This document shows positions 1 to 64,000 of a stretch of DNA of 64,000 nucleotides, in pieces. The position numbers and the translations under genes are program-made. The DNA lies in the NCBI GenBank assembly GCA_014879535.1, contig JACSRX010000008.1, forward strand, positions 1 through 64,000, read 5' to 3'. Positions within the stretch are counted from its first letter, which is position 1; every line of letters begins with the position of its first letter. This DNA is from Chthoniobacterales bacterium (GTDB taxonomy: Bacteria > Verrucomicrobiota > Verrucomicrobiia > Chthoniobacterales > JACTMZ01). Under the pieces are notes generated by a model. The model saw nothing but the letters and a program-made list of their open reading frames with translations, was not told the origin of the DNA and ran no database searches.

Positions 1-228
1 AATTGATCACACCATTGGTCAATGCAATAACGGCAACCCATGAGGACGCCAAACGAAAGGCGTGGTGGGGGCGGGTGGATCTGGCGCGGGCGCCGCAGGG
101 GTGGAGTCGTCGAAGCGTGGGTGTTGGACGGCTTGGGTTCGGCAAGTTCATCGCTCCGAGGAAACTTTGTGAACCAATGCCGGATGGTGTGGAAGCTTTT
201 TGTAGGTGTTTGTGCTGTGGCAATGCCA
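1..228. other. window edge, no gene recognised
   Basis: I see no convincing gene here. Short open frames exist on the plus strand, but their translations are Arg/Gly/Trp-rich and frame-ambiguous, as expected of random G+C-rich DNA. The stretch lies downstream of the minus-strand membrane protein that ends at 229. Confidence 0.4.
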
Positions 229-630
229 TCATGAGTCTTCATTGATGTCAGTCTTGCCGAATTTTCCCCGGATGGCCTGATAGAAGGAGACCAAAGCCGA
301 GCCCGAGGCGGCTACCGGGAACGTCATGGTCCCGGTGAGAAAAAGGGCGATGGGCCAAAGATTGTGGGAGGTGGGATCTTGGGATGTTTCCACGAGGACT
401 CTTGCATAGACCGCCATGAGGGGAGCAACGCCGACAACAAGGGCCGGGGGCAACCAGCCTGACTTGGAAAATGCTCGTGATAGAAGCGCGGAGAAGAAGA
501 CGGCCCATAGCGGATAGCCGAACAGGGTGTTGGGCAAGGAGACTTGGGAATAGGGCAGTGGCCAGACTGCCAATCCGGAGATCGCGAACGCGAAAACAAA
601 CCCGAAAGGAAGTGCCAGCCGCTCACGCAT
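229..630 (-). CDS. hypothetical four-helix membrane protein
   Basis: The 133-residue protein is mostly hydrophobic. Membrane segments are visible at about residues 7-26, 37-55, 62-78 and 90-112, and the tail is short and charged (ending NEDS). I do not recognise a family. It runs the same way as the next small membrane gene (728-964) and the glycosyltransferase at 977-2191, so the three may be co-transcribed, with 97 bases between this gene and the previous one. The hydrophobic pattern and sensible start (MRERLALPF) argue for a real gene. No function can be assigned. Confidence 0.55.
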   Translation of the reverse strand: MRERLALPFGFVFAFAISGLAVWPLPYSQVSLPNTLFGYPLWAVFFSALLSRAFSKSGWLPPALVVGVAPLMAVYARVLVETSQDPTSHNLWPIALFLTGTMTFPVAASGSALVSFYQAIRGKFGKTDINEDS

Positions 631-727
631 GGGTTGGGCTCAAGTGTTCGAGGCCGCAGAGGAATCGCGGCGGTGGACGGGTGCGGAGTGGTCGATCAGG
701 AAAGCAATGGACGCGCTTGTCGGCATG

Positions 728-964
728 TTATCCGACCTTCAGATATCCGGTCGCGATCAGGAACCATACGGCTCCGGGCAGTGGCAGTTGCAGGATCAAG
801 CCGGTGAGGATGAAGAGCCATCGGGGCAAGTAGGTGAAGGTTGTTCCCGACAAAAGCGTGTCTCCTTGGAGTCCCCGGAGAATGAGATGGATTCCGTATC
901 CCGTGGCGACGACTCCGAGAACGATCAGCACAAACGGATTTCGTGCCAAGTGCGTCGAGTTCAT
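728..964 (-). CDS. small hypothetical membrane protein
   Basis: A 78-residue protein with two predicted membrane helices, at about residues 11-29 and 47-74, separated by a short polar loop. It starts only 12 bases after the glycosyltransferase gene at 977-2191, which is transcribed in the same direction, so the two are probably one transcript. The size and layout resemble many unnamed small inner-membrane proteins. I do not recognise the family. The overlapping frame on the same strand (696-1724) is low-complexity Arg/Pro-rich translation and is rejected. Confidence 0.55.
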   Translation of the reverse strand: MNSTHLARNPFVLIVLGVVATGYGIHLILRGLQGDTLLSGTTFTYLPRWLFILTGLILQLPLPGAVWFLIATGYLKVG

Positions 965-976
965 CTTTCGAACGGT

Positions 977-2191
977 TTACGGACTGCCGGCATCGTTGGA
1001 GGTGGGGGAGGTCTCGTCGTCGGCTTCCATTTCCATCATCCGCCGGGCGCTGCGTTCGCCGAGCCAGGCGCCGAAGCGCACCCAGCCGGAGCCTTGGGCG
1101 GCATTGGCGATGGCGTGGAGGCGCCGGTTTTCCGTCTCGGCGGCGTCCAATTGCTCGCGTGTGCGGGCGAGGGCCGCGATGTAGGCGGCAAAATCGAGGG
1201 GGTCGGCGCCTTCCATCATGGCGCTTTGGTGGGCGGGCAGGGATTGGGCGGCGTGGGATCGCAGGATTCCGGAGACGGCGTCGTGGATGTCCTCCGGGCG
1301 GGCCGCCGAGGCCGCGCGGAGGACGGCCTGCTGGAAGAGGTCTTCGCGCAGTCCGGAGAGATTGTTCCAGCTCGCCCGGTGGAAGGCGGCGAGGTTGTGC
1401 CGCGTCTCGGGGGATGTCGCCAGCTTGTCGCGCAGGGCGGCGAGCAGGTGCATCTGGGCGCGGAGAAGTTCGGGGGTGGTGCGCAGGGAGGCTTGATGAT
1501 CCTGGGCCACGGGGTTGTGACGCAGGAGGTGGTGCGGAAGGATGGCGAGGGTTCCCTGCACGGCGGCGGAGACGGTGCTCAGGTAGGGGAAATATCCGGC
1601 AATCTCGGGAAGCGGCTCCTCGGCCAGGGCCTCCCGTCTGGTGAAAACATTCGACGCGGTGGCGGCGATGTTGCCGATGCCGAGCCACTCGGCCGCGGTC
1701 ACCCCGGATGACGCAGGCGCCCACAGGCGCGCAAGATGCTGCACCCGCGAATCCTCGGCCGTGAGCAGGTTGCCCCGGCTGTCCGTGGCCTCGATCCCGC
1801 TGATGACCATGGCGGCCTGTTTCGTTTCCAGCGGGGTGCGCAGGGCGGCAAGGCAGTGTTCGATGCGCTCGGGGGTGTATTGATCCCCGGCCTGCAGGAA
1901 GGTGATGAACTCGAAATTGGCGAGGTAGCTCACCGCGGCATTGATCGCGGAGGGCACGGTTTCCATGCCGGTCTGCAGGATCTCGGAGGCGAGATGCGGG
2001 ATCTCCGCGCGCAGCTTCTCGACGTCGGGGGTTTTCCCGTCATCCAGCAGGATCACCAGATCGGGCGGCCGCGTCTGGGTGCCGAGGGAGGCGAGGGACT
2101 GGCGGAGCCCGGGCAGGCGTGGGAACAGCGGGACGACAACGGCCACATGACCGCTGCCGGTGGTTTCCTCCGGATGTTCCGATTCCGTCAT
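977..2191 (-). CDS. glycosyltransferase family 2-like protein
   Basis: A 404-residue protein whose first half resembles a GT-A fold. It begins with a beta-strand motif (HVAVVVPLFPRLPGLRQSL, residues 15-33), then LVILLDDG at about 45-52, which looks like the nucleotide-sugar-binding strand. FLQAGDQYTPERIEHCL near residue 100 sits where family-2 enzymes have the DxD region. Here it reads AGD, so metal and donor binding may differ from canonical enzymes. The C-terminal 200 residues are helical and include a probable coiled coil at about 340-370 (REQLDAAETENRRL). It heads a minus-strand group with two small membrane proteins. The likely role is surface glycan synthesis, but donor and acceptor are unknown and the enzyme may be degenerate. 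Confidence 0.6.
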   Translation of the reverse strand: MTESEHPEETTGSGHVAVVVPLFPRLPGLRQSLASLGTQTRPPDLVILLDDGKTPDVEKLRAEIPHLASEILQTGMETVPSAINAAVSYLANFEFITFLQAGDQYTPERIEHCLAALRTPLETKQAAMVISGIEATDSRGNLLTAEDSRVQHLARLWAPASSGVTAAEWLGIGNIAATASNVFTRREALAEEPLPEIAGYFPYLSTVSAAVQGTLAILPHHLLRHNPVAQDHQASLRTTPELLRAQMHLLAALRDKLATSPETRHNLAAFHRASWNNLSGLREDLFQQAVLRAASAARPEDIHDAVSGILRSHAAQSLPAHQSAMMEGADPLDFAAYIAALARTREQLDAAETENRRLHAIANAAQGSGWVRFGAWLGERSARRMMEMEADDETSPTSNDAGSP

Positions 2192-2243
2192 GGGCTTCCA
2201 TTCGTAAAGGATGGGCTGTTAAAATTCCACCCGCATTAAAATC

Positions 2244-3383
2244 ATGAGCAACCGAACCTTCCCGCCATTCAGCTTGAGCCGCCTGCTCAAGACGACTTTC
2301 GATCCCAAGCCCGGCCAGCGCGTCGCCGTGCTCATCGACCTGGCCGACCCGCGCGACATCGGGGGGTTCAAGTTCCTCAAGGACGAATCCCTGACCATCC
2401 AGCGCAAGGCGCACGATGTGTTCTATCAGGGGCTGAAGAATGGCGTGATGGACGAGCTTGGCCTCACCGGCGGCGACATCTTCGCCTACGAAATGACCGG
2501 CGGCAGCAACCTCGACCTGTCCGACGAGGCGTTCGCGCCGGACGGCAGGAAGCTGAGTTTCGAGAAGGACATTTATCCGAACTACGACCTCATCCTGTGC
2601 GTCTCGACCTACTCGGCCACCGCGCCGCTCACCGCCTCGGCCAAGAAGCACGGGTTCCGCGGCGCGACGCTGCACGGGGTCAATGACATCATCCTCGGGT
2701 CGGGTCTGGCCGTGGATTACGACGAGGTGAGCGTGGAGGCGGAAAAGCTGCGTCTCGGGATGACGCGCGCCGACTGGGTCGAGCTGGATTTCCAGATCGA
2801 GGGGAAGAAGCACACGCTCAAGCTCGATCTCGGGCGCCAGGAGGCGCAGAAGAGCCACGGGCTCTGCCGCGGCAGCGAACCCGATGTGGCGAACCTTCCC
2901 GCCGGGGAAATCTATTACGTCCCGGTCGGGGCCGAGGGGGAATTCCCGATGAAATACGAGGACGGGACGCTCGGGTTGATGACGGTCGCCGGCGGCCGCG
3001 TGGTCAAGGCCACGCTCCTCAGGGGCAATCCCGCGACCATCGAGGCGCACAACCGCAAGCTCGAGGGCGATCCGGTCACCGGCGAACTCGGCGAGCTGGG
3101 CTTCGGAACCCAGGTGCTCCCGGTCTCCGGACGCGACATCCAGGATGAGAAAATCCGCGGCACCTTCCATCTCGCCACCGGGCGCAGCGACCATCTCGGC
3201 GGGAGCCTCACGCCGGACCGGTTTGCGAGCCGGCTCAACGCGACGCATGACGACATCCTTTTCTCGCCCGAGAAAACACCCGAGGTGACGGCGTCCGAGG
3301 TCCGTCTTTGCCGCGACAACAAGGTCGAGGTGCTGCTCAAGGATTTCCGTCCCTCGGCCTACATGGAAAGCCTGCTCGCCTGA
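2244..3383 (+). CDS. M29-like leucyl aminopeptidase family protein
   Basis: A 379-residue protein that resembles the M29 (thermophilic aminopeptidase) fold in its second half. The segment NLPAGEIYYVPVGAEGEFP (about residues 216-234) matches the 'LP-GE-Y-P' signature that supplies a metal-ligand Glu in M29 enzymes. GTFHLATGRSDHLGG (about 312-326) matches the late His-containing motif. The N-terminal half (RVAVLIDLADPRD and the following region) is less typical, so substrate and activity are uncertain. The family uses two metal ions to remove N-terminal residues from peptides in the cytoplasm. The start ATG at 2244 follows an A+T-rich stretch with two TTAAAAT copies. The methyltransferase at 3398 follows after 14 bases, so the two are probably co-transcribed. 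Confidence 0.6.
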   Translation: MSNRTFPPFSLSRLLKTTFDPKPGQRVAVLIDLADPRDIGGFKFLKDESLTIQRKAHDVFYQGLKNGVMDELGLTGGDIFAYEMTGGSNLDLSDEAFAPDGRKLSFEKDIYPNYDLILCVSTYSATAPLTASAKKHGFRGATLHGVNDIILGSGLAVDYDEVSVEAEKLRLGMTRADWVELDFQIEGKKHTLKLDLGRQEAQKSHGLCRGSEPDVANLPAGEIYYVPVGAEGEFPMKYEDGTLGLMTVAGGRVVKATLLRGNPATIEAHNRKLEGDPVTGELGELGFGTQVLPVSGRDIQDEKIRGTFHLATGRSDHLGGSLTPDRFASRLNATHDDILFSPEKTPEVTASEVRLCRDNKVEVLLKDFRPSAYMESLLA

Positions 3384-3397
3384 GCGGACCCGCGCGC

Positions 3398-4147
3398 GTG
3401 GCGGACAACATCTACGAGAGCGAACGGCTCGTCCGGGAATACCTGCTGTTCCACTACGGGGGCGCGGAGGACATCCTGCCGCATCCTTCCGGTCCGCACG
3501 ACGCGCTGGGCTTCGCCGTTCGGTGCGTGGACGAGTTGGTTGATCCGTCGATCATCCCGCCCGGAGCGCGTGCGCTCGACATCGGGTGCGCGGTGGGGCG
3601 CTCGTCGTTCGAACTGGCGCGCGTCTGCCGCGAGGTGGTCGGCCTGGATTACTCGGCGGCTTTCGTTGCCGCCGCGGAGCGGATCCGCGTCGAGGGCGGG
3701 ATGGACTTCACGCATGCCGTCGAGGGGGACCGTGTCGCGGCGGCCGTCGCCCGGCGTCCTGCCGGAGTCGAGGCCTCACGCGTGTGCTTCGCGACCGGCG
3801 ATGCGATGGCGTTGCCCGGGGACTTGGGGACGTTCGATGTCGTGCTGGCGGCGAATCTGCTGTGCCGTCTGCCGGACCCGCGGGTGTTCCTTGAGCGGTT
3901 GCCCGGATTGGTCAAACCGGGCGGACAGCTCCTCATGACCACGCCGTTCACATGGCTCGAAGAGTTCACGCCGCGGGGGAATTGGATCGGCGCCCGCGAG
4001 GGTGCGGCGAGCGCCGACGAGTTGAAGAGGTTGCTGGAGCCAAGTTTCGAGCTGTGCTTTGCGAAAGACCTGCCGTTCCTGATCCGCGAGCATGCGCGGA
4101 AATTCCAGTGGAGCGTCGCCTGGGGGACGCGCTGGATGAGGAAGTAG
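3398..4147 (+). CDS. putative 4-mercaptohistidine N1-methyltransferase (OvoA C-terminal-like)
   Basis: A class I SAM-dependent methyltransferase of about 249 residues. The opening 'YESERLVREYLLFHYG' and the SAM loop 'LDIGCAVGRSSFEL' (about residues 57-70) are the pattern I associate with the C-terminal domain of OvoA, which methylates 4-mercaptohistidine in ovothiol biosynthesis. 'FDVVLAANLLCRLPDP' is motif IV/post-IV, and 'VKPGGQLLMTTPF' is the usual strand-5 motif. I chose GTG at 3398 because it directly precedes the conserved opening and lies 14 bases after the aminopeptidase stop. The longer open frame would run inside that gene. No sulfoxide synthase (OvoA N-terminal part) is in the window, so this is a stand-alone version. 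The exact substrate is inferred. Confidence 0.7.
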   Translation: MADNIYESERLVREYLLFHYGGAEDILPHPSGPHDALGFAVRCVDELVDPSIIPPGARALDIGCAVGRSSFELARVCREVVGLDYSAAFVAAAERIRVEGGMDFTHAVEGDRVAAAVARRPAGVEASRVCFATGDAMALPGDLGTFDVVLAANLLCRLPDPRVFLERLPGLVKPGGQLLMTTPFTWLEEFTPRGNWIGAREGAASADELKRLLEPSFELCFAKDLPFLIREHARKFQWSVAWGTRWMRK

Positions 4148-4164
4148 GGCGTCCGACAATGTTG

Positions 4165-4197
4165 TTGGTAGGGCCAGATGTCCCCGGCTGGCCTTGT
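4165..4197. repeat. copy of a short intergenic repeat (degenerate, inverted)
   Basis: Read on the minus strand this segment contains GGCCAGCCG, then GGGACATCTG, then GCCCTACC. It resembles the segments at about 5090-5122 and 57210-57252, which share CCAGCCG or GGCTGG next to TCCCTACC and a nearby CAAGG. It lies in the gap between the methyltransferase and the antitoxin gene. The similarity is partial and judged by eye. Confidence 0.35.
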
Positions 4198-4273
4198 TGC
4201 AAAATGTGTTTCCGGCCGGTTCCCGCATGCGCGGGATCCGGCCCTGCCCCGCGGTCGATACCGCTTGGCTGGA

Positions 4274-4302
4274 TTGACAGTGTCCCCCATTTGTCGGACA
4301 TT
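4274..4302 (+). promoter_or_regulatory. promoter with built-in operator for the toxin-antitoxin pair
   Basis: A perfect -35 TTGACA (4274-4279) is followed by a 17-base spacer and GACATT (4297-4302) as the -10. The -10 ends six bases before the ATG at 4309, so the transcript would start at or next to the start codon. The inverted repeat TGTCC (4281-4285) / GGACA (4296-4300) fills the spacer and touches the -10. This is where an autorepressing antitoxin would be expected to bind. Confidence 0.65.
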
Positions 4303-4308
4303 GCTTTC

Positions 4309-4608
4309 ATGACCGCCACGCTGCTGAACACCCGGGAACTTTCCAAGTCCACAGCCCGTGTCCTGCGCGAACTTCCCAAGACCGGGCCGCGGGTCATCAC
4401 GCGCGGCAACAAGACGGTCGGTCTGCTCATTCCGGCGGCTGGCGAGCATCTGGCGGACGACCTCGATTTGCTGCAACGTTTGGAACTCGGCCGCGCCCTT
4501 GCGGCCGCCCAGCGCGAGGCGGTGTTGGGCGGCTCGGACCGCACATCCATGGCGGACATCAACCGCGAGATTCGTGCCGTCCGCAGCCGTAGCAGGAAGT
4601 CGCGGTGA
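4309..4608 (+). CDS. antitoxin of a PIN-type toxin-antitoxin pair (Phd/YefM-like)
   Basis: A 99-residue protein beginning MTATLLNTRELSKSTARVL. It has a short N-terminal segment with the look of a Phd/YefM DNA-binding domain, including 'GPRVITRGNKTVGLLIPA' at about residues 26-43, where these antitoxins carry the 'P-VI-RHGKPVAVL' strand pair. The C-terminal half is charged (RSRSRKSR) and would wrap the toxin. It overlaps the PIN toxin gene by four bases (GTGA at 4605-4608), the classic arrangement for translational coupling. A spacer-located inverted repeat in its promoter suggests autorepression. The longer upstream reading frame (from 3952) overlaps the methyltransferase and is rejected. Confidence 0.75.
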   Translation: MTATLLNTRELSKSTARVLRELPKTGPRVITRGNKTVGLLIPAAGEHLADDLDLLQRLELGRALAAAQREAVLGGSDRTSMADINREIRAVRSRSRKSR

Positions 4609-5021
4609 CACCCCTCTGGGTTCTCGACACCAACGTTGTCGTCTCGGCGGCGCTCACTCCGGGCGGGGTCTGCGCCCGGATCATGCAGCATGCGATCGAG
4701 GGGAATTTCCGGATGGCTTGGGACAATGTGATGTTGAGGGAATATCGTGAGGTTTTGTTGCGCCCGCGCTTCAAGTTCTCCCCCGCGGTGGTGAGACGTC
4801 TTTTGGCGGCGCTTCCGGCATCCGGCTTCCGGGCCGGAGCCGCGATCCGCTTGGATCTCCCCGACCCGGGCGACCTCCCATTCCTCGCGGTTGCTTGCGC
4901 AACAGACGAGCGGATCATTGTCACCGGCAACCCGAGACACTTTCCCCAAGCCACCCTGCGCTCTTTGGGGGTGAAGGTGCTTTCTCCGCGGCAGGCGCTC
5001 GCCTCCTTGGATATGTCTTAG
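4605..5021 (+). CDS. PIN-domain toxin (VapC-like, putative ribonuclease)
   Basis: A 138-residue PIN-domain protein of the 'putative toxin-antitoxin system toxin component, PIN family' type. Acidic residues of the catalytic site are visible: the first Asp in 'WVLDTNVVVSAAL' (residue 8), the Glu in 'MLREYREVLLRP' (about 47), and the Asps in 'LPDPGDLPFLAVA' (about 86-90). 'IIVTGNPRHF' (about 103-112) sits where many homologs have TGD, so the fourth acidic residue is Asn here. PIN toxins cleave RNA, often tRNA or rRNA, using Mg ions. The GTG start overlaps the antitoxin stop by four bases, which supports a single operon. Confidence 0.8.
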   Translation: MTPLWVLDTNVVVSAALTPGGVCARIMQHAIEGNFRMAWDNVMLREYREVLLRPRFKFSPAVVRRLLAALPASGFRAGAAIRLDLPDPGDLPFLAVACATDERIIVTGNPRHFPQATLRSLGVKVLSPRQALASLDMS

Positions 5022-5089
5022 AGCGGTTTTGGAAATGCTGTGGCTGTCGACAAAGCCGTTTGGTATGGACGTGTGGCCTCACGCGCCCG

Positions 5090-5122
5090 GGGTCGGCTGA
5101 GGCCAGCCGTCCCTACCGCCAA
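5090..5122. repeat. copy of a short intergenic repeat
   Basis: The segment holds GGCCAGCCGTCCCTACCGCCAAGG, which shares the TCCCTACC core and flanking CAAGG with the copy at about 57210-57252 and, in inverse orientation, with 4165-4197. It lies in the 130-base gap between the convergent PIN toxin and rmuC genes, where no gene is visible. Confidence 0.4.
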
Positions 5123-5151
5123 GGCAAAGGGCAGGCATGACTTTTTTGGGG

Positions 5152-6426
5152 TTATGACTCTTCAGGCTCTTCTTCCGCGCCTTCGAGAAGGGCGGGGGCT
5201 TGGGCGGTGGTCTTGGCGCCGAGGGTGCGCAGCTTTTCGGTCTGGCGCAGGATGTTGCCCCGTCCGTCGCGCAGCTTGTTCATGGCGTCGTCGTAGCTTT
5301 CCTGGGTCTGACGGATGCGCTGGCCGATGGTTTCGAGGTCTCGGCAGAACGCGGCAAACTTGTCGTAAAGTTTCCCTCCCTGCTCGGCGATCTGGGTGGC
5401 GAAGCGGTTCTGGCTGTCCTGCCTCCACATCTGGGCGACGAGGCGCGAGGTCGCGACGATGTTCGGCGCGGTGACCAGCACGACATCGCGCGCGAGCGCG
5501 GCCTCGAGGAGATCCGGCGCGGTTTCCAGCGCGGCATGGAGCGCGGGTTCGACCGGGACGAACAGGAACACGAAATCCGGCGACGTGATCCCGGGGAGCC
5601 CGGCGTAATTCTTGGCCGAGAGCTGCTCGATGTGGCGGCGCACGGACTCGGCGTGCTCCTTGGCGGCGCCCTTGCGCTCCTCGTCATCGGTCGCGCTGCA
5701 CATGCGCTCATAGGCATTCAGCGAAACCTTGGCATCGATGATGATCTGCCGGTTGCCCGGAAGATCAACGACGACGTCCGGCTGGAAGCGGCGTCCCTCG
5801 GAGTTCGTCCCGGAGACCTGGGTGTGGAATGTCTGGCCGCGCACGAGTCCGGCCTTCTCCAGCACCGACTCGAGGATCATTTCGCCCCAGTTGCCGCGGG
5901 TCTTGGCGCCGCCCTTGAGGGCCTGGGTGAGGTTGTGCGCCTCGCGCGAGACGGTCTGGTTGAGGTCGCCGAGCATGCGCACCTGTGCGGCGAGCGCGGC
6001 GCGGGCTTCGTTCTCCTTGCCGTAGGCATCGCTGACCTGCTTGCGGAATTCCTGCAGCCGCTCGGCGAGGGGGTTGAGAAGCTGGCCGATCTGTTCGCGG
6101 TTCTGCTCGGTGAAGCGGCGGGATTTGTCCTCGAGGATGGTGGTGGCAAGGTTCTCGAGTTCGACCTTGAGTGTGGCGCGGGCTTCTTCCAGCGCGCCGG
6201 CCCGCGCGCGCGCGGTCGCCAGTTCCGCGGTGAATTCCTGCACTTGCGCGAGGAGTTTGCGGCGCTCCTCCTCGAGGAGGTTCATCTGCCTCTCGATTTC
6301 GTCGGCGCGGGTGCGCGCGGCCGCGGCCTCGGCGGTCATCCGCACGGTGCGCAGGTGCGCCAGCAGGAAGCCGGCAAGTCCGCCGACCAGGAACCCAGCC
6401 ACCAACCACCAGAAGAAATCGGGCAT
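5152..6426 (-). CDS. rmuC: DNA recombination protein RmuC
   Basis: A 424-residue RmuC family protein. An N-terminal membrane anchor spans residues 4-23, and a long coiled coil rich in Glu, Arg and Ala covers about 30-175. The conserved RmuC nuclease-like core begins at '[17 protein letters not shown]' (residues 178-194). It continues through '[10 protein letters not shown]', '[13 protein letters not shown]' and '[14 protein letters not shown]', and ends near residue 400. RmuC limits inversions at short inverted repeats, and its core is related to restriction-endonuclease folds. Length and architecture are normal. The gene is divergent from ilvB, with 86 bases between the two start codons. Confidence 0.93.
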
Positions 6427-6477
6427 CTGCCGTTTCTAACATGCCGTTCCGCGTCTGTCGAAGGGGGGAAGCGACAG

Positions 6478-6506
6478 TTGCGCCCCGAGGGGGAGTCCGG
6501 TATAAA
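6478..6506 (+). promoter_or_regulatory. ilvB promoter, probably leaderless
   Basis: TTGCGC (6478-6483), a 17-base spacer and TATAAA (6501-6506) form a good sigma-70-type promoter. The -10 ends six bases before the ATG at 6513, so the predicted transcription start is at or within one base of the start codon. No Shine-Dalgarno sequence is visible. Confidence 0.65.
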
Positions 6507-6512
6507 CGCGGG

Positions 6513-8291
6513 ATGAGTATAGCCACCGCAACCGGCCGCGGACCCGCATCGGCCCAGCAAAACGCCAAGCTGATGAACGGCGCGGAGATTCTGGTCCGAT
6601 GTCTCGAACTGGAGGGGGCGGACACCATTTTCGCCTATCCCGGCGGGGCCAGCATGCCGATCCACCAAGCCCTGACCCGTTCCAAGAAAATCCGCACGAT
6701 CCTGCCGCGCCACGAGCAGGGCGGGGTGTTCGCCGCCGAGGGTTACGCCCGCGCCACGGGCCGGCCCGGACTTTGCATGGCCACTTCGGGGCCCGGGGCG
6801 ACGAACCTTGTCACCGGCATGGCGGATGCATTCATGGACTCGATCCCGCTCATTGCGATCACCGGCCAGGTGCCGCAGGAAATGATCGGCCGCGGAGCGT
6901 TCCAGGAGACGGACTTTTTCGGCATGACCCTGCCGGTCGTGAAACACAGCTACCTCGTGTGGGACATCCATGACATCCCGCGGATCGTGAAAGAGGCGTT
7001 TTACATCGCGACCTCGGGACGTCCGGGTCCGGTGCTCATCGACCTTCCGAAGAACATCCAGAACCAGAAGGTCGAGCCGGTCTTCCCCGAGACGATCACG
7101 CTGCGGGGCTACGACGTGGACAAGCGCGCCACCGACGAGCAGTTGCTCGAGGTGTTGCGCCTGATCAAGCAGTCCCGCGACCCGATGATTTACTGCGGTG
7201 GCGGGATCATTTCGTCCGATGCGGCGCCCGAGTTGATGGAGTTCGTCGAGCGCACCCAGATCCCCGTGGCGACCACGCTCATGGGCATCGGTTGCTTCCC
7301 CGAGACGCATCCGCTCTCGCTCAAATGGCTCGGCATGCACGGCACGGTTTACGCGAACAACGCCGTCAACGAAGCCGACCTCCTGCTCGCCATCGGCGTG
7401 CGGTTCGACGACCGCGTCACCGGCAAGGTCGAGAAATTCGCCGAGCACGGGACGATCGTCCACATCGACATCGACGACTCGGAGCTGGACAAGAACAAGG
7501 TCGTCTCGCTCCCGATTCTCAGCGATGTCAAATACGCCCTCAAGCGGCTCAACGAGCTTCTCGCCAAGGAGGGCTTCGAGCGCGCGAAGGACGGGAAGTT
7601 CGACCGCTTCAAGCCGTGGTATGACAAGATCCAGGCGTGGAAGAAGGCGCATCCGTTCCGCTACACGGACACGGACGACGTGATCCAGCCGCAATACGTG
7701 ATCGAGCAGCTTTACAAGCTGACCAAGGGCAAGGCGATCCTCACGACCGGCGTCGGACAGCACCAGATGTGGGCCGGCCAGTATTACGATTTCGACAAGC
7801 CTCGCACCTTCATCACATCCGCGGGCCTCGGGGCCATGGGCTTCGGTTATCCCGCGGCGATGGGGGCCAAGATCGCGTGCCCGGATGTCGAGGTCATCGA
7901 CATCGACGGCGACGGATCCTTCCTCATGAACGTGCAGGAACTCGCGTGCGCCCACGTCGAGAAGATCGCGGCGAAGGCCGTCATCCTGAACAACCAACAT
8001 CTCGGCATGGTGGTGCAGTGGGAGGACCGCTTTTACGAGAGCAACCGCGGCCACACGTTCCTCGGGGACCCCGAGGACACGAAGCGCATCTACCCGGATT
8101 ACGTCGAGATCTGCAAGGGGTTCGGCGTTCCGTGCGAGCGCGTCATCCACAAGAAGGATCTTCTGCCCGCGTTGCAGCGCATGCTCGATGCGAAGGGGGT
8201 CTATGTCCTCGACATCATGGTGCCCTACACGGAGCACGTGCTGCCCATGATTCCCGCGGGCATGACCTACAAGGACATCATCACCGAGTAG
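6513..8291 (+). CDS. ilvB: acetolactate synthase, large catalytic subunit
   Basis: This 592-residue thiamine-diphosphate enzyme condenses two pyruvates, or pyruvate with 2-oxobutyrate, in valine, leucine and isoleucine synthesis. The N-terminal ThDP domain shows '[15 protein letters not shown]' (40-54) and 'LPRHEQGG' with the catalytic Glu at 68. '[13 protein letters not shown]' follows. The FAD-binding middle domain includes 'YCGGG'. The C-terminal ThDP motif runs from 'DGDGSF' (about 465-470) to the 'NN' near 493. I chose ATG at 6513 because the promoter's -10 box lies just upstream. A longer frame from 6441 would start before that promoter. No ilvN or ilvC neighbour follows, so the regulatory subunit must be elsewhere. 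Confidence 0.95.
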
Positions 8292-8295
8292 TCTC

Positions 8296-8319
8296 GCCGC
8301 CGCGGCGGCTCTCTTTCCC
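8296..8319 (+). terminator. possible weak terminator after ilvB
   Basis: A 14-base perfect palindrome (GCCGCCGCGGCGGC, 8296-8309) begins five bases after the ilvB stop and is followed by TCTCTTTCCC. The U-run is imperfect and the next gene starts at 8320, so it may only attenuate read-through. Confidence 0.35.
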
Positions 8320-9825
8320 ATGCCCGAAGAAGAAGCCCCGCTGTTCGACCTCAGCGCGTTCGACCTCCGCCCCTCGTGGGCCAAGGCTCCGTCCGCGCCC
8401 CCCAAGGCGCCCGCGGAACACTTCGAGGCCCCGCGCGACCGGGACAAGCGGCGGCCGGAACGCCGCCATGACCGCGATTTCCAGCGCGGACGTCCCAACG
8501 GGGGCGGGCGAGACCGCCAAGGCGGCCGGGGGCCCAAGGGTCATGACAAATTCCGCGGCCCGCGGCGCGACGAGCGTCCGGAGCCGCCGCCGAATCCCTT
8601 CCCCTGGCTGCGCATCGCCTTCACCGCGACGGAGCCGGCGGTGGCCACCGTGGCCCAGCAGGTGCGGCACACGGGGAAGACGTTCAGCCTTTTCGAGATC
8701 GCGAGGATTCTGCTGCGCAATGCGGCCTCTTACACCATCGATCTCTCCTCGGCGGCCAAGTTCCCGGAAGGCCCGTTTTATGTCGTGGCCCGCGACAAGA
8801 GCGTCTGGCTCTCGAGGGATGCCGCCGTCCGCCAGGTGCTGCGCACGCACTTGGGGGAGTTCTACCGCGCCGAGGAGATCGAGGTCGAGCCGCCCAAGGG
8901 AAACTTCTCGGTCGTCAGCGTCTGCGGGATGTCGGGCACGCTGCTCGGACCGCCCAACCTGCACGACTACGAGCGGCGTGTCCGCGAGCTGCACCGCGAA
9001 AAGTTCGGCAACATGAATTTCGAGCAGTTCCGTTCGCGCGTGAAGATGGAACGCGATCCCGAGGTCATCGAGAAGTGGCGGGCCGCCGCCTCCCGCGCGG
9101 TGGCGTATCATCCGGTCGGGGTGGAGAATGCGGAGCGTCTGGACGGGCTGGCCGCCGTGGAGAAGCATTTCACCGCGCATCATGCGGACGCGGAGGTTTC
9201 CGGGACGACAGTCGCCAGCGTCCCGGGGGATCCGCGCGCCTGTCCGGTGGACGCCGCCTTGGCGCCGCTGCTGGCTTATGCCCGCGATGAGGAATCGCGT
9301 TTCCCGCTGCGGCTGGCGCAAAGCTTGAGCCGTGCACTCACGGTGGCCGGGTTGCGCTTTCACAAGAGTTCGAACCGCACGACCTACGTGTCCGCCTCGC
9401 GGTCGCGGCATCTTGACCTGGAGCAGGTGGTGGTCAGCGACTCCATCCGCAAGATCCTTGAAACCATCCGCGAGAAAAAATCCCTTCGCCGTCCGCAGTT
9501 GCTCGATCTGCTCGCGCCGCTCCCGGCCAAGCCGGAAGCGCCGGTTGCCGAAGTTCCCGCCGCGCCGGAACAGGAGCCTGCGGCATCTGCGGAGCCCGTT
9601 GCCGTGGAGAGCGCCGGACAACCGCCCGTCGTCGCCCCGACGCCGGAGGAAACCCTCCGTGCGGCCGTGGTGCAGGATCTCCTTTGGCTCACGCACGAGG
9701 GCTATGTGATCGAATTTGCGGACGGCCGCCTCGAATCCGTGCCGCCGCCGAAGCATCCTCCCAAAGCCGCGGCGGATGCGGCGACGCCCGAAGCGGCCCC
9801 GCAGCAGCAGCAGCCGGAGGCCTGA
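8320..9825 (+). CDS. uncharacterised R/G-rich protein with possible winged-helix tail
   Basis: A 501-residue protein I do not recognise. Residues 1-25 are acidic and hydrophobic (MPEEEAPLFDLSAFDL). Residues 35-90 are a low-complexity Arg/Gly/Asp-rich tract that resembles RNA-binding RGG regions. Residues 95-400 look folded, with 'TGKTFSLFEIARILL', 'FYVVARDKSVWLSRDA' and 'NFEQFRSRVKMERDPEVIEKW'. A Pro/Ala/Glu linker (about 405-450) leads to 'VVQDLLWLTHEGYVIEF' at about 455-475, which has the shape of a winged-helix element. It lacks a signal peptide or membrane segment, so it is probably cytoplasmic. It follows ilvB by 28 bases. Nucleic-acid binding is an inference from composition only. Confidence 0.75.
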   Translation: MPEEEAPLFDLSAFDLRPSWAKAPSAPPKAPAEHFEAPRDRDKRRPERRHDRDFQRGRPNGGGRDRQGGRGPKGHDKFRGPRRDERPEPPPNPFPWLRIAFTATEPAVATVAQQVRHTGKTFSLFEIARILLRNAASYTIDLSSAAKFPEGPFYVVARDKSVWLSRDAAVRQVLRTHLGEFYRAEEIEVEPPKGNFSVVSVCGMSGTLLGPPNLHDYERRVRELHREKFGNMNFEQFRSRVKMERDPEVIEKWRAAASRAVAYHPVGVENAERLDGLAAVEKHFTAHHADAEVSGTTVASVPGDPRACPVDAALAPLLAYARDEESRFPLRLAQSLSRALTVAGLRFHKSSNRTTYVSASRSRHLDLEQVVVSDSIRKILETIREKKSLRRPQLLDLLAPLPAKPEAPVAEVPAAPEQEPAASAEPVAVESAGQPPVVAPTPEETLRAAVVQDLLWLTHEGYVIEFADGRLESVPPPKHPPKAAADAATPEAAPQQQQPEA

Positions 9826-9854
9826 GAGGAGTGCGGGTTGGCTCCCGCACGCGG

Positions 9855-10313
9855 TCAGTAGTTGATGATGGTGTTTCCGATGCGTTGGCCGCTGGTTCCG
9901 TCGGAATTGATCATGACCCCTCCCACCCGTTGGCTGGTCACGCCGCCCGGACCGAAATATGTGTTCCCGAATTTCTGCACGGGGGTGATGCGTTGGGGTT
10001 TCGGTTGCGGGGTGAGCGGGGACGCCTTGGTTGGGGCGGCCGACGTGCCTTGCGGCGATGCTGTTTGCAGGGGCGGTCCCGAAAGGACCCGGCCGCGGCT
10101 TCGTGACTGGCGCGGGGTTTCGATTGTCCTGCTCGCGGATGAGCCGCCGCTATCCCGCGCCGGGGTGGCGCAGCCGAGGGCCTGCAATTGCGCCATCTGG
10201 AAGTCGGCGATGCTTTGAAAGGCTCGCGGTGGGGGCGGGTCCTCCCGGGGTGTGGTGCAACCCGACGCCAGGATGCACGCGAGGACAAGCCAAGGCACAA
10301 GCCATGTTGTCAT
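9855..10313 (-). CDS. small putative outer-membrane or periplasmic lipoprotein
   Basis: A 152-residue protein with a signal peptide (residues 1-18) ending in the lipobox LASGC, so Cys19 would be lipidated. The middle is Pro/Ser/Arg-rich and unstructured. The last 40 residues contain Gly-rich strands that resemble each other ('SQRVGGVMI', 'GQRIGNTII', 'FGNTYFG'), suggesting a short beta repeat. I do not recognise a family. The gene is divergent from the DUF3108 gene with 72 bases between them. A TAGATT box ends six bases before its ATG. It is convergent with the upstream 8320-9825 gene. Confidence 0.65.
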   Translation of the reverse strand: MTTWLVPWLVLACILASGCTTPREDPPPPRAFQSIADFQMAQLQALGCATPARDSGGSSASRTIETPRQSRSRGRVLSGPPLQTASPQGTSAAPTKASPLTPQPKPQRITPVQKFGNTYFGPGGVTSQRVGGVMINSDGTSGQRIGNTIINY

Positions 10314-10319
10314 GGCAGC

Positions 10320-10325
10320 AATCTA
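10320..10325 (-). promoter_or_regulatory. -10-like box of the small lipoprotein gene
   Basis: On the minus strand TAGATT (10325 to 10320) is followed by six bases and then the ATG at 10313. The spacing repeats that of ilvB and the antitoxin gene. No convincing -35 is visible, so this is a weak call on its own. Confidence 0.35.
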
Positions 10326-10371
10326 CACCAAGGTTGCCGCCGCTCCCATCGCCAAGCGCCCGGTGCCGCGC

Positions 10372-10377
10372 TATGCT
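10372..10377 (+). promoter_or_regulatory. -10-like box of the DUF3108 gene
   Basis: TATGCT ends eight bases before the ATG at 10386, which would give a transcript starting at or within two bases of the start codon. No clear -35 is seen. Confidence 0.35.
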
Positions 10378-10385
10378 CGGGCGCA

Positions 10386-11210
10386 ATGAGACGGCTTCTT
10401 CGGGCTTCGCTGCCTGCCACGGTGCTGCTTGTGTCGGTCGCGGCAGTGCTGCCGGCTTGGGGCGGGTGGCAGGATGACGTCCTCGCGATTCGTCCGGGCA
10501 CGACGCCTCCCCCGCCATCGGATCTGACGGCGCGCTATGTGTTCGGGTGGAGCGGCATCGAGGCCGCCGAGGCCGAGGTGAAACTGCGCCGTGGGGATGG
10601 CGGCATGTGGACCGCCACGGTGCAGGGTGGGACCACGGGATTCGCGCGTTCGCTCTGGAAACTGGATGCCGATTACGAAGCCGTCCTCTCGGAGCAGGAT
10701 TGGCGCTCGGTCACCTCGCGCCTCGTGGAGCGATACGCGCGTTACACGACCGACGAAAAGACCGAATTCCGTCCCGGCGGCGCGCGCTCATGGCGCGAGA
10801 GCACGAGGGAGGGCGCGAAGCCTCCGAAGTGGAAGAATTTCTACGTCCCCGGACTTCGGGACATTGCCGCGGCCCTGCTGCTTGCGCGCAGCCAGCCGCT
10901 CGCAAACGGCGACCGCATCACTCTCGCCGTGTTTCCCGGGCAGTGGATGTATCTCGTCCGGATCAAGGTGGCGGGGCGCGGGAAAATACGGTGGCAGGGA
11001 AAGAACCGCGATGTCATCCGGGCCACCCTGCAGATCGACTCGATCAACAAGGACTACACGTTGAGCCCGCACAGGAAGTTCCAGCGCGGAACGGTGTGGG
11101 TGAGTGATGACGACCTCCGGATACCGCTCCGTGTCGAGGTGAAGGTGTTCGTCGGCCACGTCTTCGCCGAGCTGGCGCGGGAACCTGCCGTTGGCGCCCA
11201 GAAACAATGA
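10386..11210 (+). CDS. DUF3108-family envelope protein
   Basis: A 274-residue secreted protein with a signal peptide (about residues 1-26, cleavage near LPAWG). The body matches the DUF3108 pattern. It opens with 'ARYVFGWSGIEAAEAEVKL' (the family's 'Y-v-W-Gi--ge' strand). It continues with 'TGFARSLWKLDADYEAVL' and a central 'FYVPGLRDIAAALLLARSQPL', and closes with 'GTVWVSDDDLRIPLRVEVKVFVGHV', which matches the typical C-terminal strands. DUF3108 proteins are periplasmic beta-rich proteins of unknown function. The start at 10386 is chosen because it gives a proper signal peptide. A strong hairpin follows the stop codon. Confidence 0.8.
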   Translation: MRRLLRASLPATVLLVSVAAVLPAWGGWQDDVLAIRPGTTPPPPSDLTARYVFGWSGIEAAEAEVKLRRGDGGMWTATVQGGTTGFARSLWKLDADYEAVLSEQDWRSVTSRLVERYARYTTDEKTEFRPGGARSWRESTREGAKPPKWKNFYVPGLRDIAAALLLARSQPLANGDRITLAVFPGQWMYLVRIKVAGRGKIRWQGKNRDVIRATLQIDSINKDYTLSPHRKFQRGTVWVSDDDLRIPLRVEVKVFVGHVFAELAREPAVGAQKQ

Positions 11211-11212
11211 CG

Positions 11213-11240
11213 CGCGCCCGGCTTTCACCGGGCGCGCGCA
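11213..11240. terminator. bidirectional hairpin between convergent genes
   Basis: A perfect 10-base inverted repeat (GCGCGCCCGG, loop CTTTCA, CCGGGCGCGC) lies just after the DUF3108 stop. It sits between that gene and the convergent small Cys-rich peptide gene ending at 11260. There is no long T-run on either side, so efficiency is uncertain. Confidence 0.6.
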
Positions 11241-11259
11241 TGATCAGTCGGCGGATGAC

Positions 11260-11391
11260 TCAGCAGCAGCCGGCTTTGCACTCGCAGGGGCAGCATTTGC
11301 CGCCGCAATCGGTGCAGTTGCACGGAGTTGCTGCCGTGGCGCTCAAGGCCAGGGCGGCAACCGCCATCATCGCGAATAAGAAGGTTTTCAT
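11260..11391 (-). CDS. 43-residue secreted cysteine-rich peptide
   Basis: A very short gene with clear protein logic. MKTFLFAMMAVAALALSATA is a textbook signal peptide, and cleavage would leave 23 residues of which nine are Cys (CNC, CTDC, CC-PC-EC and a terminal GCC). The Cys spacing resembles metallothionein-like or other soft-metal-binding peptides, but disulfide-rich folding outside the cytoplasm is also possible. On the minus strand a TAGAAT box (11406 to 11401) precedes the ATG by nine bases. A second secreted Cys-rich gene lies upstream on the same strand (11476-11778), and a strong hairpin lies downstream. The function is inferred from composition only. Confidence 0.7.
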   Translation of the reverse strand: MKTFLFAMMAVAALALSATAATPCNCTDCGGKCCPCECKAGCC

Positions 11392-11475
11392 CTTTATGGA
11401 ATTCTATTCGGGTTGCGTTCAGTGATCGCCCGCCATGCACAAGGCGGAAGCGCGGGCGCCGGCGCGATGATGCGG

Positions 11476-11778
11476 TCAGGCCCGAGGGGGCGGAACAGGT
11501 GGCTGCTCGGTGCGTGCCGGGGCAAACAGGTCGCCGGCATGGAACACCGCGAGCGGGTGCCGTGAAAAATCGAAAGGCGCCGTCTGATCGGCAAGCGTGG
11601 CCACGCCCGTGGAGGGAACGACGAAGGCGATCGGACAAACGCAGGCGGGGGCGCCGCAGGTGGCCTCCGATTTGCAGCATGCGGAGGCGCAGGGCTCGGC
11701 CTTGGGTGCCGCGGACACCGGGGTGAGTGGCAAAAACGCCAATCCACCGAGCAGGCCGAGCAGCATCAAGGCTTTCAC
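11476..11778 (-). CDS. secreted cysteine-rich protein, possible metal binder
   Basis: The chosen GTG start gives a 100-residue protein opening with a good signal peptide (residues 1-23, M/VKALMLLGLLGGLAFLPLTPVSA). Next is a Cys cluster at about residues 30-48 (C-x3-CC, then C-x4-C-x-C), then a Pro-rich tail. A longer frame reaches 11877, but a strong promoter (TTGACG-16-TACATT) lies inside that extension, ending seven bases before this GTG, so the long form cannot be made from it. The paired secreted Cys-rich genes at 11260 and here suggest metal or thiol chemistry in the envelope. The family is unknown to me. Confidence 0.65.
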   Translation of the reverse strand: MKALMLLGLLGGLAFLPLTPVSAAPKAEPCASACCKSEATCGAPACVCPIAFVVPSTGVATLADQTAPFDFSRHPLAVFHAGDLFAPARTEQPPVPPPRA

Positions 11779-12096
11779 GAGAGCGAATGTAGGCTGTTGG
11801 CGCGCCGCGTCAAGATGCCCTGTCGACATTATGTGTTGCGAATGCATGGCTTGATGCTGCGGGTATGCGGGCTGCAATCGGACGTGTGGCTTGAGAGGTC
11901 AATGCCGAGAATCCAGACACAGGGAGCGGCGGATTTTATCAATAGATACAAGTGCAACTCATTGTGGGAAAACGTAATAATACATTCCATTGCATATTAT
12001 GCAGAATATCAAAATGAATTCCAACGACGTGAGACAAGGCCAATCCGGCTGGAAAATCTCTTGCGCCGTGGGCTGTCGGGATGGAGCTTTTGCGCC
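11779..12096. other. 318-base non-coding stretch with an A+T-rich island and palindrome
   Basis: No gene is visible. The left end holds the minus-strand promoter at 11786-11813. From about 11941 to 12026 the composition drops sharply (27 of 86 bases are G or C by direct count) in an otherwise very G+C-rich window. Inside it lies the palindrome TGCATA-T-TATGCA (11991-12003). The island sits upstream of the FmdB-like gene at 12097, so it may be its regulatory region. It could also be a remnant of acquired DNA. Confidence 0.5.
11786..11813 (-). promoter_or_regulatory. promoter of the Cys-rich gene, probably leaderless
   Basis: On the minus strand TTGACG (11813 to 11808), a 16-base spacer and TACATT (11791 to 11786) form a strong promoter. 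The -10 ends seven bases before the GTG at 11778. It decides the start codon of that gene. Confidence 0.6.
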
Positions 12097-12330
12097 ATGG
12101 CCATTTACGTTTACGAGACCATCCCCTCCCGCGAGGGGGAGTCGGTGAGGACTTACGAGATCCGGCAAAGCATGAAGGATGATGCGCTCAAAATGCACCC
12201 CGAGACCGGAGAGCCGATCCGCCGGGTGATCACGGGGGGGCTCGGCGTCATGACGTCCTCCAAGGGTGCGCCTGCTCCGCGGCCTGTGTCGGGTGGTCAT
12301 TGCTGCGGCGGTGGCTGCGGTTGCGGGTAG
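12097..12330 (+). CDS. FmdB-like protein without its zinc-ribbon cysteines
   Basis: A 77-residue protein that aligns with FmdB/CxxC zinc-ribbon proteins. It starts MAIYVYETI (family: MP-YEYRC), has 'YEIRQSMKDDAL' where the family has 'FE--QS--D-PL', then 'HPETGEPIRRVITGG' where the family has 'CP-CG-PVRRVIS'. All four zinc-ligand Cys of the standard ribbon are absent. Instead the C-terminus ends HCCGGGCGCG, a new Cys cluster. I chose ATG at 12097 because the upstream part of the frame is A+T-rich non-coding DNA. It lies beside two secreted Cys-rich genes. The role is unknown. Regulatory functions claimed for FmdB are not established for this variant. Confidence 0.7.
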   Translation: MAIYVYETIPSREGESVRTYEIRQSMKDDALKMHPETGEPIRRVITGGLGVMTSSKGAPAPRPVSGGHCCGGGCGCG

Positions 12331-12384
12331 CGCCGGGCGTGTCTTCCGCGGGCCAAGCCGCTCTCGACGCGCGAGCGGTGGCGC

Positions 12385-12390
12385 GATAAA
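12385..12390 (+). promoter_or_regulatory. -10-like box of tolB
   Basis: GATAAA ends eight bases before the ATG at 12399, repeating the -10-to-start spacing seen at several other genes. No good -35 was found. Confidence 0.35.
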
Positions 12391-12398
12391 AACGCCCC

Positions 12399-13550
12399 AT
12401 GATGATTCGCAGGATACTTGCCTTGGCCGTGCTGGCGGTCCTTTCGACGCCGGCCTTTTCGCAGGATGCGCCGACGATCACGGTGCGGAAGGGTGACCGC
12501 GTTCCGGTGGCGGTCACACCGCTTGGGGGAAGTTCGGGGCCTGCCGTCACGAAAGTTCTGCAGAACGACCTCGATCTCTCGGGCTGGTTCCAGCTGGTGC
12601 CGGATTCCCGCGGGTCGTATGTCATCGGGGGATCCGCCTCCGGTGGAAGCCTGCAGGGGCGCGTCACGGACGGCAGCGGTGCCGTGGTGCTTTCGAAGAC
12701 CTACTCGGGCGACGACCGTTCGGTGGCGCACCAGTTTGCCGATGACATCGTGGAAACCCTCACCGGGCATCCCGGCATCGCCACGACGAAGGTCGCTTTT
12801 GTCGGCACGGCCAGCGGCGCGAAGGAAATTTACCTGGCGGACTATGACGGCAACAACTCACGCCGGCTCACGAGTGACCGCAGCATCAGCGTGGCTCCCT
12901 CGCTCGGGCCCGGCGCGCGCAATCTGGCCTACACCGGCTACCAGGGGGGTTATCCGGATGTCTATGTGATCGATGTCGCCTCCGGGGCGCGCCAGCGCGC
13001 GGTGTCGGCACCCGGCACCAACTCGGGAGCGGCTGTTTCGCCGGACGGAGGCCGGATGGCTCTCACCATGAGCAAGGATGGCAACCCTGAAATTTATGTC
13101 ACAGGTCTCCGTGGCGGGGGCGCCAAGCGCCTGACGCGCACGAAGGGCGTGGAGGCTTCGCCCGCATGGTCGCCGGACGGGCGCGAATTGATTTATTCGT
13201 CCGATGAGGGGGGGAGTCCCCAGCTTTACCGCATCGGCGCGGGCGGCGGCTCTCCGCGCCGCCTGAACACCGGCTTCGGCTACAACACCGATCCGAGCTG
13301 GTCTCCGGATGGCAAGCGGGTCGCCTTCACCGTGCGTTCGGGCGGCGGGTTCTCCGTGGCGGTAATGGATGCGGAAGGCGGCAATGCGCGCATCGTGGCT
13401 TCCGGGCAGAACCCCGTGTGGGGCCGCAATTCGCGGCACCTCATCTTCAGCAGCGGCTCGAGCCTCAATCTCCTTGACCTCAACACCGGACGGACCACAA
13501 CTATCGTCAGTGGCTTGGGCAAAGTGAGCGAACCGACGTGGTCGCACTGA
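12399..13550 (+). CDS. tolB: TolB-like beta-propeller protein of the Tol-Pal system
   Basis: A 383-residue periplasmic protein with a signal peptide (1-21, ending AFSQ). An N-terminal TolB domain spans about 25-130, including 'LQNDLDLSGWFQLV', which matches the family's 'DL--SG-F-'. A beta-propeller follows, with repeated 'SPDG' or 'PAWSPDGRELIYSS' blades (residues about 135-383). TolB links Pal in the outer membrane to the inner-membrane TolQRA complex and helps constrict the envelope at division. The pal gene follows immediately: its ATG lies 20 bases after the tolB stop. No tolQ, tolR or tolA is in the window. Length is slightly shorter than in Proteobacteria (about 430). Confidence 0.85.
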   Translation: MMIRRILALAVLAVLSTPAFSQDAPTITVRKGDRVPVAVTPLGGSSGPAVTKVLQNDLDLSGWFQLVPDSRGSYVIGGSASGGSLQGRVTDGSGAVVLSKTYSGDDRSVAHQFADDIVETLTGHPGIATTKVAFVGTASGAKEIYLADYDGNNSRRLTSDRSISVAPSLGPGARNLAYTGYQGGYPDVYVIDVASGARQRAVSAPGTNSGAAVSPDGGRMALTMSKDGNPEIYVTGLRGGGAKRLTRTKGVEASPAWSPDGRELIYSSDEGGSPQLYRIGAGGGSPRRLNTGFGYNTDPSWSPDGKRVAFTVRSGGGFSVAVMDAEGGNARIVASGQNPVWGRNSRHLIFSSGSSLNLLDLNTGRTTTIVSGLGKVSEPTWSH

Positions 13551-13570
13551 ACCAACCCCATCTTCAACTC

Positions 13571-14077
13571 ATGAAATCACTCACACCCACGCGGATTCTT
13601 GCTGTCCTGCTCGCGGCGGCAGTCATGGTTTCCTGCAAAACCAAGCCGAAGGATGAATATGCCGGCATCGACGGGGATTATGTCAGCGGGGTTCCCCTCC
13701 CGGACCGTCAGGACGGGGCGTCCTTCCTCGGCGGCAATGTGTCCAAGGGGCAGTTCGCAACGGTGCAGTTCGGCTTCGACCGCTACGATGTGAGCTCGTC
13801 GGAAATGCCGAAGGTCGAAGCCGTCGCGCAGGCGATGCGTCAGTCGCGGAACGACCTGATCATCGCCGGATTCACCGACGACAGGGGGACCGAGGAATAC
13901 AACCGCGGCCTCGGCGAACGCCGTGCGCTGGCCGTGCGCGAAGCGCTCATCTCCAAGGGGATCAGCGGCGGCCGCATCCAGACGGTCAGCTTCGGCGAGG
14001 AGATGCCCGTGGATTCGGGCGGCGGCGAAGCTGCGTGGGCGGCCAACCGCCGCGCCGAGTTCGGCGTGATCCGCTGA
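13571..14077 (+). CDS. pal: peptidoglycan-associated lipoprotein Pal (OmpA domain)
   Basis: A 168-residue lipoprotein. The signal peptide ends in the lipobox VMVSC (Cys at about residue 22). A short linker leads to the OmpA/Pal domain: 'ATVQFGFDRYDVSS' (family 'v-F-fD---i'), 'LIIAGFTDDRGTEEYNRGLGERRALAVREAL' split across about 95-125, and 'TVSFGEEMPV', which matches 'vs-GKE-P'. These residues bind diaminopimelate in peptidoglycan. The start is taken at 13571 because it gives the proper signal peptide, although the frame is open back to 13538 inside tolB. It probably forms one operon with tolB. Confidence 0.9.
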   Translation: MKSLTPTRILAVLLAAAVMVSCKTKPKDEYAGIDGDYVSGVPLPDRQDGASFLGGNVSKGQFATVQFGFDRYDVSSSEMPKVEAVAQAMRQSRNDLIIAGFTDDRGTEEYNRGLGERRALAVREALISKGISGGRIQTVSFGEEMPVDSGGGEAAWAANRRAEFGVIR

Positions 14078-14087
14078 CGTTTCCGCT

Positions 14088-15278
14088 GTGGCAGTTCCCT
14101 TGCTGGATTTGCGCCTGCAGTATGCGCAGGTGAAGGACGAAGTGCAGCGCCGCCTCGGCGCGCTGTGCGAGAGCCAGCAATTCATCCTTGGTGCCCCGGT
14201 GGCGGAGCTGGAGGCTTCCGTCCGGGATTACACCGGTTGCGGTCATGCCGTCGGCACATCGTCCGGCACGGATGCGCTGCTCGCGATCCTCATGGCCATG
14301 GGGATCGGGAGGGGCGACGCCGTTGTCACGACACCCTACACGTTCTTCGCCACGGCGGGATGCATCCACCGCGCGGGGGCCGAGCCGGTCTTCGTGGACA
14401 TCGATGCGGCGACCTACAACATGTGCCCTGCGCGCCTCGAGGAATACCTCCGCAAGAAATGCCGGAGCGGTCCCGACGGGCGCCTCGTGACCGCTGCAGG
14501 CAACCGCGTGCGTGCCGTGATGCCCGTGCATTTGTTCGGGTGTGTCTGCGACATGGACCGCATCGGTGCCCTCGCTGCGGAGTATGATCTGCCGGTGATC
14601 GAGGATGCCGCCCAGGCGATCGGGGCGGATTATCCCTCGGAGAAGGGCGTGACTTTGCGGGCCGGCGCGATCGGCGAGGCGGCCTACTTCAGTTTTTTCC
14701 CGTCGAAAAATCTCGGGGCATTCGGGGACGCCGGCATGGCGACATGCCGCGATGAAGATCTCGCGGCGCAGATCAAGCTCATGCGCAACCACGGCATGGG
14801 CGCGCAATACCACCACGAGAAGGTCGGCGGGAACTTCCGCCTCGACGCGCTGCAGGCCGCGGTCCTCCTCGCCAAGCTGCCGCATCTGGACGAGTGGCAT
14901 GCGGCACGTCGGCGCAACGCCTCGCTTTACCGCTCGGAGTTCACGCGTCTCGGACTTCTGGATCGCATCACGCTGCCCGCCGAGCCTTACGTGGAATCGG
15001 GTTTGAAAAACCACCACATCTACCACCAATACGTGGTGCGCGTGCCCAAGCGCGACGCAGTGCGCGACGCGCTGACGGCGGCAGGGGTGGGATGTGCCGT
15101 TTACTACCCCGTGCCGCTGCACCTTCAGGAATGCTTCGCTTCGCTCGGTCATTCGACCGGGGATTTCCCGGAATCCGAAAGGGCGGCGCGCGAGACCTTG
15201 GCGCTGCCCATTTATCCCGAGTTGACGGGTGAACAAATCCGCGAGGTGGCGGAGGCCGTGGCGGGGGCTGTGGGGTGA
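14088..15278 (+). CDS. DegT/DnrJ/EryC1/StrS family PLP-dependent aminotransferase
   Basis: A 396-residue PLP enzyme with the family's opening 'VPLLDLRLQY' and 'GTSSGTDALLAIL' (about residues 56-68). 'TPYTFFATAGCIHRAGAEPVFVDID' spans about 81-105 in two halves. 'PVIEDAAQAIGADY' contains the cofactor Asp. 'YFSFFPSKNLGAFGDAG' (about 203-219) contains the catalytic Lys. Members make amino-sugars for surface glycans or antibiotics by transaminating keto-sugars. The GTG start at 14088 follows pal by ten bases. The neighbours do not identify the sugar, and no sugar dehydratase is adjacent. It precedes the translation operon leader. Confidence 0.88.
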   Translation: MAVPLLDLRLQYAQVKDEVQRRLGALCESQQFILGAPVAELEASVRDYTGCGHAVGTSSGTDALLAILMAMGIGRGDAVVTTPYTFFATAGCIHRAGAEPVFVDIDAATYNMCPARLEEYLRKKCRSGPDGRLVTAAGNRVRAVMPVHLFGCVCDMDRIGALAAEYDLPVIEDAAQAIGADYPSEKGVTLRAGAIGEAAYFSFFPSKNLGAFGDAGMATCRDEDLAAQIKLMRNHGMGAQYHHEKVGGNFRLDALQAAVLLAKLPHLDEWHAARRRNASLYRSEFTRLGLLDRITLPAEPYVESGLKNHHIYHQYVVRVPKRDAVRDALTAAGVGCAVYYPVPLHLQECFASLGHSTGDFPESERAARETLALPIYPELTGEQIREVAEAVAGAVG

Positions 15279-15324
15279 TCCGGGGCCTTCTGAAACCCTA
15301 CAGAAAAAAATTCCAGAAAATGTC

Positions 15325-15352
15325 TTGCGGAAAGGGGCCTCTCCGCTAATCT
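15325..15352 (+). promoter_or_regulatory. promoter of the rpsL translation operon
   Basis: TTGCGG (15325-15330), a 16-base spacer and TAATCT (15347-15352) give a plausible sigma-70 promoter. A run of A's upstream (15303-15320) could act as an UP element. Transcription would start near 15358, leaving a leader of about 88 bases that carries an attenuator-like hairpin. Confidence 0.55.
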
Positions 15353-15358
15353 TTCCGT

Positions 15359-15410
15359 CCCCGCACACTGTCGGGGGTTCGCGAAGAAACCACGTTCGCG
15401 TGGTTTTTTT
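15359..15410 (+). promoter_or_regulatory. leader attenuator of the rpsL operon
   Basis: The leader contains an intrinsic terminator: AAACCACG, loop TTCG, CGTGGTTT, running into seven T's (15387-15410). Upstream is a hairpin CCCCG...CGGGG (15359-15376). CGCGAA (15380-15385) can instead pair with TTCGCG (15395-15400), which would break the terminator stem. Mutually exclusive stems just downstream of a promoter and 35 bases before rpsL are what a transcription attenuator looks like. It could simply terminate upstream transcription. Confidence 0.55.
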
Positions 15411-15445
15411 GTCGCCTGAAGAGGGCGCGCAACGTTTTCCAATCA

Positions 15446-15841
15446 ATGCCGACTATCAACCAGCTTGTCCGTAAAGGGCGCCGCAAGGTGACTTTGAAAT
15501 CAAAGTCACCGGCCCTCGTGAATTGCCCGCAGCGCCGGGGCGTGTGCGTGCAGGTCATGACCCGCACGCCGAAGAAGCCCAACTCCGCCCTGCGCAAGGT
15601 GGCCAAGGTCCGCTTGACCAACGGTCAGGAAGTCATCGCCTACATTCCCGGCGAAGGCCACAACCTCCAGGAGCACTCGATCGTGCTCGTGCGCGGCGGC
15701 CGCGTGAAGGACCTTCCGGGCGTGCGCTACCACATCGTGCGCGGTTCGCTCGACACCCTCGGGGTGGATGGACGCCGACGCGGACGTTCCAAATACGGGG
15801 CCAAGCGCCCGAAAGCCGGCGCCGACGCCGCGAAGAAATAA
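15446..15841 (+). CDS. rpsL: 30S ribosomal protein uS12
   Basis: The 131-residue uS12 sits at the decoding centre of the small subunit. It begins [12 protein letters not shown] and contains '[20 protein letters not shown]' (residues about 41-60), with the Lys whose mutation gives streptomycin resistance elsewhere. '[17 protein letters not shown]' (about 85-101) is the second conserved loop, and '[10 protein letters not shown]' lies near the end. A short Ala/Lys tail ends the protein. It is the first gene of the long translation operon and is followed by rpsG after 21 bases. Confidence 0.98.
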
Positions 15842-15862
15842 CCCCAACGATCTTTTCCAACC

Positions 15863-16336
15863 ATGGCACGCAGACGCAGAGCAACCCGCCGCACCGTGAT
15901 CGGTGACAGCCGCTACGGCAGCCCGATGGTGACCCGCCTCATCAACACCGTGATGCGCAGCGGCAAGAAATCCGTGGCCGAGGGCATCGTCTACACGGCC
16001 ATCGAGAAATGCCGCGAGGGCAGCGATGCCGTCGATCCCCTCGATGTCCTCAACAAGGCGCTGGACAACGTCCGCCCGCGCCTCGAGGTCAAATCCCGCC
16101 GCGTCGGCGGTGCGACCTACCAGGTGCCGATGGAGGTGCCCGCCGACCGCCAATACGCGCTCGCCATGCGCTGGCTCGTCACCTTTGCCGCCAAGCGCAA
16201 GACCGTCCCGATGAAGGAGGCGCTTGCCATCGAACTCAAGGACGCCGCGCTCGGTCAGGGCAACGCGATCAAGAAACGCGACGAAATGCACAAGATGGCC
16301 CAAGCAAACCGTGCGTTCGCCCACTTCCGCTGGTAA
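15863..16336 (+). CDS. rpsG: 30S ribosomal protein uS7
   Basis: A 157-residue uS7 that nucleates assembly of the 30S head and contacts the 3' domain of 16S rRNA. Signature stretches are '[33 protein letters not shown]' (in parts, residues 3-35), '[24 protein letters not shown]' (about 72-95) and '[16 protein letters not shown]' at the C-terminus. Length is normal. It lies between rpsL and fusA, as in the classical str operon. No Shine-Dalgarno site is evident. Confidence 0.98.
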
Positions 16337-16343
16337 ACCCAAG

Positions 16344-18515
16344 ATGTCCGCCACCGCCACAGCACCCGCCACCTCGGCCGACCCGAATTCTCCGGATCGT
16401 GCGTTTCCTCTGCAGCGGACCCGAAACATCGGCATCTGCGCCCACATCGATGCGGGCAAGACGACGCTCACCGAGCGCATCCTTTTCTACACCGGCATGA
16501 TCCACAAGATCGGCGAGGTGCACGAGGGCACGACCGTCACCGACTGGATGGAGCAGGAGCGCGAGCGCGGCATCACGATCACCTCCGCCGCAACGACCTG
16601 CTCGTGGCTCCAGAAACCGGAGAAGGACGTTTTCAAACTCTTCGAGGGCATCAACCAGCGCGTCAACATCATCGATACGCCGGGCCACGTGGACTTCACG
16701 GCCGAGGTCGAGCGCTCCCTGCGCGTGCTTGATGGGGCGATCGCCGTGTTCTGCGGTGTCGCCGGTGTGCAACCCCAGTCCGAAACTGTCTGGCGTCAGG
16801 CCACCAAATACAACGTCCCCCGCATCGCTTTCGTCAACAAGATGGACCGCACGGGTGCCGACTTCGACGCTGCCGTTGAGAGCATGCGCGCCAAGCTCGG
16901 TGCGAACGTTTGGCCGATCCTCATCCCGCTCGGCCGCGAGGATCACCTGCGCGGACAGATCGACGTCATCAACCAGAAAGCCGTCCTTTACTCCGACAAC
17001 GACGTCATGGGCTCGACTTACGAGGTCACGGACATCCCGGACGACCACAAGGAGATGGCGCAGAAGGCCTACGATGATCTCGTCACGCAGATGACGGATC
17101 TCGACGAGGAAATCGGCATGATGTTCCTCGAGGAGAAGCCGATCACCAAGCAGGACCTCAAGGCCGCGATCCGCCGCCAGACCATCGCCAACAAGTTCGT
17201 TCCGGTCGCCGGCGGATCCGCGTTCAAGAACAAGGGCGTCCAATATCTCGTCGATGCGGTGGTGGATTATCTCCCGAGCCCTCTCGACATCCCGCCGGCC
17301 AAGGGCCAGGACCCGGACGATGCCACGCCGATCGATGCGCCCGCGAATGACAACGGCAACTTCGCCTCGCTGGCCTTCAAGCTCTGGAGCGATCCGTTCG
17401 TCGGCAAGCTCGTCTTCTTCCGCGTCTATTCGGGCAAGCTCTCGAAGGGCGACAACGTCTACAACCCGCGCACCCGCAAGCGCGAGCGCATCAGCCGGCT
17501 CATCCAGATCCAGGCCGACAAGCGCGAGGACATCGACACGTGCTATTCGGGCGACATCGCCGCCATCGTGGGCATCAAGAACATCACCACGGGCGACACG
17601 CTCTGCGACGAGGACCATCCGATCCTTCTCGAGCCGCCTTCATTCCCCGACCCGGTCATCTCCATGGCCATCGAGCCGAAGACGAAGATCGACCAGGAGA
17701 AAATGGGCAACGCGCTCCAGCGCCTCGCCGAGGAAGACCCGACCTTCCGCGTGTTCACCCACGAGGAAACCGGCCAGACGATCATCGCCGGCATGGGCGA
17801 ACTCCATCTGGAGATCATCCGCGACCGCATGATGCGGGAGTTCAAGGTCGATGCCAACGCGGGCAAGCCGCAGATCGCCTACAAGGAGACGATCCTCGTT
17901 CCGGCCGACGGTGAGGGAAAACTCATCAAGCAGTCCGGCGGACGCGGTCAATACGGCCACGTCATCGTCAAGGTCCAGCCGAACGAGCGCGGCAAGGGCC
18001 TCACCATCGAGAACAAGATCGTCGGCGGCACGATTCCCAAGGAATACATCCCGGCCTGCATCAAGGGCATCGAGGAGGGCGTGCTCAACGGCATCGTCGG
18101 CGGCTACCCCGTCATCGACATCCATGTGGACATCGTGGACGGATCCTTCCACGAGGTGGACTCGAACGAAATGGCGTTCAAGCTCGCCGCGATCTTCTCG
18201 CTCAAGGATGCGCTCAAGAAAGCCAAGGCGATCCTTCTCGAGCCGATCATGAAGGTCGAGAACATCACGCCCGAGGAATTCCAAGGCGACATCATGGGCG
18301 ACCTCAACCGCCGCCGCGCCAAGATCCTCGGCATCGACACCAAGGGCAACCTTTGCACGATCACCGCCGAAGTCCCGCTGGCCGAGATGTTCGGTTACGC
18401 CACCGCGATCCGTTCGCTCTCCAAAGGCCGCTCCTCCTACTCCATGGAGCCCTCGCATTTTGAACAGGTGCCGGCCCAGGTCCTCGCCGCCGTCATCGAC
18501 AGCCAAAAGAAATAA
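16344..18515 (+). CDS. fusA: elongation factor G
   Basis: A 723-residue translocase GTPase. G1 is '[12 protein letters not shown]' (about residues 33-44), followed by G3 '[10 protein letters not shown]' and G4 'FVNKMDRTG'. The five EF-G domains follow, including the domain IV motif '[10 protein letters not shown]' and the C-terminal '[20 protein letters not shown]'. The start ATG at 16344 lies seven bases after the rpsG stop and gives an extra Ala/Thr-rich N-terminus of about 24 residues before '[12 protein letters not shown]'. A longer frame overlapping rpsG is rejected. No tuf gene follows, unlike the str operon of many bacteria; rpsJ comes next. Confidence 0.97.
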
Positions 18516-18520
18516 TCGCC

Positions 18521-18829
18521 ATGGCCGCCCAAAAAATACGCATCCGCCTGAAAGCCTTCGACCACATGCTGCTCGACCGTTCGGTCCTCGAGATCGTCGA
18601 GACGGCCAAGCGCAGCGGCTCGCAGGTGGCCGGCCCCGTGCCGCTCCCGACCAAGATCGAGCGCTGGACGGTCAACCGCTCTCCCCACGTGGACAAGAAA
18701 TCCATGGACCAATTTGAGCGCCGCACCCACAAGCGGCTCCTCGACATCATCGATCCCACGGCCAAGACGGTCGACGAACTCCGTCGCCTGAACCTCCCGG
18801 CCGGCGTGGACATCAACATCCAGATTTAG
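18521..18829 (+). CDS. rpsJ: 30S ribosomal protein uS10
   Basis: The 102-residue uS10 starts '[19 protein letters not shown]' and contains the loop '[24 protein letters not shown]', read in two parts at about residues 40-63, then '[12 protein letters not shown]'. It is a head protein and, as NusE, a component of transcription antitermination complexes with NusB. It follows fusA by five bases, fusing the str and S10 operons. Length is normal. Confidence 0.98.
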
Positions 18830-18837
18830 CAGCGGCC

Positions 18838-19473
18838 ATGAGCATCGGATTACTCGGAAAAAAAATCGGCATGACCCGTGTCTATGACGACAAGGGCGTG
18901 TCCACCCCGGTGACGGTGATCGCCGCCGCGGGCAACAAGGTTCTGCAGGTCAAGACCGCGGAGACCGACGGCTACTCGTCGGTGCAGGTCGGCTTCGACG
19001 ACCAGAAGCCTTCCCGCGTCAGCAAGGCGCAGACCGGACATTTCGCCAAGACCTCGTCCACCCCGAAGCGCTTCATCCGCGAGTTCCGCGGTGCGGCCGC
19101 CGAGGCGGGCGCCGATGTGCCGGTCGGCACGTTCGAGGTCGGCCAGTTCGTGGATGTCATCGGCCAGTCCAAGGGCAAGGGCTTCCAAGGCGCGATGAAG
19201 AAGCACAATTACCAGGGCCAGCCGGCCAGCCACGGCTCCATGATGCACCGCCGCACCGGCGCCATCGGCAACCGTTCGACCCCCGGCCGGGTCTGGAAGA
19301 ACATGGGCATGCCCGGCCACATGGGCGACGAGCGCGTGACCGTGCAGAACCTGCAGGTCGTCCAGGTGCGCGAGGAGGACGGATTGATCCTCGTCAGCGG
19401 CGCCGTTCCCGGCGCCAAGGGAACCTACGTGGTTGTCCGCCCGGCCAAGAAGAAACCCGCACCGAAGAAGTAA
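18838..19473 (+). CDS. rplC: 50S ribosomal protein uL3
   Basis: A 211-residue uL3, an early-assembly large-subunit protein whose loop reaches the peptidyl transferase centre. Recognisable stretches are 'GLLGKKIGMTRVYDD' (4-18), 'KGFQGAMKKHNYQGQPASHG' (about 115-135), 'GRVWKNMGMPGHMGDERVTVQNL' and 'GAVPGAKGTYVVVRPA' at the end. Length is normal. The gene starts eight bases after rpsJ. Confidence 0.98.
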   Translation: MSIGLLGKKIGMTRVYDDKGVSTPVTVIAAAGNKVLQVKTAETDGYSSVQVGFDDQKPSRVSKAQTGHFAKTSSTPKRFIREFRGAAAEAGADVPVGTFEVGQFVDVIGQSKGKGFQGAMKKHNYQGQPASHGSMMHRRTGAIGNRSTPGRVWKNMGMPGHMGDERVTVQNLQVVQVREEDGLILVSGAVPGAKGTYVVVRPAKKKPAPKK

Positions 19474-19474
19474 C

Positions 19475-20089
19475 ATGAGCGCCAAAGTTCTAACCGCTGA
19501 AGACGCCAAGAAGGCGAACATCGCCATCATCGACAACGGCAAGGGCACGCAGGCCGTGCACGACGTGGTCGTGGCGCTCCGTGCCAACCGCCGCTCGGGA
19601 TCGGCCAACACGAAGACCAAGGCCGAGGTGAATCTTTCCGGGGCGAAACCCTGGCGCCAGAAAGGCACGGGCCGTGCCCGCGCCGGCTACAAATCCTCGC
19701 CGATCTGGCGTGGTGGCGGCGTGGTTTTCGGACCCAAGCCCCGCGATTATTCCAAGAAGACGCCGAAGTCGGTGCGGCGCCTGGCCCTGCGCAAGGCACT
19801 CAGCGCGCGCATCCTCGCCGGCGACGTGTTCCTGGTGGACGCACCCTCCGTGCCGGACGGCAAGACGGCGAAATTCCTCGCCTACGTCGAGACCAACGCC
19901 AAGGACGCCCGCAAGGTCCTCGTGGTTTCGCCGTCCTTCGACGAGACCACCTGTCGTGCGGCCCGCAACCTCGGCCACGTCCAGCTGGTGGCTGCTGCCG
20001 ACGTGAACGCCGAGCACCTCCTCGCTTTCGACAAGATCCTCCTCACCGGCGACGCCCTCGCCAAAATTTCCGAAAGGACGGCAGCATGA
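19475..20089 (+). CDS. rplD: 50S ribosomal protein uL4
   Basis: The 204-residue uL4 lines the exit tunnel. The key region is 'KPWRQKGTGRARAGYKSSPIWRGGG' (about residues 55-79, read in parts), the extended loop that contacts 23S rRNA. 'SVRRLALRKALSARI' follows. The ATG at 19475 overlaps nothing but lies one base after the rplC stop. The longer frame is inside rplC. In several bacteria uL4 represses its own operon, but I cannot identify a matching leader structure here. Confidence 0.97.
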   Translation: MSAKVLTAEDAKKANIAIIDNGKGTQAVHDVVVALRANRRSGSANTKTKAEVNLSGAKPWRQKGTGRARAGYKSSPIWRGGGVVFGPKPRDYSKKTPKSVRRLALRKALSARILAGDVFLVDAPSVPDGKTAKFLAYVETNAKDARKVLVVSPSFDETTCRAARNLGHVQLVAAADVNAEHLLAFDKILLTGDALAKISERTAA

Positions 20090-20370
20090 AAGAGCCCTTT
20101 GACATTATCCGCACCGTCCGCCTGACCGAGAAATCGGCCCATCTCACCGAGAAGGGCAACAAATACGTCTTCGAGGTCAACCCCGCGGCGAACAAACTCG
20201 AAATCAAGCAGGCCATCGAAAGCCTCTTCCAGAAGAAGGTCGTCGCGGTGAACACGGCGAACTACGCAGGCAAGAAGAAGCGTGAACGGCGCCCGGATTT
20301 CGGCCGCCGCGCCCATTGGAAGAAGGCCATCGTCACGCTCAAAGAGGGCGAGAAACTCGATCTCGTCTAA
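20086..20370 (+). CDS. rplW: 50S ribosomal protein uL23
   Basis: The 94-residue uL23 sits at the tunnel exit and docks trigger factor and SRP. It has '[25 protein letters not shown]' in two parts, '[20 protein letters not shown]' and '[18 protein letters not shown]'. Its ATG overlaps the rplD stop (ATGA, 20086-20089), so translation is probably coupled. Length is normal. Confidence 0.97.
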
Positions 20371-20384
20371 CCGCACCACACGCC

Positions 20385-21224
20385 ATGGCACTCAAAACTT
20401 TCCGTCCGCTCACCCCGGCTTCCCGCTTCAAGGCGCTCCCGTCCTTCGAGGAGATCACCAAGAAGAAGCCGGAGAAGAGCCTCGTCACCACCCGCAAACG
20501 CACGGGCGGCCGCAACAACCAGGGGCGCCTCACCTGCCGCCACATCGGGGGGGGGCACAAGCGCAAGCTGCGCCTCATCGATTTCAAGCGCCGCAAGCAC
20601 GGCGTCATCGCCGACGTGGTCGCCATCGAATACGACCCCAACCGCACCGCGCGCATCGCGCTGCTGCAATACCCGGACGGCGAGAAGGCCTACATTCTCG
20701 CCCCGGACGGCCTCAAGGCCGGCATGAAGGTTTCCTCCGGTCCGGAGGCCGCCCCTGCGGTGGGCAATGCGCTGCCCTTGGGAAGCATCCCCCCCGGCTC
20801 GGCCATCCACAACATCGAGTTGATCCCCGGCCGTGGCGGCCAAGTCGCCCGCAGCGCCGGACAGCAGGCGTTCTTGAACAACCTCGAAGGCGGCCATGCG
20901 CTGGTCCGGATGCCCTCCGGCGAGATCCGCAAGATCAACGACAAATGCTATGCCACCATCGGCCAGGTCGGCAATGTGGAGCACATGAACGTCTCCAGCG
21001 GCAAAGCCGGCCGTTCGCGCTGGCTCGGCATCCGCCCGACCGTGCGCGGCATGGTCATGAACCCGATCGACCACCCGATGGGCGGCGGCAACGGCAAATC
21101 CAAGGGCGGCGGCGGGCGCCAGCACCCGGTCAGCCCCTGGGGCCAGTTGGCCAAAGGATTCAAAACCCGCAAGAAACACAAACCCTCGGACCGCTTCATC
21201 GTGGAGCGCCGCAAGAAGAAGTAA
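20385..21224 (+). CDS. rplB: 50S ribosomal protein uL2
   Basis: The 279-residue uL2 is needed for subunit association and peptidyl transfer. Signature parts are '[23 protein letters not shown]' (about residues 41-63, in parts), '[12 protein letters not shown]', and the conserved His-containing loop '[22 protein letters not shown]', which contains the histidine near the catalytic centre. The C-terminus is '[11 protein letters not shown]'. The ATG at 20385 is 15 bases after rplW. The open frame upstream is part of rplW. Confidence 0.98.
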
Positions 21225-21227
21225 GCC

Positions 21228-21506
21228 ATGGGGAGATCTCTCAAAAAGGGCCCGTTCGTCGAGGCCCACCTGCTCGAAAAAATCGACCGCATGAACGAAG
21301 GCGGCGCCAAGAAGCCCATCAAGACGTGGTCGCGCCGCTCCATGATCACGCCGGATTTCGTCGGGCACACCTTCCTCGTGCACAACGGGAAAATTTTCAA
21401 TTCAGTTTTCGTCACGGAGAACATGGTCGGGCACAAGCTCGGCGAATTCTCGCCCACGCGGATCTTCAAGAAACACGGTTCGCACACGGCGAAAGTGACG
21501 AAATAA
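21228..21506 (+). CDS. rpsS: 30S ribosomal protein uS19
   Basis: A 92-residue uS19 of the 30S head. It shows '[18 protein letters not shown]' (2-19), '[24 protein letters not shown]' in parts (about 34-57), and '[17 protein letters not shown]'. It normally pairs with rplV. Here an unrelated 292-residue gene follows two bases after its stop, before rplV. Confidence 0.98.
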
Positions 21507-21508
21507 AC

Positions 21509-22387
21509 GTGGCCTGGATCGGCAGGCTGGCCCTGGCGGGGTGTCTCTTTGTCACCTTCGCCGGAGTCGCCTCCGCCCAAAGCCACAGCTCTTTGACAGA
21601 CCGGGATTCTGGGGACGCCGCACAGGTGGCGCGCCTCCACGAACAGTTGTTGCTCGCCCGCGAGGCGATCCGCAATCTCACGGAAAGCTTGGCCTTGGCC
21701 AACAGCGAGGTCGAGGTGTTCAAGCGCCAGGCCGAGGATCTGCAGGCGAGGTTCGACGCGCTGGCACCGGGTGCCGGCGGCGGGGAGCTTGAAGAGAGGC
21801 TACTCTCCGCCACCAGCGAGCTCAGGCGATCGGAAAAGGAAAACGCCCTGCTCCTCGAGCGCCTGCTCGGGTTGTCCGAAGGTGTGCAGATTTTCCTCAA
21901 GACCGTCGAAACGGCCGGTGGGGAAGAGATGGAAGCCTTGACGGGGGATCTGCAGGCCAAAGCCGCGGATGCCTCCAACCCCGCGGCACAAGCCGAGGCA
22001 CAGTCCCTGCTTGCCGTGGTCCAACGCTCGCGCACCGCACAGGCCGAAGCCCGCGCGGCCATCGAAACCGAACTGCGCACCGCGGACCGCATGCTCGGAG
22101 TCGGCGCCGCCGATTCCCTTGATGACACCGCGGCGGGGGCGACCCTGACCGACGCATCCGTCGTGGAGATCAAGCCCGAGTTCGCCCTCGTCGTGGCCAA
22201 TATCGGCCGAGCCGCGGGCGTGCGCGTCGGGATGCCCTTCCAAGTGTGGCGCGACAACCGCCGCGTCGGTGATGTCCGTGTCATCGACGTCCGCGACCGC
22301 TTCAGCGGGGCCGTCGTCCAGAATCTCGTGTCCGAAGAAAACCCAATCCAAGCAGGTGACCGCCTCCGGGTGGACGCCCGCCGCTAG
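21509..22387 (+). CDS. novel secreted coiled-coil protein inserted between rpsS and rplV
   Basis: This 292-residue gene has no place in the usual S10 operon. It starts with GTG two bases after rpsS and ends 28 bases before rplV. A signal peptide is visible (residues 1-23, ending VASAQ). A long coiled coil covers about 35-125 (repeated Leu/Ala/Glu heptads such as 'LHEQLLLAREAIRNLTESL'), then an Ala-rich helical region, then a compact C-terminal beta domain from about residue 215 ('EIKPEFALVVANIGRAAGVRVGMPFQVW', quoted in meaning only by its first and last parts; ends 'IQAGDRLRVDARR'). The C-terminal pattern resembles beta-barrel domains in cell-wall or flagellar periplasmic proteins. It would be exported while its neighbours act on the ribosome. 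The function is unknown. Confidence 0.8.
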   Translation: MAWIGRLALAGCLFVTFAGVASAQSHSSLTDRDSGDAAQVARLHEQLLLAREAIRNLTESLALANSEVEVFKRQAEDLQARFDALAPGAGGGELEERLLSATSELRRSEKENALLLERLLGLSEGVQIFLKTVETAGGEEMEALTGDLQAKAADASNPAAQAEAQSLLAVVQRSRTAQAEARAAIETELRTADRMLGVGAADSLDDTAAGATLTDASVVEIKPEFALVVANIGRAAGVRVGMPFQVWRDNRRVGDVRVIDVRDRFSGAVVQNLVSEENPIQAGDRLRVDARR

Positions 22388-22415
22388 ACAAAGAAACACA
22401 CAAAAATTTAACAAC

Positions 22416-22889
22416 ATGGAAACCAGGTCGATTTACCGGTTCGCCCGCATCTCGCCGTTCAAGGCGCGCGAGGTGACACGCGAGATCCAGGGACTGCCCG
22501 TGCAGCAGGCCCTTGATCTGCTTGCCTTCACGCCCAAGAAGGCTGCGGGTCTCGTGGCCAAGACGCTGAAGAGCGCCGTGGCCAACGCCGAGAACAACCA
22601 CCAAGCCCGCGTCGAGAGCCTGGTTGTCCGCGAAGCCGTGGTGGGCGAGGGACCGACCGCCAACCGCTTCATCCCGAAGGCCCGCGGCAGCGCCGGTCCG
22701 ATCCGCAAGCGCACCAGCCACATCCGCATCATTCTCACCGACGAAATCGAGATCCAGACCCGCGAGAAAAGGAAGGCCGCCAAGGCCAAGACGCGCAAGC
22801 CGTCGGCCAGAAAGGCCGCAGTCAAGAAACAGGCCGCCAAACCCGCCGCCACCGAAGCCGACGCACCGGCCGCGGAGGAAACCAAATAA
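22416..22889 (+). CDS. rplV: 50S ribosomal protein uL22 with basic C-terminal tail
   Basis: A 157-residue uL22. The core '[19 protein letters not shown]' (about 9-27), 'VANAENNHQ' and '[20 protein letters not shown]' (about 82-101) is standard and lines the exit tunnel. The last 45 residues are a Lys/Ala-rich tail ending in acidic 'APAAEETK', longer than in E. coli (110 residues in total). It is preceded by a 28-base A-rich gap (AAAGAAACACACAAAAATTTAACAAC) with no Shine-Dalgarno. The start at 22416 is chosen because it opens the conserved core; the longer frame is inside the upstream gene. Confidence 0.96.
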
Positions 22890-22893
22890 CACC

Positions 22894-23583
22894 ATGGGAC
22901 AAAAAGTTCACCCGATCGGCTTCCGCCTTCCGCTCTCCCGCGACTGGGGATCGAAGTGGTATGCCCCGCGCAAGGATTTTGCCGACCACCTGCATGCGGA
23001 CATCAAGATCCGCGAGCACCTCAAGAACAAACTCCGCCAGGCCGCGGTTGCCAAGATCGTCATCGAGCGCGCTTGGAACAGCCTGCGTGTGACCATTTTC
23101 ACGGCCCGCCCGGGTCTCGTCATCGGCCGCAAGGGTTCCGAGATCGAGACCATGACCCGCGAGGTCGCGGCCCTGTCCGGCGACAAGCAGGTCAAGATCG
23201 ACATCCAGGAGATCCGTTCCCCGGAGATCGACGCCCAGCTCGTTGCGGAAAGCGTGGCCGGCCAGCTCGAGCGGCGCATTTCCTTCCGCCGCGCCATGAA
23301 GCGCGCCGTGCAGATCGCGATGGAACAGGGGGCCCTCGGCATCAAGATCCGTTGCTCCGGCCGCCTTGGCGGCGCGGAGATCGCGCGCACCGAGTGGTAT
23401 CGCGAGGGCAAAGTGCCGCTTCACACCATGCGCACACCGATCGATTACGGCTTCACCGAGGCCAAGACGGTCGCCGGAACCGTCGGCGTGAAGTGCTGGA
23501 TCTGCAAGGTCGAGGAGGCGCCCAAGGCCGCGCGCGAGGAAGCGCCGACACCACCCCCGCCGCCACCGGCCCCCGAAGCCTGA
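22894..23583 (+). CDS. rpsC: 30S ribosomal protein uS3
   Basis: A 229-residue uS3 with '[17 protein letters not shown]' (2-18), the KH domain motif '[10 protein letters not shown]' (about 78-87), '[20 protein letters not shown]' and '[22 protein letters not shown]' in parts. It forms the mRNA entry site with uS4 and uS5. The last 20 residues are Glu/Pro-rich (a run of six Pro), a non-globular tail. It starts four bases after rplV. The frame that begins at 22624 lies inside rplV and is rejected. Confidence 0.97.
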
Positions 23584-23602
23584 TTTTTAGGAGATATTCG
23601 CC

Positions 23603-24022
23603 ATGCCTTTGATGCCCAAACGTGTGAAGTTCCGGAAGTCCCAGCGGGGAAGCCGCAAGGGAACCGCTTCGCGCAACACCAACATCGATTTCGGAGAATT
23701 CGGACTGCAGACGCTCGAGCGCGCGTGGATCACCAACGTGCAGATCGAGGCCGCCCGTGTCGCCCTCACGCGCAACATGAAGCGCAAGGGCAAGCTCTGG
23801 ATCCGCATTTTCCCCGACAAGTCCGTCACCGCCCGCCCGCCGGAAACCCGGATGGGCAAAGGCAAAGGCGCCCCCGAATACTGGGTGGCCGTCGTCCGCC
23901 CGGGCAACATCCTCTTTGAACTCGACGGGGTGACCGAGAGCGTGGCCCGCGAGTCGCTCCGCCTCGCGGCCAACAAGCTGCCCGTGCGCACCAAGTTCAT
24001 CACCCGTCACCACGCCGCCTGA
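23603..24022 (+). CDS. rplP: 50S ribosomal protein uL16
   Basis: A 139-residue uL16 that helps position A-site tRNA. It has '[17 protein letters not shown]' (4-20), '[23 protein letters not shown]' in parts, the Arg-containing loop '[19 protein letters not shown]' (about 79-97), and 'KLPVRTKFI'. It is one of the few genes in the operon with a visible Shine-Dalgarno (AGGAG at 23589-23593, nine bases before ATG). Confidence 0.98.
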
Positions 24023-24024
24023 CC

Positions 24025-24225
24025 ATGAAGACCAAGGAAATCGCCGAACTCAGCGTGGACGAACTCCGCGGACGCAAGCGCGAACTGCGGCACGAAATCT
24101 TCAACCTCCGCCTGCAGCAGCAGAGCGGGCAACTGGAGAAGCCCACCCTCATCCGCACGCTCCGCCGCGAGGCGGCCCGGGTGGAGACTTTTCTCACGCA
24201 GAAACTCAAAGCAGCCAAATCATGA
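24025..24225 (+). CDS. rpmC: 50S ribosomal protein uL29
   Basis: A 66-residue helical uL29 near the tunnel exit. '[40 protein letters not shown]' is the normal two-helix pattern (described in parts), followed by '[15 protein letters not shown]'. It starts two bases after rplP and overlaps the rpsQ start by four bases (ATGA). Confidence 0.96.
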
Positions 24226-24503
24226 GCGACACCGCCACCACAACCGCCCCCGCCCGGGATCGCGGCATCCGCAAAACACTCGTCGGCGAGGTCGTCTCGG
24301 ACAAGATGGACAAGACCGTCGTGGTCCGCACGGTCAGCCGCGTGCCGCATCCCCGCTTCGGCAAGATCGTCAAGCAGACGGCCAAGTTCCACGCCCATGA
24401 CGAGAAGAACGAGGCCAAGATCGGCGACAAGGTCCGCATCATGGAAACCCGGCCGCTCAGCCGCCTGAAGCGCTGGCGTTTGGTCGAGGTCCTCAAACAC
24501 TAA
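24222..24503 (+). CDS. rpsQ: 30S ribosomal protein uS17
   Basis: A 93-residue uS17. After a 12-residue Thr/Ala-rich start it reads '[20 protein letters not shown]' (about 16-35), '[22 protein letters not shown]' in parts, and '[24 protein letters not shown]'. It is an early 16S rRNA binder. The ATG overlaps the rpmC stop. Confidence 0.97.
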
Positions 24504-24511
24504 GCAACGCC

Positions 24512-24877
24512 ATGATCCAACTCCGTTCCCGTCTCGACGTCGCCGACAACACCGGGGCCCGCATGGCCACGATGATCGGCGTCATCGGCAAGAAATCCGC
24601 GTTCGCCTCGGTCGGCGATGTCATCACCGCCAACGTCAAGGAGGCCTCCGCCGGCGGCACCGTGAAGAAGGGCGAAGTCGTCCGCGCAGTCATCGTCCGC
24701 ACGCGCCAGCCGCTCCGCCGTCCCGACGGTTCGGCGCTCCGTTTCGACACGAATGCCATCGTCATCATCGACAAGGATCTCAACCCCCGCGGCACCCGCA
24801 TTTTCGGACCCGTGGCCCGCGAGCTCCGCGAGAAGAATTTCATGAAGATCGTGTCCCTTGCCCCGGAGGTGCTATGA
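24512..24877 (+). CDS. rplN: 50S ribosomal protein uL14
   Basis: A 121-residue uL14 at the subunit interface. It begins '[18 protein letters not shown]' and shows '[13 protein letters not shown]' and '[30 protein letters not shown]' in parts. The ending '[11 protein letters not shown]' is standard. The gene overlaps rplX by four bases. Confidence 0.98.
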
Positions 24878-25155
24878 ACCGCATCAAGACCCACGTCAAC
24901 AAGGGCGACATCGTCCGCGTCACCACAGGCAACCACCGCGGGGCCGAGGGGAAGATCCTCCAGGTCCTGCGCGGCAAGAACCAGGTCGTCATCGAGGGCG
25001 TGCGCATGGTGAAAAAGCACACGCGCAAATCCCAGGAGCACCCGAACGGCGCCATCGTCGAGAAGGAGGGGCCCATCCACATTTCGAACGTCAAGCGGAT
25101 CGAAGCCGCCGAAAAGAAGAAGGAGACCGCGAAGCCCAAGGGCAAGGCGAAGTAA
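24874..25155 (+). CDS. rplX: 50S ribosomal protein uL24
   Basis: A 93-residue uL24 assembly-initiator protein. The KOW motif is '[22 protein letters not shown]' (about 9-30, in parts), followed by '[16 protein letters not shown]' and '[11 protein letters not shown]'. The C-terminus is Lys-rich. The ATG overlaps the rplN stop (ATGA). Confidence 0.97.
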
Positions 25156-25158
25156 CCC

Positions 25159-25728
25159 ATGGAAGTCGAACTTTACAAAGAATACACGAGCAGGGTGGTC
25201 CCTGCCCTCAAGGCCCGGCACGGCTACTCCAACCCGCATCAGGTGCCCCGCGTCGAGAAGGTCGTGGTCAACACCTCCGTCGGCTCGGCCCAGGACCCGA
25301 AGGAGGCCCTCGAGATCGCCGTGAGCGAGCTCCAGACCATCACCGGCCAGACGCCGGTGCGCACGCGCTCGAAGAAGAGCATCTCGAACTTCAAGCTGCG
25401 CAAGGACCAGCCGATCGGCGCCAAGGTCACCCTGCGCGGCCGCCAGATGTATGAGTTCCTCGAGCGCCTGATCAAGACGGCTCTGCCGAAGATCCGCGAC
25501 TTCCGCGGGATCTCGCCCCGCGCCTTCGACGGCCAGGGAAACTACACCCTCGGCGTGGCCGACCAGAGCATCTTCCCCGAGATCGAACTCGACAAAATCA
25601 AGCGCAACATCGGCTTCGACGTGACCATCGTCACGACGGCGCACACCGACGAGGAGGCCAAGTCGCTCCTCGGCGAACTGGGCATGCCCTTCACCGATCG
25701 CGCCAAGCCCGCCACCCAGAAAGCCTGA
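25159..25728 (+). CDS. rplE: 50S ribosomal protein uL5
   Basis: A 189-residue uL5 that binds 5S rRNA and contacts P-site tRNA. It has '[16 protein letters not shown]' (about 29-44), '[21 protein letters not shown]', '[21 protein letters not shown]' in parts, and '[18 protein letters not shown]'. In most bacteria rpsN follows; here rpsH starts four bases after the stop, so rpsN is missing from this position. Confidence 0.97.
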
Positions 25729-25732
25729 TCCG

Positions 25733-26125
25733 ATGAATACGACCGATCCCGTCGCCGACATGCTCACCCGCCTGCGCAACGCCAGCCGCGCACGCAAGGC
25801 CGAGATGCTCGTGCCCTACTCGCGCCTCAAGGCCGACCTCGCCGCCATCCTCAAGAAGGAGGGATACATCGCCGACTTCGAGGTCAAGACCGAGGGACGC
25901 CCGCAGATCCGCATCGTCAACAAGTTCGCCGACAAGACGCCGGCCATCACCGGCCTGAAGCGCGTCAGCCGTCCCGGCCTGCGCCGCTACGTCGGAGCCA
26001 CCGAAATCCCGCGCGTTCTCGGCGGGATGGGCATTTCCATTTTGTCCACCCCCCGCGGGGTGCTCACCGGCCGCGAGGCGCGCCGCCAGAATGTCGGCGG
26101 CGAGCTTCTGGCCTTTGTTTGGTAA
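25733..26125 (+). CDS. rpsH: 30S ribosomal protein uS8
   Basis: A 130-residue uS8, a central-domain 16S rRNA binder. '[22 protein letters not shown]' in parts, '[13 protein letters not shown]', '[11 protein letters not shown]' and '[34 protein letters not shown]' in parts are standard. It follows rplE directly with no rpsN. Its TAA stop overlaps the strong Shine-Dalgarno of rplF. Confidence 0.98.
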
Positions 26126-26130
26126 GGAGG
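26124..26130 (+). promoter_or_regulatory. strong ribosome binding site of rplF
   Basis: AAGGAGG overlaps the rpsH stop codon and lies six bases before the rplF ATG at 26137. It stands out because most genes in this operon have no recognisable Shine-Dalgarno. Confidence 0.8.
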
Positions 26131-26136
26131 AAAATC

Positions 26137-26676
26137 ATGTCCCGCATCGGCAACAAACCCGTTTCGCTTCCACCCAAGGTGAAGGTCAATCTTTCCGCCG
26201 ACCGCTCCGTGCAGGTCGAGGGTCCGAAGGGCAAGCTCACATGGCGCCTTCCCGAGGGCATCGAAGGCAAACTTGAGGGCGACACCCTCACGCTCGCCCG
26301 CAAGTCGGAGTCCCGCCAGGTCCGCGCCCTGCACGGCCTGTCCCGCGCGCTTCTCAACAACATGGTGACCGGCGTCAGCACGGGGTTCACCCGCCAGCTC
26401 GAGATCCAGGGCGTCGGGTTCAAGGCCGCCGTGCAGGGCCAGAAACTCAATCTTTCGCTCGGATTCTCGCACCCCGTGGTCTTCGAGATCCCGAAGGACA
26501 TCAAGATCACGGTCACCGACAACACCAAGGTCCTCGTCGAGGGCATCGACCGCCAGACCGTCGGGCAGGTCGCGGCCAACATCCGCGCCTACTACCCGCC
26601 GGAACCCTACAAGGGCAAGGGCGTGCGCTACGCCGACGAACAGGTGCGCCGCAAGGAAGGCAAAACCGTCCAGTAA
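26137..26676 (+). CDS. rplF: 50S ribosomal protein uL6
   Basis: A 179-residue uL6 near the factor-binding site. It begins '[17 protein letters not shown]' and shows '[16 protein letters not shown]', '[22 protein letters not shown]' in parts, '[32 protein letters not shown]' in parts. The start at 26137 has the operon's best Shine-Dalgarno; a frame from 26119 is rejected because it overlaps rpsH. Confidence 0.98.
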
Positions 26677-26681
26677 CCGCC

Positions 26682-27029
26682 ATGACACGTCACGACAGCA
26701 TCAAACTCCGCCACAAGCGCATCCGCAAGAAGGTGGCCGGCACGGCCGAACGTCCGCGTCTCGCGGTGAATTTCTCCGGGCGCCACATCCGCGCCCAGGT
26801 CATCGACGACACGAAGGGGGTGACCCTCGCCGCGGCCAGCACGCAGGAACAATCCGTGGGCAAGCCGGGCGCCAATGTCGCCAATGCCCAGGCGGTCGGC
26901 CGCCTCGTGGCCGAGCGCTCCAAGGCGAAGTCCGTTTCCAAAGTGGTCTTCGACCGCGGCGGTTTCCAATACCAGGGCAAAGTGAAAGCCCTTGCCGACG
27001 CCGCCCGCGAGGCCGGCCTCGATTTCTAA
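26682..27029 (+). CDS. rplR: 50S ribosomal protein uL18
   Basis: A 115-residue uL18 that binds 5S rRNA. '[20 protein letters not shown]' (about 10-29) and 'HIRAQVIDD' are the family opening, and '[27 protein letters not shown]' in parts is the C-terminal signature. It lies five bases after rplF. Confidence 0.97.
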
Positions 27030-27038
27030 ACCACGATC

Positions 27039-27614
27039 ATGCCTCCTAACGCACGCAACACCGGCCGCCGCGACAACAACCGCGGGCCCAAGGAAACCAA
27101 AGAGCCCTCCGATACGGTCGAGAAGGTGGTCTTCATCAACCGCTGTGCCAAGGTCGTCAAGGGCGGCCGCCGTTTCAGCTTCAGCGCCCTCATCGTGACC
27201 GGCGACCACAAGGGCCGCGTCGGTTGCGGCTTCGGCAAAGCCAAGGAGGTCTCCGAGGCCATCCGCAAGGCGTCCGACTCCGCCCGCAAGGCGATGCGCC
27301 CCATGTCGCTCGCCCAGACCACCATCCCGCACGAGGTGACCGGCGAGTTCGGCGGCGGACGCGTCCTCCTGCGTCCCGCGTCCCCCGGCACCGGCATCAT
27401 CGCCGGCGGCGGCGTGCGTGCCGTCTGCGAGGCGGTCGGCATCCGTGACATCCTGGCGAAGTCCCTCGGCTCCAACAACCACGCCAACGTGGTCAAGGCG
27501 ACACTCGAGGCGCTTTCCAAGCTCCGCCCGCGCGAGGAAATCTTCCGCGTCCGCGGCATCAAGACCAAACCATCCAAAGCGGAAGCCGCGGCAGAGATCG
27601 CCGCCACCGCCTGA
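27039..27614 (+). CDS. rpsE: 30S ribosomal protein uS5
   Basis: A 191-residue uS5. After a 28-residue polar N-terminus it shows '[21 protein letters not shown]' in parts, '[18 protein letters not shown]', '[22 protein letters not shown]' in parts, and '[16 protein letters not shown]'. uS5 helps set decoding accuracy and the mRNA entry channel. It is followed five bases later by rplO with no rpmD (uL30) between. Confidence 0.97.
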
Positions 27615-27619
27615 CGACC

Positions 27620-28057
27620 ATGCGACTGCACAATCTTCAACCCCGTCCCGGCGCCAAGAAGCGCCGCAAGCGCCTCGGATCCGGAGAAAGCTCGGGCAAG
27701 GGCAAAACCAGCGGCAAGGGCCACAAGGGCCAGAAGGCCCGTTCCGGCGGCAGCATCCGTCTCGGCTTCGAGGGCGGCCAGATGCCGCTCATCCGCCGCC
27801 TTCCCAAGCGGGGTTTCAACAACACCGCATTCAAAACCCGCGTCGCCATCGTGAATCTCGATGACCTGAACGCATTCAGTGATGGCGCGACCGTGGACGA
27901 GGCCGCACTCCGCAAGGAAGGACTTGTGCGCGGGACGATCGACGAGGTCAAAATCCTCGCCCGCGGCGAGCTGACCAAGAAAGTGGCCATCACCGGCGCG
28001 AAGTTCAGCGAGGCCGCGAAGCGCAAGATCGAGGCCGCCGGCGGCACGATCGCCTGA
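27620..28057 (+). CDS. rplO: 50S ribosomal protein uL15
   Basis: A 145-residue uL15 with 'MRLHNLQPRPGAKKRRKRLGSGESSGKGKTSGKGHKGQKARSGG' in parts, then 'FEGGQMPLIRRLPKRGFNN' (about 51-69). It contacts many 23S rRNA helices late in assembly. An unusually long 107-base gap separates it from secY. Confidence 0.97.
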   Translation: MRLHNLQPRPGAKKRRKRLGSGESSGKGKTSGKGHKGQKARSGGSIRLGFEGGQMPLIRRLPKRGFNNTAFKTRVAIVNLDDLNAFSDGATVDEAALRKEGLVRGTIDEVKILARGELTKKVAITGAKFSEAAKRKIEAAGGTIA

Positions 28058-28164
28058 ATTCGATGACCGTGGCGGAAAAGGGAACCGGCGCAGTGGATGC
28101 AGCTGCGATGCCTGTGTGCCAAGGACAACCCCGGTCCTGATGGCCGCGACCTGTTGATGACTCC
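28058..28164 (+). other. 107-base gap inside the operon before secY
   Basis: This is the widest gap inside the translation operon. I see no promoter, hairpin with a T-run or conserved gene in it. A 25-codon open frame (28063-28140) exists, but nothing supports translation. Confidence 0.4.
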
Positions 28165-29667
28165 ATGATTTCCGCTTTCACCAACATCTTCAAAATCCCG
28201 GAGCTGCGCCAGCGCGTGCTCTTCACGCTGGCGATGATCATCATCGTCCGGGCCGGCTCGGTCATCTCGACCCCCGGGGTGAACTCCGAAGTTCTCCGCC
28301 AGTGGTTCCTCAACGTGGCGGACGCCCAAGCGGGCGGCGGCGTGGCGGCGCTGTTCAACCTCTTCAGCGGCGGTGCGCTCGGCCATGCCGCCATCTTCGC
28401 CCTCGGGATCATGCCGTTCATCAGCGCATCGATCATGATGCAGCTCATGACGGCCGTGGTTCCGCGGCTCGGGCGCTTGGCGCGCGAGGACGGGGGTCGC
28501 CAGAAAATTTCCCAATACACGCGCTACGGCACCATCATTCTCTGCCTGTTCCAAGGCTACCTGCTGGCGCTTTCGTTCGAGAGCCCCGAATCGAACCCTT
28601 TCCTGCCGGGGATCATGGACACGATCAACCGCCTTGGCATCCCGTTGGTGGACAATCCAGGCCTGTCCTTCCGCCTGCTCACCGTGATCACCCTCACCGC
28701 GGGCACGATGTTCCTCGTCTGGCTGGGTGACCAGATCACCGAGCGGGGCATCGGGAACGGCATTTCGATCATCATCACCGTGGGCATCCTGGCCCAGTTG
28801 CCCGCCGGTCTCATCCAGGCATGGCGGACCTTTGTCCCGGCCGGGGGTGAGGTGGCCGCGGTCAGTCCCGTCGTCCTTGTCCTGCTCATCGCGTTCCTGA
28901 TCATCGTGATCGCCTCGGTGATCGCCGTGACGCAGGCCACGCGGCGCGTGAGCGTGCAATACGCCAAGCGTGTGGTCGGCCGCAAGGTTTACGGGGGTCA
29001 GACGCAATACATGCCCCTCAAGGTCAACTACGCGGGCGTGATGCCGATCATCTTTGCACAGGCCATCCTGCTCTTCCCCTCCACCATCCTGAGCATGGCC
29101 TTCCCGACCCACCGCTGGGCCAGCGAATTGTCGGCGATGCTCGCCACCGGTTGGCCGCACTACGTGCTGTTCGGCGGCATGATATTTTTCTTCAGCTATT
29201 TCTGGGTGGCCACGCAGTTCCAGCCCGCGCAGATCGCCGACGACCTCAAGAAATACGGCGGGTTCATTCCCGGGGTGCGTCCGGGAAAGCCGACGGCCGA
29301 TTTCCTCGACTACACCATGACCCGGCTGACTTTCGCCGGTGCCATCTTCCTGACCCTCATCGCGATCCTGCCGCAGCTGCTCGCCCAAGGGATGAATGTT
29401 CCCTACATGACGGCGCAGTTCTTTGGCGGCACCGGGGTGCTCATCATCGTGGGCGTGACGCTCGACACCATGCGTCAGGTGGAGACCTACCTGCTGCAGC
29501 GCCATTACGACGGATTCCTGCGCCGCGGCAAATTGCGAGGTCGCTTCGAACGCACGGCCGGGGGAACCGGCAGGGTCATTTCGTCCTCCGCCCTCGTCTG
29601 GATCTGGGCCGGCATCGGCATCCTCGTCATCGCCGGGACCGCCGCGTATCTGGCCAGCGGCCGCTAA
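28165..29667 (+). CDS. secY: protein translocase subunit SecY
   Basis: A 500-residue channel protein with about ten membrane helices, the pore of the Sec translocon in the inner membrane. It opens 'FTNIFKIPELRQRVLFTLAMIIIVR' in parts. It contains 'FALGIMPFISASIMMQLMT' (about 74-92) and 'ERGIGNGISIIITVGI' (the cytosolic loop typical of SecY), then 'VQYAKRVVGRKVYGGQTQYMPLKVNYAGVMPIIFA' in parts. 'RPGKPTADFLDYTMTRLTF' and 'LLQRHYDGFLRRGKLRGR' lie near the C-terminus. Slightly longer than E. coli SecY (443), mostly through periplasmic loops. It is followed by map. Confidence 0.97.
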   Translation: MISAFTNIFKIPELRQRVLFTLAMIIIVRAGSVISTPGVNSEVLRQWFLNVADAQAGGGVAALFNLFSGGALGHAAIFALGIMPFISASIMMQLMTAVVPRLGRLAREDGGRQKISQYTRYGTIILCLFQGYLLALSFESPESNPFLPGIMDTINRLGIPLVDNPGLSFRLLTVITLTAGTMFLVWLGDQITERGIGNGISIIITVGILAQLPAGLIQAWRTFVPAGGEVAAVSPVVLVLLIAFLIIVIASVIAVTQATRRVSVQYAKRVVGRKVYGGQTQYMPLKVNYAGVMPIIFAQAILLFPSTILSMAFPTHRWASELSAMLATGWPHYVLFGGMIFFFSYFWVATQFQPAQIADDLKKYGGFIPGVRPGKPTADFLDYTMTRLTFAGAIFLTLIAILPQLLAQGMNVPYMTAQFFGGTGVLIIVGVTLDTMRQVETYLLQRHYDGFLRRGKLRGRFERTAGGTGRVISSSALVWIWAGIGILVIAGTAAYLASGR

Positions 29668-29710
29668 CCGCTTCACGCGCCGACTCCGCTTGATCCCCTT
29701 TCTGTCCGCG

Positions 29711-30475
29711 ATGATTCCCATCAAGAAAGACCGCGAAATCGACCAGATGCGCGCCGCCTGCCGTGCGGCGGCCGAGGTGCTCGACCGGCTCGAGAACCTC
29801 GTCGCACCGGGGATGACCACCCGCGACATCGATGAGGCCGCGGCGCAGTTCATCGCCGAGGCCGGGGCCAAAAGCGCGTTCCTCGGCTACCGCAATTTCC
29901 CGGGCCATCTCTGCGTCTCGATCAACGAGGAGGTTGTCCATGGCATCGGCGGCAACCGCCGTCTGGCTTACGGCGACATCCTCAAACTCGATGTGGGGGT
30001 GGTCAAAGACGGCTGGATCGGCGACAACGCCACCACCATCCGCATCGGCGTGGTTCCGCCCGCGGTGGACCGTCTGGTCGAGGACTCGGCCCGCATTTTG
30101 CGCGACGTCATTCCGCATGTCACCCAAGGGAGCCGCGTCGGAGATATTTCGTCTTTCATCGAGCAGGCCGCGCTCGCCCGCGGGTATTCCGTGGTCCGCG
30201 AGTTCGTCGGCCACGGGGTGGGCCGGAAACTGCACGAAGACCCTCAAATCCCGAATTTCGGCAAGCCGGGAACCGGTCCCAAGCTCAAGGCAGGGATGAC
30301 TCTGGCCATCGAGCCGATGATCAACCTCGGGGCGGCCGGGGTGCGCATTCTGGACGACAAGTGGACAGTGGTCACGGCGGACGGCCTGCCTTCGGCCCAT
30401 TTTGAGCACACGGTTCTGGTTACAAAAGATGAACCGGAAGTTTTGACATGGCGAAAAAAGACGCTATTGAAGTAG
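29711..30475 (+). CDS. map: type I methionine aminopeptidase
   Basis: A 254-residue enzyme that removes N-terminal Met from nascent proteins. All five metal ligands are visible: Asp in '[12 protein letters not shown]' and Asp in 'WIGDNATT', His in '[15 protein letters not shown]', Glu in 'LAIEPM', Glu in 'HFEHTV'. The His of '[10 protein letters not shown]' is the substrate-binding one. I chose ATG at 29711 because '[13 protein letters not shown]' is the usual family start; a TTG at 29690 would add seven residues. Its last 28 bases overlap infA in another frame. Confidence 0.95.
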
Positions 30476-30666
30476 AAGGCAAGGTTGTCGAGTTGTTGCC
30501 GAACACGATGTTCCGGGTGGAATTGCCCAACGGACACCGGGTTCTCGCGCACATCTCAGGCAAGATGCGCCTGCACTTCATCCGCATCTTGCCCGGTGAT
30601 TCAGTCATGCTCGAGTTGTCCCCATACGACTTGAGCAAGGGCCGCATCACCTACCGCCGGAAATAA
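30448..30666 (+). CDS. infA: translation initiation factor IF-1
   Basis: A 72-residue OB-fold protein that binds the ribosomal A site during initiation. '[30 protein letters not shown]' in parts, '[19 protein letters not shown]' and '[14 protein letters not shown]' match the family throughout. Its start lies 28 bases inside the 3' end of map, so it must be initiated within the map coding sequence. Coupling is likely. Confidence 0.97.
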
Positions 30667-30679
30667 AGGAACCATAACA

Positions 30680-30793
30680 ATGAAAGTCAGAGCTTCAGTG
30701 AAACGCCTTTGCGAAAGCTGCCGGGTCATCCGGCGCAACAACGTCGTGCGCGTTGTTTGCAAGAATCCCCGCCACAAACAAAGACAAGGATAA
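30680..30793 (+). CDS. rpmJ: 50S ribosomal protein bL36
   Basis: A 37-residue bL36: [20 protein letters not shown], then [17 protein letters not shown]. The zinc ligands are present (C11, C14, C27, H32), so this is the zinc-binding (C+) form. It lies 13 bases after infA and eight bases before rpsM, its normal position. Confidence 0.97.
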
Positions 30794-30801
30794 CAACAGC
30801 C

Positions 30802-31197
30802 ATGCCACGCCTCCTCGGGGTTGAAATCCCGCCCAACAAACGCATCGAAGCCTCGCTGCCCTACATCTACGGCATCGGGCCCGCCATCGCCAAACGCGTC
30901 CTCGCCGAAGCCTCCATCGATCCGGACACGCGCGCGAAAGACCTTTCGCCCGAGCAGATCTCGCAGATCGTGCACATCATCACGAACAACGGCATCCTCA
31001 TCGAGGGTGACCTCCGCCGCGAGCTGCAGGGCAACCTCAAGCGCCTCCAGGCGATCAACTGCTACCGCGGCATCCGTCACCGCCGCGGCCTTCCCGTGCG
31101 CGGTCAGCGCACCTCGACCAACGCCCGCACCCGCAAGGGGCCGCGCAAGACGGTCGGCGTGCAGAAGAACCCCGACGCCAAGGCCGGCAAAGTCTAA
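30802..31197 (+). CDS. rpsM: 30S ribosomal protein uS13
   Basis: A 131-residue uS13 of the 30S head, contacting P-site tRNA and forming an intersubunit bridge. It has '[26 protein letters not shown]' in parts, '[12 protein letters not shown]' and '[32 protein letters not shown]' in parts. The start is set at 30802 on the conserved [10 protein letters not shown]; the frame is open upstream across rpmJ. Confidence 0.97.
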
Positions 31198-31209
31198 TCC
31201 CCACGAAAC

Positions 31210-31881
31210 ATGAGCGACGAAAAAAACGAAATCACCGGTGAATCGCAGGACGCGCGCCGCAAGGACGAGACTGCGGAGCATCATCCCGGAGCACCCGAGG
31301 TGAAGGCGACCGAGGCTGCGGAAGTTGCCGCGGAGGCACCCGCCGCCGAAGCCAAACCGGAAGGGGAGGCCGCCAAGGCCGCCAAGCCGAAAGCCGCCAA
31401 GGGCAAGACGGCGAAGAAGAAGGAAGCCGAGGCCAAGACCGCCGAAGCCGCCGCCCCGTCCTCCGCCGACGACATCCTGTCGCTTGATGCGCCCATCGCC
31501 CCGGCCAAGGTCGTCAAGGCCAAGGGCAGCAAGAACGTCACGCAGGGCATCGCCCACGTTCTGGCCACCTTCAACAACACGATTGTCAGCATCACGGATC
31601 CCCGCGGCGCCGTTCTCGGTGCCTCCAGCGCCGGCAAAGTCGGCTTCAAGGGCTCCCGCAAGAGCACGGCCTACGCCGCGCAGCTCGTCGCGCAGGACGC
31701 CGCCCGTCAGGCCATGGGCCACGGGCTCAAGGAAGTGGAAGTCCGCGTCAAGGGTCCCGGCGCCGGCCGCGAGTCCGCCATCCGCGCCCTTCAGGCGATC
31801 GGTCTCGAAATCACCGTCATCAAGGATGTCACCCCGGTGCCGCACAACGGCTGCCGTCCGCCCAAAGCCCGCCGCGTCTGA
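31210..31881 (+). CDS. rpsK: 30S ribosomal protein uS11 with long N-terminal extension
   Basis: The C-terminal part (from about residue 105) is a standard uS11: '[20 protein letters not shown]', '[21 protein letters not shown]' in parts, '[16 protein letters not shown]', '[17 protein letters not shown]'. The first ~100 residues are extra: an acidic start ([12 protein letters not shown]), then Ala/Glu/Lys repeats resembling histone H1 tails, then '[23 protein letters not shown]'. The total of 223 residues compares with about 129 normally. The ATG at 31210 follows rpsM by 12 bases and the frame is open throughout, so the extension is probably translated. No internal ATG gives the usual start. 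Confidence 0.93.
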
Positions 31882-31894
31882 TGGGCTTTGCTGA

Positions 31895-31920
31895 AAACTG
31901 AACACTGTAAACTGAACACT
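31895..31920. repeat. 12-base direct repeat between rpsK and rpsD
   Basis: AAACTGAACACT occurs twice (31895-31906 and 31909-31920), two bases apart, in the 44-base gap between rpsK and rpsD. This A+T-richer element ends six bases before the rpsD ATG. No Shine-Dalgarno is present. It could be a protein-binding or RNA site, or a short tandem duplication. Confidence 0.6.
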
Positions 31921-31925
31921 CTCCC

Positions 31926-32537
31926 ATGGCTCGTTACACCGGACCCAAAACCAAGCTCAGCCGTCGTTTCGGCATTTTCCTCATCGGTTCGCCGAAGCAC
32001 TTCGAGCGCCGCAGCTACCCGCCCGGAATGCACGGGCAGAAGGGCATGCGCCGCAAAGTCTCCGAATACGGTCAGGCCCTCGCCGAGAAGCAGAAGCTCA
32101 AGGCGCAATACGGCGTGCTCGAGCGGCAGTTCCGCCGCTACTTCGAGACGGCGCTTTCCCGCCGCGGCATCACCGGCGAGACCCTGCTCCAGCTGCTGGA
32201 GACGCGCCTCGACAACATCGTTTACCGTCTCGGCTTCGCCCGCACCCGCACCGCCGCCCGCCAGATGGTCTCGCACGGGCATGTGAAGGTCAACGGACGC
32301 AAGAACAACATCTCCTCGGCCAACCTGCGGCCCGGCGATGTCGTGGCGATCAAGGACACGGCCAAGGCCCGCGCCTTGGCGGCCCGCCACATGGAAGCCA
32401 CGCAGATCCGCACGGTGCCCGAGTGGCTCGTGGTGGACCGCGAGAATTTTTCCGGAACCGTCTCGCGCATCCCGACCCGCGACGAAATCGCGCCGGTCGT
32501 GAACGAGCAGCTCGTCGTCGAGCTCTACTCGCGCTGA
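31926..32537 (+). CDS. rpsD: 30S ribosomal protein uS4
   Basis: A 203-residue uS4, a primary 16S rRNA binder. 'MARYTGPKTKLSRRFG' opens it, and the S4 RNA-binding domain has 'RLDNIVYRLGFARTRTAARQMVSHGHVKVNGRK' in parts (about 98-130). The N-terminal zinc-finger Cys found in some S4 forms are absent (C- form). It is the last gene of the operon. In most bacteria rpoA and rplQ follow, but here a terminator does. Confidence 0.97.
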   Translation: MARYTGPKTKLSRRFGIFLIGSPKHFERRSYPPGMHGQKGMRRKVSEYGQALAEKQKLKAQYGVLERQFRRYFETALSRRGITGETLLQLLETRLDNIVYRLGFARTRTAARQMVSHGHVKVNGRKNNISSANLRPGDVVAIKDTAKARALAARHMEATQIRTVPEWLVVDRENFSGTVSRIPTRDEIAPVVNEQLVVELYSR

Positions 32538-32559
32538 GGAACCCCTTTTCCTCCTTTCA

Positions 32560-32594
32560 GCGCCGTCCCGTTCGCGGGGCGGCGTTCTTGCTTT
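32560..32594 (+). terminator. terminator of the translation operon
   Basis: GCGCCGTCCCG, loop TTCG, CGGGGCGGCG (32560-32584, one G-T pair) followed by TTCTTGCTTTC lies 22 bases after the rpsD stop. It closes the rpsL-rpsD operon. Confidence 0.75.
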
Positions 32595-32623
32595 CATGAC
32601 TCGGCGGCGGCAGGGAAAGCCTG

Positions 32624-32650
32624 TTGCCCGCCTGATTCCGGTGGTAAAGT
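32624..32650 (+). promoter_or_regulatory. possible leaderless promoter of the DJ-1 gene
   Basis: TTGCCC (32624-32629) and TAAAGT (32645-32650) have a short 15-base spacer. The -10-like box ends six bases before the ATG at 32657. Confidence 0.35.
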
Positions 32651-32656
32651 GCCGCC

Positions 32657-33199
32657 ATGAAGAAGCGCGTGCTTTGTCTGCTGGCGCCGGGGTTCGAGGA
32701 ACTCGAGTTGGTTGCGCCGGTCGATGTGCTGCGCCGTGCCGGGGCCGAGGTGGTGTTTGCCGTGCTGGATGACAATCTGGATGTCGGGGGGCGCAACGGA
32801 ATCACCCTGCGCGCGGATGCCTGTCTGGATCGCTTGGACGCCGGGGAATTCGATCTGCTGCTGATTCCCGGAGGCCCGGCTGTGGAGGCCCTTCGCCAGG
32901 ACGGTCGCGCAGCCTCTCTTGCCCGCACCTTTGCCGGGGACGGCAGGCTTGTCGCAGCAATCTGTGCCGCGCCACTGGTGCTTGAGGATGCGGGTTTGCT
33001 GGAGGGCAAACGCTTCACGGCCCATGTCTCGGTGGCCAATGAACTGCCGGAGGCGCTCACCGGCGAGCGCCTGGTCGAGGACGGTGTGATCATCACCTCC
33101 CGCGGGGCCGGAACCGCCCTCGAATTCGGCCTCGCCTTGGTGGACCGGCTCTTCGGCGAGGCGGCCGAGGAGGAAATCGCCCGGGCCATCATGGTTTGA
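32657..33199 (+). CDS. DJ-1/PfpI family protein (YajL-like)
   Basis: A 180-residue protein of the DJ-1 superfamily. 'RVLCLLAPGFEELELVAPVDVLRRAG' in parts supplies the conserved Glu (about residue 15). 'LLLIPGGPAVEAL' is the glycine turn. 'RLVAAICAAPLVLEDAGLL' contains the reactive Cys103 on the nucleophile elbow. 'ITSRGAGTALEFGLALV' is the C-terminal helix. Family members act as chaperones, glyoxalases or deglycase-like enzymes, and the precise activity is debated. It stands alone between the ribosomal operon terminator and the yebC gene. Confidence 0.88.
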   Translation: MKKRVLCLLAPGFEELELVAPVDVLRRAGAEVVFAVLDDNLDVGGRNGITLRADACLDRLDAGEFDLLLIPGGPAVEALRQDGRAASLARTFAGDGRLVAAICAAPLVLEDAGLLEGKRFTAHVSVANELPEALTGERLVEDGVIITSRGAGTALEFGLALVDRLFGEAAEEEIARAIMV

Positions 33200-33412
33200 G
33201 CAGGGGGCGGGATTTTTGCATTGGCAGGTTGACAGGGGGGACGTCTTGGTGTCTGCTTCCCTTGTTCCGATTGTCCGCGCCGCCCGTCGCGTTTCCCTTT
33301 TGATGCGAGGCCGGCAGATGTCTGCCCAAGCCCGGCGCACAATCACCCACGAACACACCTAAGCACACGTATTCTCATCACCGGGGCCCGGATGGATATC
33401 CGGGTGCACTTC
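33200..33412. promoter_or_regulatory. upstream region of the yebC-like gene
   Basis: This 213-base gap has a perfect -35 hexamer (TTGACA, 33229-33234) but no good -10 at the right distance. It also has a perfect inverted repeat GGCAGA-TG-TCTGCC (33313-33326) that could be an operator or small hairpin. No gene is visible. Confidence 0.4.
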
Positions 33413-34174
33413 ATGGCCGGTCACAACAAGTGGTCCAAAGTCAAGCGCATCAAGGGCGCGATCGACGCGAAGCGGGGGAAGTTGTTCTCCAAGCTGGCGA
33501 AAGAGATCGCCGTTGCCGCGAAGCTGGGGGGTCCGGATCCGGACGCCAATGTCCGGCTGCGCTCGGCCATCACGATCGCCCGCACACAAAACATGCCGAA
33601 TGACAACATCGATCGCGCGATCAAGCGCGGGTCCGGCGACACCGGTGAGGCGGCGCTGGAGGAGATGATCTACGAAGGCTACGCGGCCGACGGGGTTGCC
33701 GTGCTCATCGAGGCGGCCACGGACAACAAGAACCGCACGGCGGCCGACGTGCGGCTGATTTTTTCCAAGCATGGCGGCCACCTCGGCGGCGCCGGAAGCG
33801 TGGCGTATCTTTTCCAGCGCAAAGGGGAGGTGACCGTCCCCGAGGAGGCTTCCGACACCGACCGCCTGCTCGAACTGGCGCTCGAGGCCGAGGCGGACGA
33901 ATTGACCAGCGAGCCGGGCCATCCCCACGTGGTGACCACGGCGCCCGATCGCCTTTCCGCCGTGGCGGAGGCCCTGCGTGCGGCCTCCGTTCCCGTCAGC
34001 TCGCAGAAGCTGGTCTTCGTGCCGCGCACGACCGTGCTCGTGTCCGACGAGCAGACGGCCTCCAAGGTGCTGCACCTGCACGACGCCCTTGATGACAACG
34101 ATGACGTGCTGAACGTCTATTCGAATTTCGACCTGCCCGCCGGAATGATCGAGCGGCTTGCCGGACAGAACTGA
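33413..34174 (+). CDS. YebC/PmpR family protein
   Basis: A 253-residue protein of the YebC/TACO1 family. 'MAGHNKWSKVKRIKGAIDAKRGKLFSKLAKEI' in parts is the conserved start, followed by 'NMPNDNIDRAIKRGSGD', 'YEGYAADGVAVLIEAATDNKNRT' in parts, and 'SVAYLFQRKG'. Members have been described as transcription regulators, and some help translate polyproline stretches on the ribosome. The start is set at the conserved MAGHNKWS (33413); the frame extends seven codons upstream. rho follows 11 bases after the stop. Confidence 0.93.
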   Translation: MAGHNKWSKVKRIKGAIDAKRGKLFSKLAKEIAVAAKLGGPDPDANVRLRSAITIARTQNMPNDNIDRAIKRGSGDTGEAALEEMIYEGYAADGVAVLIEAATDNKNRTAADVRLIFSKHGGHLGGAGSVAYLFQRKGEVTVPEEASDTDRLLELALEAEADELTSEPGHPHVVTTAPDRLSAVAEALRAASVPVSSQKLVFVPRTTVLVSDEQTASKVLHLHDALDDNDDVLNVYSNFDLPAGMIERLAGQN

Positions 34175-34185
34175 AACAAAACACC

Positions 34186-35565
<1,380 letters not shown>

Positions 35566-35751
35566 TCCTCATGGAGGTTTCCCGTGCCGCTTGGACTCGG
35601 GAACCGACGGGGGAGGTGGTCCGTGGACAGGCAAGTTGTGTTTCGGTAGGCTCGCAGGCTGTGGAGGCCCCAAGTTTACCCCGCCTTGGCGGTGTGCCTG
35701 ACTGCCTCGAAGTTTGCCTTGGAGGGGGAAGCTTTGGAGGAACGGCATAAA

Positions 35752-36042
35752 ATGGCCAAGGCTTTGTCCCGGCTGTTTGGTTTGCAACCGGCCTATGCAG
35801 GTGAATCCGGACAACTCGTCGTCTACACCCCCAAGGAGGACGACGAGAAGGAGTTCGCCAAGCTGAACCATGGAAAGGATGACTACGAAGCTGCACTTGC
35901 AGACATGGACAGCAGGTTGGGGCGCGTGCCGGATACGGGGATGAAACTTATCGCCAAAGGCGGACTTCTGTTTTTGGTGCTTTTTGTCGGTGATATCCTG
36001 AGGACGGTTTGGTTGCGCCGGCGAATTTCCTTTGTCCCGTAG
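35752..36042 (+). CDS. small hypothetical protein with C-terminal membrane helix
   Basis: A 96-residue protein with a polar, charged N-terminal two-thirds ('YTPKEDDEKEFAKLNHGKDDYEAALADMDSRLG' in parts) and one membrane helix near the C-terminus (about 70-88, 'GGLLFLVLFVGDILRTVWL'). The ATG at 35752 has GGAGG 11 bases upstream. TTG at 35686 would add 22 residues and cannot be excluded. It lies six bases before the GT-C-like gene, so the two may work together. I do not recognise it. Confidence 0.5.
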   Translation: MAKALSRLFGLQPAYAGESGQLVVYTPKEDDEKEFAKLNHGKDDYEAALADMDSRLGRVPDTGMKLIAKGGLLFLVLFVGDILRTVWLRRRISFVP

Positions 36043-36048
36043 CGCCGC

Positions 36049-37737
36049 ATGTTTGAGCGCATCCGTCACATTCTTGCCGGTGCCGGGTTCTTCACCGTCC
36101 TTTTTGCAGCATTCTACCTTTCACCCCATGTCACGGTGACCGATTCGCGCTATGCGCTGCTGGCTTCCGAGGTTCTCCTGACGGACGGAACCTTGAAACT
36201 CGACGGGTTGGCCGAGGTTCCTGACTACCGCATCCTCGAATCCGGCGGCCACGAGCGCCTGTTCTATCCGGCGGCAGGTTCCGTTTTCAGCGTCCCCTTC
36301 ATGGCCTTGGTCCGGCCGTTCGGCGGCAGCGTGTTCGACAAGGAGGGCAGGTATGATCCCACCCGGGAGGATGCACTGCAGAAGCTCCTCGGGGCGCTCC
36401 TATGTGCCGTCCTCGGCATTCTGATGTGGCGGTTGGCCGCGCAATTCACCGGCGGACGGGCGGCGATGGTCATCGCCATCGCCGCCTCCTTCGGCTCACC
36501 GGTTTGGAGCACCGCTTCGCGGGCGGTTTGGATGGACACTTGGGGCCTTCTCTTGCTTTCGATCGGATTGCTCATGGTGGTGAAACCGTTGCGCCTCCCG
36601 GGTCTGATCATTCTCGGAAGCTGCCTTTCATGGATGTATTTTGTGAAGCCGACCTACAGCATCCCGGTCGCTGCAATCACGGGGATCGTGGTATGGCGTC
36701 ATCGCCTGAATGCATGGCCTCTCCTGGTGACCGGCGCCGTGTGGCTGGTTGTGTTCGTCTTGTGGTCGCTGCACACGTTCGGGACGCCGCTGCCGGAATA
36801 CTATTCGACTTCCATGCTGAAGTTCCGGGATGTGCCGGATGCGCTGGCGTCGCACATTTTCAGTCCGTCACGCGGCATTCTTGTCTATTTTCCGGCGGCT
36901 GCGTGGGCCGTTTGGATGGTGGTGAGGAACCGGGCGCGGGTGGGGGATCGCGACTTGGTCACCGCGGCGTTTGCCGTCATCGTGCTCCACTACGTTGTCC
37001 ACGCCGCGCACTCGTCGACGGCAGGGCATTGCTACGGGGCGCGATTCGCAACGCCGCTTGTCCCGTGGTTTGTTCTTCTCGCGGCCATCGGCTGGGAGGC
37101 CGTGTGGAGGGAGCCGGCCTGCCGCCGCCGCTTCGCCTTGGCGTGCGGCCTTCTGCTCGTCCTGTGGGGTGCATTTGTCAACGGACGCGGCGCCATCGAA
37201 CCGAAGACATGGAATTGGAACATCGTGCCGGCGAGCATCGACGACTCTCGGGAAAGGCTGTGGGATTGGAGGCGTCCTCAGTTCGTCGCGGACCTGTTGC
37301 CGGAGCCGTTGATTCTTCCCGAGGAATTTCCGACGCTTCCCTCGGTCCTGGATTTCCGTGGTCCGGACAGTGCTCCCTATCTTCTTGGAAGATGGGATGC
37401 CTGCGAGAGTGAGGGGCGGTGGTCGATGGGGGCGAACGCAGCGGTGATCTTTTCCTCGTGGCCGGGCCGTGGGCTCCAAGTGCGCATGACCGTTCGCACC
37501 GCCGGCCCGCAGAGGGTGGAGGCTTCGCTCAACGGGGAGACCGTATGGGAAGTGCATACCGGAAATGAGCGATGGTTCACCGTGGATTTCCCACTTCCCG
37601 CAACGTTGGTGAGTGACCGTAACGTTCTTGAGTTCCGCTTTCCGGATCGCAGGGTTCCCGATCAGAGCAGGCATATTGGAGATTTTCGCGAACTCGGCCT
37701 GATGGTTCGTTGCATCGAATTTTCCCATGCAAAATAA
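36049..37737 (+). CDS. GT-C-like membrane glycosyltransferase with C-terminal beta domain
   Basis: A 562-residue protein with about ten membrane helices between residues 8 and 390 and an Asp-Ser-Arg-Tyr loop after the first helix ('VTDSRYALLASE'), the place where GT-C enzymes keep their catalytic Asp. Lipid-linked sugars are the usual donors. From about residue 430 to the end it is soluble and beta-rich ('LQVRMTVRTAGPQRVEASLNG', 'NVLEFRFPD'), resembling jelly-roll carbohydrate-binding domains on the periplasmic side. Together with the GT2-GT4 fusion downstream it suggests a surface polysaccharide or protein-glycosylation locus. No pathway can be named. Confidence 0.65.
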   Translation: MFERIRHILAGAGFFTVLFAAFYLSPHVTVTDSRYALLASEVLLTDGTLKLDGLAEVPDYRILESGGHERLFYPAAGSVFSVPFMALVRPFGGSVFDKEGRYDPTREDALQKLLGALLCAVLGILMWRLAAQFTGGRAAMVIAIAASFGSPVWSTASRAVWMDTWGLLLLSIGLLMVVKPLRLPGLIILGSCLSWMYFVKPTYSIPVAAITGIVVWRHRLNAWPLLVTGAVWLVVFVLWSLHTFGTPLPEYYSTSMLKFRDVPDALASHIFSPSRGILVYFPAAAWAVWMVVRNRARVGDRDLVTAAFAVIVLHYVVHAAHSSTAGHCYGARFATPLVPWFVLLAAIGWEAVWREPACRRRFALACGLLLVLWGAFVNGRGAIEPKTWNWNIVPASIDDSRERLWDWRRPQFVADLLPEPLILPEEFPTLPSVLDFRGPDSAPYLLGRWDACESEGRWSMGANAAVIFSSWPGRGLQVRMTVRTAGPQRVEASLNGETVWEVHTGNERWFTVDFPLPATLVSDRNVLEFRFPDRRVPDQSRHIGDFRELGLMVRCIEFSHAK

Positions 37738-37887
37738 CAGCAATCCATTCGTGAAAGTGTTGGTCGCGGTATTCAGGCGCGATTCGCGAAAAGTCGGGAA
37801 GGGCGCCACCCCGGACTTGTGCAGATCGGAGTGCCGTTGGAAGAATGCAGCCATGCAAATCTTCGGCCGCGATGGAGGGCGTGTTCC

Positions 37888-39897
37888 ATGAGGGAGATTC
37901 TTCGCAGGATCGGCCGTCGCGTTTCGCGGATCGGGTCGGGCAGGCCGGAGGAGCTTCTTGAGATGCTCGCCTCGCGGTGGGAGGCGGCGTTGCCGGTCTT
38001 GGAGGCGAGGGTCGCCGCCTTGGAGCAACGAGTGCAGGAGGCCTCCCGGCGGCCAGACCAGCTGAAACCTGCGCCGCATGATGTGCATGGACTTGATCGC
38101 ACGCGGGAGGGCCAGGACTTTCTGCTCGCGCACCAGACTTGGAAACTCAGCAGGATTGCGATGGAGCCCCCGTCAGGCAGCGGAAGGCCGTTTTTCAGCG
38201 TCATCCTCGTTGCCCGGGATCGCGCCGATGTTGTGGAAGGAGCGCTCCGCTCTTTGACGGCCCAAACATTTTCCTCATGGGAGGCCATTGTTGTGGATGA
38301 TGGCAGCAGGGATGGAACCCGATCCGTCTTGGATCGCTGGAGCCAGATCGAGCCCCGTTTGCGGATTGTCACCCGGGCGCCCGAGGGGGCGGCAGCGGCC
38401 CGCAATGCCGGACTGTTGGAGGCCCGCGGGGATGTGGTGGCATGGCTGGATTCTGACAACACCTTCGCGCCCGGCTATCTTGAGGATGCGGCGTGGTGGT
38501 TCCTGTCGGATCAGGATCTGGCGGCCGCTTACGGGGCCCAGCTTGTTGTCCGGGAATGGGGAACCTGCGTGCGTTGGCCGGCATGCGACCTGGAGAAGCT
38601 GGAGAGCGGGAATTTCATCGATCTCAATGCATTCCTGCACCGCCGCTCGGTCGGGGTGAAGTTCGACACAACGCTGCCGCGGCTCATGGATTGGGATTAC
38701 ATTCTGCGGGTCGCCGACCGGGTCGGCGTGCAGGCGATCCCCGTGATGGCCGGAATATATCACGACAAACAGCGTTCCGACCGCATCACCTTGACGCAGC
38801 CGCATGGACCCTCCTTGGAGGCGGTGCGCTGCAAACGGCGTCCGCGTGCTCGCCGGGGGCTCCGGGTCCTGTGGGCGCTCTGGCATTTCCCCCAGGCGAC
38901 GGAATCCTACATCCGGTCCGACTTGGAAGGGGCGCGGGCGCTGGGGGTGGATGTCGAGGTCTGGGCTCAGACGACACCCTGCATTCCCCATACCAACGAC
39001 GTGCCGGTGCATCGTGGGACGCTCGACGAGGCGATCGATGACTTCCAGCCTCATGTCGTGCACACCTATTGGCTGAGTTCTGCGCTCGACTATGCCGACA
39101 CCGTGCATCGCCGGGGCATCCCGCACACGTGCAAGGTGCATGGATTCGAGTTCAATGATGACACGATGCGCCGCCTCGACGCCCATCCTGCGACAGCGCG
39201 GCTTTACCTGTTCGGGCATTTGCGGGCGAGGGTGCCTTGGACATCGCCCAAGTTCCGGACATCCACCACGTCATTTCTTCCCGCTCTTTACCCGCCGGCG
39301 CCGTGTTCCGGGAAGGATCGTCTCCTCGTCCTGCGCGTCGGCGCCGGATTGCTGACGAAGGGTTACCGCGACTTTTTTTCCATGGCCAAGGATTGCCCGC
39401 GGCACCGTTTTGTCCTGGTGCTCGGGCGCGCGTTGCTCATGGAGGAGAAGGTCGAGGAGATCATCGGGTGGCGCGACGAACTCGATTCCCCGGTGGAGAT
39501 CAAGGTCAGCCTCGCTCATGAGGAGGTTGCAGCCCTGATGGCCCGGGCCGCCATTTATGTCCACACGACCAATCCGGACTCGGTCTTCGGCATGCCGATT
39601 TCAATCGCGGAGGCCATGGCCACGGGAGCGTGGCCGCTCGTCCGGGCATGCGATGGTGCCGAAGGTTACCTCGACGGGGCCGGTGCCGTTTACCACTCGG
39701 CCGGACAGGCGGCGGAGCTCATCAACCAAACGCTCGCGTGGGATGAAGAGAAGTGGACGGATGTGTGGAGACGTTCGTTGGACCGGGCTTGGAGCGCTTT
39801 CCCCAACGAGCAGGTGATGGCGCCGATTGTGGCCGACTGGCACGAGATTGCGATCCGGAACGGGGCGGTGTTTTCTCCAGCCGGTCAACGGACGTGA
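37888..39897 (+). CDS. bifunctional glycosyltransferase, GT2 fused to GT4
   Basis: A 669-residue protein with two catalytic halves. Residues about 100-320 are a GT2 (GT-A) domain: 'PFFSVILVARDRADVVEGALRSL' in parts, 'AIVVDDGSRDGTRSVL', 'AAARNAGLLEARGDVVAWLDSDNTF' in parts, the last giving the DSD metal motif. Residues about 325-669 are a GT4 (GT-B) domain. It opens 'LRVLWALWHFPQATESYIRSDLE' in parts, has 'IPHTCKVHGFEFN', and ends with the donor-site 'GMPISIAEAMATGAWPLV'. The first 90 residues hold a short coiled coil. ATG at 37888 is chosen because the upstream frame is Arg-rich and lacks structure. Such fusions build two successive linkages of a repeat unit. Confidence 0.8.
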   Translation: MREILRRIGRRVSRIGSGRPEELLEMLASRWEAALPVLEARVAALEQRVQEASRRPDQLKPAPHDVHGLDRTREGQDFLLAHQTWKLSRIAMEPPSGSGRPFFSVILVARDRADVVEGALRSLTAQTFSSWEAIVVDDGSRDGTRSVLDRWSQIEPRLRIVTRAPEGAAAARNAGLLEARGDVVAWLDSDNTFAPGYLEDAAWWFLSDQDLAAAYGAQLVVREWGTCVRWPACDLEKLESGNFIDLNAFLHRRSVGVKFDTTLPRLMDWDYILRVADRVGVQAIPVMAGIYHDKQRSDRITLTQPHGPSLEAVRCKRRPRARRGLRVLWALWHFPQATESYIRSDLEGARALGVDVEVWAQTTPCIPHTNDVPVHRGTLDEAIDDFQPHVVHTYWLSSALDYADTVHRRGIPHTCKVHGFEFNDDTMRRLDAHPATARLYLFGHLRARVPWTSPKFRTSTTSFLPALYPPAPCSGKDRLLVLRVGAGLLTKGYRDFFSMAKDCPRHRFVLVLGRALLMEEKVEEIIGWRDELDSPVEIKVSLAHEEVAALMARAAIYVHTTNPDSVFGMPISIAEAMATGAWPLVRACDGAEGYLDGAGAVYHSAGQAAELINQTLAWDEEKWTDVWRRSLDRAWSAFPNEQVMAPIVADWHEIAIRNGAVFSPAGQRT

Positions 39898-39901
39898 ATG
39901 T

Positions 39902-39916
39902 GCGGCGGGGCGCCGC
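39902..39916. terminator. possible hairpin between convergent genes
   Basis: GCGGC, loop GGGGC, GCCGC lies in the 27-base gap between the GT2-GT4 gene and the convergent rlpA gene. There is no T-run, so it is only a weak candidate. Confidence 0.25.
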
Positions 39917-39924
39917 CCATGGAA

Positions 39925-40479
39925 TCAATTGCGGGGTGTGCCGCCTGCAGTCCGGGATTCCGCGTTTGTCCGGGCTTTCTGCCTTGATGAGGCAACCCTG
40001 CTGCGGTCGAGCTTCGGTGCGACGTCGATCTTGCGGAGGATTTCCGCCTTCACCGGGACGACGCCGGCCTTGGTCATCTCGATGCGCTGGGCAGCCACGA
40101 GACTCAGGTCGAGGATGCGGCCCTTGATGTAGGGGCCGCGGTTGTTGATGCGGACGATGACCGACTTTCCGTTCTTGAGGTTGGTCACGCGGACCATGGT
40201 GTTGAAGGGAAGCGTCTTGTGCGCCGCCGTGACATCACCTGCCCTGTAGGTCTCCCCGTTGGCAGTCAGCCTGCCGATCCAGCGCCCGTAGTAATAGGAT
40301 GCCTTGCCCTGCAGGACGGCGACCGGCTTGGCGTCGTAAAGAACCTCAGGTTCGCCTGGTTCGACGATGAGACCCTTCCTCGAGGCGCACCCGGACAGAC
40401 ATAGCAACACGGTGGCGGCCAGCAGCAGACCGGTCTTCGGAAGGAAACGGCGGATCGACGGCATCAGGGAGGAGGGCAT
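39925..40479 (-). CDS. rlpA: RlpA-like septal lipoprotein (double-psi beta-barrel)
   Basis: A 184-residue lipoprotein whose signal peptide ends in LSGC (Cys at about residue 31). The RlpA double-psi beta-barrel spans about 55-150: 'GKASYYYGRWIGRLTANGE' (about 57-75), 'AAHKTLPFNTMVRVTNL', 'GKSVIVRINNRGPYIKGRILDLS' in parts. RlpA enzymes cleave naked glycan strands at the septum. The catalytic His is present (AAH), but the motif usually written with DRGP reads NRGP here, so the catalytic Asp may be replaced. The SPOR domain is absent. An alternative start 15 bases in (40464) gives an equally good signal peptide. It lies beside an RNA methyltransferase on the same strand. Confidence 0.82.
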   Translation of the reverse strand: MPSSLMPSIRRFLPKTGLLLAATVLLCLSGCASRKGLIVEPGEPEVLYDAKPVAVLQGKASYYYGRWIGRLTANGETYRAGDVTAAHKTLPFNTMVRVTNLKNGKSVIVRINNRGPYIKGRILDLSLVAAQRIEMTKAGVVPVKAEILRKIDVAPKLDRSRVASSRQKARTNAESRTAGGTPRN

Positions 40480-40527
40480 CCAAGGTGACAGACTGCAGGT
40501 CCGTGGACAAGCCGGGCGCCCGAGGTG

Positions 40528-41601
40528 TCACGGGATCTTGTCATCCATCCTTTCGAGCACGCACACCGTCTCAATCGAGGCGGTTTGCGGGAACATGTCC
40601 ACGGGCACGGCGCGTGCAAGGCGGTAGGCTGAGGCCAATCTGGAGAGATCCCGGGCAAGGGTGGCGGGATCGCAGGAGACGTAAACGAGGCGTTCAGGGC
40701 GGGCGGCGAGGAGGGAGTCGATGACAGCCTGTGCGATCCCCTGCGCCGGGGGGTCGAGGAGCACAACGGCGTCCGGGGATCCCTCCAGCGCGTCGGGCAG
40801 CAGTTCCGCGGCATCCCCCGCGCGGTATTCCTCGCCTGGGGCGGCATCGGCTCGCGCCGCCTCGACGCCCCGGCTGTCCCAATCGATCCCGATGACATTC
40901 GTGAAACGTCCGCGCAGCCGCTTGGCGAAAAACCCCGCTCCGCAGTAGGCATCGATCAGCAGTCCGCCGTCGCCCGCGGCTTCCTCCACCACGACGGCGA
41001 GGATGTCGGCGGCCTGATCATTGACCTGCCGGAATCCGGCAAGTTCGGGATGGCTGCGCAGGGTGGCGGGGCCCGGGCGCAGGCGCTTCTTGGAGCGAAG
41101 ATGCCCAAGGGCGGCGTTCACGGTTTCGTCGGCCAGCAGGCATCGGTCCACGCCGACCAGACGCCGCGGGTCGGTGCCGCGGAATCCGACGACCGGCGGC
41201 TCCACATGCACGGTGATGCGGTTGCGGTAGCCATACTCGAGGGGTGATGGCCTTGCAGGCTCGACCGGCGGGTCGCTGAACTTTCCGATCCGGCGAAGGG
41301 CCTCGGCAACTTGGTGCGTCTTGGCTTCGAGCTGGCGTGGATAAGCCATGTGCTGATACGCACAACCCCCGCAGCGGCCGAACCATGGACAAGGCGGCTG
41401 CACGCGGTCCGGGGAGGGCCTGGTGATGTCCGTGACTTCCGCTTTGACCCAACTGCGGTGGACGGCGGTGACCCGCGCATTCACTGTTTCGCCGGGGATG
41501 GTGAACGGGACGAAGACGACGCGACCCTCGTGCCGGGCGATACCCGCACCGCCGTAGGCGATGCCGGAGATGTCCAGGGAAAGATCCGCGCCGGGTTTCA
41601 T
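40528..41601 (-). CDS. TrmA/RlmD-type RNA uracil-C5 methyltransferase
   Basis: A 357-residue SAM-dependent RNA methyltransferase. The N-terminal TRAM domain (about 3-58, 'LDISGIAYGGAGIARHEGRVVFVP' in parts) is followed by an iron-sulfur-cluster signature 'CPWFGRCGGCAYQH' (about 70-83). The RNA-binding middle contains 'YGYRNRITVHV'. The catalytic domain has 'LLIDAYCGAGFFA' and 'VVLLDPPAQGI', and ends with the nucleophile motif 'VYVSCDPATLARDLS' (about 310-324). A fourth cluster Cys is probably that of 'VDRCLLAD'. It should convert a specific uridine in 23S rRNA or tRNA to 5-methyluridine. The exact site cannot be told from sequence. Confidence 0.9.
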   Translation of the reverse strand: MKPGADLSLDISGIAYGGAGIARHEGRVVFVPFTIPGETVNARVTAVHRSWVKAEVTDITRPSPDRVQPPCPWFGRCGGCAYQHMAYPRQLEAKTHQVAEALRRIGKFSDPPVEPARPSPLEYGYRNRITVHVEPPVVGFRGTDPRRLVGVDRCLLADETVNAALGHLRSKKRLRPGPATLRSHPELAGFRQVNDQAADILAVVVEEAAGDGGLLIDAYCGAGFFAKRLRGRFTNVIGIDWDSRGVEAARADAAPGEEYRAGDAAELLPDALEGSPDAVVLLDPPAQGIAQAVIDSLLAARPERLVYVSCDPATLARDLSRLASAYRLARAVPVDMFPQTASIETVCVLERMDDKIP

Positions 41602-41677
41602 GACGTGGCATCATGGCTCCTGGACGCGCGTATGGCCATCGACTTTCGGACCCGGTGCGGGCAGACTTCATGCCATC

Positions 41678-42115
41678 ATGAACAGCCGGTTCCCGCGCAG
41701 TCCGTATGACCGCGAAGGCGGCATCCTCTTTTTCCCCAGGATGCTCGACAAGATCCGTCTCTTCCAGGGCGGGGAACTGCCGGAGGATTATCATGAGAAC
41801 TTTGGAAAGGGGTTCGACGGGGGGCTTTGCTCGTTTCTCCACGTGAGCCACGGGGATGTCGCGGAGCGCGTCGCGGAAGGAGGGTCCGACGCGGAAGTTC
41901 TCGAGTGGTGCATGGAGCGCGGGCGCCGTCCGACGGAGGGGGATATTTTCCTCTGGAACGAATTTCTGCGGAAATGCGGGTGGAAGGACCGTTTCGCGGA
42001 GCGTTTGCGGACGCGGTTGCAAGGCTTGGGGATGGGAGGCCGGACCGATGTGCAGACGATGCTCGACCTCATCGAGGTGGACGAGGGGCGTCCTCCCCGC
42101 GACGCCGGAGCGTGA
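41678..42115 (+). CDS. DUF5069-containing protein
   Basis: A 145-residue protein that matches DUF5069: 'YDREGGILFFPRMLDKIRLF' (about 9-28), 'LPEDYHENFGKGFDGGLCSFLHVSH' in parts, 'EWCMERGRRPTEGDIFLWNEFLRKCGW' in parts. The family is common in Verrucomicrobiota and Planctomycetota and has no known function. It has no signal peptide. The ATG at 41678 starts the conserved region; the upstream frame overlaps the divergent methyltransferase start. Its stop overlaps the start of the EamA transporter (GTGA), so the two are translated together. Confidence 0.85.
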   Translation: MNSRFPRSPYDREGGILFFPRMLDKIRLFQGGELPEDYHENFGKGFDGGLCSFLHVSHGDVAERVAEGGSDAEVLEWCMERGRRPTEGDIFLWNEFLRKCGWKDRFAERLRTRLQGLGMGGRTDVQTMLDLIEVDEGRPPRDAGA

Positions 42116-43038
42116 GCGCCGCGCAGCATGTGTGGCGCGGACGGCTGGCGCTGTTCGCGACCGTCATCATCTGGTCCACCCCGCCGGTTTTCCAGTATTG
42201 GCTGGCAAAGTCGTTCGACCCGTGGACCCAGAATTTTTACCGCTACTTGGCGGCATGCGTCGTCATGGCTCCAGCCGTGGCGTGGACCTCGTGGCGCTCC
42301 CCGAGACGGCTGACCGCCCGCGAGTGGGCGGGCAGCGCCATGGCCGCGGTTCCGAACGTGGTGCACCAGATCGCCCAGACGATGGCGGTGGTTCTGCTTT
42401 GGCCTGGGCTCTATGCGCTGCTCGGCCGCATGTCGGTGATCTTCACCGCCGTGCTTGCAGTGGTGTTCTTTGCGGATGAGCGCTGGATCACGCGCAGCGT
42501 GAAGTTTCTGGCGGGCACCATGCTCGCCCTTGCCGGGGTGGCCGGATTGGTTTACGTGCCGGGTGGCGGCGCCACGGGGAAACTGTCGGCCTTGGGGCTG
42601 TGGCTGGCATTGTTCGCCTCCCTTGGCTGGGCAGCCTACGGGATCCTCGTGAAGAAGTTCACCGCACGCACGGGGCCGACGGTGGGCTTCGGAGTGATCT
42701 GCATGTTCACGGCCGTGTTCCTTCTCCCGCTCATGCTGATGTTCGGCGACGGGACCGCGGTGCTGCATGCAGGCTGGTGGAACAACTTCGTTCTCGTCGG
42801 GTCCGGAATGCTCGCGATCGGGCTTGGCCACTGGCTCTACTACATCGGCATCCGCGCGGTCGGTGCGGCGCCAGCGCAATCGGCCCTGCTTTTGTGCCCG
42901 CTGGGAACGGCGCTGATTTCCTCCTCACTCTTCGGCGAGACGTTCCGGCCCCTGCAGATCGTGGCGGGGGCCGTCCTGCTCTGCGGTGCCTTTCTCGCGT
43001 TGTCCGCGAGGCCGCCGGTGATCGAGGAGCCTGCCTGA
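42112..43038 (+). CDS. EamA/DMT-family transporter
   Basis: A 308-residue inner-membrane protein with ten membrane helices and two EamA halves (about 10-140 and 158-295). 'ATVIIWSTPPVFQYWLAKSFDP' in parts opens the first half. 'LALFASLGWAAYGILVKKF' begins the second, and 'AAPAQSALLLCPLGTALISSSLFGE' in parts is the repeat-typical helix pair. The family exports amino acids, metabolites or other small solutes; the substrate is unknown. The GTG at 42112 overlaps the DUF5069 stop. The longer frame upstream is DUF5069 in another frame. Confidence 0.85.
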   Translation: MSAAQHVWRGRLALFATVIIWSTPPVFQYWLAKSFDPWTQNFYRYLAACVVMAPAVAWTSWRSPRRLTAREWAGSAMAAVPNVVHQIAQTMAVVLLWPGLYALLGRMSVIFTAVLAVVFFADERWITRSVKFLAGTMLALAGVAGLVYVPGGGATGKLSALGLWLALFASLGWAAYGILVKKFTARTGPTVGFGVICMFTAVFLLPLMLMFGDGTAVLHAGWWNNFVLVGSGMLAIGLGHWLYYIGIRAVGAAPAQSALLLCPLGTALISSSLFGETFRPLQIVAGAVLLCGAFLALSARPPVIEEPA

Positions 43039-43083
43039 AACTGCTCGCGCGGCATCCGCGCCGGTGCCACATTGCCTTGAGTC

Positions 43084-44220
43084 ATGCAAGGTGACCCTCC
43101 AACGGAGTCCGTATCCCTCCGGGTGGAGCATGGGGGCGGGGATGTCGTGATTCGGTTGCGGGGTCGCTTGGACGACGATGCCGTGGCGCGGTGCTGGAAG
43201 CAGGCGACTTCGGAGGCGGCGCGGGCGGAAAATCATCTGACCGTCGATTGCCGGGGTGTCGATTACTGCGGGGGTGCGGGTTTTGCGATGCTGGTTGCGC
43301 TTGAAAAGGCGGCGAAGGAGTCCCGTGTGCCCGTGCGCATCGAGGGATTGGCGCCGAAGTTCCGCGACATGTTCGACGCGGTGGACAGACGGAAGCTCGA
43401 GCAACCCCGGACACCCGAGCGCGGCCATGGCAACTGGGTCGCAGACATCGGCGGCGCGGTTGCGATGAGGACCGGCGAATGGGTGCAGGAAACGGAATTC
43501 GTCGGGGAAGTCACCGCGGGACTCGTGTCGCTGGGACGCCATCCCCGGCGCCTGCGGCTGCGCGAATGGTGGCTCATCGTCGAAAAGGCGGGCACGAACG
43601 CGCTGCCCATCGTGGCGTTGATCAGCTTCCTCATGGGCATGATCATGGCTTTCCAGGCGGCGATGCCCATGCGCCAGTTCGGTGTAGATATCTTCGTGGT
43701 CAACCTGGTGGCGCTTTCCATCTCGCGCGAACTCGGACCGCTCATGACCGCCATTGTGCTGGCCGGTCGTTCCGGATCGGCGTTCGCAGCGGAGATCGGG
43801 ACGATGAAGGTCAACGAGGAAGTTGCGGCACTCACCACCATGGGACTCGAGCCGGTGCGCTTTCTCGCCGTCCCCCGCGTGCTTGCGGGCGTGGTGGTGA
43901 CGCCTGTGCTCACGGTTTATGCGATGGTGATCGGGATTGCCGGGGGGCTCTTTGTCATGCTTCTCCTCGGCTTTCCGCTCGCCGCACTTACCAACCAGCT
44001 CGCCGGATCCCTCGGCGCGGACGACGTGCTTGCTGGGCTCATCAAATCCGTGTTCTTCGGAGCCGTGGTGGCCGGTGTGGGGTGCATGCGCGGGCTGCAG
44101 ACAGGCGCAGGCGCGGCGGCGGTCGGTGATTCCACCACGCGGTCGGTGGTGACGGGCATTTTCCTCGTGGTCGTGCTCGATGCCATTTTCGCCGTCGTTT
44201 ACTACCAGCTGGATTTTTGA
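43084..44220 (+). CDS. mlaE: MlaE-type ABC permease with fused N-terminal STAS (MlaB-like) domain
   Basis: A 378-residue protein with a STAS domain (about 8-100, 'LTVDCRGVDYCGGAGFAMLVAL' in parts) and the MlaE permease (about 135-378). The permease shows 'GTNALPIVALISFLMGMIMAFQ' in parts, 'ELGPLMTAIVLAGRSGSAFAAEIGTMKVNEEVAAL' in parts and 'YQLDF' at the end. MlaE sits in the inner membrane of the phospholipid transport system that keeps outer-membrane asymmetry. The fused STAS domain replaces the separate MlaB of E. coli. MlaF, MlaD and a lipoprotein follow in the same operon. Confidence 0.93.
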   Translation: MQGDPPTESVSLRVEHGGGDVVIRLRGRLDDDAVARCWKQATSEAARAENHLTVDCRGVDYCGGAGFAMLVALEKAAKESRVPVRIEGLAPKFRDMFDAVDRRKLEQPRTPERGHGNWVADIGGAVAMRTGEWVQETEFVGEVTAGLVSLGRHPRRLRLREWWLIVEKAGTNALPIVALISFLMGMIMAFQAAMPMRQFGVDIFVVNLVALSISRELGPLMTAIVLAGRSGSAFAAEIGTMKVNEEVAALTTMGLEPVRFLAVPRVLAGVVVTPVLTVYAMVIGIAGGLFVMLLLGFPLAALTNQLAGSLGADDVLAGLIKSVFFGAVVAGVGCMRGLQTGAGAAAVGDSTTRSVVTGIFLVVVLDAIFAVVYYQLDF

Positions 44221-44222
44221 CC

Positions 44223-44984
44223 ATGCACGAAACCGAGATCATCCAGGTGTGTGGGCTCACGGCTGGCTATGCCGGCCGCGTGATTCTTCAGGACATCAGT
44301 TTCAGTGTCCGGCGCGGTGAAGTCTTCATGATCCTCGGGGGTTCCGGATCGGGCAAGAGCACGCTGCTGAAGAACATGATCGGGCTCCACCCCGCGCTCG
44401 GCGGCGAGGTGCTCATCGGCGGGGAAGACATCGTCGGCGCGTCCGGTGCCGCACGGCAAAGAATCCTCCGGAAGTTCGGGGTTATGTATCAGGGAGGGGC
44501 CCTGTTCGGGTCCATGACGCTGGCCGGAAACGTCGCGCTTCCGTTGGAAGAATGGACGAAGCTTCCGGCACCCGCCCGTCATTTGCTGGCCCTGCTCAAG
44601 CTGCAGCAGGTCGGGCTGGGGGAGTTTGCCGACTATCTGCCCTCCGAGATCAGCGGTGGCATGCAGAAGCGCGCCGCGGTGGCGCGGGCCATGGCGCTCG
44701 ATCCGGGCATCCTGTTTCTCGACGAGCCCTCTGCCGGACTCGACCCGATCACGTCGGCGGAGCTTGACGAATTGATCCGCACGCTTTCACGCAACCTTGG
44801 CATCACCTTTGTCATCGCCAGCCACGAGCTTGCCAGCATTTATGCCATCGGCGACCGTGCGATCATTCTGGAGAAGGGCTCCATTGCAGCCGAAGGGACG
44901 CCGGTCGAACTTCGCGACCATCCATCGGACGACTATGTGCGGGCGTTTTTCCGGAGGGAACCGCAGAAGGCCGTTGCAGTCTGA
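44223..44984 (+). CDS. mlaF: MlaF-type ABC ATPase
   Basis: A 253-residue ATPase. Walker A is 'GGSGSGKST' (39-47), the Q loop is near 'VMYQGGALFGSMTLAGNVALPL' in parts, the signature is 'EISGGMQKRAAVARAMALDPG' in parts, and Walker B is 'ILFLDEPSAGLDP'. The 'FVIASHELASIYAI' His switch follows. It powers the MlaE permease. ATG at 44223 lies two bases after the mlaE stop; an in-frame TTG at 44217 overlaps that stop and would add two residues. Confidence 0.94.
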   Translation: MHETEIIQVCGLTAGYAGRVILQDISFSVRRGEVFMILGGSGSGKSTLLKNMIGLHPALGGEVLIGGEDIVGASGAARQRILRKFGVMYQGGALFGSMTLAGNVALPLEEWTKLPAPARHLLALLKLQQVGLGEFADYLPSEISGGMQKRAAVARAMALDPGILFLDEPSAGLDPITSAELDELIRTLSRNLGITFVIASHELASIYAIGDRAIILEKGSIAAEGTPVELRDHPSDDYVRAFFRREPQKAVAV

Positions 44985-44988
44985 ACCC

Positions 44989-45969
44989 ATGACGACCAAC
45001 CCCAAATATTTCAAAATCGGGATCTTCATTCTCGTCGGATTCGCCCTGCTGGCGGGCGGGCTGATTTTTCTCGGGGCGGGCAGCATGTTCCGTCCCAGGA
45101 TTTACCTCGAGACCTATGTAGACGGCACGGTGCAGGGGGTCGATATTGGGTCCGCGGTCAAGTTCCGCGGCGTGCCGATCGGGCGTGTTTCGCGGATTGA
45201 TTTCTGTTTCAACGTCTATGGTCCGCAGCCCGAGGGCGGACGATTGGACTACGTCTACCTGGAGATGGAGGTGGACGTGAGGGTTTTCGCGGGGATGTTC
45301 GAGAGGGATATCGGGCCTGTCATCGACGACGCGGTCAAGCAGGGGCTGCGGGTCATGCTTCAGCCGCAGGGTGTCACGGGCCTGAATTTCGCGGAGTTGA
45401 ACTACCTCACCCAGCCAGACCGCACGCCCCCCCTCAAAATCTGGTGGACACCGCGCAATTACTACATTCCATCTGCTCCCGGCACCTTGACCAGCATGCT
45501 CGACTCGGTCAACCGCATCATGGACACCGTCAACGACATCGACGTGGGGAGCGCGATGGAGGAACTCAAGACGACCCTGGGCACATTCAACGCCACGGCT
45601 GAAAAGCTCGGGAACAGTCTTGAGCAGTTGGACGTGGCCCGCATCAGCGGCGAACTGGAGGCGGTGCTGACCGATCTTCGAAGCAAGATCGCCAAGGTTC
45701 CTGTCGAGCAACTGAGTGAGGAGGGACAGCGCATGATGGCATCGCTGAACTCGGCGGCCGCCGAGCTCAAGACGCTGGCGGACGCCCTGCAAGCCAATCC
45801 CGCGCTCAATCCCGACACCGTCGGAGCCATTGTTGGCGATGTCCGGGCGACCGCGGAGAACTTCCGCGTGCTCAGCGAGAATCTGCGTGAGTATCCGTCG
45901 CAGTTGCTCTTCGGCAAGCCGCCGAAGCGCTCGCCATTCGACCCTGCAGCCAAGCCGCCACGCCGATGA
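44989..45969 (+). CDS. mlaD: MlaD/MCE-domain lipid-transport protein
   Basis: A 326-residue protein with one N-terminal membrane anchor (about 8-30, 'IGIFILVGFALLAGGLIFLG') and an MCE domain (about 38-120, 'GTVQGVDIGSAVKFRGVPIGRV' in parts). A helical stretch (about 160-300) resembles the C-terminal helices that form the hydrophobic tunnel. It is longer than E. coli MlaD (183), in line with PqiB/MCE proteins that reach further across the periplasm. It follows mlaF by four bases and overlaps the lipoprotein gene start by four bases. Confidence 0.92.
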   Translation: MTTNPKYFKIGIFILVGFALLAGGLIFLGAGSMFRPRIYLETYVDGTVQGVDIGSAVKFRGVPIGRVSRIDFCFNVYGPQPEGGRLDYVYLEMEVDVRVFAGMFERDIGPVIDDAVKQGLRVMLQPQGVTGLNFAELNYLTQPDRTPPLKIWWTPRNYYIPSAPGTLTSMLDSVNRIMDTVNDIDVGSAMEELKTTLGTFNATAEKLGNSLEQLDVARISGELEAVLTDLRSKIAKVPVEQLSEEGQRMMASLNSAAAELKTLADALQANPALNPDTVGAIVGDVRATAENFRVLSENLREYPSQLLFGKPPKRSPFDPAAKPPRR

Positions 45970-46571
45970 GGCAGGACGTCCGATTGTTCTGCGGAGCGCT
46001 GGGCCTGCTGGCCATGGCGGCCTGTTCCCTGCGGCAGCCGGCCGTTGTCACGGAGGACTACGCTTTTCCGTTGCCCGCGGCTCCCGCGGGGGCGCAAGGA
46101 GGAAACTCGATTTCCGTGCTGCCGTTCGCGTCAGCACCCGCGGCATCTGGGCAGATGTTCCTCTACCGCGCGGACGATCTGCGCTATGAGCGGGATTTCT
46201 ACAATCGTTTCCTCGTGCCCCCCGCACAGGCGCTTACGGGAGGTCTCCGCAAGTGGCTCGGACAGTCGGATGCGGCGGAGGTGCGCGAGCCCGGCGCACC
46301 GTTGTCCTCCGACTTCATCGTGCAACCGCGATTGACCGAGCTGTATGCCGACTACCGCGACCCCTCGCGGCCGCGGGCGGTCGTCTCCATGGTGATGGTC
46401 CTGATCCGGCGCGATCCCTCCGGCAACCGGCAGGTCTTCGAGCGTGCTTACCGGGGAGAGGTCCCCATGGCGGAGGTTTCCCCGGCGTCAGCGGTCGATG
46501 GATGGAGCCGGGCGACAGCGCAGATATTCGGGAAATTCACCGCGGATTTCCGCGCGGAGACCGGTGTCTGA
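45966..46571 (+). CDS. ABC-transport auxiliary lipoprotein (PqiC-like)
   Basis: A 201-residue lipoprotein with lipobox AMAAC (Cys20). 'ISVLPFASAPAASGQMFLYRADDLRYERDFYNRFLVPP' in parts is the usual start of the ABC_trans_aux/PqiC domain, which binds MCE proteins at the outer membrane. It overlaps the mlaD stop by four bases (ATGA), so it belongs to the same operon and probably links the MlaD tunnel to the outer membrane. The gene ends back-to-back with the convergent C39-like peptidase gene. Confidence 0.8.
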   Translation: MRQDVRLFCGALGLLAMAACSLRQPAVVTEDYAFPLPAAPAGAQGGNSISVLPFASAPAASGQMFLYRADDLRYERDFYNRFLVPPAQALTGGLRKWLGQSDAAEVREPGAPLSSDFIVQPRLTELYADYRDPSRPRAVVSMVMVLIRRDPSGNRQVFERAYRGEVPMAEVSPASAVDGWSRATAQIFGKFTADFRAETGV

Positions 46572-46589
46572 TCATCCGCGCGGAAATCC
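46544..46589. repeat. 15-base perfect inverted repeat spanning two convergent stop codons
   Basis: GGATTTCCGCGCGGA (46544-46558) and TCCGCGCGGAAATCC (46575-46589) are exact reverse complements, separated by 16 bases that contain both stop codons (TGATCA overlap). The hairpin can form in either transcript, so it is probably a bidirectional terminator, although no T-run is present. Confidence 0.7.
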
Positions 46590-47270
46590 GGATGACGGGG
46601 TGGACGGCAACTTTTCGTAGAAGCGCAGGGCTTCAATCGGGCTGCCGAATTCCGAGAGGGGGTAGATTCCGTCGGCGTGGCGCGCCCCCGGGTCGCGGAT
46701 GAGGTATTCGTAGCCGGACTTGCCCACGATGACGACGAAGTGCGTGATGCCGTCGGGGTAGCGCAGGCGGACGATCACGGGATTTCCCCGGAGCAGGTTC
46801 CAATCGATGAGGAAGTGCGACGCGTCGTCCTCGTAAACATGCTGTGCGACGGCGGGCGGATAGTCGGAAGCCTTTTCCCAGTAAAGCCATCCCCGATCGG
46901 TGTATCCGCTGTTGGTCTGGAGGAATTTGTTGAGCCGTCCCGGGTCGAGATCCGCACCATAGGAGGCGAGCACCATGGCGGCGGAGGCGACGGCGCAGCC
47001 CTCGGCGCCGAGGGAGCCGGGGGTGGGGCCGAGGCGGTCCGAGGACCAGCGTTGGTCGGCTTGGGCGAAGTGCGGCACGTCGTTGAGCACGGCCCGTGGG
47101 AACCAGAGGCCGCCTCGCGGTTCGAGGGAGGGCGTTCGGGATGTCCATCCATGCACCCACCATGCCGCCATGCCGAGAAGGACGGCAAGGACCAGAAGGG
47201 AAACGGTTCGCGGACGCGTCACAGGATTGAAGAAACGCGAAACGGTCCCCGCACAAAATGATTTTCGCAC
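46572..47270 (-). CDS. secreted C39-like cysteine peptidase family protein
   Basis: A 232-residue protein with an N-terminal membrane anchor or signal (about 23-42). A C39_2-type papain-like domain follows, with catalytic Cys92 in 'GAEGCAVASAAMVLASYG', His in 'GITHFVVIVGKSG' and Asp in 'YLIRDPGA'. The pattern is that of bacterial C39-like peptidases and vinculin-binding-like inactive relatives; here all three catalytic positions are present. It would act outside the cytoplasm. It is convergent with the Mla operon and divergent from the GH57 gene. Confidence 0.8.
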   Translation of the reverse strand: MRKSFCAGTVSRFFNPVTRPRTVSLLVLAVLLGMAAWWVHGWTSRTPSLEPRGGLWFPRAVLNDVPHFAQADQRWSSDRLGPTPGSLGAEGCAVASAAMVLASYGADLDPGRLNKFLQTNSGYTDRGWLYWEKASDYPPAVAQHVYEDDASHFLIDWNLLRGNPVIVRLRYPDGITHFVVIVGKSGYEYLIRDPGARHADGIYPLSEFGSPIEALRFYEKLPSTPSSGFPRG

Positions 47271-47340
47271 GCCGTGCCGAAAAAGCGGGCCTTGCCGCCG
47301 CCGGGGCGGCTGACGATGGTATGGGGCTTTCGGCGCCCTG

Positions 47341-48921
47341 ATGAAGAAAGGAACATTCGCCCTGCTGCTGCACGCGCATCTGCCGTATGTGCGGCACCCG
47401 GAGCACGGGGATTTTCTCGAGGAGGATTGGTTCTACGAGGCCATTGCCGAGACGTATGTTCCGCTCTTGCAGGTCTTCGAACGCCTGGTGGACGACGGCG
47501 CGCCCGTGCGCCTCACCATGTCGCTCACCCCGACGCTGTGCGCGATGATGGAGGACCCGTTGCTGCAGCAGAGGGCGGAGCGGCATTTGGAGCGCTCGGT
47601 CGCGCTGGCGGAGAGCGAGGTCCACCGCACGCGCGGGGATGAGCCGCGGAATGCCCTCGCGAGGTTTTACGCCGGCCGCTTCCGCGGGGCGCGGGATTAT
47701 TTCGCCGCGCGCGGGCGACGGCTGGTGCCGGCCTTCCGCGAGCTTCAGGATTCGGGCCTTCTGGAAATCATCACCTGTGCTGCGACGCACGGTTTTCTGC
47801 CGCTGATGGCGGATTATCCGGAGGCGATCCGGGCGCAGATCATGGTGGCGCGCGACTACCACCGCCAATTGTTCGGGCGTCCCCCGGCGGGCATTTGGCT
47901 TCCGGAATGCGCCTACTTCCCCGGTGTGGAAAAGTTCCTGCGCGAGGCTGATCTGAAATGGTTCGTGCTCGATGCGCACGGGCTCATGTTCGGGCGCCCT
48001 CAGCCGCGCTTTGCGATCTATGCGCCGTGCTACACCCCCGAGGGGCCGGCTGTGTTCGCGCGCGACCGTGATTCAAGCCGCCAGGTCTGGAGTCAGGAGG
48101 AGGGTTATCCGGGCGACCCCGCCTACCGGGACTTCTACCGCGACATCGGCTATGACTTGGGGATGGATTATCTCCGCCCATTCCTCGGGGCGGATGGCCA
48201 GCGGAAGTTCACCGGGCTCAAATACCACCGCATCACCGGACGCACCGAGCACAAGGAGCTTTACCACCGTCCGTGGGCGGAGGCTGCAGCCGACGCGCAT
48301 GCCGCAGATTTTCTGGCCAACAGGCTGAAGCAGTTCGAGTCCTTGTGCGCGGACATGCCGGTCGATCCGGTGCTGGTGAGCCCCTACGATGCCGAGTTGT
48401 TCGGGCATTGGTGGTTCGAGGGGCCTGAGTTCCTCAACCTGTTCCTGCGCAAGGCGGCCTACGACCAGCAGGTCTTCGATCTGGCGACGCCCTCGGATTA
48501 CCTCGCGGACCACGAGGTGCTGCAGGTGGTGCAGCCCTGCGCCTCGAGTTGGGGCAACAGGGGTTACTGGGAAGTCTGGCTAGACCAGTCGAACGCATGG
48601 ATCTACCCGCATTTGCACGCGGCGGCGCGGCGCATGATCGGGATGGCTCGCAAGCACTCCAAAACCCGGACGCGATGGATCAAGGAGACCCTGCAGCAAA
48701 TGGCGCGCGAGCTGCTGCTGGCGCAGTCCAGCGATTGGGCGTTCCTCATGCGCACCGGGACGGCGAAGGACTACGCGTCAAAGCGGAGCAGGGACCATCT
48801 TCTGCGCTTCAACCGCCTCCATGACAATCTTTCAGCAGGGCATTCCGACGAGGATTTTCTGGCGGCCTGTCGCGATCGTGACAACATCTTCCCCGAGATC
48901 GAATGGCGCTATTACGTCTGA
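47341..48921 (+). CDS. glycoside hydrolase family 57 protein (branching enzyme-like)
   Basis: A 526-residue GH57 protein. 'LLLHAHLPYVRHPEHGDFLEEDWFYEAI' in parts is the family start, the nucleophile Glu189 lies in 'GIWLPECAYFPG', and the acid/base Asp350 lies in 'VSPYDAELFGHWWFEGP'. A C-terminal helical domain (about 400-526) with 'SSWGNRGYWEVWLD' is like the domain found in GH57 1,4-alpha-glucan branching enzymes. It has no signal peptide, so it works on cytoplasmic glycogen or similar glucans. Its last 19 bases overlap the next gene. Confidence 0.9.
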   Translation: MKKGTFALLLHAHLPYVRHPEHGDFLEEDWFYEAIAETYVPLLQVFERLVDDGAPVRLTMSLTPTLCAMMEDPLLQQRAERHLERSVALAESEVHRTRGDEPRNALARFYAGRFRGARDYFAARGRRLVPAFRELQDSGLLEIITCAATHGFLPLMADYPEAIRAQIMVARDYHRQLFGRPPAGIWLPECAYFPGVEKFLREADLKWFVLDAHGLMFGRPQPRFAIYAPCYTPEGPAVFARDRDSSRQVWSQEEGYPGDPAYRDFYRDIGYDLGMDYLRPFLGADGQRKFTGLKYHRITGRTEHKELYHRPWAEAAADAHAADFLANRLKQFESLCADMPVDPVLVSPYDAELFGHWWFEGPEFLNLFLRKAAYDQQVFDLATPSDYLADHEVLQVVQPCASSWGNRGYWEVWLDQSNAWIYPHLHAAARRMIGMARKHSKTRTRWIKETLQQMARELLLAQSSDWAFLMRTGTAKDYASKRSRDHLLRFNRLHDNLSAGHSDEDFLAACRDRDNIFPEIEWRYYV

Positions 48922-50447
48922 TTTTTGGCCTGCTCCTGCTCGGCTGGGCGGGGGTGCACGCGGAGGACCCTCCTTCCGTCCCGGAGCCCGTGGAAATCCG
49001 GTTTGTCCCGCCCGGCGTCCAGGGGACCGTGAGCCTCGGGATTTTCGATGCGTCCGGACGTCTGGTGCGGACGCTTTGCGACGAGTGGACGTTCAACCGG
49101 TTCCGCATCGGGTTGAACGGGCTTTCGACCGACTGGGACGGTCAGGATGATGCCGGGCGCCCCGTGCCGCCTGGAACCTACGAGGCCCGCGGTTTCATCG
49201 TCGGTGATGTGTCGGTTGCCGGGTCGGCATTTTATTTCAACGACTGGATCGAGACGGAGGATTCGCCGCGCATCGTCCGGGTCGCCGCGCAGGAGCTGCT
49301 GCCCGGCGGGGACATCCTGCTGGCGGCCCGGCTTGCCGGCGGGACCGGGGCATTGGTGAGGTATTCGCCGCAGAGCGAAGCGCGCTGGCGCACCATGGTG
49401 AGCGAGCCGCGTCCCGAACAGGCGACCGGCGCGCAACTTGCCGTCTCGGACACCATGGCCTTCGTGGTGTTGGACGGCATCCTGCGCGCGGCGAATCTCG
49501 AGGATGGGGCCGAGGTGCCGTTGACGGTGGCTGCAAAGCCGGTCAAGGCGGTGGCGGCCCGCGGTGATCGCCTGGCAATCTGCGACGAGGACGGCGTCCG
49601 CATCTTCAAGTTGCCGGAATTTTCCCCGATGGATGGTCCGAAGACTGTGCCGGCGGATGTTGTTTCGCTCGCGCTGCTCGATCAGGGGGAGGTGGCCGCC
49701 GCGCAGGATGGTTCGGCTTGGCAGTGGTCCGGGGGTGACTGGTCCCGACTCGATCTTCCCGACCGCGTGCGCAGCGTGGCGGGAGGCCACGCGGGCACCT
49801 TCTGGGTGCTTGAGGAGCGGGAGGATGGCTCGCATTGCGTGGCGCAATACAGCATGGAGGAGGGGCGTCTGGCCGAGTGGGTTCCCAAGGCGGACAAGGG
49901 CTCGCCTGCGGGTGGGCTGTCCGTGGCGGACAACCAGGATTACTTCGCCCTCACGCTGGCGACGCCGGAAGTGCAGCGCACGGTGGCGATCCGCCGCAAC
50001 GGGGCGACCGCCGGATGGGAATTCGTGGTGGACAAGCGAATCACCCGCAGCACCGATTTCGGATGGAAGGATGGTGAGCTTGTTCCCGCCGGGGGAGAAC
50101 AACCCGAAGATCTTGAAGTGAAGCTGACCGGGAACCCGCTCGATCCGTCTGCGTCCGGTGTGCTCGCGCTGAGAACGACGGCGGGCGCCACGGGATCCGG
50201 TCTGGCGACAGCGGACGGCCTGCCTTTGCTGAGGGTCTCCGAATCCGATGCCTTCCAGCGCGTCATGGTGATCGGCGGTGCCGACGGTCATACGGCGCGG
50301 TTTTTCCAAGGGGATGGCGCCTGTGTGGAAGAATACGAGATCACAAACTTGGGCGACATCACGTCGTTTGACGCCGGGGAAATCGTGATGGCTTCCTCCG
50401 GCGAGGCGGAGCCGCCTCCCGCGGTGGAACCCGAGGCGGAGCAGTAG
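48903..50447 (+). CDS. secreted protein with FlgD-like domain and propeller-like region
   Basis: A 514-residue exported protein with signal peptide (about 1-20, cleavage near VHAED). Residues about 28-105 resemble a FlgD/Ig-like domain: 'VSLGIFDASGRLVRTL', 'GLSTDWDGQDDAGRPVPPGTY' in parts. Residues about 105-480 are beta-rich with irregular blade-like repeats, as in propellers, and the C-terminus is Pro/Glu-rich. I do not recognise a specific family. It starts inside the last 19 bases of the GH57 gene and is likely co-translated with it, although one product is cytoplasmic and the other exported. Confidence 0.7.
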   Translation: MALLRLIFGLLLLGWAGVHAEDPPSVPEPVEIRFVPPGVQGTVSLGIFDASGRLVRTLCDEWTFNRFRIGLNGLSTDWDGQDDAGRPVPPGTYEARGFIVGDVSVAGSAFYFNDWIETEDSPRIVRVAAQELLPGGDILLAARLAGGTGALVRYSPQSEARWRTMVSEPRPEQATGAQLAVSDTMAFVVLDGILRAANLEDGAEVPLTVAAKPVKAVAARGDRLAICDEDGVRIFKLPEFSPMDGPKTVPADVVSLALLDQGEVAAAQDGSAWQWSGGDWSRLDLPDRVRSVAGGHAGTFWVLEEREDGSHCVAQYSMEEGRLAEWVPKADKGSPAGGLSVADNQDYFALTLATPEVQRTVAIRRNGATAGWEFVVDKRITRSTDFGWKDGELVPAGGEQPEDLEVKLTGNPLDPSASGVLALRTTAGATGSGLATADGLPLLRVSESDAFQRVMVIGGADGHTARFFQGDGACVEEYEITNLGDITSFDAGEIVMASSGEAEPPPAVEPEAEQ

Positions 50448-50474
50448 GCGGCGAACTGTCCCGCCAGTCCGACC

Positions 50475-51176
50475 ATGAAGCCGATCCTCCGTGCTGTTGC
50501 CGCGGCCATCGTCCTTGCGGCGGCAGCATGGTCGGTCGTGTTTGTTCTCCGTGCCTGCGGGCGGTTGCCAGTGGACGAGGCCCGGCGTGCGACCGACTTG
50601 GCGGACCATACCGCCAACAGGGCGGTTGATCTTGGCAAGCGAATCTGGGATGGACTGGAGAGGAGGTTGAACCTGCGACCGGCCATCAAGATCGACCAGG
50701 AGACCCGGATGGAATTCGACCGTGCCGGGCTGCATCTGGTCACGGTGAAACGCGACTTCACGCACGAGTTCCTCTGGGAGCAGCAGTGGGCGGGAAGCAC
50801 CAAGAGCATCCGGCTGAAAGGATTCTTCACCGCATCCGCCGGCTTCGACCTCGACGAGTCGTTCTATCTCAACATCAATTCCGAGGATCTGACCGTGGAT
50901 TTGAGCCTGCCGGAGGCGCGGTTGATCGCCTGCGAACTGAACGACTACAAGGCCGAGGAAGACGACGGTTGGTGGAACAGGATCACGACGGAGGAACGGC
51001 ATCGGGCCGTCAACGACATGGTGGCCGGTGCGAAGCAGTCCATGCAGAAGAACGAAGGCCTGCTCCGGGAGGCGAGGCGCCTTCTGGAATCGCAGGTGGC
51101 CGGGGTGATCGAGGAGAGCGGCGGAAACCCCGGAAGTTCCAACGGCGTCCCGCTCTCATCACAGCCGCGGCCCTGA
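50475..51176 (+). CDS. DUF4230-containing protein
   Basis: A 233-residue protein with an N-terminal membrane segment (about 8-27, possibly a lipoprotein-like signal with Cys28) and a DUF4230 domain: 'LKGFFTASAGFDLDESFYLNIN' in parts, 'LTVDLSLPEARLIACELNDYK', 'WWNRITTEERHRAVNDM'. DUF4230 proteins are anchored at the membrane in many phyla and have no assigned function. It follows the propeller protein by 27 bases. Confidence 0.75.
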   Translation: MKPILRAVAAAIVLAAAAWSVVFVLRACGRLPVDEARRATDLADHTANRAVDLGKRIWDGLERRLNLRPAIKIDQETRMEFDRAGLHLVTVKRDFTHEFLWEQQWAGSTKSIRLKGFFTASAGFDLDESFYLNINSEDLTVDLSLPEARLIACELNDYKAEEDDGWWNRITTEERHRAVNDMVAGAKQSMQKNEGLLREARRLLESQVAGVIEESGGNPGSSNGVPLSSQPRP

Positions 51177-51231
51177 CGTGACTGTGTCCGGAATTGCATT
51201 CCTGCGGCATCCGCCGTATTTCCCGGAGCCC

Positions 51232-51585
51232 ATGCCCAATTCGCTGATTCCGTTCCAAGCCATCGGCCTTCTCGTCGTGGCCAACATTTTCATGACCTTT
51301 GCCTGGTATGCCCACTTGAAGGACATGCGCAGCGCGCCGCTCCTGCTGGCTGTTCTTGCGAGTTGGGGAATCGCCTTCTTCGAATACATCTTCCAAGTCC
51401 CTGCAAACCGCCTCGGTTCGCAGGTCTTCACCCTTCCGCAACTCAAGATCCTGCAGGAGGTGATCACACTCGGCGTCTTCGCGCCCTTTGCGATTTGCTA
51501 CATGAAGGCCACATTGTCGTGGAACTACCTCTATGCCGGCCTCTGCCTCCTGGGAGCGGTCTATTTCATCTTCCGACCTGAATGA
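51232..51585 (+). CDS. DUF486/DMT-like small membrane protein
   Basis: A 117-residue protein with four membrane helices of the DUF486 family: 'LLVVANIFMTFAWYAHLKD', 'LLLAVLASWGIAFFEYIFQVPANRLGS' in parts, 'QLKILQEVITLGVFAPFA' and a final helix ending 'VYFIFRPE'. The family is related to small drug/metabolite transporters. ATG at 51232 is preceded by GGAG at a good distance. A GTG at 51178 would add an unlikely 18-residue polar start. Confidence 0.85.
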   Translation: MPNSLIPFQAIGLLVVANIFMTFAWYAHLKDMRSAPLLLAVLASWGIAFFEYIFQVPANRLGSQVFTLPQLKILQEVITLGVFAPFAICYMKATLSWNYLYAGLCLLGAVYFIFRPE

Positions 51586-51594
51586 GGCGGCCGC

Positions 51595-52341
51595 TCAGAA
51601 ATTCCCCGAAAACCAGCTCCAGCTGCGCATGTCGGGTGCGGTTTTTTTGAGCGCAACCATGCTTTGCACTTCGCTCTCCATGTTGTGGAGCAAAGATCGG
51701 TTGAAGACTTTGTCCCGGAACTTCTGCGGGAGAACCCCGAGCATGGAATGCACCGTGCGCTTTTTGAGAGGCATCGGGCGTGTGGTGGTTGTTGCACCAG
51801 CGAACGAATAGCAGGGGTAAAGCAAAAGGTAATCGAGCACCTTACGGATCGACGGCATGGAGACATCATCCACGACGAGGTAGCCGCCCGGACGAAGCAG
51901 GCGTGTCGCATAAAAGCAGTCCACCAGCGTGTGGTCGAACGTGTGGAATCCGTCGATGAACACAAGGTCGAAGGCTTCCTCGCCGTTTTCCAGAATCTCA
52001 GGCAAAGCGAACTCCGACTTCTTCCCGACGAGTGTGAAGGCCTCGAAGCCGGCCCGTTTGAGGTTGTGGATGCCGACGCCCTTCCAGCTCGTGTGCTGGA
52101 ACGGATCGATGATGGTGTGGTGTGCCGCGGGTCGCCCGGCCAGTCCGGCCGCGATGAAAAGCGACGAAAGCCCGTAGGCGCATCCGATCTCGAGCGTTTT
52201 GCAGATCGACGGGTCGTTCCTGATGAGATCGAGGAGCAAGTTTCCCTCCTCCCGGCTGATCGCGGAGTGGAGGGGGATCTTCTCCCCGGCCGGGGTCTCG
52301 ACCTCGCCCGCGGCGAGGATGTCATCGATGATCTTTTCCAT
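51595..52341 (-). CDS. class I SAM-dependent methyltransferase (Methyltransf_24-like)
   Basis: A 248-residue methyltransferase. Motif I is 'KTLEIGCAYGLSSLFIA' (about 48-64), followed by 'HTIIDPFQH', 'FDLVFIDGFHTFDHTLVDCFYA' in parts (the family's Asp-Gly-His signature) and 'LLRPGGYLVVDDVSMPS'. Relatives methylate sugars or small molecules, for example in surface polysaccharide or O-antigen pathways; the substrate is unknown. It is convergent with the DUF486 gene, with nine bases between the stops. Confidence 0.8.
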   Translation of the reverse strand: MEKIIDDILAAGEVETPAGEKIPLHSAISREEGNLLLDLIRNDPSICKTLEIGCAYGLSSLFIAAGLAGRPAAHHTIIDPFQHTSWKGVGIHNLKRAGFEAFTLVGKKSEFALPEILENGEEAFDLVFIDGFHTFDHTLVDCFYATRLLRPGGYLVVDDVSMPSIRKVLDYLLLYPCYSFAGATTTTRPMPLKKRTVHSMLGVLPQKFRDKVFNRSLLHNMESEVQSMVALKKTAPDMRSWSWFSGNF

Positions 52342-52398
52342 GGTCCGTTGTTCCGCGTGCGTCTGATGCCGGGGACATGGAATCAGGCGGCCTGCCCG

Positions 52399-53079
52399 CT
52401 AAGCAATTTCCGATTTTGCTGCAGGCCGTGGGGTTGAGTCACCATATGGGGTCTCGTCGGTCATCTCATCCGGCTTGCGGGGATCGCCAAAGCGGGCGAT
52501 GTAAGCCGGCAGGAGAACCTCGAAATTCCGATTGGCAAATGACTCGGCAATCTCCTCCGCTTGCCGCGAATAGCCGCTGCGCCGGGCGAGCCAATCCGCG
52601 TGGTGACCCAGTTCGTGCAGGAACACGTGAAGCAGCATGAAAGCCCTTGCCTGCGGGACGGTGAATTTGCACAGGACATGCAGGAGGGGCCTCGTGTCGC
52701 ATGCGATCCCCAAGGCATCAAAGTGCCTCTTGTGGGCCAAAAAGTATGGCGGTGACACGGTAATATGGAATCGCCTGTCCCAAGCGCACAGCGCAATGGA
52801 GCCGGTCCCTTCCTGTCGGCAAAAGCGATGGTATCCATCGAGGCTGTCTCCCGGGGCGAGCACGATGCGCTCCAATCGCTCCGAACAAGCGGACCAATCG
52901 GGAAGAAGACCGATGAAGTCCTGCACATTCTTCTTCGACAAGACATGGGTGTATCCCTTTCCGGGGGGACGACGCTCAATGACATGTCCTTGGTGCGTGG
53001 TGGAAATGTGCCTGTTCTTTCTCTGAACCTTTCCGTCGCGCACTTTCGGCGTTGAGCGGCGATTGAACTGGGGTTGCAT
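52399..53079 (-). CDS. unclassified HEXXH zinc-metalloprotease-like protein
   Basis: A 226-residue protein with a zinc-protease signature: 'FLHELGHHADWLARRSGYSRQAEEIAE' in parts, residues about 170-195. HELGHH supplies two His ligands and the catalytic Glu, and the Glu of 'EEIAESFAN' about 20 residues later is a plausible third ligand (gluzincin spacing). The N-terminal 40 residues are very basic and His-rich. Residues 60-150 contain several Cys and His but no known motif. There is no signal peptide. I do not recognise the family. Confidence 0.6.
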   Translation of the reverse strand: MQPQFNRRSTPKVRDGKVQRKNRHISTTHQGHVIERRPPGKGYTHVLSKKNVQDFIGLLPDWSACSERLERIVLAPGDSLDGYHRFCRQEGTGSIALCAWDRRFHITVSPPYFLAHKRHFDALGIACDTRPLLHVLCKFTVPQARAFMLLHVFLHELGHHADWLARRSGYSRQAEEIAESFANRNFEVLLPAYIARFGDPRKPDEMTDETPYGDSTPRPAAKSEIA

Positions 53080-53090
53080 GGCGGTCCTCC

Positions 53091-53726
53091 TTATTTCTCC
53101 TTTCGACCCAAATCTTCCAGAAATTCCGGGTCCGGGGTGCAGCCGAGCGCTTGGGCCTCCGTGATGAGTTTTCGGGCTTCCTTGTAGTCGCCCGTGTAGA
53201 ATTTCAGCACGGCCCAGTTGGCTGCGATGGGCGGATATTTCGGGTCCATCCGGAAAGCCTCGGCGAACAAGGCATCGGCCTTCCCGAAGTTCTCCCTTCC
53301 ATCCCCACCTTGGGATTCACGGAGGTTTCCTAAAAGGGAGTGGGAAAACGCAAGGTCGCCGGTGATTCTTCCGTTGGCCGGGTTCAATTCACGGGCTTTG
53401 GTGAGCAGGCGGATGGACTCTTCGAGGTTCTCTTCCGTATCGCTTCCGGCCGCGCGCCTTCCCATCACGATCCCGAATCCCCAAAATGCCTCGGGATTTT
53501 TTCGGTCCAGCATCCATGCTTGGTTGAAGCGCTTCATTGCGGTGGAAAGATCGCCTTTCGCGAGATGCTTCCATCCGAGCTCGGAGGCGGCGCGACTGTT
53601 TGCCTTGTCCTGCTCCACTTCCGGAATGTGCTCCCCGCCATACATCGGAAGCTCGTTCATCTCGTAGTCTTCCGCGAAGACTGATGCAACAAGAAGGAGC
53701 AGAATGGCGGGGATGGTGGGTTTCAT
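53091..53726 (-). CDS. secreted tetratricopeptide-repeat protein
   Basis: A 211-residue protein with a signal peptide (about 1-18, ending SVFAED) and TPR-like helices: 'SELGWKHLAKGDLSTAMKRFNQAWMLDRKNPEAFWGFG' in parts, 'SIRLLTKARELNPANGRI', 'ADALFAEAFRMDPKYPPIAANWAVLKFYTGDYKEA' in parts. TPR proteins act as scaffolds, and no specific partner is evident. The ATG at 53726 is chosen because it opens the signal peptide; 53741 would add five residues. A short gap of 11 bases separates it from the HEXXH gene downstream. Confidence 0.75.
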   Translation of the reverse strand: MKPTIPAILLLLVASVFAEDYEMNELPMYGGEHIPEVEQDKANSRAASELGWKHLAKGDLSTAMKRFNQAWMLDRKNPEAFWGFGIVMGRRAAGSDTEENLEESIRLLTKARELNPANGRITGDLAFSHSLLGNLRESQGGDGRENFGKADALFAEAFRMDPKYPPIAANWAVLKFYTGDYKEARKLITEAQALGCTPDPEFLEDLGRKEK

Positions 53727-53802
53727 GGGGAAGGTCACCAAGAGCGGTGAGGCGGCGCATTGTCGGCGATTTCCTGGAGTGCCGTCTTCAAGGTCGTGTT
53801 GC

Positions 53803-54501
53803 TCATGGTTTCACCATGTCGCCAGATTGACGCTCAACCAGTTTCTTGAGCCGTTGAAGGTGGACTTCCGGGCTCGCTCCGTCGGCATGGCTTGGTAATA
53901 CGCCTGCCAGATCCAGTTCAAGCGCTCTTGATGCACTTTCGTAAGCCTGCTTGCTGTCCATGTTCAGAAAATGGGGCGGAAAATGTGACAGCCCTCCATA
54001 GCTGGCAAAAAGATCGGCGCAAAACAGCCACCTCAATCTGTGGCTGTAAAATCCCGAGTGACCGGCGGTGTGACCGGGGAGATGAACAACGGTCAAACCA
54101 TGCCAGACATCCATGGTGTCGCCGTCCTCAAGAAGGCGTGACGTCGTGAAGGGCTTGAATCCAAGGACTGGACGTCCAGCCGACTCGAGGAATCCTGTGA
54201 CCTTGGCAGCGCCATGGTATGTCGGATTGCCCTCGTAATGCGCGGCATCATGCCTTGGCGCGGCGATCCATGCACCAGTCTCCGCGGCGATCCGGGAGAC
54301 GTTCAGGATATGGTCGAGGTGTCCGTGTGTGACGATGATTCCGAGGATGGGGTCTTTGCCCCAACCCCGCTTTCGCAGGGCGCGGTGGAGCATCTGCACG
54401 CCCCCAATGAAACCGCAATCGATGAGGTGGATTCCGTTGCTGTCACGAAGCGCGTAAAACCCGGCGCCAAATGAGCGGATTTGGATGAGGTTGTCGCGCA
54501 T
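53803..54501 (-). CDS. MBL-fold metallo-hydrolase
   Basis: A 232-residue metallo-beta-lactamase-fold hydrolase. The zinc-binding 'THGHLDH' (residues 58-64) is complete, and further ligands are in 'VVHLPGHTAGHSGF' and 'LFCADLF'. 'GVLPSHADGASPE' holds the last His. Families with this pattern include hydrolases of thioesters, lactones and glyoxalase II-like substrates. The actual substrate is unknown. Confidence 0.85.
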   Translation of the reverse strand: MRDNLIQIRSFGAGFYALRDSNGIHLIDCGFIGGVQMLHRALRKRGWGKDPILGIIVTHGHLDHILNVSRIAAETGAWIAAPRHDAAHYEGNPTYHGAAKVTGFLESAGRPVLGFKPFTTSRLLEDGDTMDVWHGLTVVHLPGHTAGHSGFYSHRLRWLFCADLFASYGGLSHFPPHFLNMDSKQAYESASRALELDLAGVLPSHADGASPEVHLQRLKKLVERQSGDMVKP

Positions 54502-54569
54502 TCAGCGTTGCCCCGATCATCTGCACAGCGCGTGGACAATCCGCAGGGTGCTTTGGCAGATGCCGGATT

Positions 54570-55067
54570 CTATTCCGGGCTTTTCACGAGCGCCTTTTCC
54601 GGGAACTCCAGATTGGCGTAGGCGGTTTGGGGTTTGCAGCGCGCCGCCACCTGCGTGCTGTTTCCGAATACCACAACAACGCTCTTCCACTTCTTTTTCT
54701 TCAGCTCCTCGGTGATCGCAAAATACACGGGGGCCTCATCGCCCTTCGTCAGCAAGTCGGGAAGTCCGACCTCCTCGATGCCCCGGGCGGTTTTCGTCCA
54801 AATGGGACAAGGCTCCGTGTAGGTGTGGATGAGGTTGTTCTGGTTGTCGTAAAAATACGCCTTGATGAATACCGACCTCGGGTCGGTGTCGGATGAAACC
54901 CGCAAACCCGTTTGAATCCGGTCCGGAGAATCCAGCCATGCGGAGCCGACCTTAATCAGTTCGCGCGACTGAAGCTCCCTGAGCGGCTTGAGCTTGAACG
55001 GCGCATCTTGGGCGAACGCCAAGCCGAGGGAAGAAAGCCAGATGATGAGTGCGAGGTGTCGTTTCAT
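54570..55067 (-). CDS. hypothetical secreted protein
   Basis: A 165-residue protein with a signal peptide (about 1-20, LGLAFAQD) and a mixed alpha/beta body: 'RVSSDTDPRSVFIKAYFYD', 'VYFAITEELKKKKWKSVVVVFGNSTQVAARCKP' in parts. I do not recognise a family. ATG at 55067 gives the signal peptide; the longer frame adds 21 residues of no apparent structure. It lies between the MBL gene and a membrane protein gene on the same strand. Confidence 0.6.
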   Translation of the reverse strand: MKRHLALIIWLSSLGLAFAQDAPFKLKPLRELQSRELIKVGSAWLDSPDRIQTGLRVSSDTDPRSVFIKAYFYDNQNNLIHTYTEPCPIWTKTARGIEEVGLPDLLTKGDEAPVYFAITEELKKKKWKSVVVVFGNSTQVAARCKPQTAYANLEFPEKALVKSPE

Positions 55068-55182
55068 GGTTTGAGGAAATCTGTGGAGTGTCCGTGCCAT
55101 GTCGTCGAGGGGTTTGGAGGCATTGCCCATGTGTGTTCATTTCAGATTCCGCCATGATAATCACGGCAAAATCCGGCAGAAT

Positions 55183-55620
55183 TCACTTCAGAACCCCCTT
55201 CGACACAAGTCGCCATGTGTAGAGGATGATGGCGATGCTGATTCCCCAGCCGATGACCGCACCCACCAAGCCGGGACCGCCGATCGCGCCGAGCCAATTC
55301 TTCGTTACGATCTGATACAAAGTCTGAATGAGTCCAAAGCTGAATGCCGTGAGGAAGAAGGGAAACGCCTGTCGCCTCAAGAGAAGCAGGAGGACAGCGC
55401 CGACAAGGTTTGCCCCTCCGATGAGGGCTGTTGATTCATAGTCGAAAACGGTCTGCGCCTGGAAGTAAGCCTTCTGCACGTCCGTCAAGGGGATGAGGCC
55501 CGAAAAAATGAGCGCGAATGAAAGCGCCACCCATCCGACCGAAACGACATAAAAGATGGAAATGACCCAGACGAGCGCAGGTCTGTTTGTCGGGAGGGGT
55601 GGTGGCTCGCTCGTGCTCAT
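55183..55620 (-). CDS. hypothetical four-helix membrane protein
   Basis: A 145-residue protein with four membrane helices (about 20-43, 62-82, 86-105, 118-138). ATG at 55620 is used. A GTG at 55641 overlaps the stop of the SRPBCC gene (GTGA) and would add seven residues, so translational coupling with that gene is possible. No family recognised. Confidence 0.6.
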   Translation of the reverse strand: MSTSEPPPLPTNRPALVWVISIFYVVSVGWVALSFALIFSGLIPLTDVQKAYFQAQTVFDYESTALIGGANLVGAVLLLLLRRQAFPFFLTAFSFGLIQTLYQIVTKNWLGAIGGPGLVGAVIGWGISIAIILYTWRLVSKGVLK

Positions 55621-55637
55621 GACAAAACTGCGGGATG

Positions 55638-56084
55638 TCACTCGGGAATGTCGGCCTCGACGAGCTTGGCGAGGAGGATGAGCGACTCCTGCCAGCCGAG
55701 ATGACAGGCCTCCTCGGGAATCACGCTGGGCACGCCTTCCTGCACGATGTCCAAATCCGTGCCGCAGGAGACCTGCTTCAGGACAATAGTGACCTCGATC
55801 ACCCCGGGAAGATTCGGATCGTCAAAGCGGTCCGTGTAGCGGATGCGCTCGTGCGGAATCAACTCAAGGTATTCCCCGCCGAAGGAATGTCCATTGCCGG
55901 TGGTGAAGTTGGTGAACGACATCTTGAAGCTGCCGCCCACCTTGGCATCCATGTGATGCACCTTCGCGGTGAATCCGTTCGGGGGAAGCCACTTGGCGAG
56001 GGCATCGGCGTCCAGGAAGGCGCGATAAACCTTCTCCGGGCTGGCCCGCAGAACGCGATGAAGTCGGATCGTGTGTGTTGTCAT
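55638..56084 (-). CDS. SRPBCC/AHSA1-like domain protein
   Basis: A 148-residue START-like fold protein of the activator-of-Hsp90 (AHSA1) or polyketide-cyclase type: 'IRLHRVLRASPEKVYRAFLDADALAKWLPPNGF' in parts, 'VGGSFKMSFTNFTTGNGHSFGGEYLELIPHERI' in parts, 'GWQESLILLAKLVEADIPE'. The hydrophobic cavity binds small ligands in relatives. It has no signal peptide. Its stop overlaps a possible GTG start of the next gene. Confidence 0.85.
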   Translation of the reverse strand: MTTHTIRLHRVLRASPEKVYRAFLDADALAKWLPPNGFTAKVHHMDAKVGGSFKMSFTNFTTGNGHSFGGEYLELIPHERIRYTDRFDDPNLPGVIEVTIVLKQVSCGTDLDIVQEGVPSVIPEEACHLGWQESLILLAKLVEADIPE

Positions 56085-56170
56085 GGATTCGGTTGTTTCG
56101 GAATGCGTTCGCCCATTTCAGGGAGTTTCGACAATGATATCCTTCCCAAACTTCTGATCCAGAGGTTCGG

Positions 56171-57109
56171 CTATTTCGGCCACAGCAGGAAGAGGTAGAT
56201 GCCATAGAGGGCGAGAAGCAAGGCGCCTTCGAGACGGTGGAGCAGGCGTCCCGTGTAAAGCAGGGGGATCAACAGGATCGAGAAAATGATCATGGCGGCG
56301 TAGTCCATGACCGAGATCCCCGGCGCGTGGAGCGGTGAAACCATCGAGGCCAACCCCAGGATCGCGAGGATGTTGAAGATGTTGGATCCGACGATGTTCC
56401 CGATGGCGATGTCCGGCTGCCTGCGGATGGCGGCCACGAGGGACGTGGCGAGCTCCGGCATGCTGGTTCCTGCCGCCACGATGGTGAGACCGATCACCGC
56501 CTCGCTCACGCCCAGGGATTTGGCCAGGGCGACGGAATGATCGACAAGCAGTTGCGATCCGAGCACGAGGACGGCCAGGCCGGCGACAATGAAAGCTGCG
56601 TCGAGGACCCAGTGCCGCGAAACCGGCGGCGCAGGCATGTCACTCTCATCCGCCGTGCCGGCTTTGCGCCCGAGCACGACGCTCATCCACGTGTAGGCGA
56701 CAATTCCCGCGAACAGCACCAGGCCCTCGGCGCGGCCGAGCGTCTGATCCAGAAGCAGCAAGGGCAGAAGGAGGGCGACCCCCAAGGCGATCGGCGCGTC
56801 GATCTTGATGACCTGCAAATGAACCGGGATCGGGCAGATCATCGCCGTGAGGCCGAGGATGACGCCGATGTTGAAGCTGTTCGAGCCGATCACGTTTCCA
56901 ACGGAGATGTCCCCCTGCTGGGACATCGCCGCCTTGAGGCTCACAACCAATTCCGGGGAGCTGGTCCCGAATGCCACAATGGTCAGGCCCACCATGAGGC
57001 GGCTCAGTCCGGCCCTCAAGGCCAGCGAGGAGCTGCCCCGGACCAGACCCTCCGCTCCCGCGAAAAGGAGCACGAGTGCCGCGCCGATATAGGCAAGGTC
57101 AACGATCAT
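56171..57109 (-). CDS. calcium/sodium antiporter (CaCA family, YrbG-like)
   Basis: A 312-residue inner-membrane exchanger with two inverted repeats. Each holds the alpha-repeat ion-binding motif: 'IVAFGTSSPELVVSLKAA' then 'GNVIGSNSFNIG' (about residues 44-85), and 'IVAAGTSMPELATSLVAAI' then 'GNIVGSNIFNIL' (about 210-247). The conserved Glu in each motif binds the cations. Length is standard for YrbG. It is separated by 167 bases from the rng gene upstream on the same strand. Confidence 0.93.
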   Translation of the reverse strand: MIVDLAYIGAALVLLFAGAEGLVRGSSSLALRAGLSRLMVGLTIVAFGTSSPELVVSLKAAMSQQGDISVGNVIGSNSFNIGVILGLTAMICPIPVHLQVIKIDAPIALGVALLLPLLLLDQTLGRAEGLVLFAGIVAYTWMSVVLGRKAGTADESDMPAPPVSRHWVLDAAFIVAGLAVLVLGSQLLVDHSVALAKSLGVSEAVIGLTIVAAGTSMPELATSLVAAIRRQPDIAIGNIVGSNIFNILAILGLASMVSPLHAPGISVMDYAAMIIFSILLIPLLYTGRLLHRLEGALLLALYGIYLFLLWPK

Positions 57110-57276
57110 CAGCCGTGGCCAGCAAAGCGGATCTTGAGAATTCGCAGCCCTTTTCGCGTGGATGCAACATGGTGGGAGGGGTTTGCGCCTGGTCTTCCGG
57201 CACGCGGACGGCTGGTCCCGCCGGTCCCTACCGGACCAAGGCGGCGCCCTGGCTCCGGCGATGAATTTTCATGGTC
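57110..57276. repeat. intergenic repeat copy with hairpin
   Basis: This gap carries GACGGCTGGTCCCGCCGGTCCCTACCGGACCAAGG (about 57209-57243). It shares its TCCCTACC core and CAAGG with 5090-5122 and an inverse copy at 4165-4197. CCGGT-CCCT-ACCGG forms a small hairpin, and GGTCC pairs with GGACC around it. No gene is visible here. Confidence 0.4.
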
Positions 57277-58854
57277 CTACAGCCTCAACTCCTCCCCGGT
57301 GGTGGCGTCGGTGATGATGAATTTCTCGCGGTGCATGGCCGGGTCGGGTTTGAAGGAGAGGCGTCCGCCGTAGCGGCGCTCGATGTCCACCAGATGCTCC
57401 TCGTCCTCGGTGCGCAGGCGCTGCAGGAGGTCGGGGTTCACGATGACCTTGATCTCGTGGATGGTGTCGATGTTCTTGCGCATGACGCCGTGGAGGGCGC
57501 GCTGGAGCTCGACGGACATGGTCATGGTGTTCTTGATGAGTCCGCGTCCCTCGCAGTAGGGGCACGGGTCGAACTGGGACATGCGCATGCTCTCGGCGGC
57601 GCGCTGGCGGGTCATTTCCATGAGGCCAAGCTGGGAGATGGGCAGGACGTGGGTGCGGGCCTTGTCGCGCTTGAGGCGCTGGCGCATGCGCTGGTAAACG
57701 GCCTGCTGGTCCTTGCGGGACTTCATGTCGATGAGGTCGGCGACGATGAGTCCGCCGATGTTGCGCAGGCGCATCTGGCGGGCGATCTCATCGACGGCCT
57801 CGAGGTTGGTCTGGAGGATGGTCTTCTCGACGTCCTTGCCGCCCTTGTTCCGGCCGGTGTTGACGTCCACGGAGATGAGGGCCTCGGTCTCGTCGATGAC
57901 GATGTAGCCGCCGCATTTGAGCCAGACCTGGCGGTGGAAGGCCTTCTCGACCTGCTTGTTGACGCCGAATTTCTCGAAGATGTGCTGTTCCTCGTTGTAG
58001 AACTGGATGCGCTTCTTCGAGCGCGGGGAGACCTGGGAGACGAGGGCCTGCATGCGCTCGACGGCGTGGAGGTCGTCGCAGACGACGTTTTCGACTTCGT
58101 CGGTGAGGAAGTCGCGCACGGTGCGTTCGACGAGGTCGGGTTCCTCGAAGAGCTGGGCGGGGGAACGCTTCGATTCCATGCCGCCCTCGATCTCCGCCCA
58201 CTGCTCGAGGAGGAGGTGCAGGTCGCGGACGAAGAAGCGGGAGCGCTGCCCGGCGCCGACGGTGCGGATGATGACGCCCATGCCGTCGGGGATCTCGAGT
58301 TCGTTGAGGATCTTGCGCAGACGCTCGCGTTCCTTGGGATCGTCGATCTTGCGCGAGATGCCGCACTGCGGGCTGTAGGGCATGAGGACGAGGTAGCGTC
58401 CGGGCATGCTGATGTTGGTGGTGATGCGGGGGCCCTTGGTGCCGATGGGGCCCTTGCTGACCTGCACCATGATGTCTGAGCCGGGGGGGTAGATCGCGGG
58501 GATGTCCTTGGCGGTGATTTTCTTGGGGAGGTTCTTGCCGGTGTTGCGGCGGACCTCCTCGATGCCGCTGTCGAGGGCGGCGGGGATGGCGTCCCAGAAG
58601 TGGAGGAAGGCGTTCTTCTCGAAGCCGATGTCCACGAACATGGCCTTGAGGCCCTGCTCGATGTTCTTGACGCGGCCCTTGTAGATGCTGCCGACGATGT
58701 TGCGGTCGGAGACGCGCTCGACGTTGTATTCCTCGAGCTGGCCGTCCTCGAGGACGGCGACGCGTTTTTCGAGTTTCTCGGCATTGACGACGAGGCGTGT
58801 CCCGCCGCCGGATTTGGTCGGGAGACCCAGGAGTTTTTTGACTTTTTCGATCAT
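57277..58854 (-). CDS. rng: ribonuclease E/G
   Basis: A 525-residue endoribonuclease. An S1-type domain lies at about 40-130 ('GSIYKGRVKNIEQGLKAMFVDIGFEKNAFLHF' in parts), then the RNase-H-like and 5'-sensor region ('GMGVIIRTVGAG'). The DNase-I-like catalytic part has 'YIVIDETEALISVDVNTGR', with the Mg-binding Asp residues, and 'LIVADLIDMK'. The zinc-link 'PCPYCEGRG' (about 430-438) joins subunits. The size suits RNase G or a short RNase E without the degradosome scaffold. It lies 35 bases after mrdA in the mre operon, the arrangement seen for rng in many bacteria. The longer upstream frame is rejected. Confidence 0.93.
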   Translation of the reverse strand: MIEKVKKLLGLPTKSGGGTRLVVNAEKLEKRVAVLEDGQLEEYNVERVSDRNIVGSIYKGRVKNIEQGLKAMFVDIGFEKNAFLHFWDAIPAALDSGIEEVRRNTGKNLPKKITAKDIPAIYPPGSDIMVQVSKGPIGTKGPRITTNISMPGRYLVLMPYSPQCGISRKIDDPKERERLRKILNELEIPDGMGVIIRTVGAGQRSRFFVRDLHLLLEQWAEIEGGMESKRSPAQLFEEPDLVERTVRDFLTDEVENVVCDDLHAVERMQALVSQVSPRSKKRIQFYNEEQHIFEKFGVNKQVEKAFHRQVWLKCGGYIVIDETEALISVDVNTGRNKGGKDVEKTILQTNLEAVDEIARQMRLRNIGGLIVADLIDMKSRKDQQAVYQRMRQRLKRDKARTHVLPISQLGLMEMTRQRAAESMRMSQFDPCPYCEGRGLIKNTMTMSVELQRALHGVMRKNIDTIHEIKVIVNPDLLQRLRTEDEEHLVDIERRYGGRLSFKPDPAMHREKFIITDATTGEELRL

Positions 58855-58889
58855 GGGATTGAAGCGGTTTGGTTGGTTTGGATGTGGAA

Positions 58890-61043
58890 TCAGCGGCGAG
58901 CAGGTTTTTGTTTGGGTTCCTTGTTTCGTCCGCCGAAAAGGCGCTGGAAAATGTTGGGTTTCTTCTGGACGGTGCCCTCGGCATCGGCCGCGGGGCGAAC
59001 GTTGGGGGGCTCGGTCCCCTGCGGCGGCCCCTCGGAGGCGGCGAGATCCTCGCCGGCGGGTGCGGCGGCGAGGGCCGCGGGGATCGGGCGGCCGAAGTCC
59101 ACGCTGTCCACGAATTGGAAGCTGCCCTTGGCCGGCTCGAGGGAGGCGATTTTGATTTCCTCGCCCTCCTCCATCTTGAAGGTGTCTGCGAGGATCTTCG
59201 CCGCGATCGGCGCAGCGACGCCGCCGCCGGATTTCGCGCCCTGGACGATGACAGCCACGGCGTAGCGCGGGTTGTCGAATGGCGCGAAGGCGATGAACCA
59301 CGTGTGGTTGTCCTTGATGCCTCCGCGCGAGAATTGCGCGGTGCCCGTCTTGCCGGCGACCTCGTAGTTCTTGATGCGTGCTGTGGCGGCAGTGCCTCCC
59401 GCGCGGTTGACCACGTCCCACATGCCCTGACGGACACGCTGGATCTGCTCGTGGGTGAGGCCGTTTTCCGCGAGGCTGGCGCGGATTTTGACGGGCTCCT
59501 GCCGGGCGATGCTGCCGTCGGGCTCGATGATCTGGTCCACCAGGCGCGGATAGTAGCTGGTGCCCCCGTTGGCCACGGTGGCGGCGACCACGGCCATCTG
59601 GAGCGGTGTGGCAAGGACGGACCCTTGGCCGATGGAGGTGTTGGCCGTGTAGCCGGAGGACCAGCGCTCACGCGGGAAGTTGGCTTGCAGCCATGCGGGT
59701 CCGGGAAGGATGCCGGGCGCCTCGCCGGAGAGGGGAACCCCGGAGCGCTGTCCCAAGCCGAGCATGTTGCCCACGGCGACGATCTGGTCGATGCCGGCGG
59801 CGTTGCCGTATTGGTAGAAAAAGGCGTTGCAGGAGACGCGGATGGCCGATTCGAGGTCGAGGGTGCCGTGCGCACCCTTCTTGTCGGCGATCCAGCATTT
59901 CATGAAATGGGTGCCGTATTGCACGCCGCCGCTGCAGTTGAAGCGGCGCGTGTCGAGGCCGGCGCGCAGGCCGGCCAGCGCGGTGGGGATCTTGTAGGTC
60001 GATCCGGGGGCGTAGGCGCTGAGGGCGCGGTTGATGAGCGGGTCGGTGGGGTCGCCGGTGAGATCGTTCCACGCGGGGGCGGAGATGGCGGGGATGAACG
60101 TGTTCGGGTCGTAGGACGGGACGCTGGCCATGGCGAGGATGTCGCCGTTGTTGGGATCGATGACGACGACAGCGGCGCGGCCGACGGCGCGCAGGGCCTT
60201 CTCCGCGATGTATTGGATGCGGGCATCGATCGTGAGCTTGATGCTGCGGCCCTGCACCGGGGGGGTGAGCCCGATTTCGCCCTCGATGACTCCCTTGGCG
60301 TTGCGTTGGAGGATGCGCGCCCCGGGGCTGCCGCGGAGGTCCGCGTCGAAGGCCTTCTCCAGCTGTGCCTTTCCCTCGGCGTCGGGCTGGTAAAAGTTGA
60401 AACGGGCGGCGTCCTCCTTGTCGATCTCGTTGGGCGCGCCGACATAGCCGAGGAAGTGCGAACCCATCGCGCCGTAGGCGTAGCGGCGCACCGGGCGCAG
60501 GGTGACGTTGACCCCGGCGAGCCCCACGTCGTGCTCGGCGAATTTGGCCATGGTCTCGAAGTCGAGGTCCTCCATGTAGGTGTAGGGGACCTCCGTATTG
60601 TTGCGGAAGTGAAGGCGCAGCTGGTTGGCGTTGTAATCGCGGGCCAGCCCGAGTTCCTGCAGCCGCGGCATGACCGTCTCGTTGACGATCTTGACGATGT
60701 CCGGCTCGGATTTCTCGGTCATCATTCCCCGCACGGTGGTGCGGTAGGTGTGCCGGGGCACGTCGCCGAAACGCGCTCGGTAATCGCGGACCATGTCGGG
60801 CAGGTAGAACTCGACGGCGTTGCTGGCGCGGTTCTCCGCGAGGGCGACCTTGTTGCGGTCGAGGATCTCACCGCGCACGGCGGGAAGGCGGACGTTGACC
60901 TGCGAATTGTTGCGGATGCGCGCGGTGTATTCCTCGCCGCGGGCGACCTGGACATACCAGAGACGGGCGCCCAGCAGCGCGAACCCGGCCAGGGCGATGG
61001 CCCCGATCACCGCAAAGCGGAATTCAGACGTGCGGCGAATCAT
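58890..61043 (-). CDS. mrdA: penicillin-binding protein 2 (peptidoglycan transpeptidase)
   Basis: A 717-residue class B PBP anchored by one N-terminal helix (about 8-28). The pedestal region covers about 40-270. In the transpeptidase domain the catalytic SxxK is Ser348-Thr-Tyr-Lys351, the SxN motif is Ser404-Cys-Asn, and the KTG motif starts at Lys565. PBP2 works with MreBCD in lateral wall growth. The C-terminal ~70 residues are a Pro/Lys-rich tail. ATG at 61043 overlaps the mreD stop by four bases. No rodA is adjacent, which differs from E. coli. Confidence 0.95.
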   Translation of the reverse strand: MIRRTSEFRFAVIGAIALAGFALLGARLWYVQVARGEEYTARIRNNSQVNVRLPAVRGEILDRNKVALAENRASNAVEFYLPDMVRDYRARFGDVPRHTYRTTVRGMMTEKSEPDIVKIVNETVMPRLQELGLARDYNANQLRLHFRNNTEVPYTYMEDLDFETMAKFAEHDVGLAGVNVTLRPVRRYAYGAMGSHFLGYVGAPNEIDKEDAARFNFYQPDAEGKAQLEKAFDADLRGSPGARILQRNAKGVIEGEIGLTPPVQGRSIKLTIDARIQYIAEKALRAVGRAAVVVIDPNNGDILAMASVPSYDPNTFIPAISAPAWNDLTGDPTDPLINRALSAYAPGSTYKIPTALAGLRAGLDTRRFNCSGGVQYGTHFMKCWIADKKGAHGTLDLESAIRVSCNAFFYQYGNAAGIDQIVAVGNMLGLGQRSGVPLSGEAPGILPGPAWLQANFPRERWSSGYTANTSIGQGSVLATPLQMAVVAATVANGGTSYYPRLVDQIIEPDGSIARQEPVKIRASLAENGLTHEQIQRVRQGMWDVVNRAGGTAATARIKNYEVAGKTGTAQFSRGGIKDNHTWFIAFAPFDNPRYAVAVIVQGAKSGGGVAAPIAAKILADTFKMEEGEEIKIASLEPAKGSFQFVDSVDFGRPIPAALAAAPAGEDLAASEGPPQGTEPPNVRPAADAEGTVQKKPNIFQRLFGGRNKEPKQKPARR

Positions 61044-61582
61044 GAACCAAGGCGTCCTCTCCGTCGGATGCGGTCGGGGGATCCGGCGGGAAGGATGCGG
61101 AAAAGGACATAGATGAGCGGCGCGGCGAGGAGCGCCAGCACGGCGGGGCTGACGATCTGCCAGGCCACCGTTTGGTTGAAGAGGAACGATTCCCGGCGAA
61201 GGCAGACCATGAGGTATTGCCCGAGAAGCAGGAGCAGGGTGACGACACCCGACGCGAGGCAGTGGATTTCCCACCGCCCCGAGAGGAAGGGGCGGCGGAA
61301 TGTGTTGAGGACCGTCCCGAGAAGGACATAGCAGAGCATAGACCAGCCGAGCCCGATTTCAACACGGTCACCGATGACGTGCAGGTTTGCAAGGTCGCTG
61401 ACGAACCCCGTGTAAAGGGCGAGTCCGAGCATGGCGGGGAAGGGCAGCCAGAGCGCGCCGTAGCAGAACAGCGCGGGGACGAGGAGGACGCGCGCATCGT
61501 CGAGAAACGCCAGGGGAGGGATGAATTCCTGGAGGATGACGGCGGCATAAATGGCCGCCACGAGGACGAGGGCGCGGATCAT
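61040..61582 (-). CDS. mreD: rod shape-determining protein MreD
   Basis: A 180-residue polytopic membrane protein with about five helices, in the normal position between mreC and mrdA. 'LVLVAAIYAAVILQEFIPPLAFLDDARVLLVPALFCYGALWLP' in parts is a typical MreD opening, and the rest is hydrophobic. Sequence conservation in this family is low, so the call rests on size, topology and operon position. It overlaps both neighbours by four bases (ATGA). Confidence 0.85.
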   Translation of the reverse strand: MIRALVLVAAIYAAVILQEFIPPLAFLDDARVLLVPALFCYGALWLPFPAMLGLALYTGFVSDLANLHVIGDRVEIGLGWSMLCYVLLGTVLNTFRRPFLSGRWEIHCLASGVVTLLLLLGQYLMVCLRRESFLFNQTVAWQIVSPAVLALLAAPLIYVLFRILPAGSPDRIRRRGRLGS

Positions 61583-62385
61583 CGGGTGCCGAGGACGACG
61601 AAGACATCCTCCAAGCGGGAAAAATCCGCCGCGGGTGCCACGAGGGCCTGGCCGTCGAGTTCGCGCGTGCGGAATTCCTTGATCTCCCCGAGGAGGATGC
61701 CCGCGGGGAAAACCGCGCCGCTCACGCCGGCGGTGAAGACCTTCATGCCGGGCTGGAGGTCGGCGTCGCGGTTGAGGAAATTGAGGACGAGTTCGGGTGC
61801 GGCGTTTCCGGTGACGCGGCGGCCGCTGAGGATGCCCTGTTCGTTGGTGCCCTCCACGCGGGCGGCCACCTGGCAGTTCTCGTCGGTGAGGAGCATGACG
61901 ATGGTGACATCCTTGGCCACGGTGGTGGTGCGGCCGACCAGCCCCTCGGCCGTGAGCACGGGCTGCGCGGAGTCCAGCCCCTCGGCGAAGCCGCGGTTGA
62001 TCTTGACGGTGTTCCACCAGCTCGAGGCGTCGCGGCTGATGATCTCGGCGGGAAGAAGCCGGAAGGCGGAGCGTTCGCTGTAGGCGAGGGCCGAGCGCAG
62101 GCGGCGGTTCTCGGCGTCGAGTTCCCCGAGCAGCTGGTTGGTCGCGCGGAGCTCGCTGTTTTGCGCGGTGAGCACGGCGTTCTCGGCCTCGAGCTCGTCA
62201 AGGGTCTTGAGCCCCGTGTTCAGCTTGGAGATGCTGGTGCTCAGGGCCGAGCCGGCCTTGAGGGCCGGGGTGGACACGTCGAGGAAGCGGCTCTGCCACG
62301 CCTTCATGCGCTCGGGCGAGAAGGCGAGGAAAACGAGCGCGACAAGAACCGCAAGCGCGAGCAGGACGAGGTGCAGCTTGTTCAT
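61579..62385 (-). CDS. mreC: rod shape-determining protein MreC
   Basis: A 268-residue protein with an N-terminal membrane anchor (about 5-24), a coiled coil (about 60-100, 'LDELEAENAVLTAQNSELRATNQLLGELDAENRRLRS' in parts) and two beta domains. 'VLTAEGLVGRTTTVAKDVTIVMLLTDEN' in parts and 'FPAGILLGEIKEF' are recognisable. MreC links the cytoplasmic MreB filament to periplasmic PBPs. It follows mreB by 41 bases and overlaps mreD by four. Confidence 0.92.
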   Translation of the reverse strand: MNKLHLVLLALAVLVALVFLAFSPERMKAWQSRFLDVSTPALKAGSALSTSISKLNTGLKTLDELEAENAVLTAQNSELRATNQLLGELDAENRRLRSALAYSERSAFRLLPAEIISRDASSWWNTVKINRGFAEGLDSAQPVLTAEGLVGRTTTVAKDVTIVMLLTDENCQVAARVEGTNEQGILSGRRVTGNAAPELVLNFLNRDADLQPGMKVFTAGVSGAVFPAGILLGEIKEFRTRELDGQALVAPAADFSRLEDVFVVLGTR

Positions 62386-62426
62386 CGGAGCGGAAATCCG
62401 GATGCCGCGCGGAGGCGGGTGACGGT

Positions 62427-63479
62427 TCAGGCGGCGGCCGTGGCGCGCATGCCGCTGCTCTGCGCCGCGATGCTGCGGAGCACCTCGATCTCGCTGAGCA
62501 CGCGGCCCGTGCCCTCGGCCACGGCACTGAGCGGATCGTCGGCGATGTGGACCGGGAGACCGGTCTCCTCGCGCAGCAACTGGTCGAGCCCGCGCAGGAG
62601 CGCCCCGCCGCCGGCAAGGACCATTCCGCGGTCCACGAGGTCGGACGAGAGTTCGGGCGGACAGCGCTCGAGGGTGGTGCGGACCGCATCGACAATGCTG
62701 TTGAGCGGCTCGGCCAGGGCCTCGCGCACCTCCTGGGAGGTGAGGGTGATGGTTTTCGGAAGGCCAGCCACGAGGTCGCGGCCCTTGACTTCCATGGAGT
62801 TTTCCTTGGGCAGCTTCACCGCCGAGCCCAGTTTGATCTTGATGTCTTCGGCCGTGCGCTCGCCGATGTGCAGGTTGAAGTTGCGTTTGACGTATTGGAC
62901 GATGGCCTCGTCGAGTTCGTCGCCCGCCACGCGCACGCTGCGGCTGAAGACGATCCCGGCGAGCGAGATCAACGCGACCTCGGTGGTGCCGCCGCCGATG
63001 TCGATGATCATGTTGCCCGCCGCTTCCTGGATCGGCAGGCCGACCCCGATGGCGGCGGCCATCGGCTCCTCGATGAGGTAAACTTCGCGCGCCCCGGCAT
63101 GGGTGGCGGAATCCTTGACCGCGCGCTTCTCCACCTCGGTGATCCCGGAGGGCACGGCGATGACCACGCGCGGACGCACCATGCGCCGGCCGCCGTGGGC
63201 CTTGCTGATGAGGTGCGACAACATGGCCTCCGTGATTTCAAAATCGGCAATCACACCGTCCTTGAGCGGGCGGATGGCAACGATGTTGCCGGGGGTGCGT
63301 CCGAGCATCCGCTTGGCCTCGTTGCCGACGGCCAGGACCTTGTTCGTGCCGGCTTGGACCGCGACAACTGACGGCTCGCGCAGAACGATGCCTTGGTCCC
63401 TGACAAAAACGAGTGTGTTGGCCGTGCCGAGATCAATCCCGATGTCACTCGAGAACAGGCCGAAAAATTTTCTGAACAT
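62427..63479 (-). CDS. mreB: rod shape-determining protein MreB
   Basis: A 350-residue bacterial actin that forms membrane-associated filaments guiding wall synthesis. '[15 protein letters not shown]' (about 11-25) is phosphate-1, '[17 protein letters not shown]' phosphate-2, and '[14 protein letters not shown]' the adenosine site. The N-terminal '[12 protein letters not shown]' may form the membrane-binding helix. Start ATG at 63479 is set by the family; the frame is open 102 bases further. It heads the operon mreB-mreC-mreD-mrdA-rng. Confidence 0.96.
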
Positions 63480-63552
63480 TAGGGTGGGCTTGGGGACGGG
63501 ACCCCAAGGGTTGGTGGTGTCAATGTGCCTCCGCGGAGGCGAAAAGGGCTGG

Positions 63553-63581
63553 ATTAATCCATGTTCCGCTTCTGGGGTCAA
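63553..63581 (-). promoter_or_regulatory. putative mreB operon promoter
   Basis: On the minus strand TTGACC (63581 to 63576), a 17-base spacer and ATTAAT (63558 to 63553) form a moderate sigma-70-type promoter, about 74 bases before the mreB ATG. Confidence 0.45.
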
Positions 63582-63630
63582 GGATAATGGATGCAGGAAA
63601 AGAGGGAGCCAAAGAGATTGAAAATCAGGG

Positions 63631-63659
63631 TTGACATTTATTGAGATTGAGACACAATC
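63631..63659 (+). promoter_or_regulatory. putative promoter of the last gene
   Basis: TTGACA (63631-63636), a 17-base spacer and ACAATC (63654-63659) lie 115 bases before the ATG at 63774. The -35 is perfect, the -10 weak (CACAAT with a 16-base spacer is an alternative). GAGATTGA occurs twice nearby (from 63613 and from 63642). Confidence 0.45.
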
Positions 63660-63773
63660 GCAACAGTCAACTGCGGGGAATTCCCGGTTGGTGCGGAGAG
63701 CGAACCATACGATGTGGAGCCGTTCATTGCACGACCCGGACCCTCGTGTGATGATTCACGATCCACAAAGCAA

Positions 63774-64000
63774 TGTTCAAAAAGCGTCTTCCGGCCATGG
63801 CAGCGATGGCCTTGTTTGCGCCGGCGGTCTGTGCGTCGGCGGTGACCGTCCCGTTCACCGAGGAATTCGCGACCAACGCGTCCGGTTGGGTGGCGAACAC
63901 GACCAACGTCCTGACGTGGCTGCCGACGGGCGGGGTGACGAACGGTTCCCACATCAGCACCACGACGACGGTGGACACGAACGGGTTCGGGACGATCATT
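63774..64000 (+). CDS. start of a secreted protein, cut by the window edge
   Basis: The visible 75 residues begin MFKKRLPAMAAMALFAPAVC, a signal peptide cleaved near ASAVT. A Thr/Asn/Gly-rich beta region follows ('FTEEFATNASGWVANTTNV', 'SHISTTTTVDTNGFG'). The 'F-E-FA-N-SGW' opening is the pattern of exported proteins with an N-terminal jelly-roll or LamG-like domain, many of which in Verrucomicrobiota end in a PEP-CTERM anchor. The C-terminus is outside the window. It is divergent from mreB. Confidence 0.6.

Follow-up and report, generated by a model that had tools for sequence, protein, structure and literature searches.

What a 43-codon ORF crowded with cysteine codons may do for a Chthoniobacterales bacterium is the question raised by a short segment of the window, that is, of the whole 64,000-nucleotide stretch of DNA analysed here. 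The ORF occupies positions 11260..11391 on the minus strand, starts with ATG, and translates as MKTFLFAMMAVAALALSATA followed by ATPCNCTDCGGKCCPCECKAGCC and a stop codon, the junction between the two parts being the predicted cleavage point. The N-terminal part, MKTFLFAMMAVAALALSATA, was judged by eye to be a plausible Sec signal with cleavage after ATA, and nine of the 23 residues of the predicted mature part are cysteines (positions 24, 26, 29, 33, 34, 36, 38, 42, and 43, all within the last 20 residues), arranged in CxC, CxxC, and vicinal CC motifs and accompanied by no histidine. In size, cysteine richness, and CxC/CxxC content the peptide presumably resembles the bacterial metallothioneins SmtA and MymT. 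A sequence-only reading had proposed an exported-looking, cysteine-rich peptide at this position without stating the strand; the 43-residue ORF is real, and the signal-like start and the 23-residue mature part bear the proposal out. Searches of the peptide against Pfam, NCBIfam, and PDB sequences returned nothing meaningful, and the same holds for a peptide of the related family described below against Pfam and NCBIfam. Likewise, the peptide matched no profile of a described metallothionein family, with no relevant match in Pfam and none in NCBIfam, and an Rfam scan at gathering scores found nothing within the window.

A chance ORF is ruled out by ortholog matches and invariant cysteines. Specifically, a search of 97 whole genomes (that of the window plus 96 relatives) retrieved strong orthologs in six of the ten other genomes of the same genus, with E values from 2.9e-17 to 5.2e-13 and 65-74% identity, and the cysteine pattern, whose conservation in related genomes the sequence-only reading had proposed as a check, is kept at all nine positions in all seven genus sequences. 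The named MAGs in which an ortholog occurs carry the labels Chthoniobacter flavus, Chthoniobacterales, and uncultured Verrucomicrobia (five loci). Whole-gene dN/dS between the window and the six others amounts to 0.15/0.41, 0.19/0.48, 0.19/0.74, 0.26/0.35, 0.26/0.35, and 0.29/0.51; dN is lower than dS in all six comparisons, but not throughout all 21 pairs, which include one close pair with dN 0.04 against dS 0.03 and one identical pair. Hits with E above 0.01 in the 97-genome search are mostly chance matches, but three (L009, L018, and L024, from another family of the order) proved on inspection to be related peptides. In a second family, the peptide consensus is roughly MKYLLMIVAALALVGTA-ATSRSADCC....CC....CC, with six cysteines set as three CC pairs, and a signal-peptide-like start is retained in the peptides of both families.

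The sequence-only reading overlooked that another gene precedes the peptide in what is a two-gene unit, and this partner provides the stronger functional evidence. This upstream gene (11476..11778, minus strand) encodes a 100-aa leader with a hydrophobic N-terminus, a CxxxCC..C..CVC cluster, and the end EQPPVPPPRA, in which the codons for PPVPPPRA and the stop (11476..11502, minus strand) specify a predicted ribosome-stalling C-terminus. The GTG at 11778 was picked as the leader start from the promoter and the N-terminus, with the ATG at 11766 as the alternative, and the resulting N-terminus, VKALMLLGLLGGLAFLPLTPVSA, is signal-peptide-like by eye. The leader stop is separated from the peptide start by 84 nt in the window and by 69-84 nt in the genus genomes that have the peptide, and the DNA conservation upstream of the peptide extends into the leader gene. 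None of the 12 aligned leaders deviates from PPVPPPRA and the following stop, the motif itself having been the criterion for their selection. Moreover, the window leader carries a cysteine motif of metal-binding type upstream of this end, with six cysteines placed 43-61 residues ahead of the nine-residue end, and the second-family leaders have cysteines 40, 39, and 36 residues before the nine-residue (R/Q)PPVPPPRA in 10 of 12 cases, the other two being shifted by 1-3 residues. The window leader finds no match in Pfam or NCBIfam. The DUF2946 profile (PF11162) matches four of the 12 aligned leaders, the best near full profile length with E 8.8e-4 and a score of 20.5 bits, short of the gathering cutoff at 23.7; it matches neither the window leader nor anything else in the window's genome.

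The two genes are tightly coupled. Within the genus they co-occur perfectly, both being present in seven of the 11 genomes and neither in four, and the leader profile recovers exactly the seven peptide-bearing genomes at E 2.6e-14 or better, its only further hits being two weak ones (G003, E 0.09; G005, E 0.79). The four genomes lacking both genes are 65-90% complete, and their absence there is likely genuine, if unproven for each genome individually. Across the order, the DNA pattern for PPVPPPRA and a stop has exact matches at 20 places, spread over 19 of the 213 genomes searched, against none for the reversed control, and at 19 of these places a cysteine-rich, signal-like mini-peptide follows, starting 66-84 nt past the stop and measuring 40-43 residues except for the L057 peptide, which has a C-terminus altered by a frameshift. 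The twentieth place (L055) was discarded as a chance motif match with no leader-like ORF. The frameshift itself, which follows CCSGGH in the peptide gene (L057 / L103, genome G144), may be a MAG error or mark a decayed copy. A joint peptide profile built from 15 sequences (four from the genus, 11 from the second family) finds 50 of the 213 order genomes at E<=0.01; below 1e-6 it finds 40 places in 39 genomes, as counted by hand from the listing, all within the two families. In the second family (Chthoniobacterales, Verrucomicrobiota), a leader lies directly upstream at 24 of the 26 fetched loci with a six-cysteine peptide, with an identical C-terminus or with variants that include PPVPPPRFSEV and PPPPPPRLAAA; one of these 24 leaders (L092) has an apparently broken N-terminus, and the two exceptions are a locus at a contig end (L086) and one without a leader upstream (L105). 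The cysteine pattern of the L104 peptide is altered. In a sample of 387 genomes from the phylum, the exact motif occurs in two, both members of the order, and the peptide profile in five at E<=0.001, including two weak matches outside the order, of which one (L106) has one internal stop and the other (L107) showed nothing alike when its locus was inspected. Judged from sequence, the gene pair is older than the genus.

Both ends of the unit carry recognizable signals. Upstream of the leader lies a predicted promoter, TTGACG-16-TACATT (11786..11813, minus strand), the -10 element of which ends 7 nt before the leader GTG, and the general form TTGACN-16/17-TANNNT, with 2-8 nt between the end of the -10 element and the leader start, is found at seven of seven genus loci (at G002 the leader start was set one codon early, and the real gap is likely 5); by comparison, 16 of 2000 shuffled controls combined a score of at least 8 with a spacing of 4-9 nt. 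Since the -10 element abuts the leader start, a leaderless transcript is predicted. Downstream, a G+C-rich stem with a T-rich tail (11210..11239, minus strand) forms a predicted intrinsic terminator at the end of the two-gene unit, and such a terminator-like element is present 3' of the peptide in seven of seven genus genomes, which predicts that within the genus the unit contains no further gene after the peptide.

Heavy-metal-binding-domain (HMBD) motifs lie downstream at eight of the 26 second-family loci, and the one gene tested matches Pfam HMBD at E 5.8e-12; the window unit has no adjoining metal-resistance gene, and the presence of HMBD genes in the genus (five of the 11 genomes) does not follow that of the unit. 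At L056-L060 and L065, the gene downstream of the peptide encodes a protein of ~430-507 aa that carries an HMBD at its N-terminus and also has a conserved stretch around SSVNLADPMSREGSGTSWLPDSS. The divergent neighbour in the window (12097-12330, plus strand) encodes a short protein that resembles FmdB (Zn_ribbon_8 at E 0.0054, below cutoff) and has the cysteine-rich tail GGHCCGGGCGCG; in several genus members (L031, L034, and L035) the neighbour is different, and an antiporter-like gene (NhaD-like, by eye) ends some 50 nt ahead of the leader gene. Finally, at L077 (genome G094), the opposite strand encodes, at an oriented offset of +6240 to +6573 after the motif, a short protein ending in ...FEHAPPALA that has no Pfam match and adjoins ORFs named by eye as TonB-receptor-like and CDF-like transporter; it is possibly a second leader of the RAPP/CutF kind.

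The RNA between the two genes contains a hairpin at 19 of 19 loci, located in the window at 11427..11452 on the minus strand, where it has a TT bulge. Counted on hand-anchored arms at the other 18 loci, all 91 cells are paired, with 13 distinct arm pairs and several positions changed on both sides, a count that is favoured by the selection of the arms as hairpins and that omits the window row on account of its bulge; with this row included, 97 of 98 cells are paired, one being broken in the ungapped register. None of 10000 permutations of the 3' arm reached the observed pairing, and sliding the arms reduced it by about half. Within one group, the observed count was reached by 139 of 10000 permutations in the second family and by 1645 of 10000 in the genus, and these weaker results indicate that much of the hairpin signal is between families. 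RNAalifold run on plain MAFFT alignments found no pair with two-sided changes and missed the hairpin because its arms were misaligned there, and the folding energy of the spacer is ordinary (mean z -0.49, with two of 19 loci below -2). The ribosome-binding site of the window peptide is weak, mostly unpaired, and not predicted to be masked. Masking by leader codons exceeds that of synonymously recoded controls (0.02 or less) at five of 19 loci, being strong at L056, L060, and L067 (unpaired 0.00-0.03) and clear at L052 and L063; at the other 14, including the window, it is not significantly above the recoded controls. At five of 19, masking is not supported as a general feature of these loci.

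Known nascent-chain sensors offer the closest parallels. The published rule for CutF-like proteins specifies fewer than 150 residues, a signal peptide, PP within the last 15 residues, and a same-strand neighbour within 1000 nt (PMC9973294); by its length, its proline-rich end, and its target 84 nt downstream, the window leader, whose N-terminus looks signal-like by eye, is classed, at the level of sequence, as CutF-like under this rule rather than as belonging to DUF2946. In CutF of Rhodobacter capsulatus, a CXXXC motif precedes the C-terminal PEPEGPPPRL, and neither element is dispensable (PMC8456105). The window leader shares with CutF (PMC9973294, PMC8456105) the short exported-looking protein, the central cysteine motif, the poly-proline PPPR end, the position directly upstream of the target, and the intergenic RNA hairpin. 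Conversely, CutF targets multicopper oxidase, RND, TonB, or PCuAC genes, whereas the target here is a 43-aa cysteine-rich peptide; CutF has CXXXC, whereas the window leader has a cysteine-rich cluster, a predicted leaderless start, and a Verrucomicrobiota host; and the R. capsulatus CutF RNA masks the downstream ribosome site, which in the window is predicted to be unpaired (0.74). CruR of Bordetella pertussis, a DUF2946 protein, has a fixed CXXC-to-RAPP distance (PMC9426467), which recalls the conserved spacing between the cysteines and the C-terminal motif in the leaders described here, and some relatives of the window leader match DUF2946, the best below cutoff; however, CruR has RAPP and a 162-nt gap, while the window has PPVPPPRA and an 84-nt gap, and no DUF2946 match. 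On the peptide side, the metallothionein PmtA is also very small and cysteine-rich, with CxC and CxxC, but it is reported without a signal peptide (PMC11237414), whereas the window peptide has a signal-peptide-like start and a mature part with cysteines but no histidine, and matches no family profile. Among the papers that literature searches listed, none describes, by title or abstract, a CutF-like leader with a cysteine-rich peptide as its target; the main texts of the two CutF papers contain neither "Verrucomicrobi" nor "metallothionein", and the latter word is also absent from the text of the CruR paper.

We consider it likely that the leader acts as a CutF-like nascent sensor of a metal, probably copper, and controls an exported metallothionein-like peptide. 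The promoter, leader gene, hairpin, peptide gene, and terminator would form a self-contained unit, in which export of the leader protein would start during translation. Once the cysteine cluster is out of the ribosome, PPVPPPRA would reach the catalytic centre, where poly-proline may slow or stall the ribosome, and binding of metal, most likely Cu(I), to the cluster would alter the stall. A stalled ribosome would remodel the intergenic RNA and allow the peptide to be translated, so that expression would be on with metal, as in CutF-like control. The peptide would then be exported by Sec and cut after ATA, and its 23-residue, nine-cysteine mature part would bind this metal, either in the periplasm or outside the cell, in metallothionein fashion. 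Copper is the likeliest metal because the characterised cysteine-type CutF-like and CruR systems are linked to copper, and an exported metallothionein-like role is the best reading in view of the HMBD motifs, the cysteine-only, odd-numbered, vicinal pattern, and the type of leader. Counting against this reading are the unmasked ribosome site in the window, the ordinary folding energy of the spacer, the plain alignments in which RNAalifold missed the hairpin, the window leader's failure to match Pfam or NCBIfam, the lack of an adjoining metal gene in the window, HMBD neighbours confined to part of the second family, and the second-family peptide at L105 that lacks a leader.

The signal sensed by such a switch may be of another kind, and the same architecture could respond to another thiophilic metal (Zn, Cd, Hg, Ag, or As) or to thiol oxidation, the peptide being a redox buffer or a sink for that signal. 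Cysteine-only ligands do not specify copper, not all CutF-like proteins are copper-specific (PMC9973294), and a CDF-like transporter ORF, named by eye, lies near the second-family locus L077; we nevertheless regard this as rather unlikely, since most cysteine-type CutF-like genes lie upstream of copper genes (PMC9973294) and the weak similarity seen in some of the leaders is to DUF2946, the copper-responsive CruR family. It is improbable that the leader is a SecM-like monitor of export or translation that reports secretion stress, with the peptide serving the thiol-disulfide balance of the envelope and not metal handling: a poly-proline C-terminus on an exported-looking protein would suit such a monitor, and RAPP/RGPP arrest peptides also precede Sec and thioredoxin-like genes (PMC12992588), but a near-fixed spacing between cysteine cluster and arrest motif and HMBD neighbours would be unexpected for a pure monitor.

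The peptide itself could be read in two other ways. The sequence-only reading had left open whether it is metallothionein-like or disulfide-rich, and its small size, cysteine richness, and exported look would also fit a bacteriocin-like or signalling peptide with cysteines paired after export. This we hold to be quite improbable, since nine is an odd number of cysteines, three vicinal CC pairs in the related family make a poor disulfide scaffold, and the genus terminator directly 3' leaves no immunity, transporter, or modification gene in the unit. The metallothionein-like alternative appears to fit best, given the CxC, CxxC, and CC pairs, the odd cysteine number, and the three-CC relatives downstream of a metal-sensor-like gene, and the disulfide-rich one is less likely. 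That the ORF is a mere second attenuator, functionless in itself, would agree with a terminator that ends the genus unit right after it, but is highly improbable: nothing lies beyond this terminator in the genus unit to be regulated, the invariant residues include the cysteines of the mature part, and the signal-like start is kept across two families.

Beyond the proposed copper-sensing leader and its putative metallothionein-like target, a broader proposal is put forward tentatively, and with more doubt than conviction: Verrucomicrobiota may possess a family of exported metallothioneins made on demand from a leaderless two-gene transcript through a nascent-chain copper sensor, whose cysteines would sample the metal outside the membrane while poly-proline holds the ribosome, and the same metal would be mopped up outside the cytoplasm. 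Few bacterial metallothioneins are known, and an exported family, if real, would be a new way of buffering metal in the cell envelope. If true, CutF-like control would also extend to a lineage and a type of target that are absent from the main texts of the CutF papers. The unit would moreover offer a minimal natural system in which to test metal sensing by a nascent chain, with one sensor, one tiny target, and its own promoter and terminator, in which the leader reveals the probable role of a 43-codon ORF.

Follow-up and report, generated by a model that had tools for sequence, protein, structure and literature searches.

The genes rpsS and rplV form one of the most stable pairs in bacteria and are almost always direct neighbours. 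What, then, does a gene for a putatively exported protein do between them in a member of the Chthoniobacterales, and does its position within the S10 operon matter? We followed this locus from its layout within a 64,000-nt stretch of DNA (the window) to its counterparts in relatives.

A gene embedded in the S10 operon

The plus strand of the window encodes rplB (L2; 20385–21224), rpsS (S19; 21228–21506), the embedded gene, hereafter X (21509–22387), rplV (L22; 22416–22889) and rpsC (S3; 22894–23583). The ribosomal genes were assigned by homology, supplemented by the open reading frame for rplB and by Pfam matches for rpsS (PF00203; G000:C88:21234–21476) and rplV (PF00237; G000:C88:22437–22739). 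X, defined by its open reading frame and by homologous loci, is a single-copy gene whose translation yielded 292 stop-free codons, and the coordinates of the initial annotation, which had described a gene embedded between rpsS and rplV with a two-base upstream gap, proved exact. The rpsS stop ends at position 21506 and is followed, after 2 nt, by the GTG start of X in a weak context devoid of a clear Shine-Dalgarno motif. A 28-nt spacer (22388–22415) separates the X stop from the ATG of rplV at 22416.

Inspection of this spacer revealed neither a promoter-like nor a plus-strand terminator-like site, and the entire rpsS–rplV interval was found to be free of promoter-like sites. Six terminator-like patterns in the interval (against a mean of 3.2 in shuffled sequence) represent a mild excess only, and the sole plus-strand pattern, a 5-pair stem, falls within the signal-peptide region of X. 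An Rfam search of the S10 operon region returned zero leader RNA matches. As X lies on the same strand as its neighbours, with gaps of 2 and 28 nt and no internal promoter-like site, it is likely co-transcribed with rpsS and rplV.

Conservation within the order

Most sampled Verrucomicrobiota relatives carry X between rpsS and rplV, as does this bacterium. A single-sequence search found X matches in 42 of 57 genomes of the genus and order, and the gene order rpsS–X–rplV was retained in all 140 loci recovered by homology (L001–L140), a set that partly overlaps in that some loci share one genome (one subset comprises 102 distinct X genes) and that includes named Chthoniobacterales/Spartobacteria metagenome-assembled genomes. 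Within the genus, the GTG start and 2-nt gap, like frame and position, were kept in 10/10 loci. The insertion is thus conserved far beyond the assembly, with further families adding to the 140 concordant loci, and instead of being unique to this genome with a broken frame in relatives, X is intact across them. The embedded gene is genuine, and its conservation is of wider scope than the initial annotation had supposed. That X might be an assembly or annotation artefact, or a recent insertion, can be dismissed with near certainty, as independent genomes and collections are concordant and nothing was found in favour of such a reading.

X evolves under purifying selection, with a median dN/dS of 0.17 (0.05–0.08 for the neighbouring ribosomal genes). 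In a mirror-tree comparison of the 102 distinct loci, pairwise X distances tracked those of RplB+RpsS+RplP (Pearson r = 0.89). The low dN/dS together with the mirrored ribosomal-protein distances therefore identifies X as a vertically inherited, working gene.

Trimming and loss across the phylum

Sampling covered one phylum, Verrucomicrobiota, within which X is known. In the class, the spacing between S19 and L22 domain matches was measured in 138 genomes and tallied by eye from the tables: ~73 genomes had X-sized spacing, 13 had 400–490 nt, 8 had 120–265 nt and 39 had <90 nt, with the remainder being losses within the order. Each of the fully read X-sized gaps L161–L179, L193 and L194 contained an X homologue (E-values of 1e-16 to 1e-52); the sole exception among the X-sized gaps read was a 604-nt gap in G013 (L180), in which no X homologue was found. 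Gaps of 400–490 nt encode a 108–130-aa protein with an export signal and a barrel, lacking the coiled coil. The profile of these short proteins aligns with the X barrel (hhalign probability 97.8%, E = 7e-13), two of them (L182, L183) being assigned only via the group alignment of the short barrel proteins.

Outside the class, further families of the phylum likewise harbour an X-like protein between rpsS and rplV (L153–L156, L158–L160). In several others the S10 operon is split between these two genes and X heads the rplV half (L212–L219); X directly upstream of rplV, with rpsS elsewhere, was observed in G083, G117, G167, G174, G178, G211, G243, G260, G270, G281 and G323. Family f5, on the other hand, represents a clean loss, rplV following right after rpsS (L228), and X is also missing from f13/g20, two 0.9-Mb genomes, G013 and many further families of the class. 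In lineages that have lost the operon-encoded X, a search for a relocated gene turned up no full-length copy. As X was lost in several families, it is not required everywhere, and any coupling it may provide is not indispensable. Most simply, these sequence comparisons suggest that X joined the operon in the ancestor of Verrucomicrobiota (in the GTDB sense) or close to it, with trimming and losses following later.

Two lineages deserve separate mention. The 0.9-Mb genomes (L191, L192), each a single contig and probably from reduced symbionts, retain 190–360 nt between the S19 and L22 matches and lack an X-like frame; the residual spacing possibly represents gene remains. In one family, by contrast in size, X has grown to 558 aa (L175:1042–2722, minus strand), with the extra length consisting of a long low-complexity segment rich in Pro, Ala, Thr and Lys ahead of the coiled coil.

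An exported protein with a predicted coiled coil and C-terminal barrel

The N-terminus of X is signal-peptide-like, reading VAWIGRLALAGCLFVTFAGVASA followed by Q, with a hydrophobic export signal at residues 1–23 (21509–21577, plus strand) that is recognizable in the sequence and in the hydropathy of homologues. Cleavage likely occurs after ASA and before Q24. The genus also shares an LAGC at residues 9–12, which is probably located too early to be a lipobox, while the A/Q junction near residue 23 is more widely kept. Of 116 distinct X homologues, 111 had a hydrophobic N-terminus, as judged by simple hydropathy and not by a trained predictor, and on this measure X bears the N-terminal signal or anchor of an exported envelope protein. 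The type of anchor differs by lineage and comprises cleavable signals, apparently uncleaved transmembrane segments (L153, L155) and a lipobox (L160). Varied anchors combined with constant N-terminal hydrophobicity therefore suggest a constant extracytoplasmic site for X. That X is a ribosomal protein can be ruled out given the export signal and the absence of any ribosomal-family match in Pfam or NCBIfam.

AlphaFold2, run with 29 sequences, predicted helices at residues 35–85, 92–135, 138–154 and 158–196, and a barrel at 217–288 with a pLDDT of about 90. The long helices (residues 35–196; 21611–22096, plus strand) constitute a predicted coiled coil, into which the genus has placed a helical insert of ~40 residues (~135–174 by alignment; 21911–22030, plus strand) that is found neither in the congener L010 nor in other families. 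Alignment, AlphaFold2 and Foldseek together delimit a six-stranded, FlgT_C/MreC-like barrel with the motif V-x-DVR (residues 213–290; 22145–22378, plus strand). The pTM of the whole-chain model was low (0.33); modelled alone, the barrel was confident (mean pLDDT 88.7, pTM 0.77). The proposal of an exported protein with a long coiled coil and a C-terminal beta domain thus agrees with both hydropathy and the structure predictions. Conserved residues concentrate in the barrel (VxDVR, GD) and near N65-E67-E69 of the coiled coil.

Pfam and NCBIfam scans of X yielded no model above its own cut-off. Matches to the eukaryotic coiled-coil proteins Bap31, liprin and tetherin were discounted as composition-driven. 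The F1/V1-ATPase barrels among the Foldseek matches were set aside as well, since they reflect a generic small-barrel likeness.

The genome encodes a second protein combining a transmembrane anchor, a coiled coil and a similar barrel (L233:1402–2265, minus strand; 287 aa; profile E = 2e-4), located at G000:C27, about 12826–12972. In other lineages, such proteins occur as tandem pairs (L200, L207, L208).

Proposed role and alternative explanations

In bacteria, the envelope has to expand in keeping with ribosome-driven mass growth. One way to read the location of X is the hypothesis that it links envelope growth with ribosome synthesis. The initial annotation had gone further in stating that X is made in step with ribosomes, a claim that codon usage does not bear out: X was less ribosomal-like than the neighbouring ribosomal genes in 98 of 109 loci, and lies near the median of the other genes in the window. 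This ordinary codon usage counts against strict dosage coupling; the mRNA is therefore probably shared, and the yield of X protein probably lower.

We favour, at a probability of roughly 55%, a reading that sees X as an ancestral, non-ribosomal component of the S10 operon, co-transcribed with it and encoding an exported scaffold or tether of the envelope. Judged from its position, X would be transcribed together with rpsS and rplV, and its translation would probably be coupled, following that of rpsS. The N-terminal signal would export the protein, leaving it anchored in the membrane or periplasm, where the helices would probably assemble into an oligomerizing coiled-coil rod that presents the C-terminal FlgT_C/MreC-like barrel for protein-protein contacts. 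Based on this architecture, X may act as an envelope scaffold or tether, the supply of its mRNA rising and falling with ribosome production. The stronger version—a Verrucomicrobiota device dedicated to linking envelope assembly with ribosome synthesis by means of a periplasmic scaffold at an S10-controlled dose, inherited since the ancestor of the phylum—appears unlikely to us.

The most serious competitor treats X as an ordinary envelope protein whose gene ended up in the operon of an early ancestor and stayed there because disruption of the operon is costly; the position would then carry no regulatory meaning. Though we doubt it, this account deserves consideration, as the unremarkable codon usage, the weak start context and the clean loss from several lineages would all be expected of such a passenger. 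It fits less well with X remaining attached to rplV when the operon breaks, and with the lack of full-length relocated copies in lineages without the operon gene; these two observations suggest that the position is important, or else that lineages simply tolerate losing X.

Alternatively, X may be a FlgT-like structural part of an envelope machine, for example of a ring or a secretion assembly, and not a general scaffold. FlgT_C being the best match of the barrel in both sequence and fold points in this direction, as do the additional proteins of transmembrane, coiled-coil and barrel architecture in the genome and its relatives, some of them in tandem; yet neither FlgT_N nor FlgT_M was found and machine genes are absent beside X, which makes such a role improbable. 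We consider it more improbable still that X acts mainly in cis, its translation and export serving to hold the S10 mRNA at the membrane or to tune translation of rplV and downstream genes while the protein is secondary. The close spacing of X to rpsS and rplV would suit this idea, but purifying selection acts on the protein sequence, whose unchanged residues lie far from the signal, mainly in the barrel.

Implications

A search of open-licence publications yielded no paper on a gene that separates rpsS from rplV in Verrucomicrobiota, and X apparently constitutes an undescribed, phylum-scale family of exported proteins kept in the S10 operon. A hard-wired operon link between envelope and ribosome production, if true, would offer a direct handle on how envelope and mass growth are matched. 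Should X homologues be confirmed in culturable, transposon-mutagenized relatives, the idea would be testable at once. For instance, a saturated transposon library exists for Verrucomicrobium spinosum (PMC12283558) and may already contain a first answer as to the function of X. Targeted mutagenesis is also available in V. spinosum. Even with a passive link, X is useful as a strong synteny marker of the phylum, and it is a target among the conserved proteins of unknown function there.

Comparison with known systems

FlgT, a protein of the flagellar H-ring of Vibrio, is the best match of X in fold. It ranked first in Foldseek searches (rank 1–2 for the barrel fold), ahead of MreC with modest E-values when the whole X chain was used, and ahead of generic small barrels including MreC for the barrel alone. 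The fold match to FlgT had a probability of 1.00, yet E-values of 1e-4 to 7e-3. In sequence, FlgT_C matched weakly in 19 of 29 members (best E = 1.1e-4), X itself scoring 20.1 bits, short of the cut-off of 27. X and the FlgT C-terminal domain (PF16538) have a similar barrel fold and a weak resemblance in the sequence of the first strands, and both proteins are exported. Unlike FlgT, X possesses a long coiled coil and no flagellar neighbours, and the Pfam scan listed only the sub-cut-off FlgT_C in X, with FlgT_N and FlgT_M absent, which rules out that X is FlgT.

MreC resembles X in architecture, an N-terminal membrane segment being followed by a coiled coil and then a beta domain, with fold matches to 2j5u, 7eft and 6zlv. 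X has one barrel where MreC has two, and the likeness is one of fold and not of sequence profile: PF04085, the MreC barrel core, was not listed for X and matched 3 of 29 members (best E = 0.055), and hhalign of X against the genome's own MreC gave 0.1–0.8%. Moreover, the canonical mreBCD cluster is found in the same window (61040–63581, minus strand; mreB 62427–63581, mreC 61579–62385 and an mreD-like frame), whereas X sits in the S10 operon, away from any mreB or mreD. Sequence and the presence of the true mreBCD together rule out that X is MreC.

With respect to genomic setting, X parallels secY, a near-universal translocon gene in the spc ribosomal operon and hence likewise an envelope/export gene inside a ribosomal-protein operon. 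Whereas the translocon gene secY is near-universal, X was detected only in Verrucomicrobiota, the sole phylum sampled. As a conserved protein typical of PVC bacteria and without known function, X finally recalls CT421.2, a PVC signature protein of 53 to about 80 aa whose function is likewise unknown (PMC3444138). X differs from this short protein (PMC3444138) in its length of about 230–310 aa, its export, and its combination of a coiled coil with a barrel.
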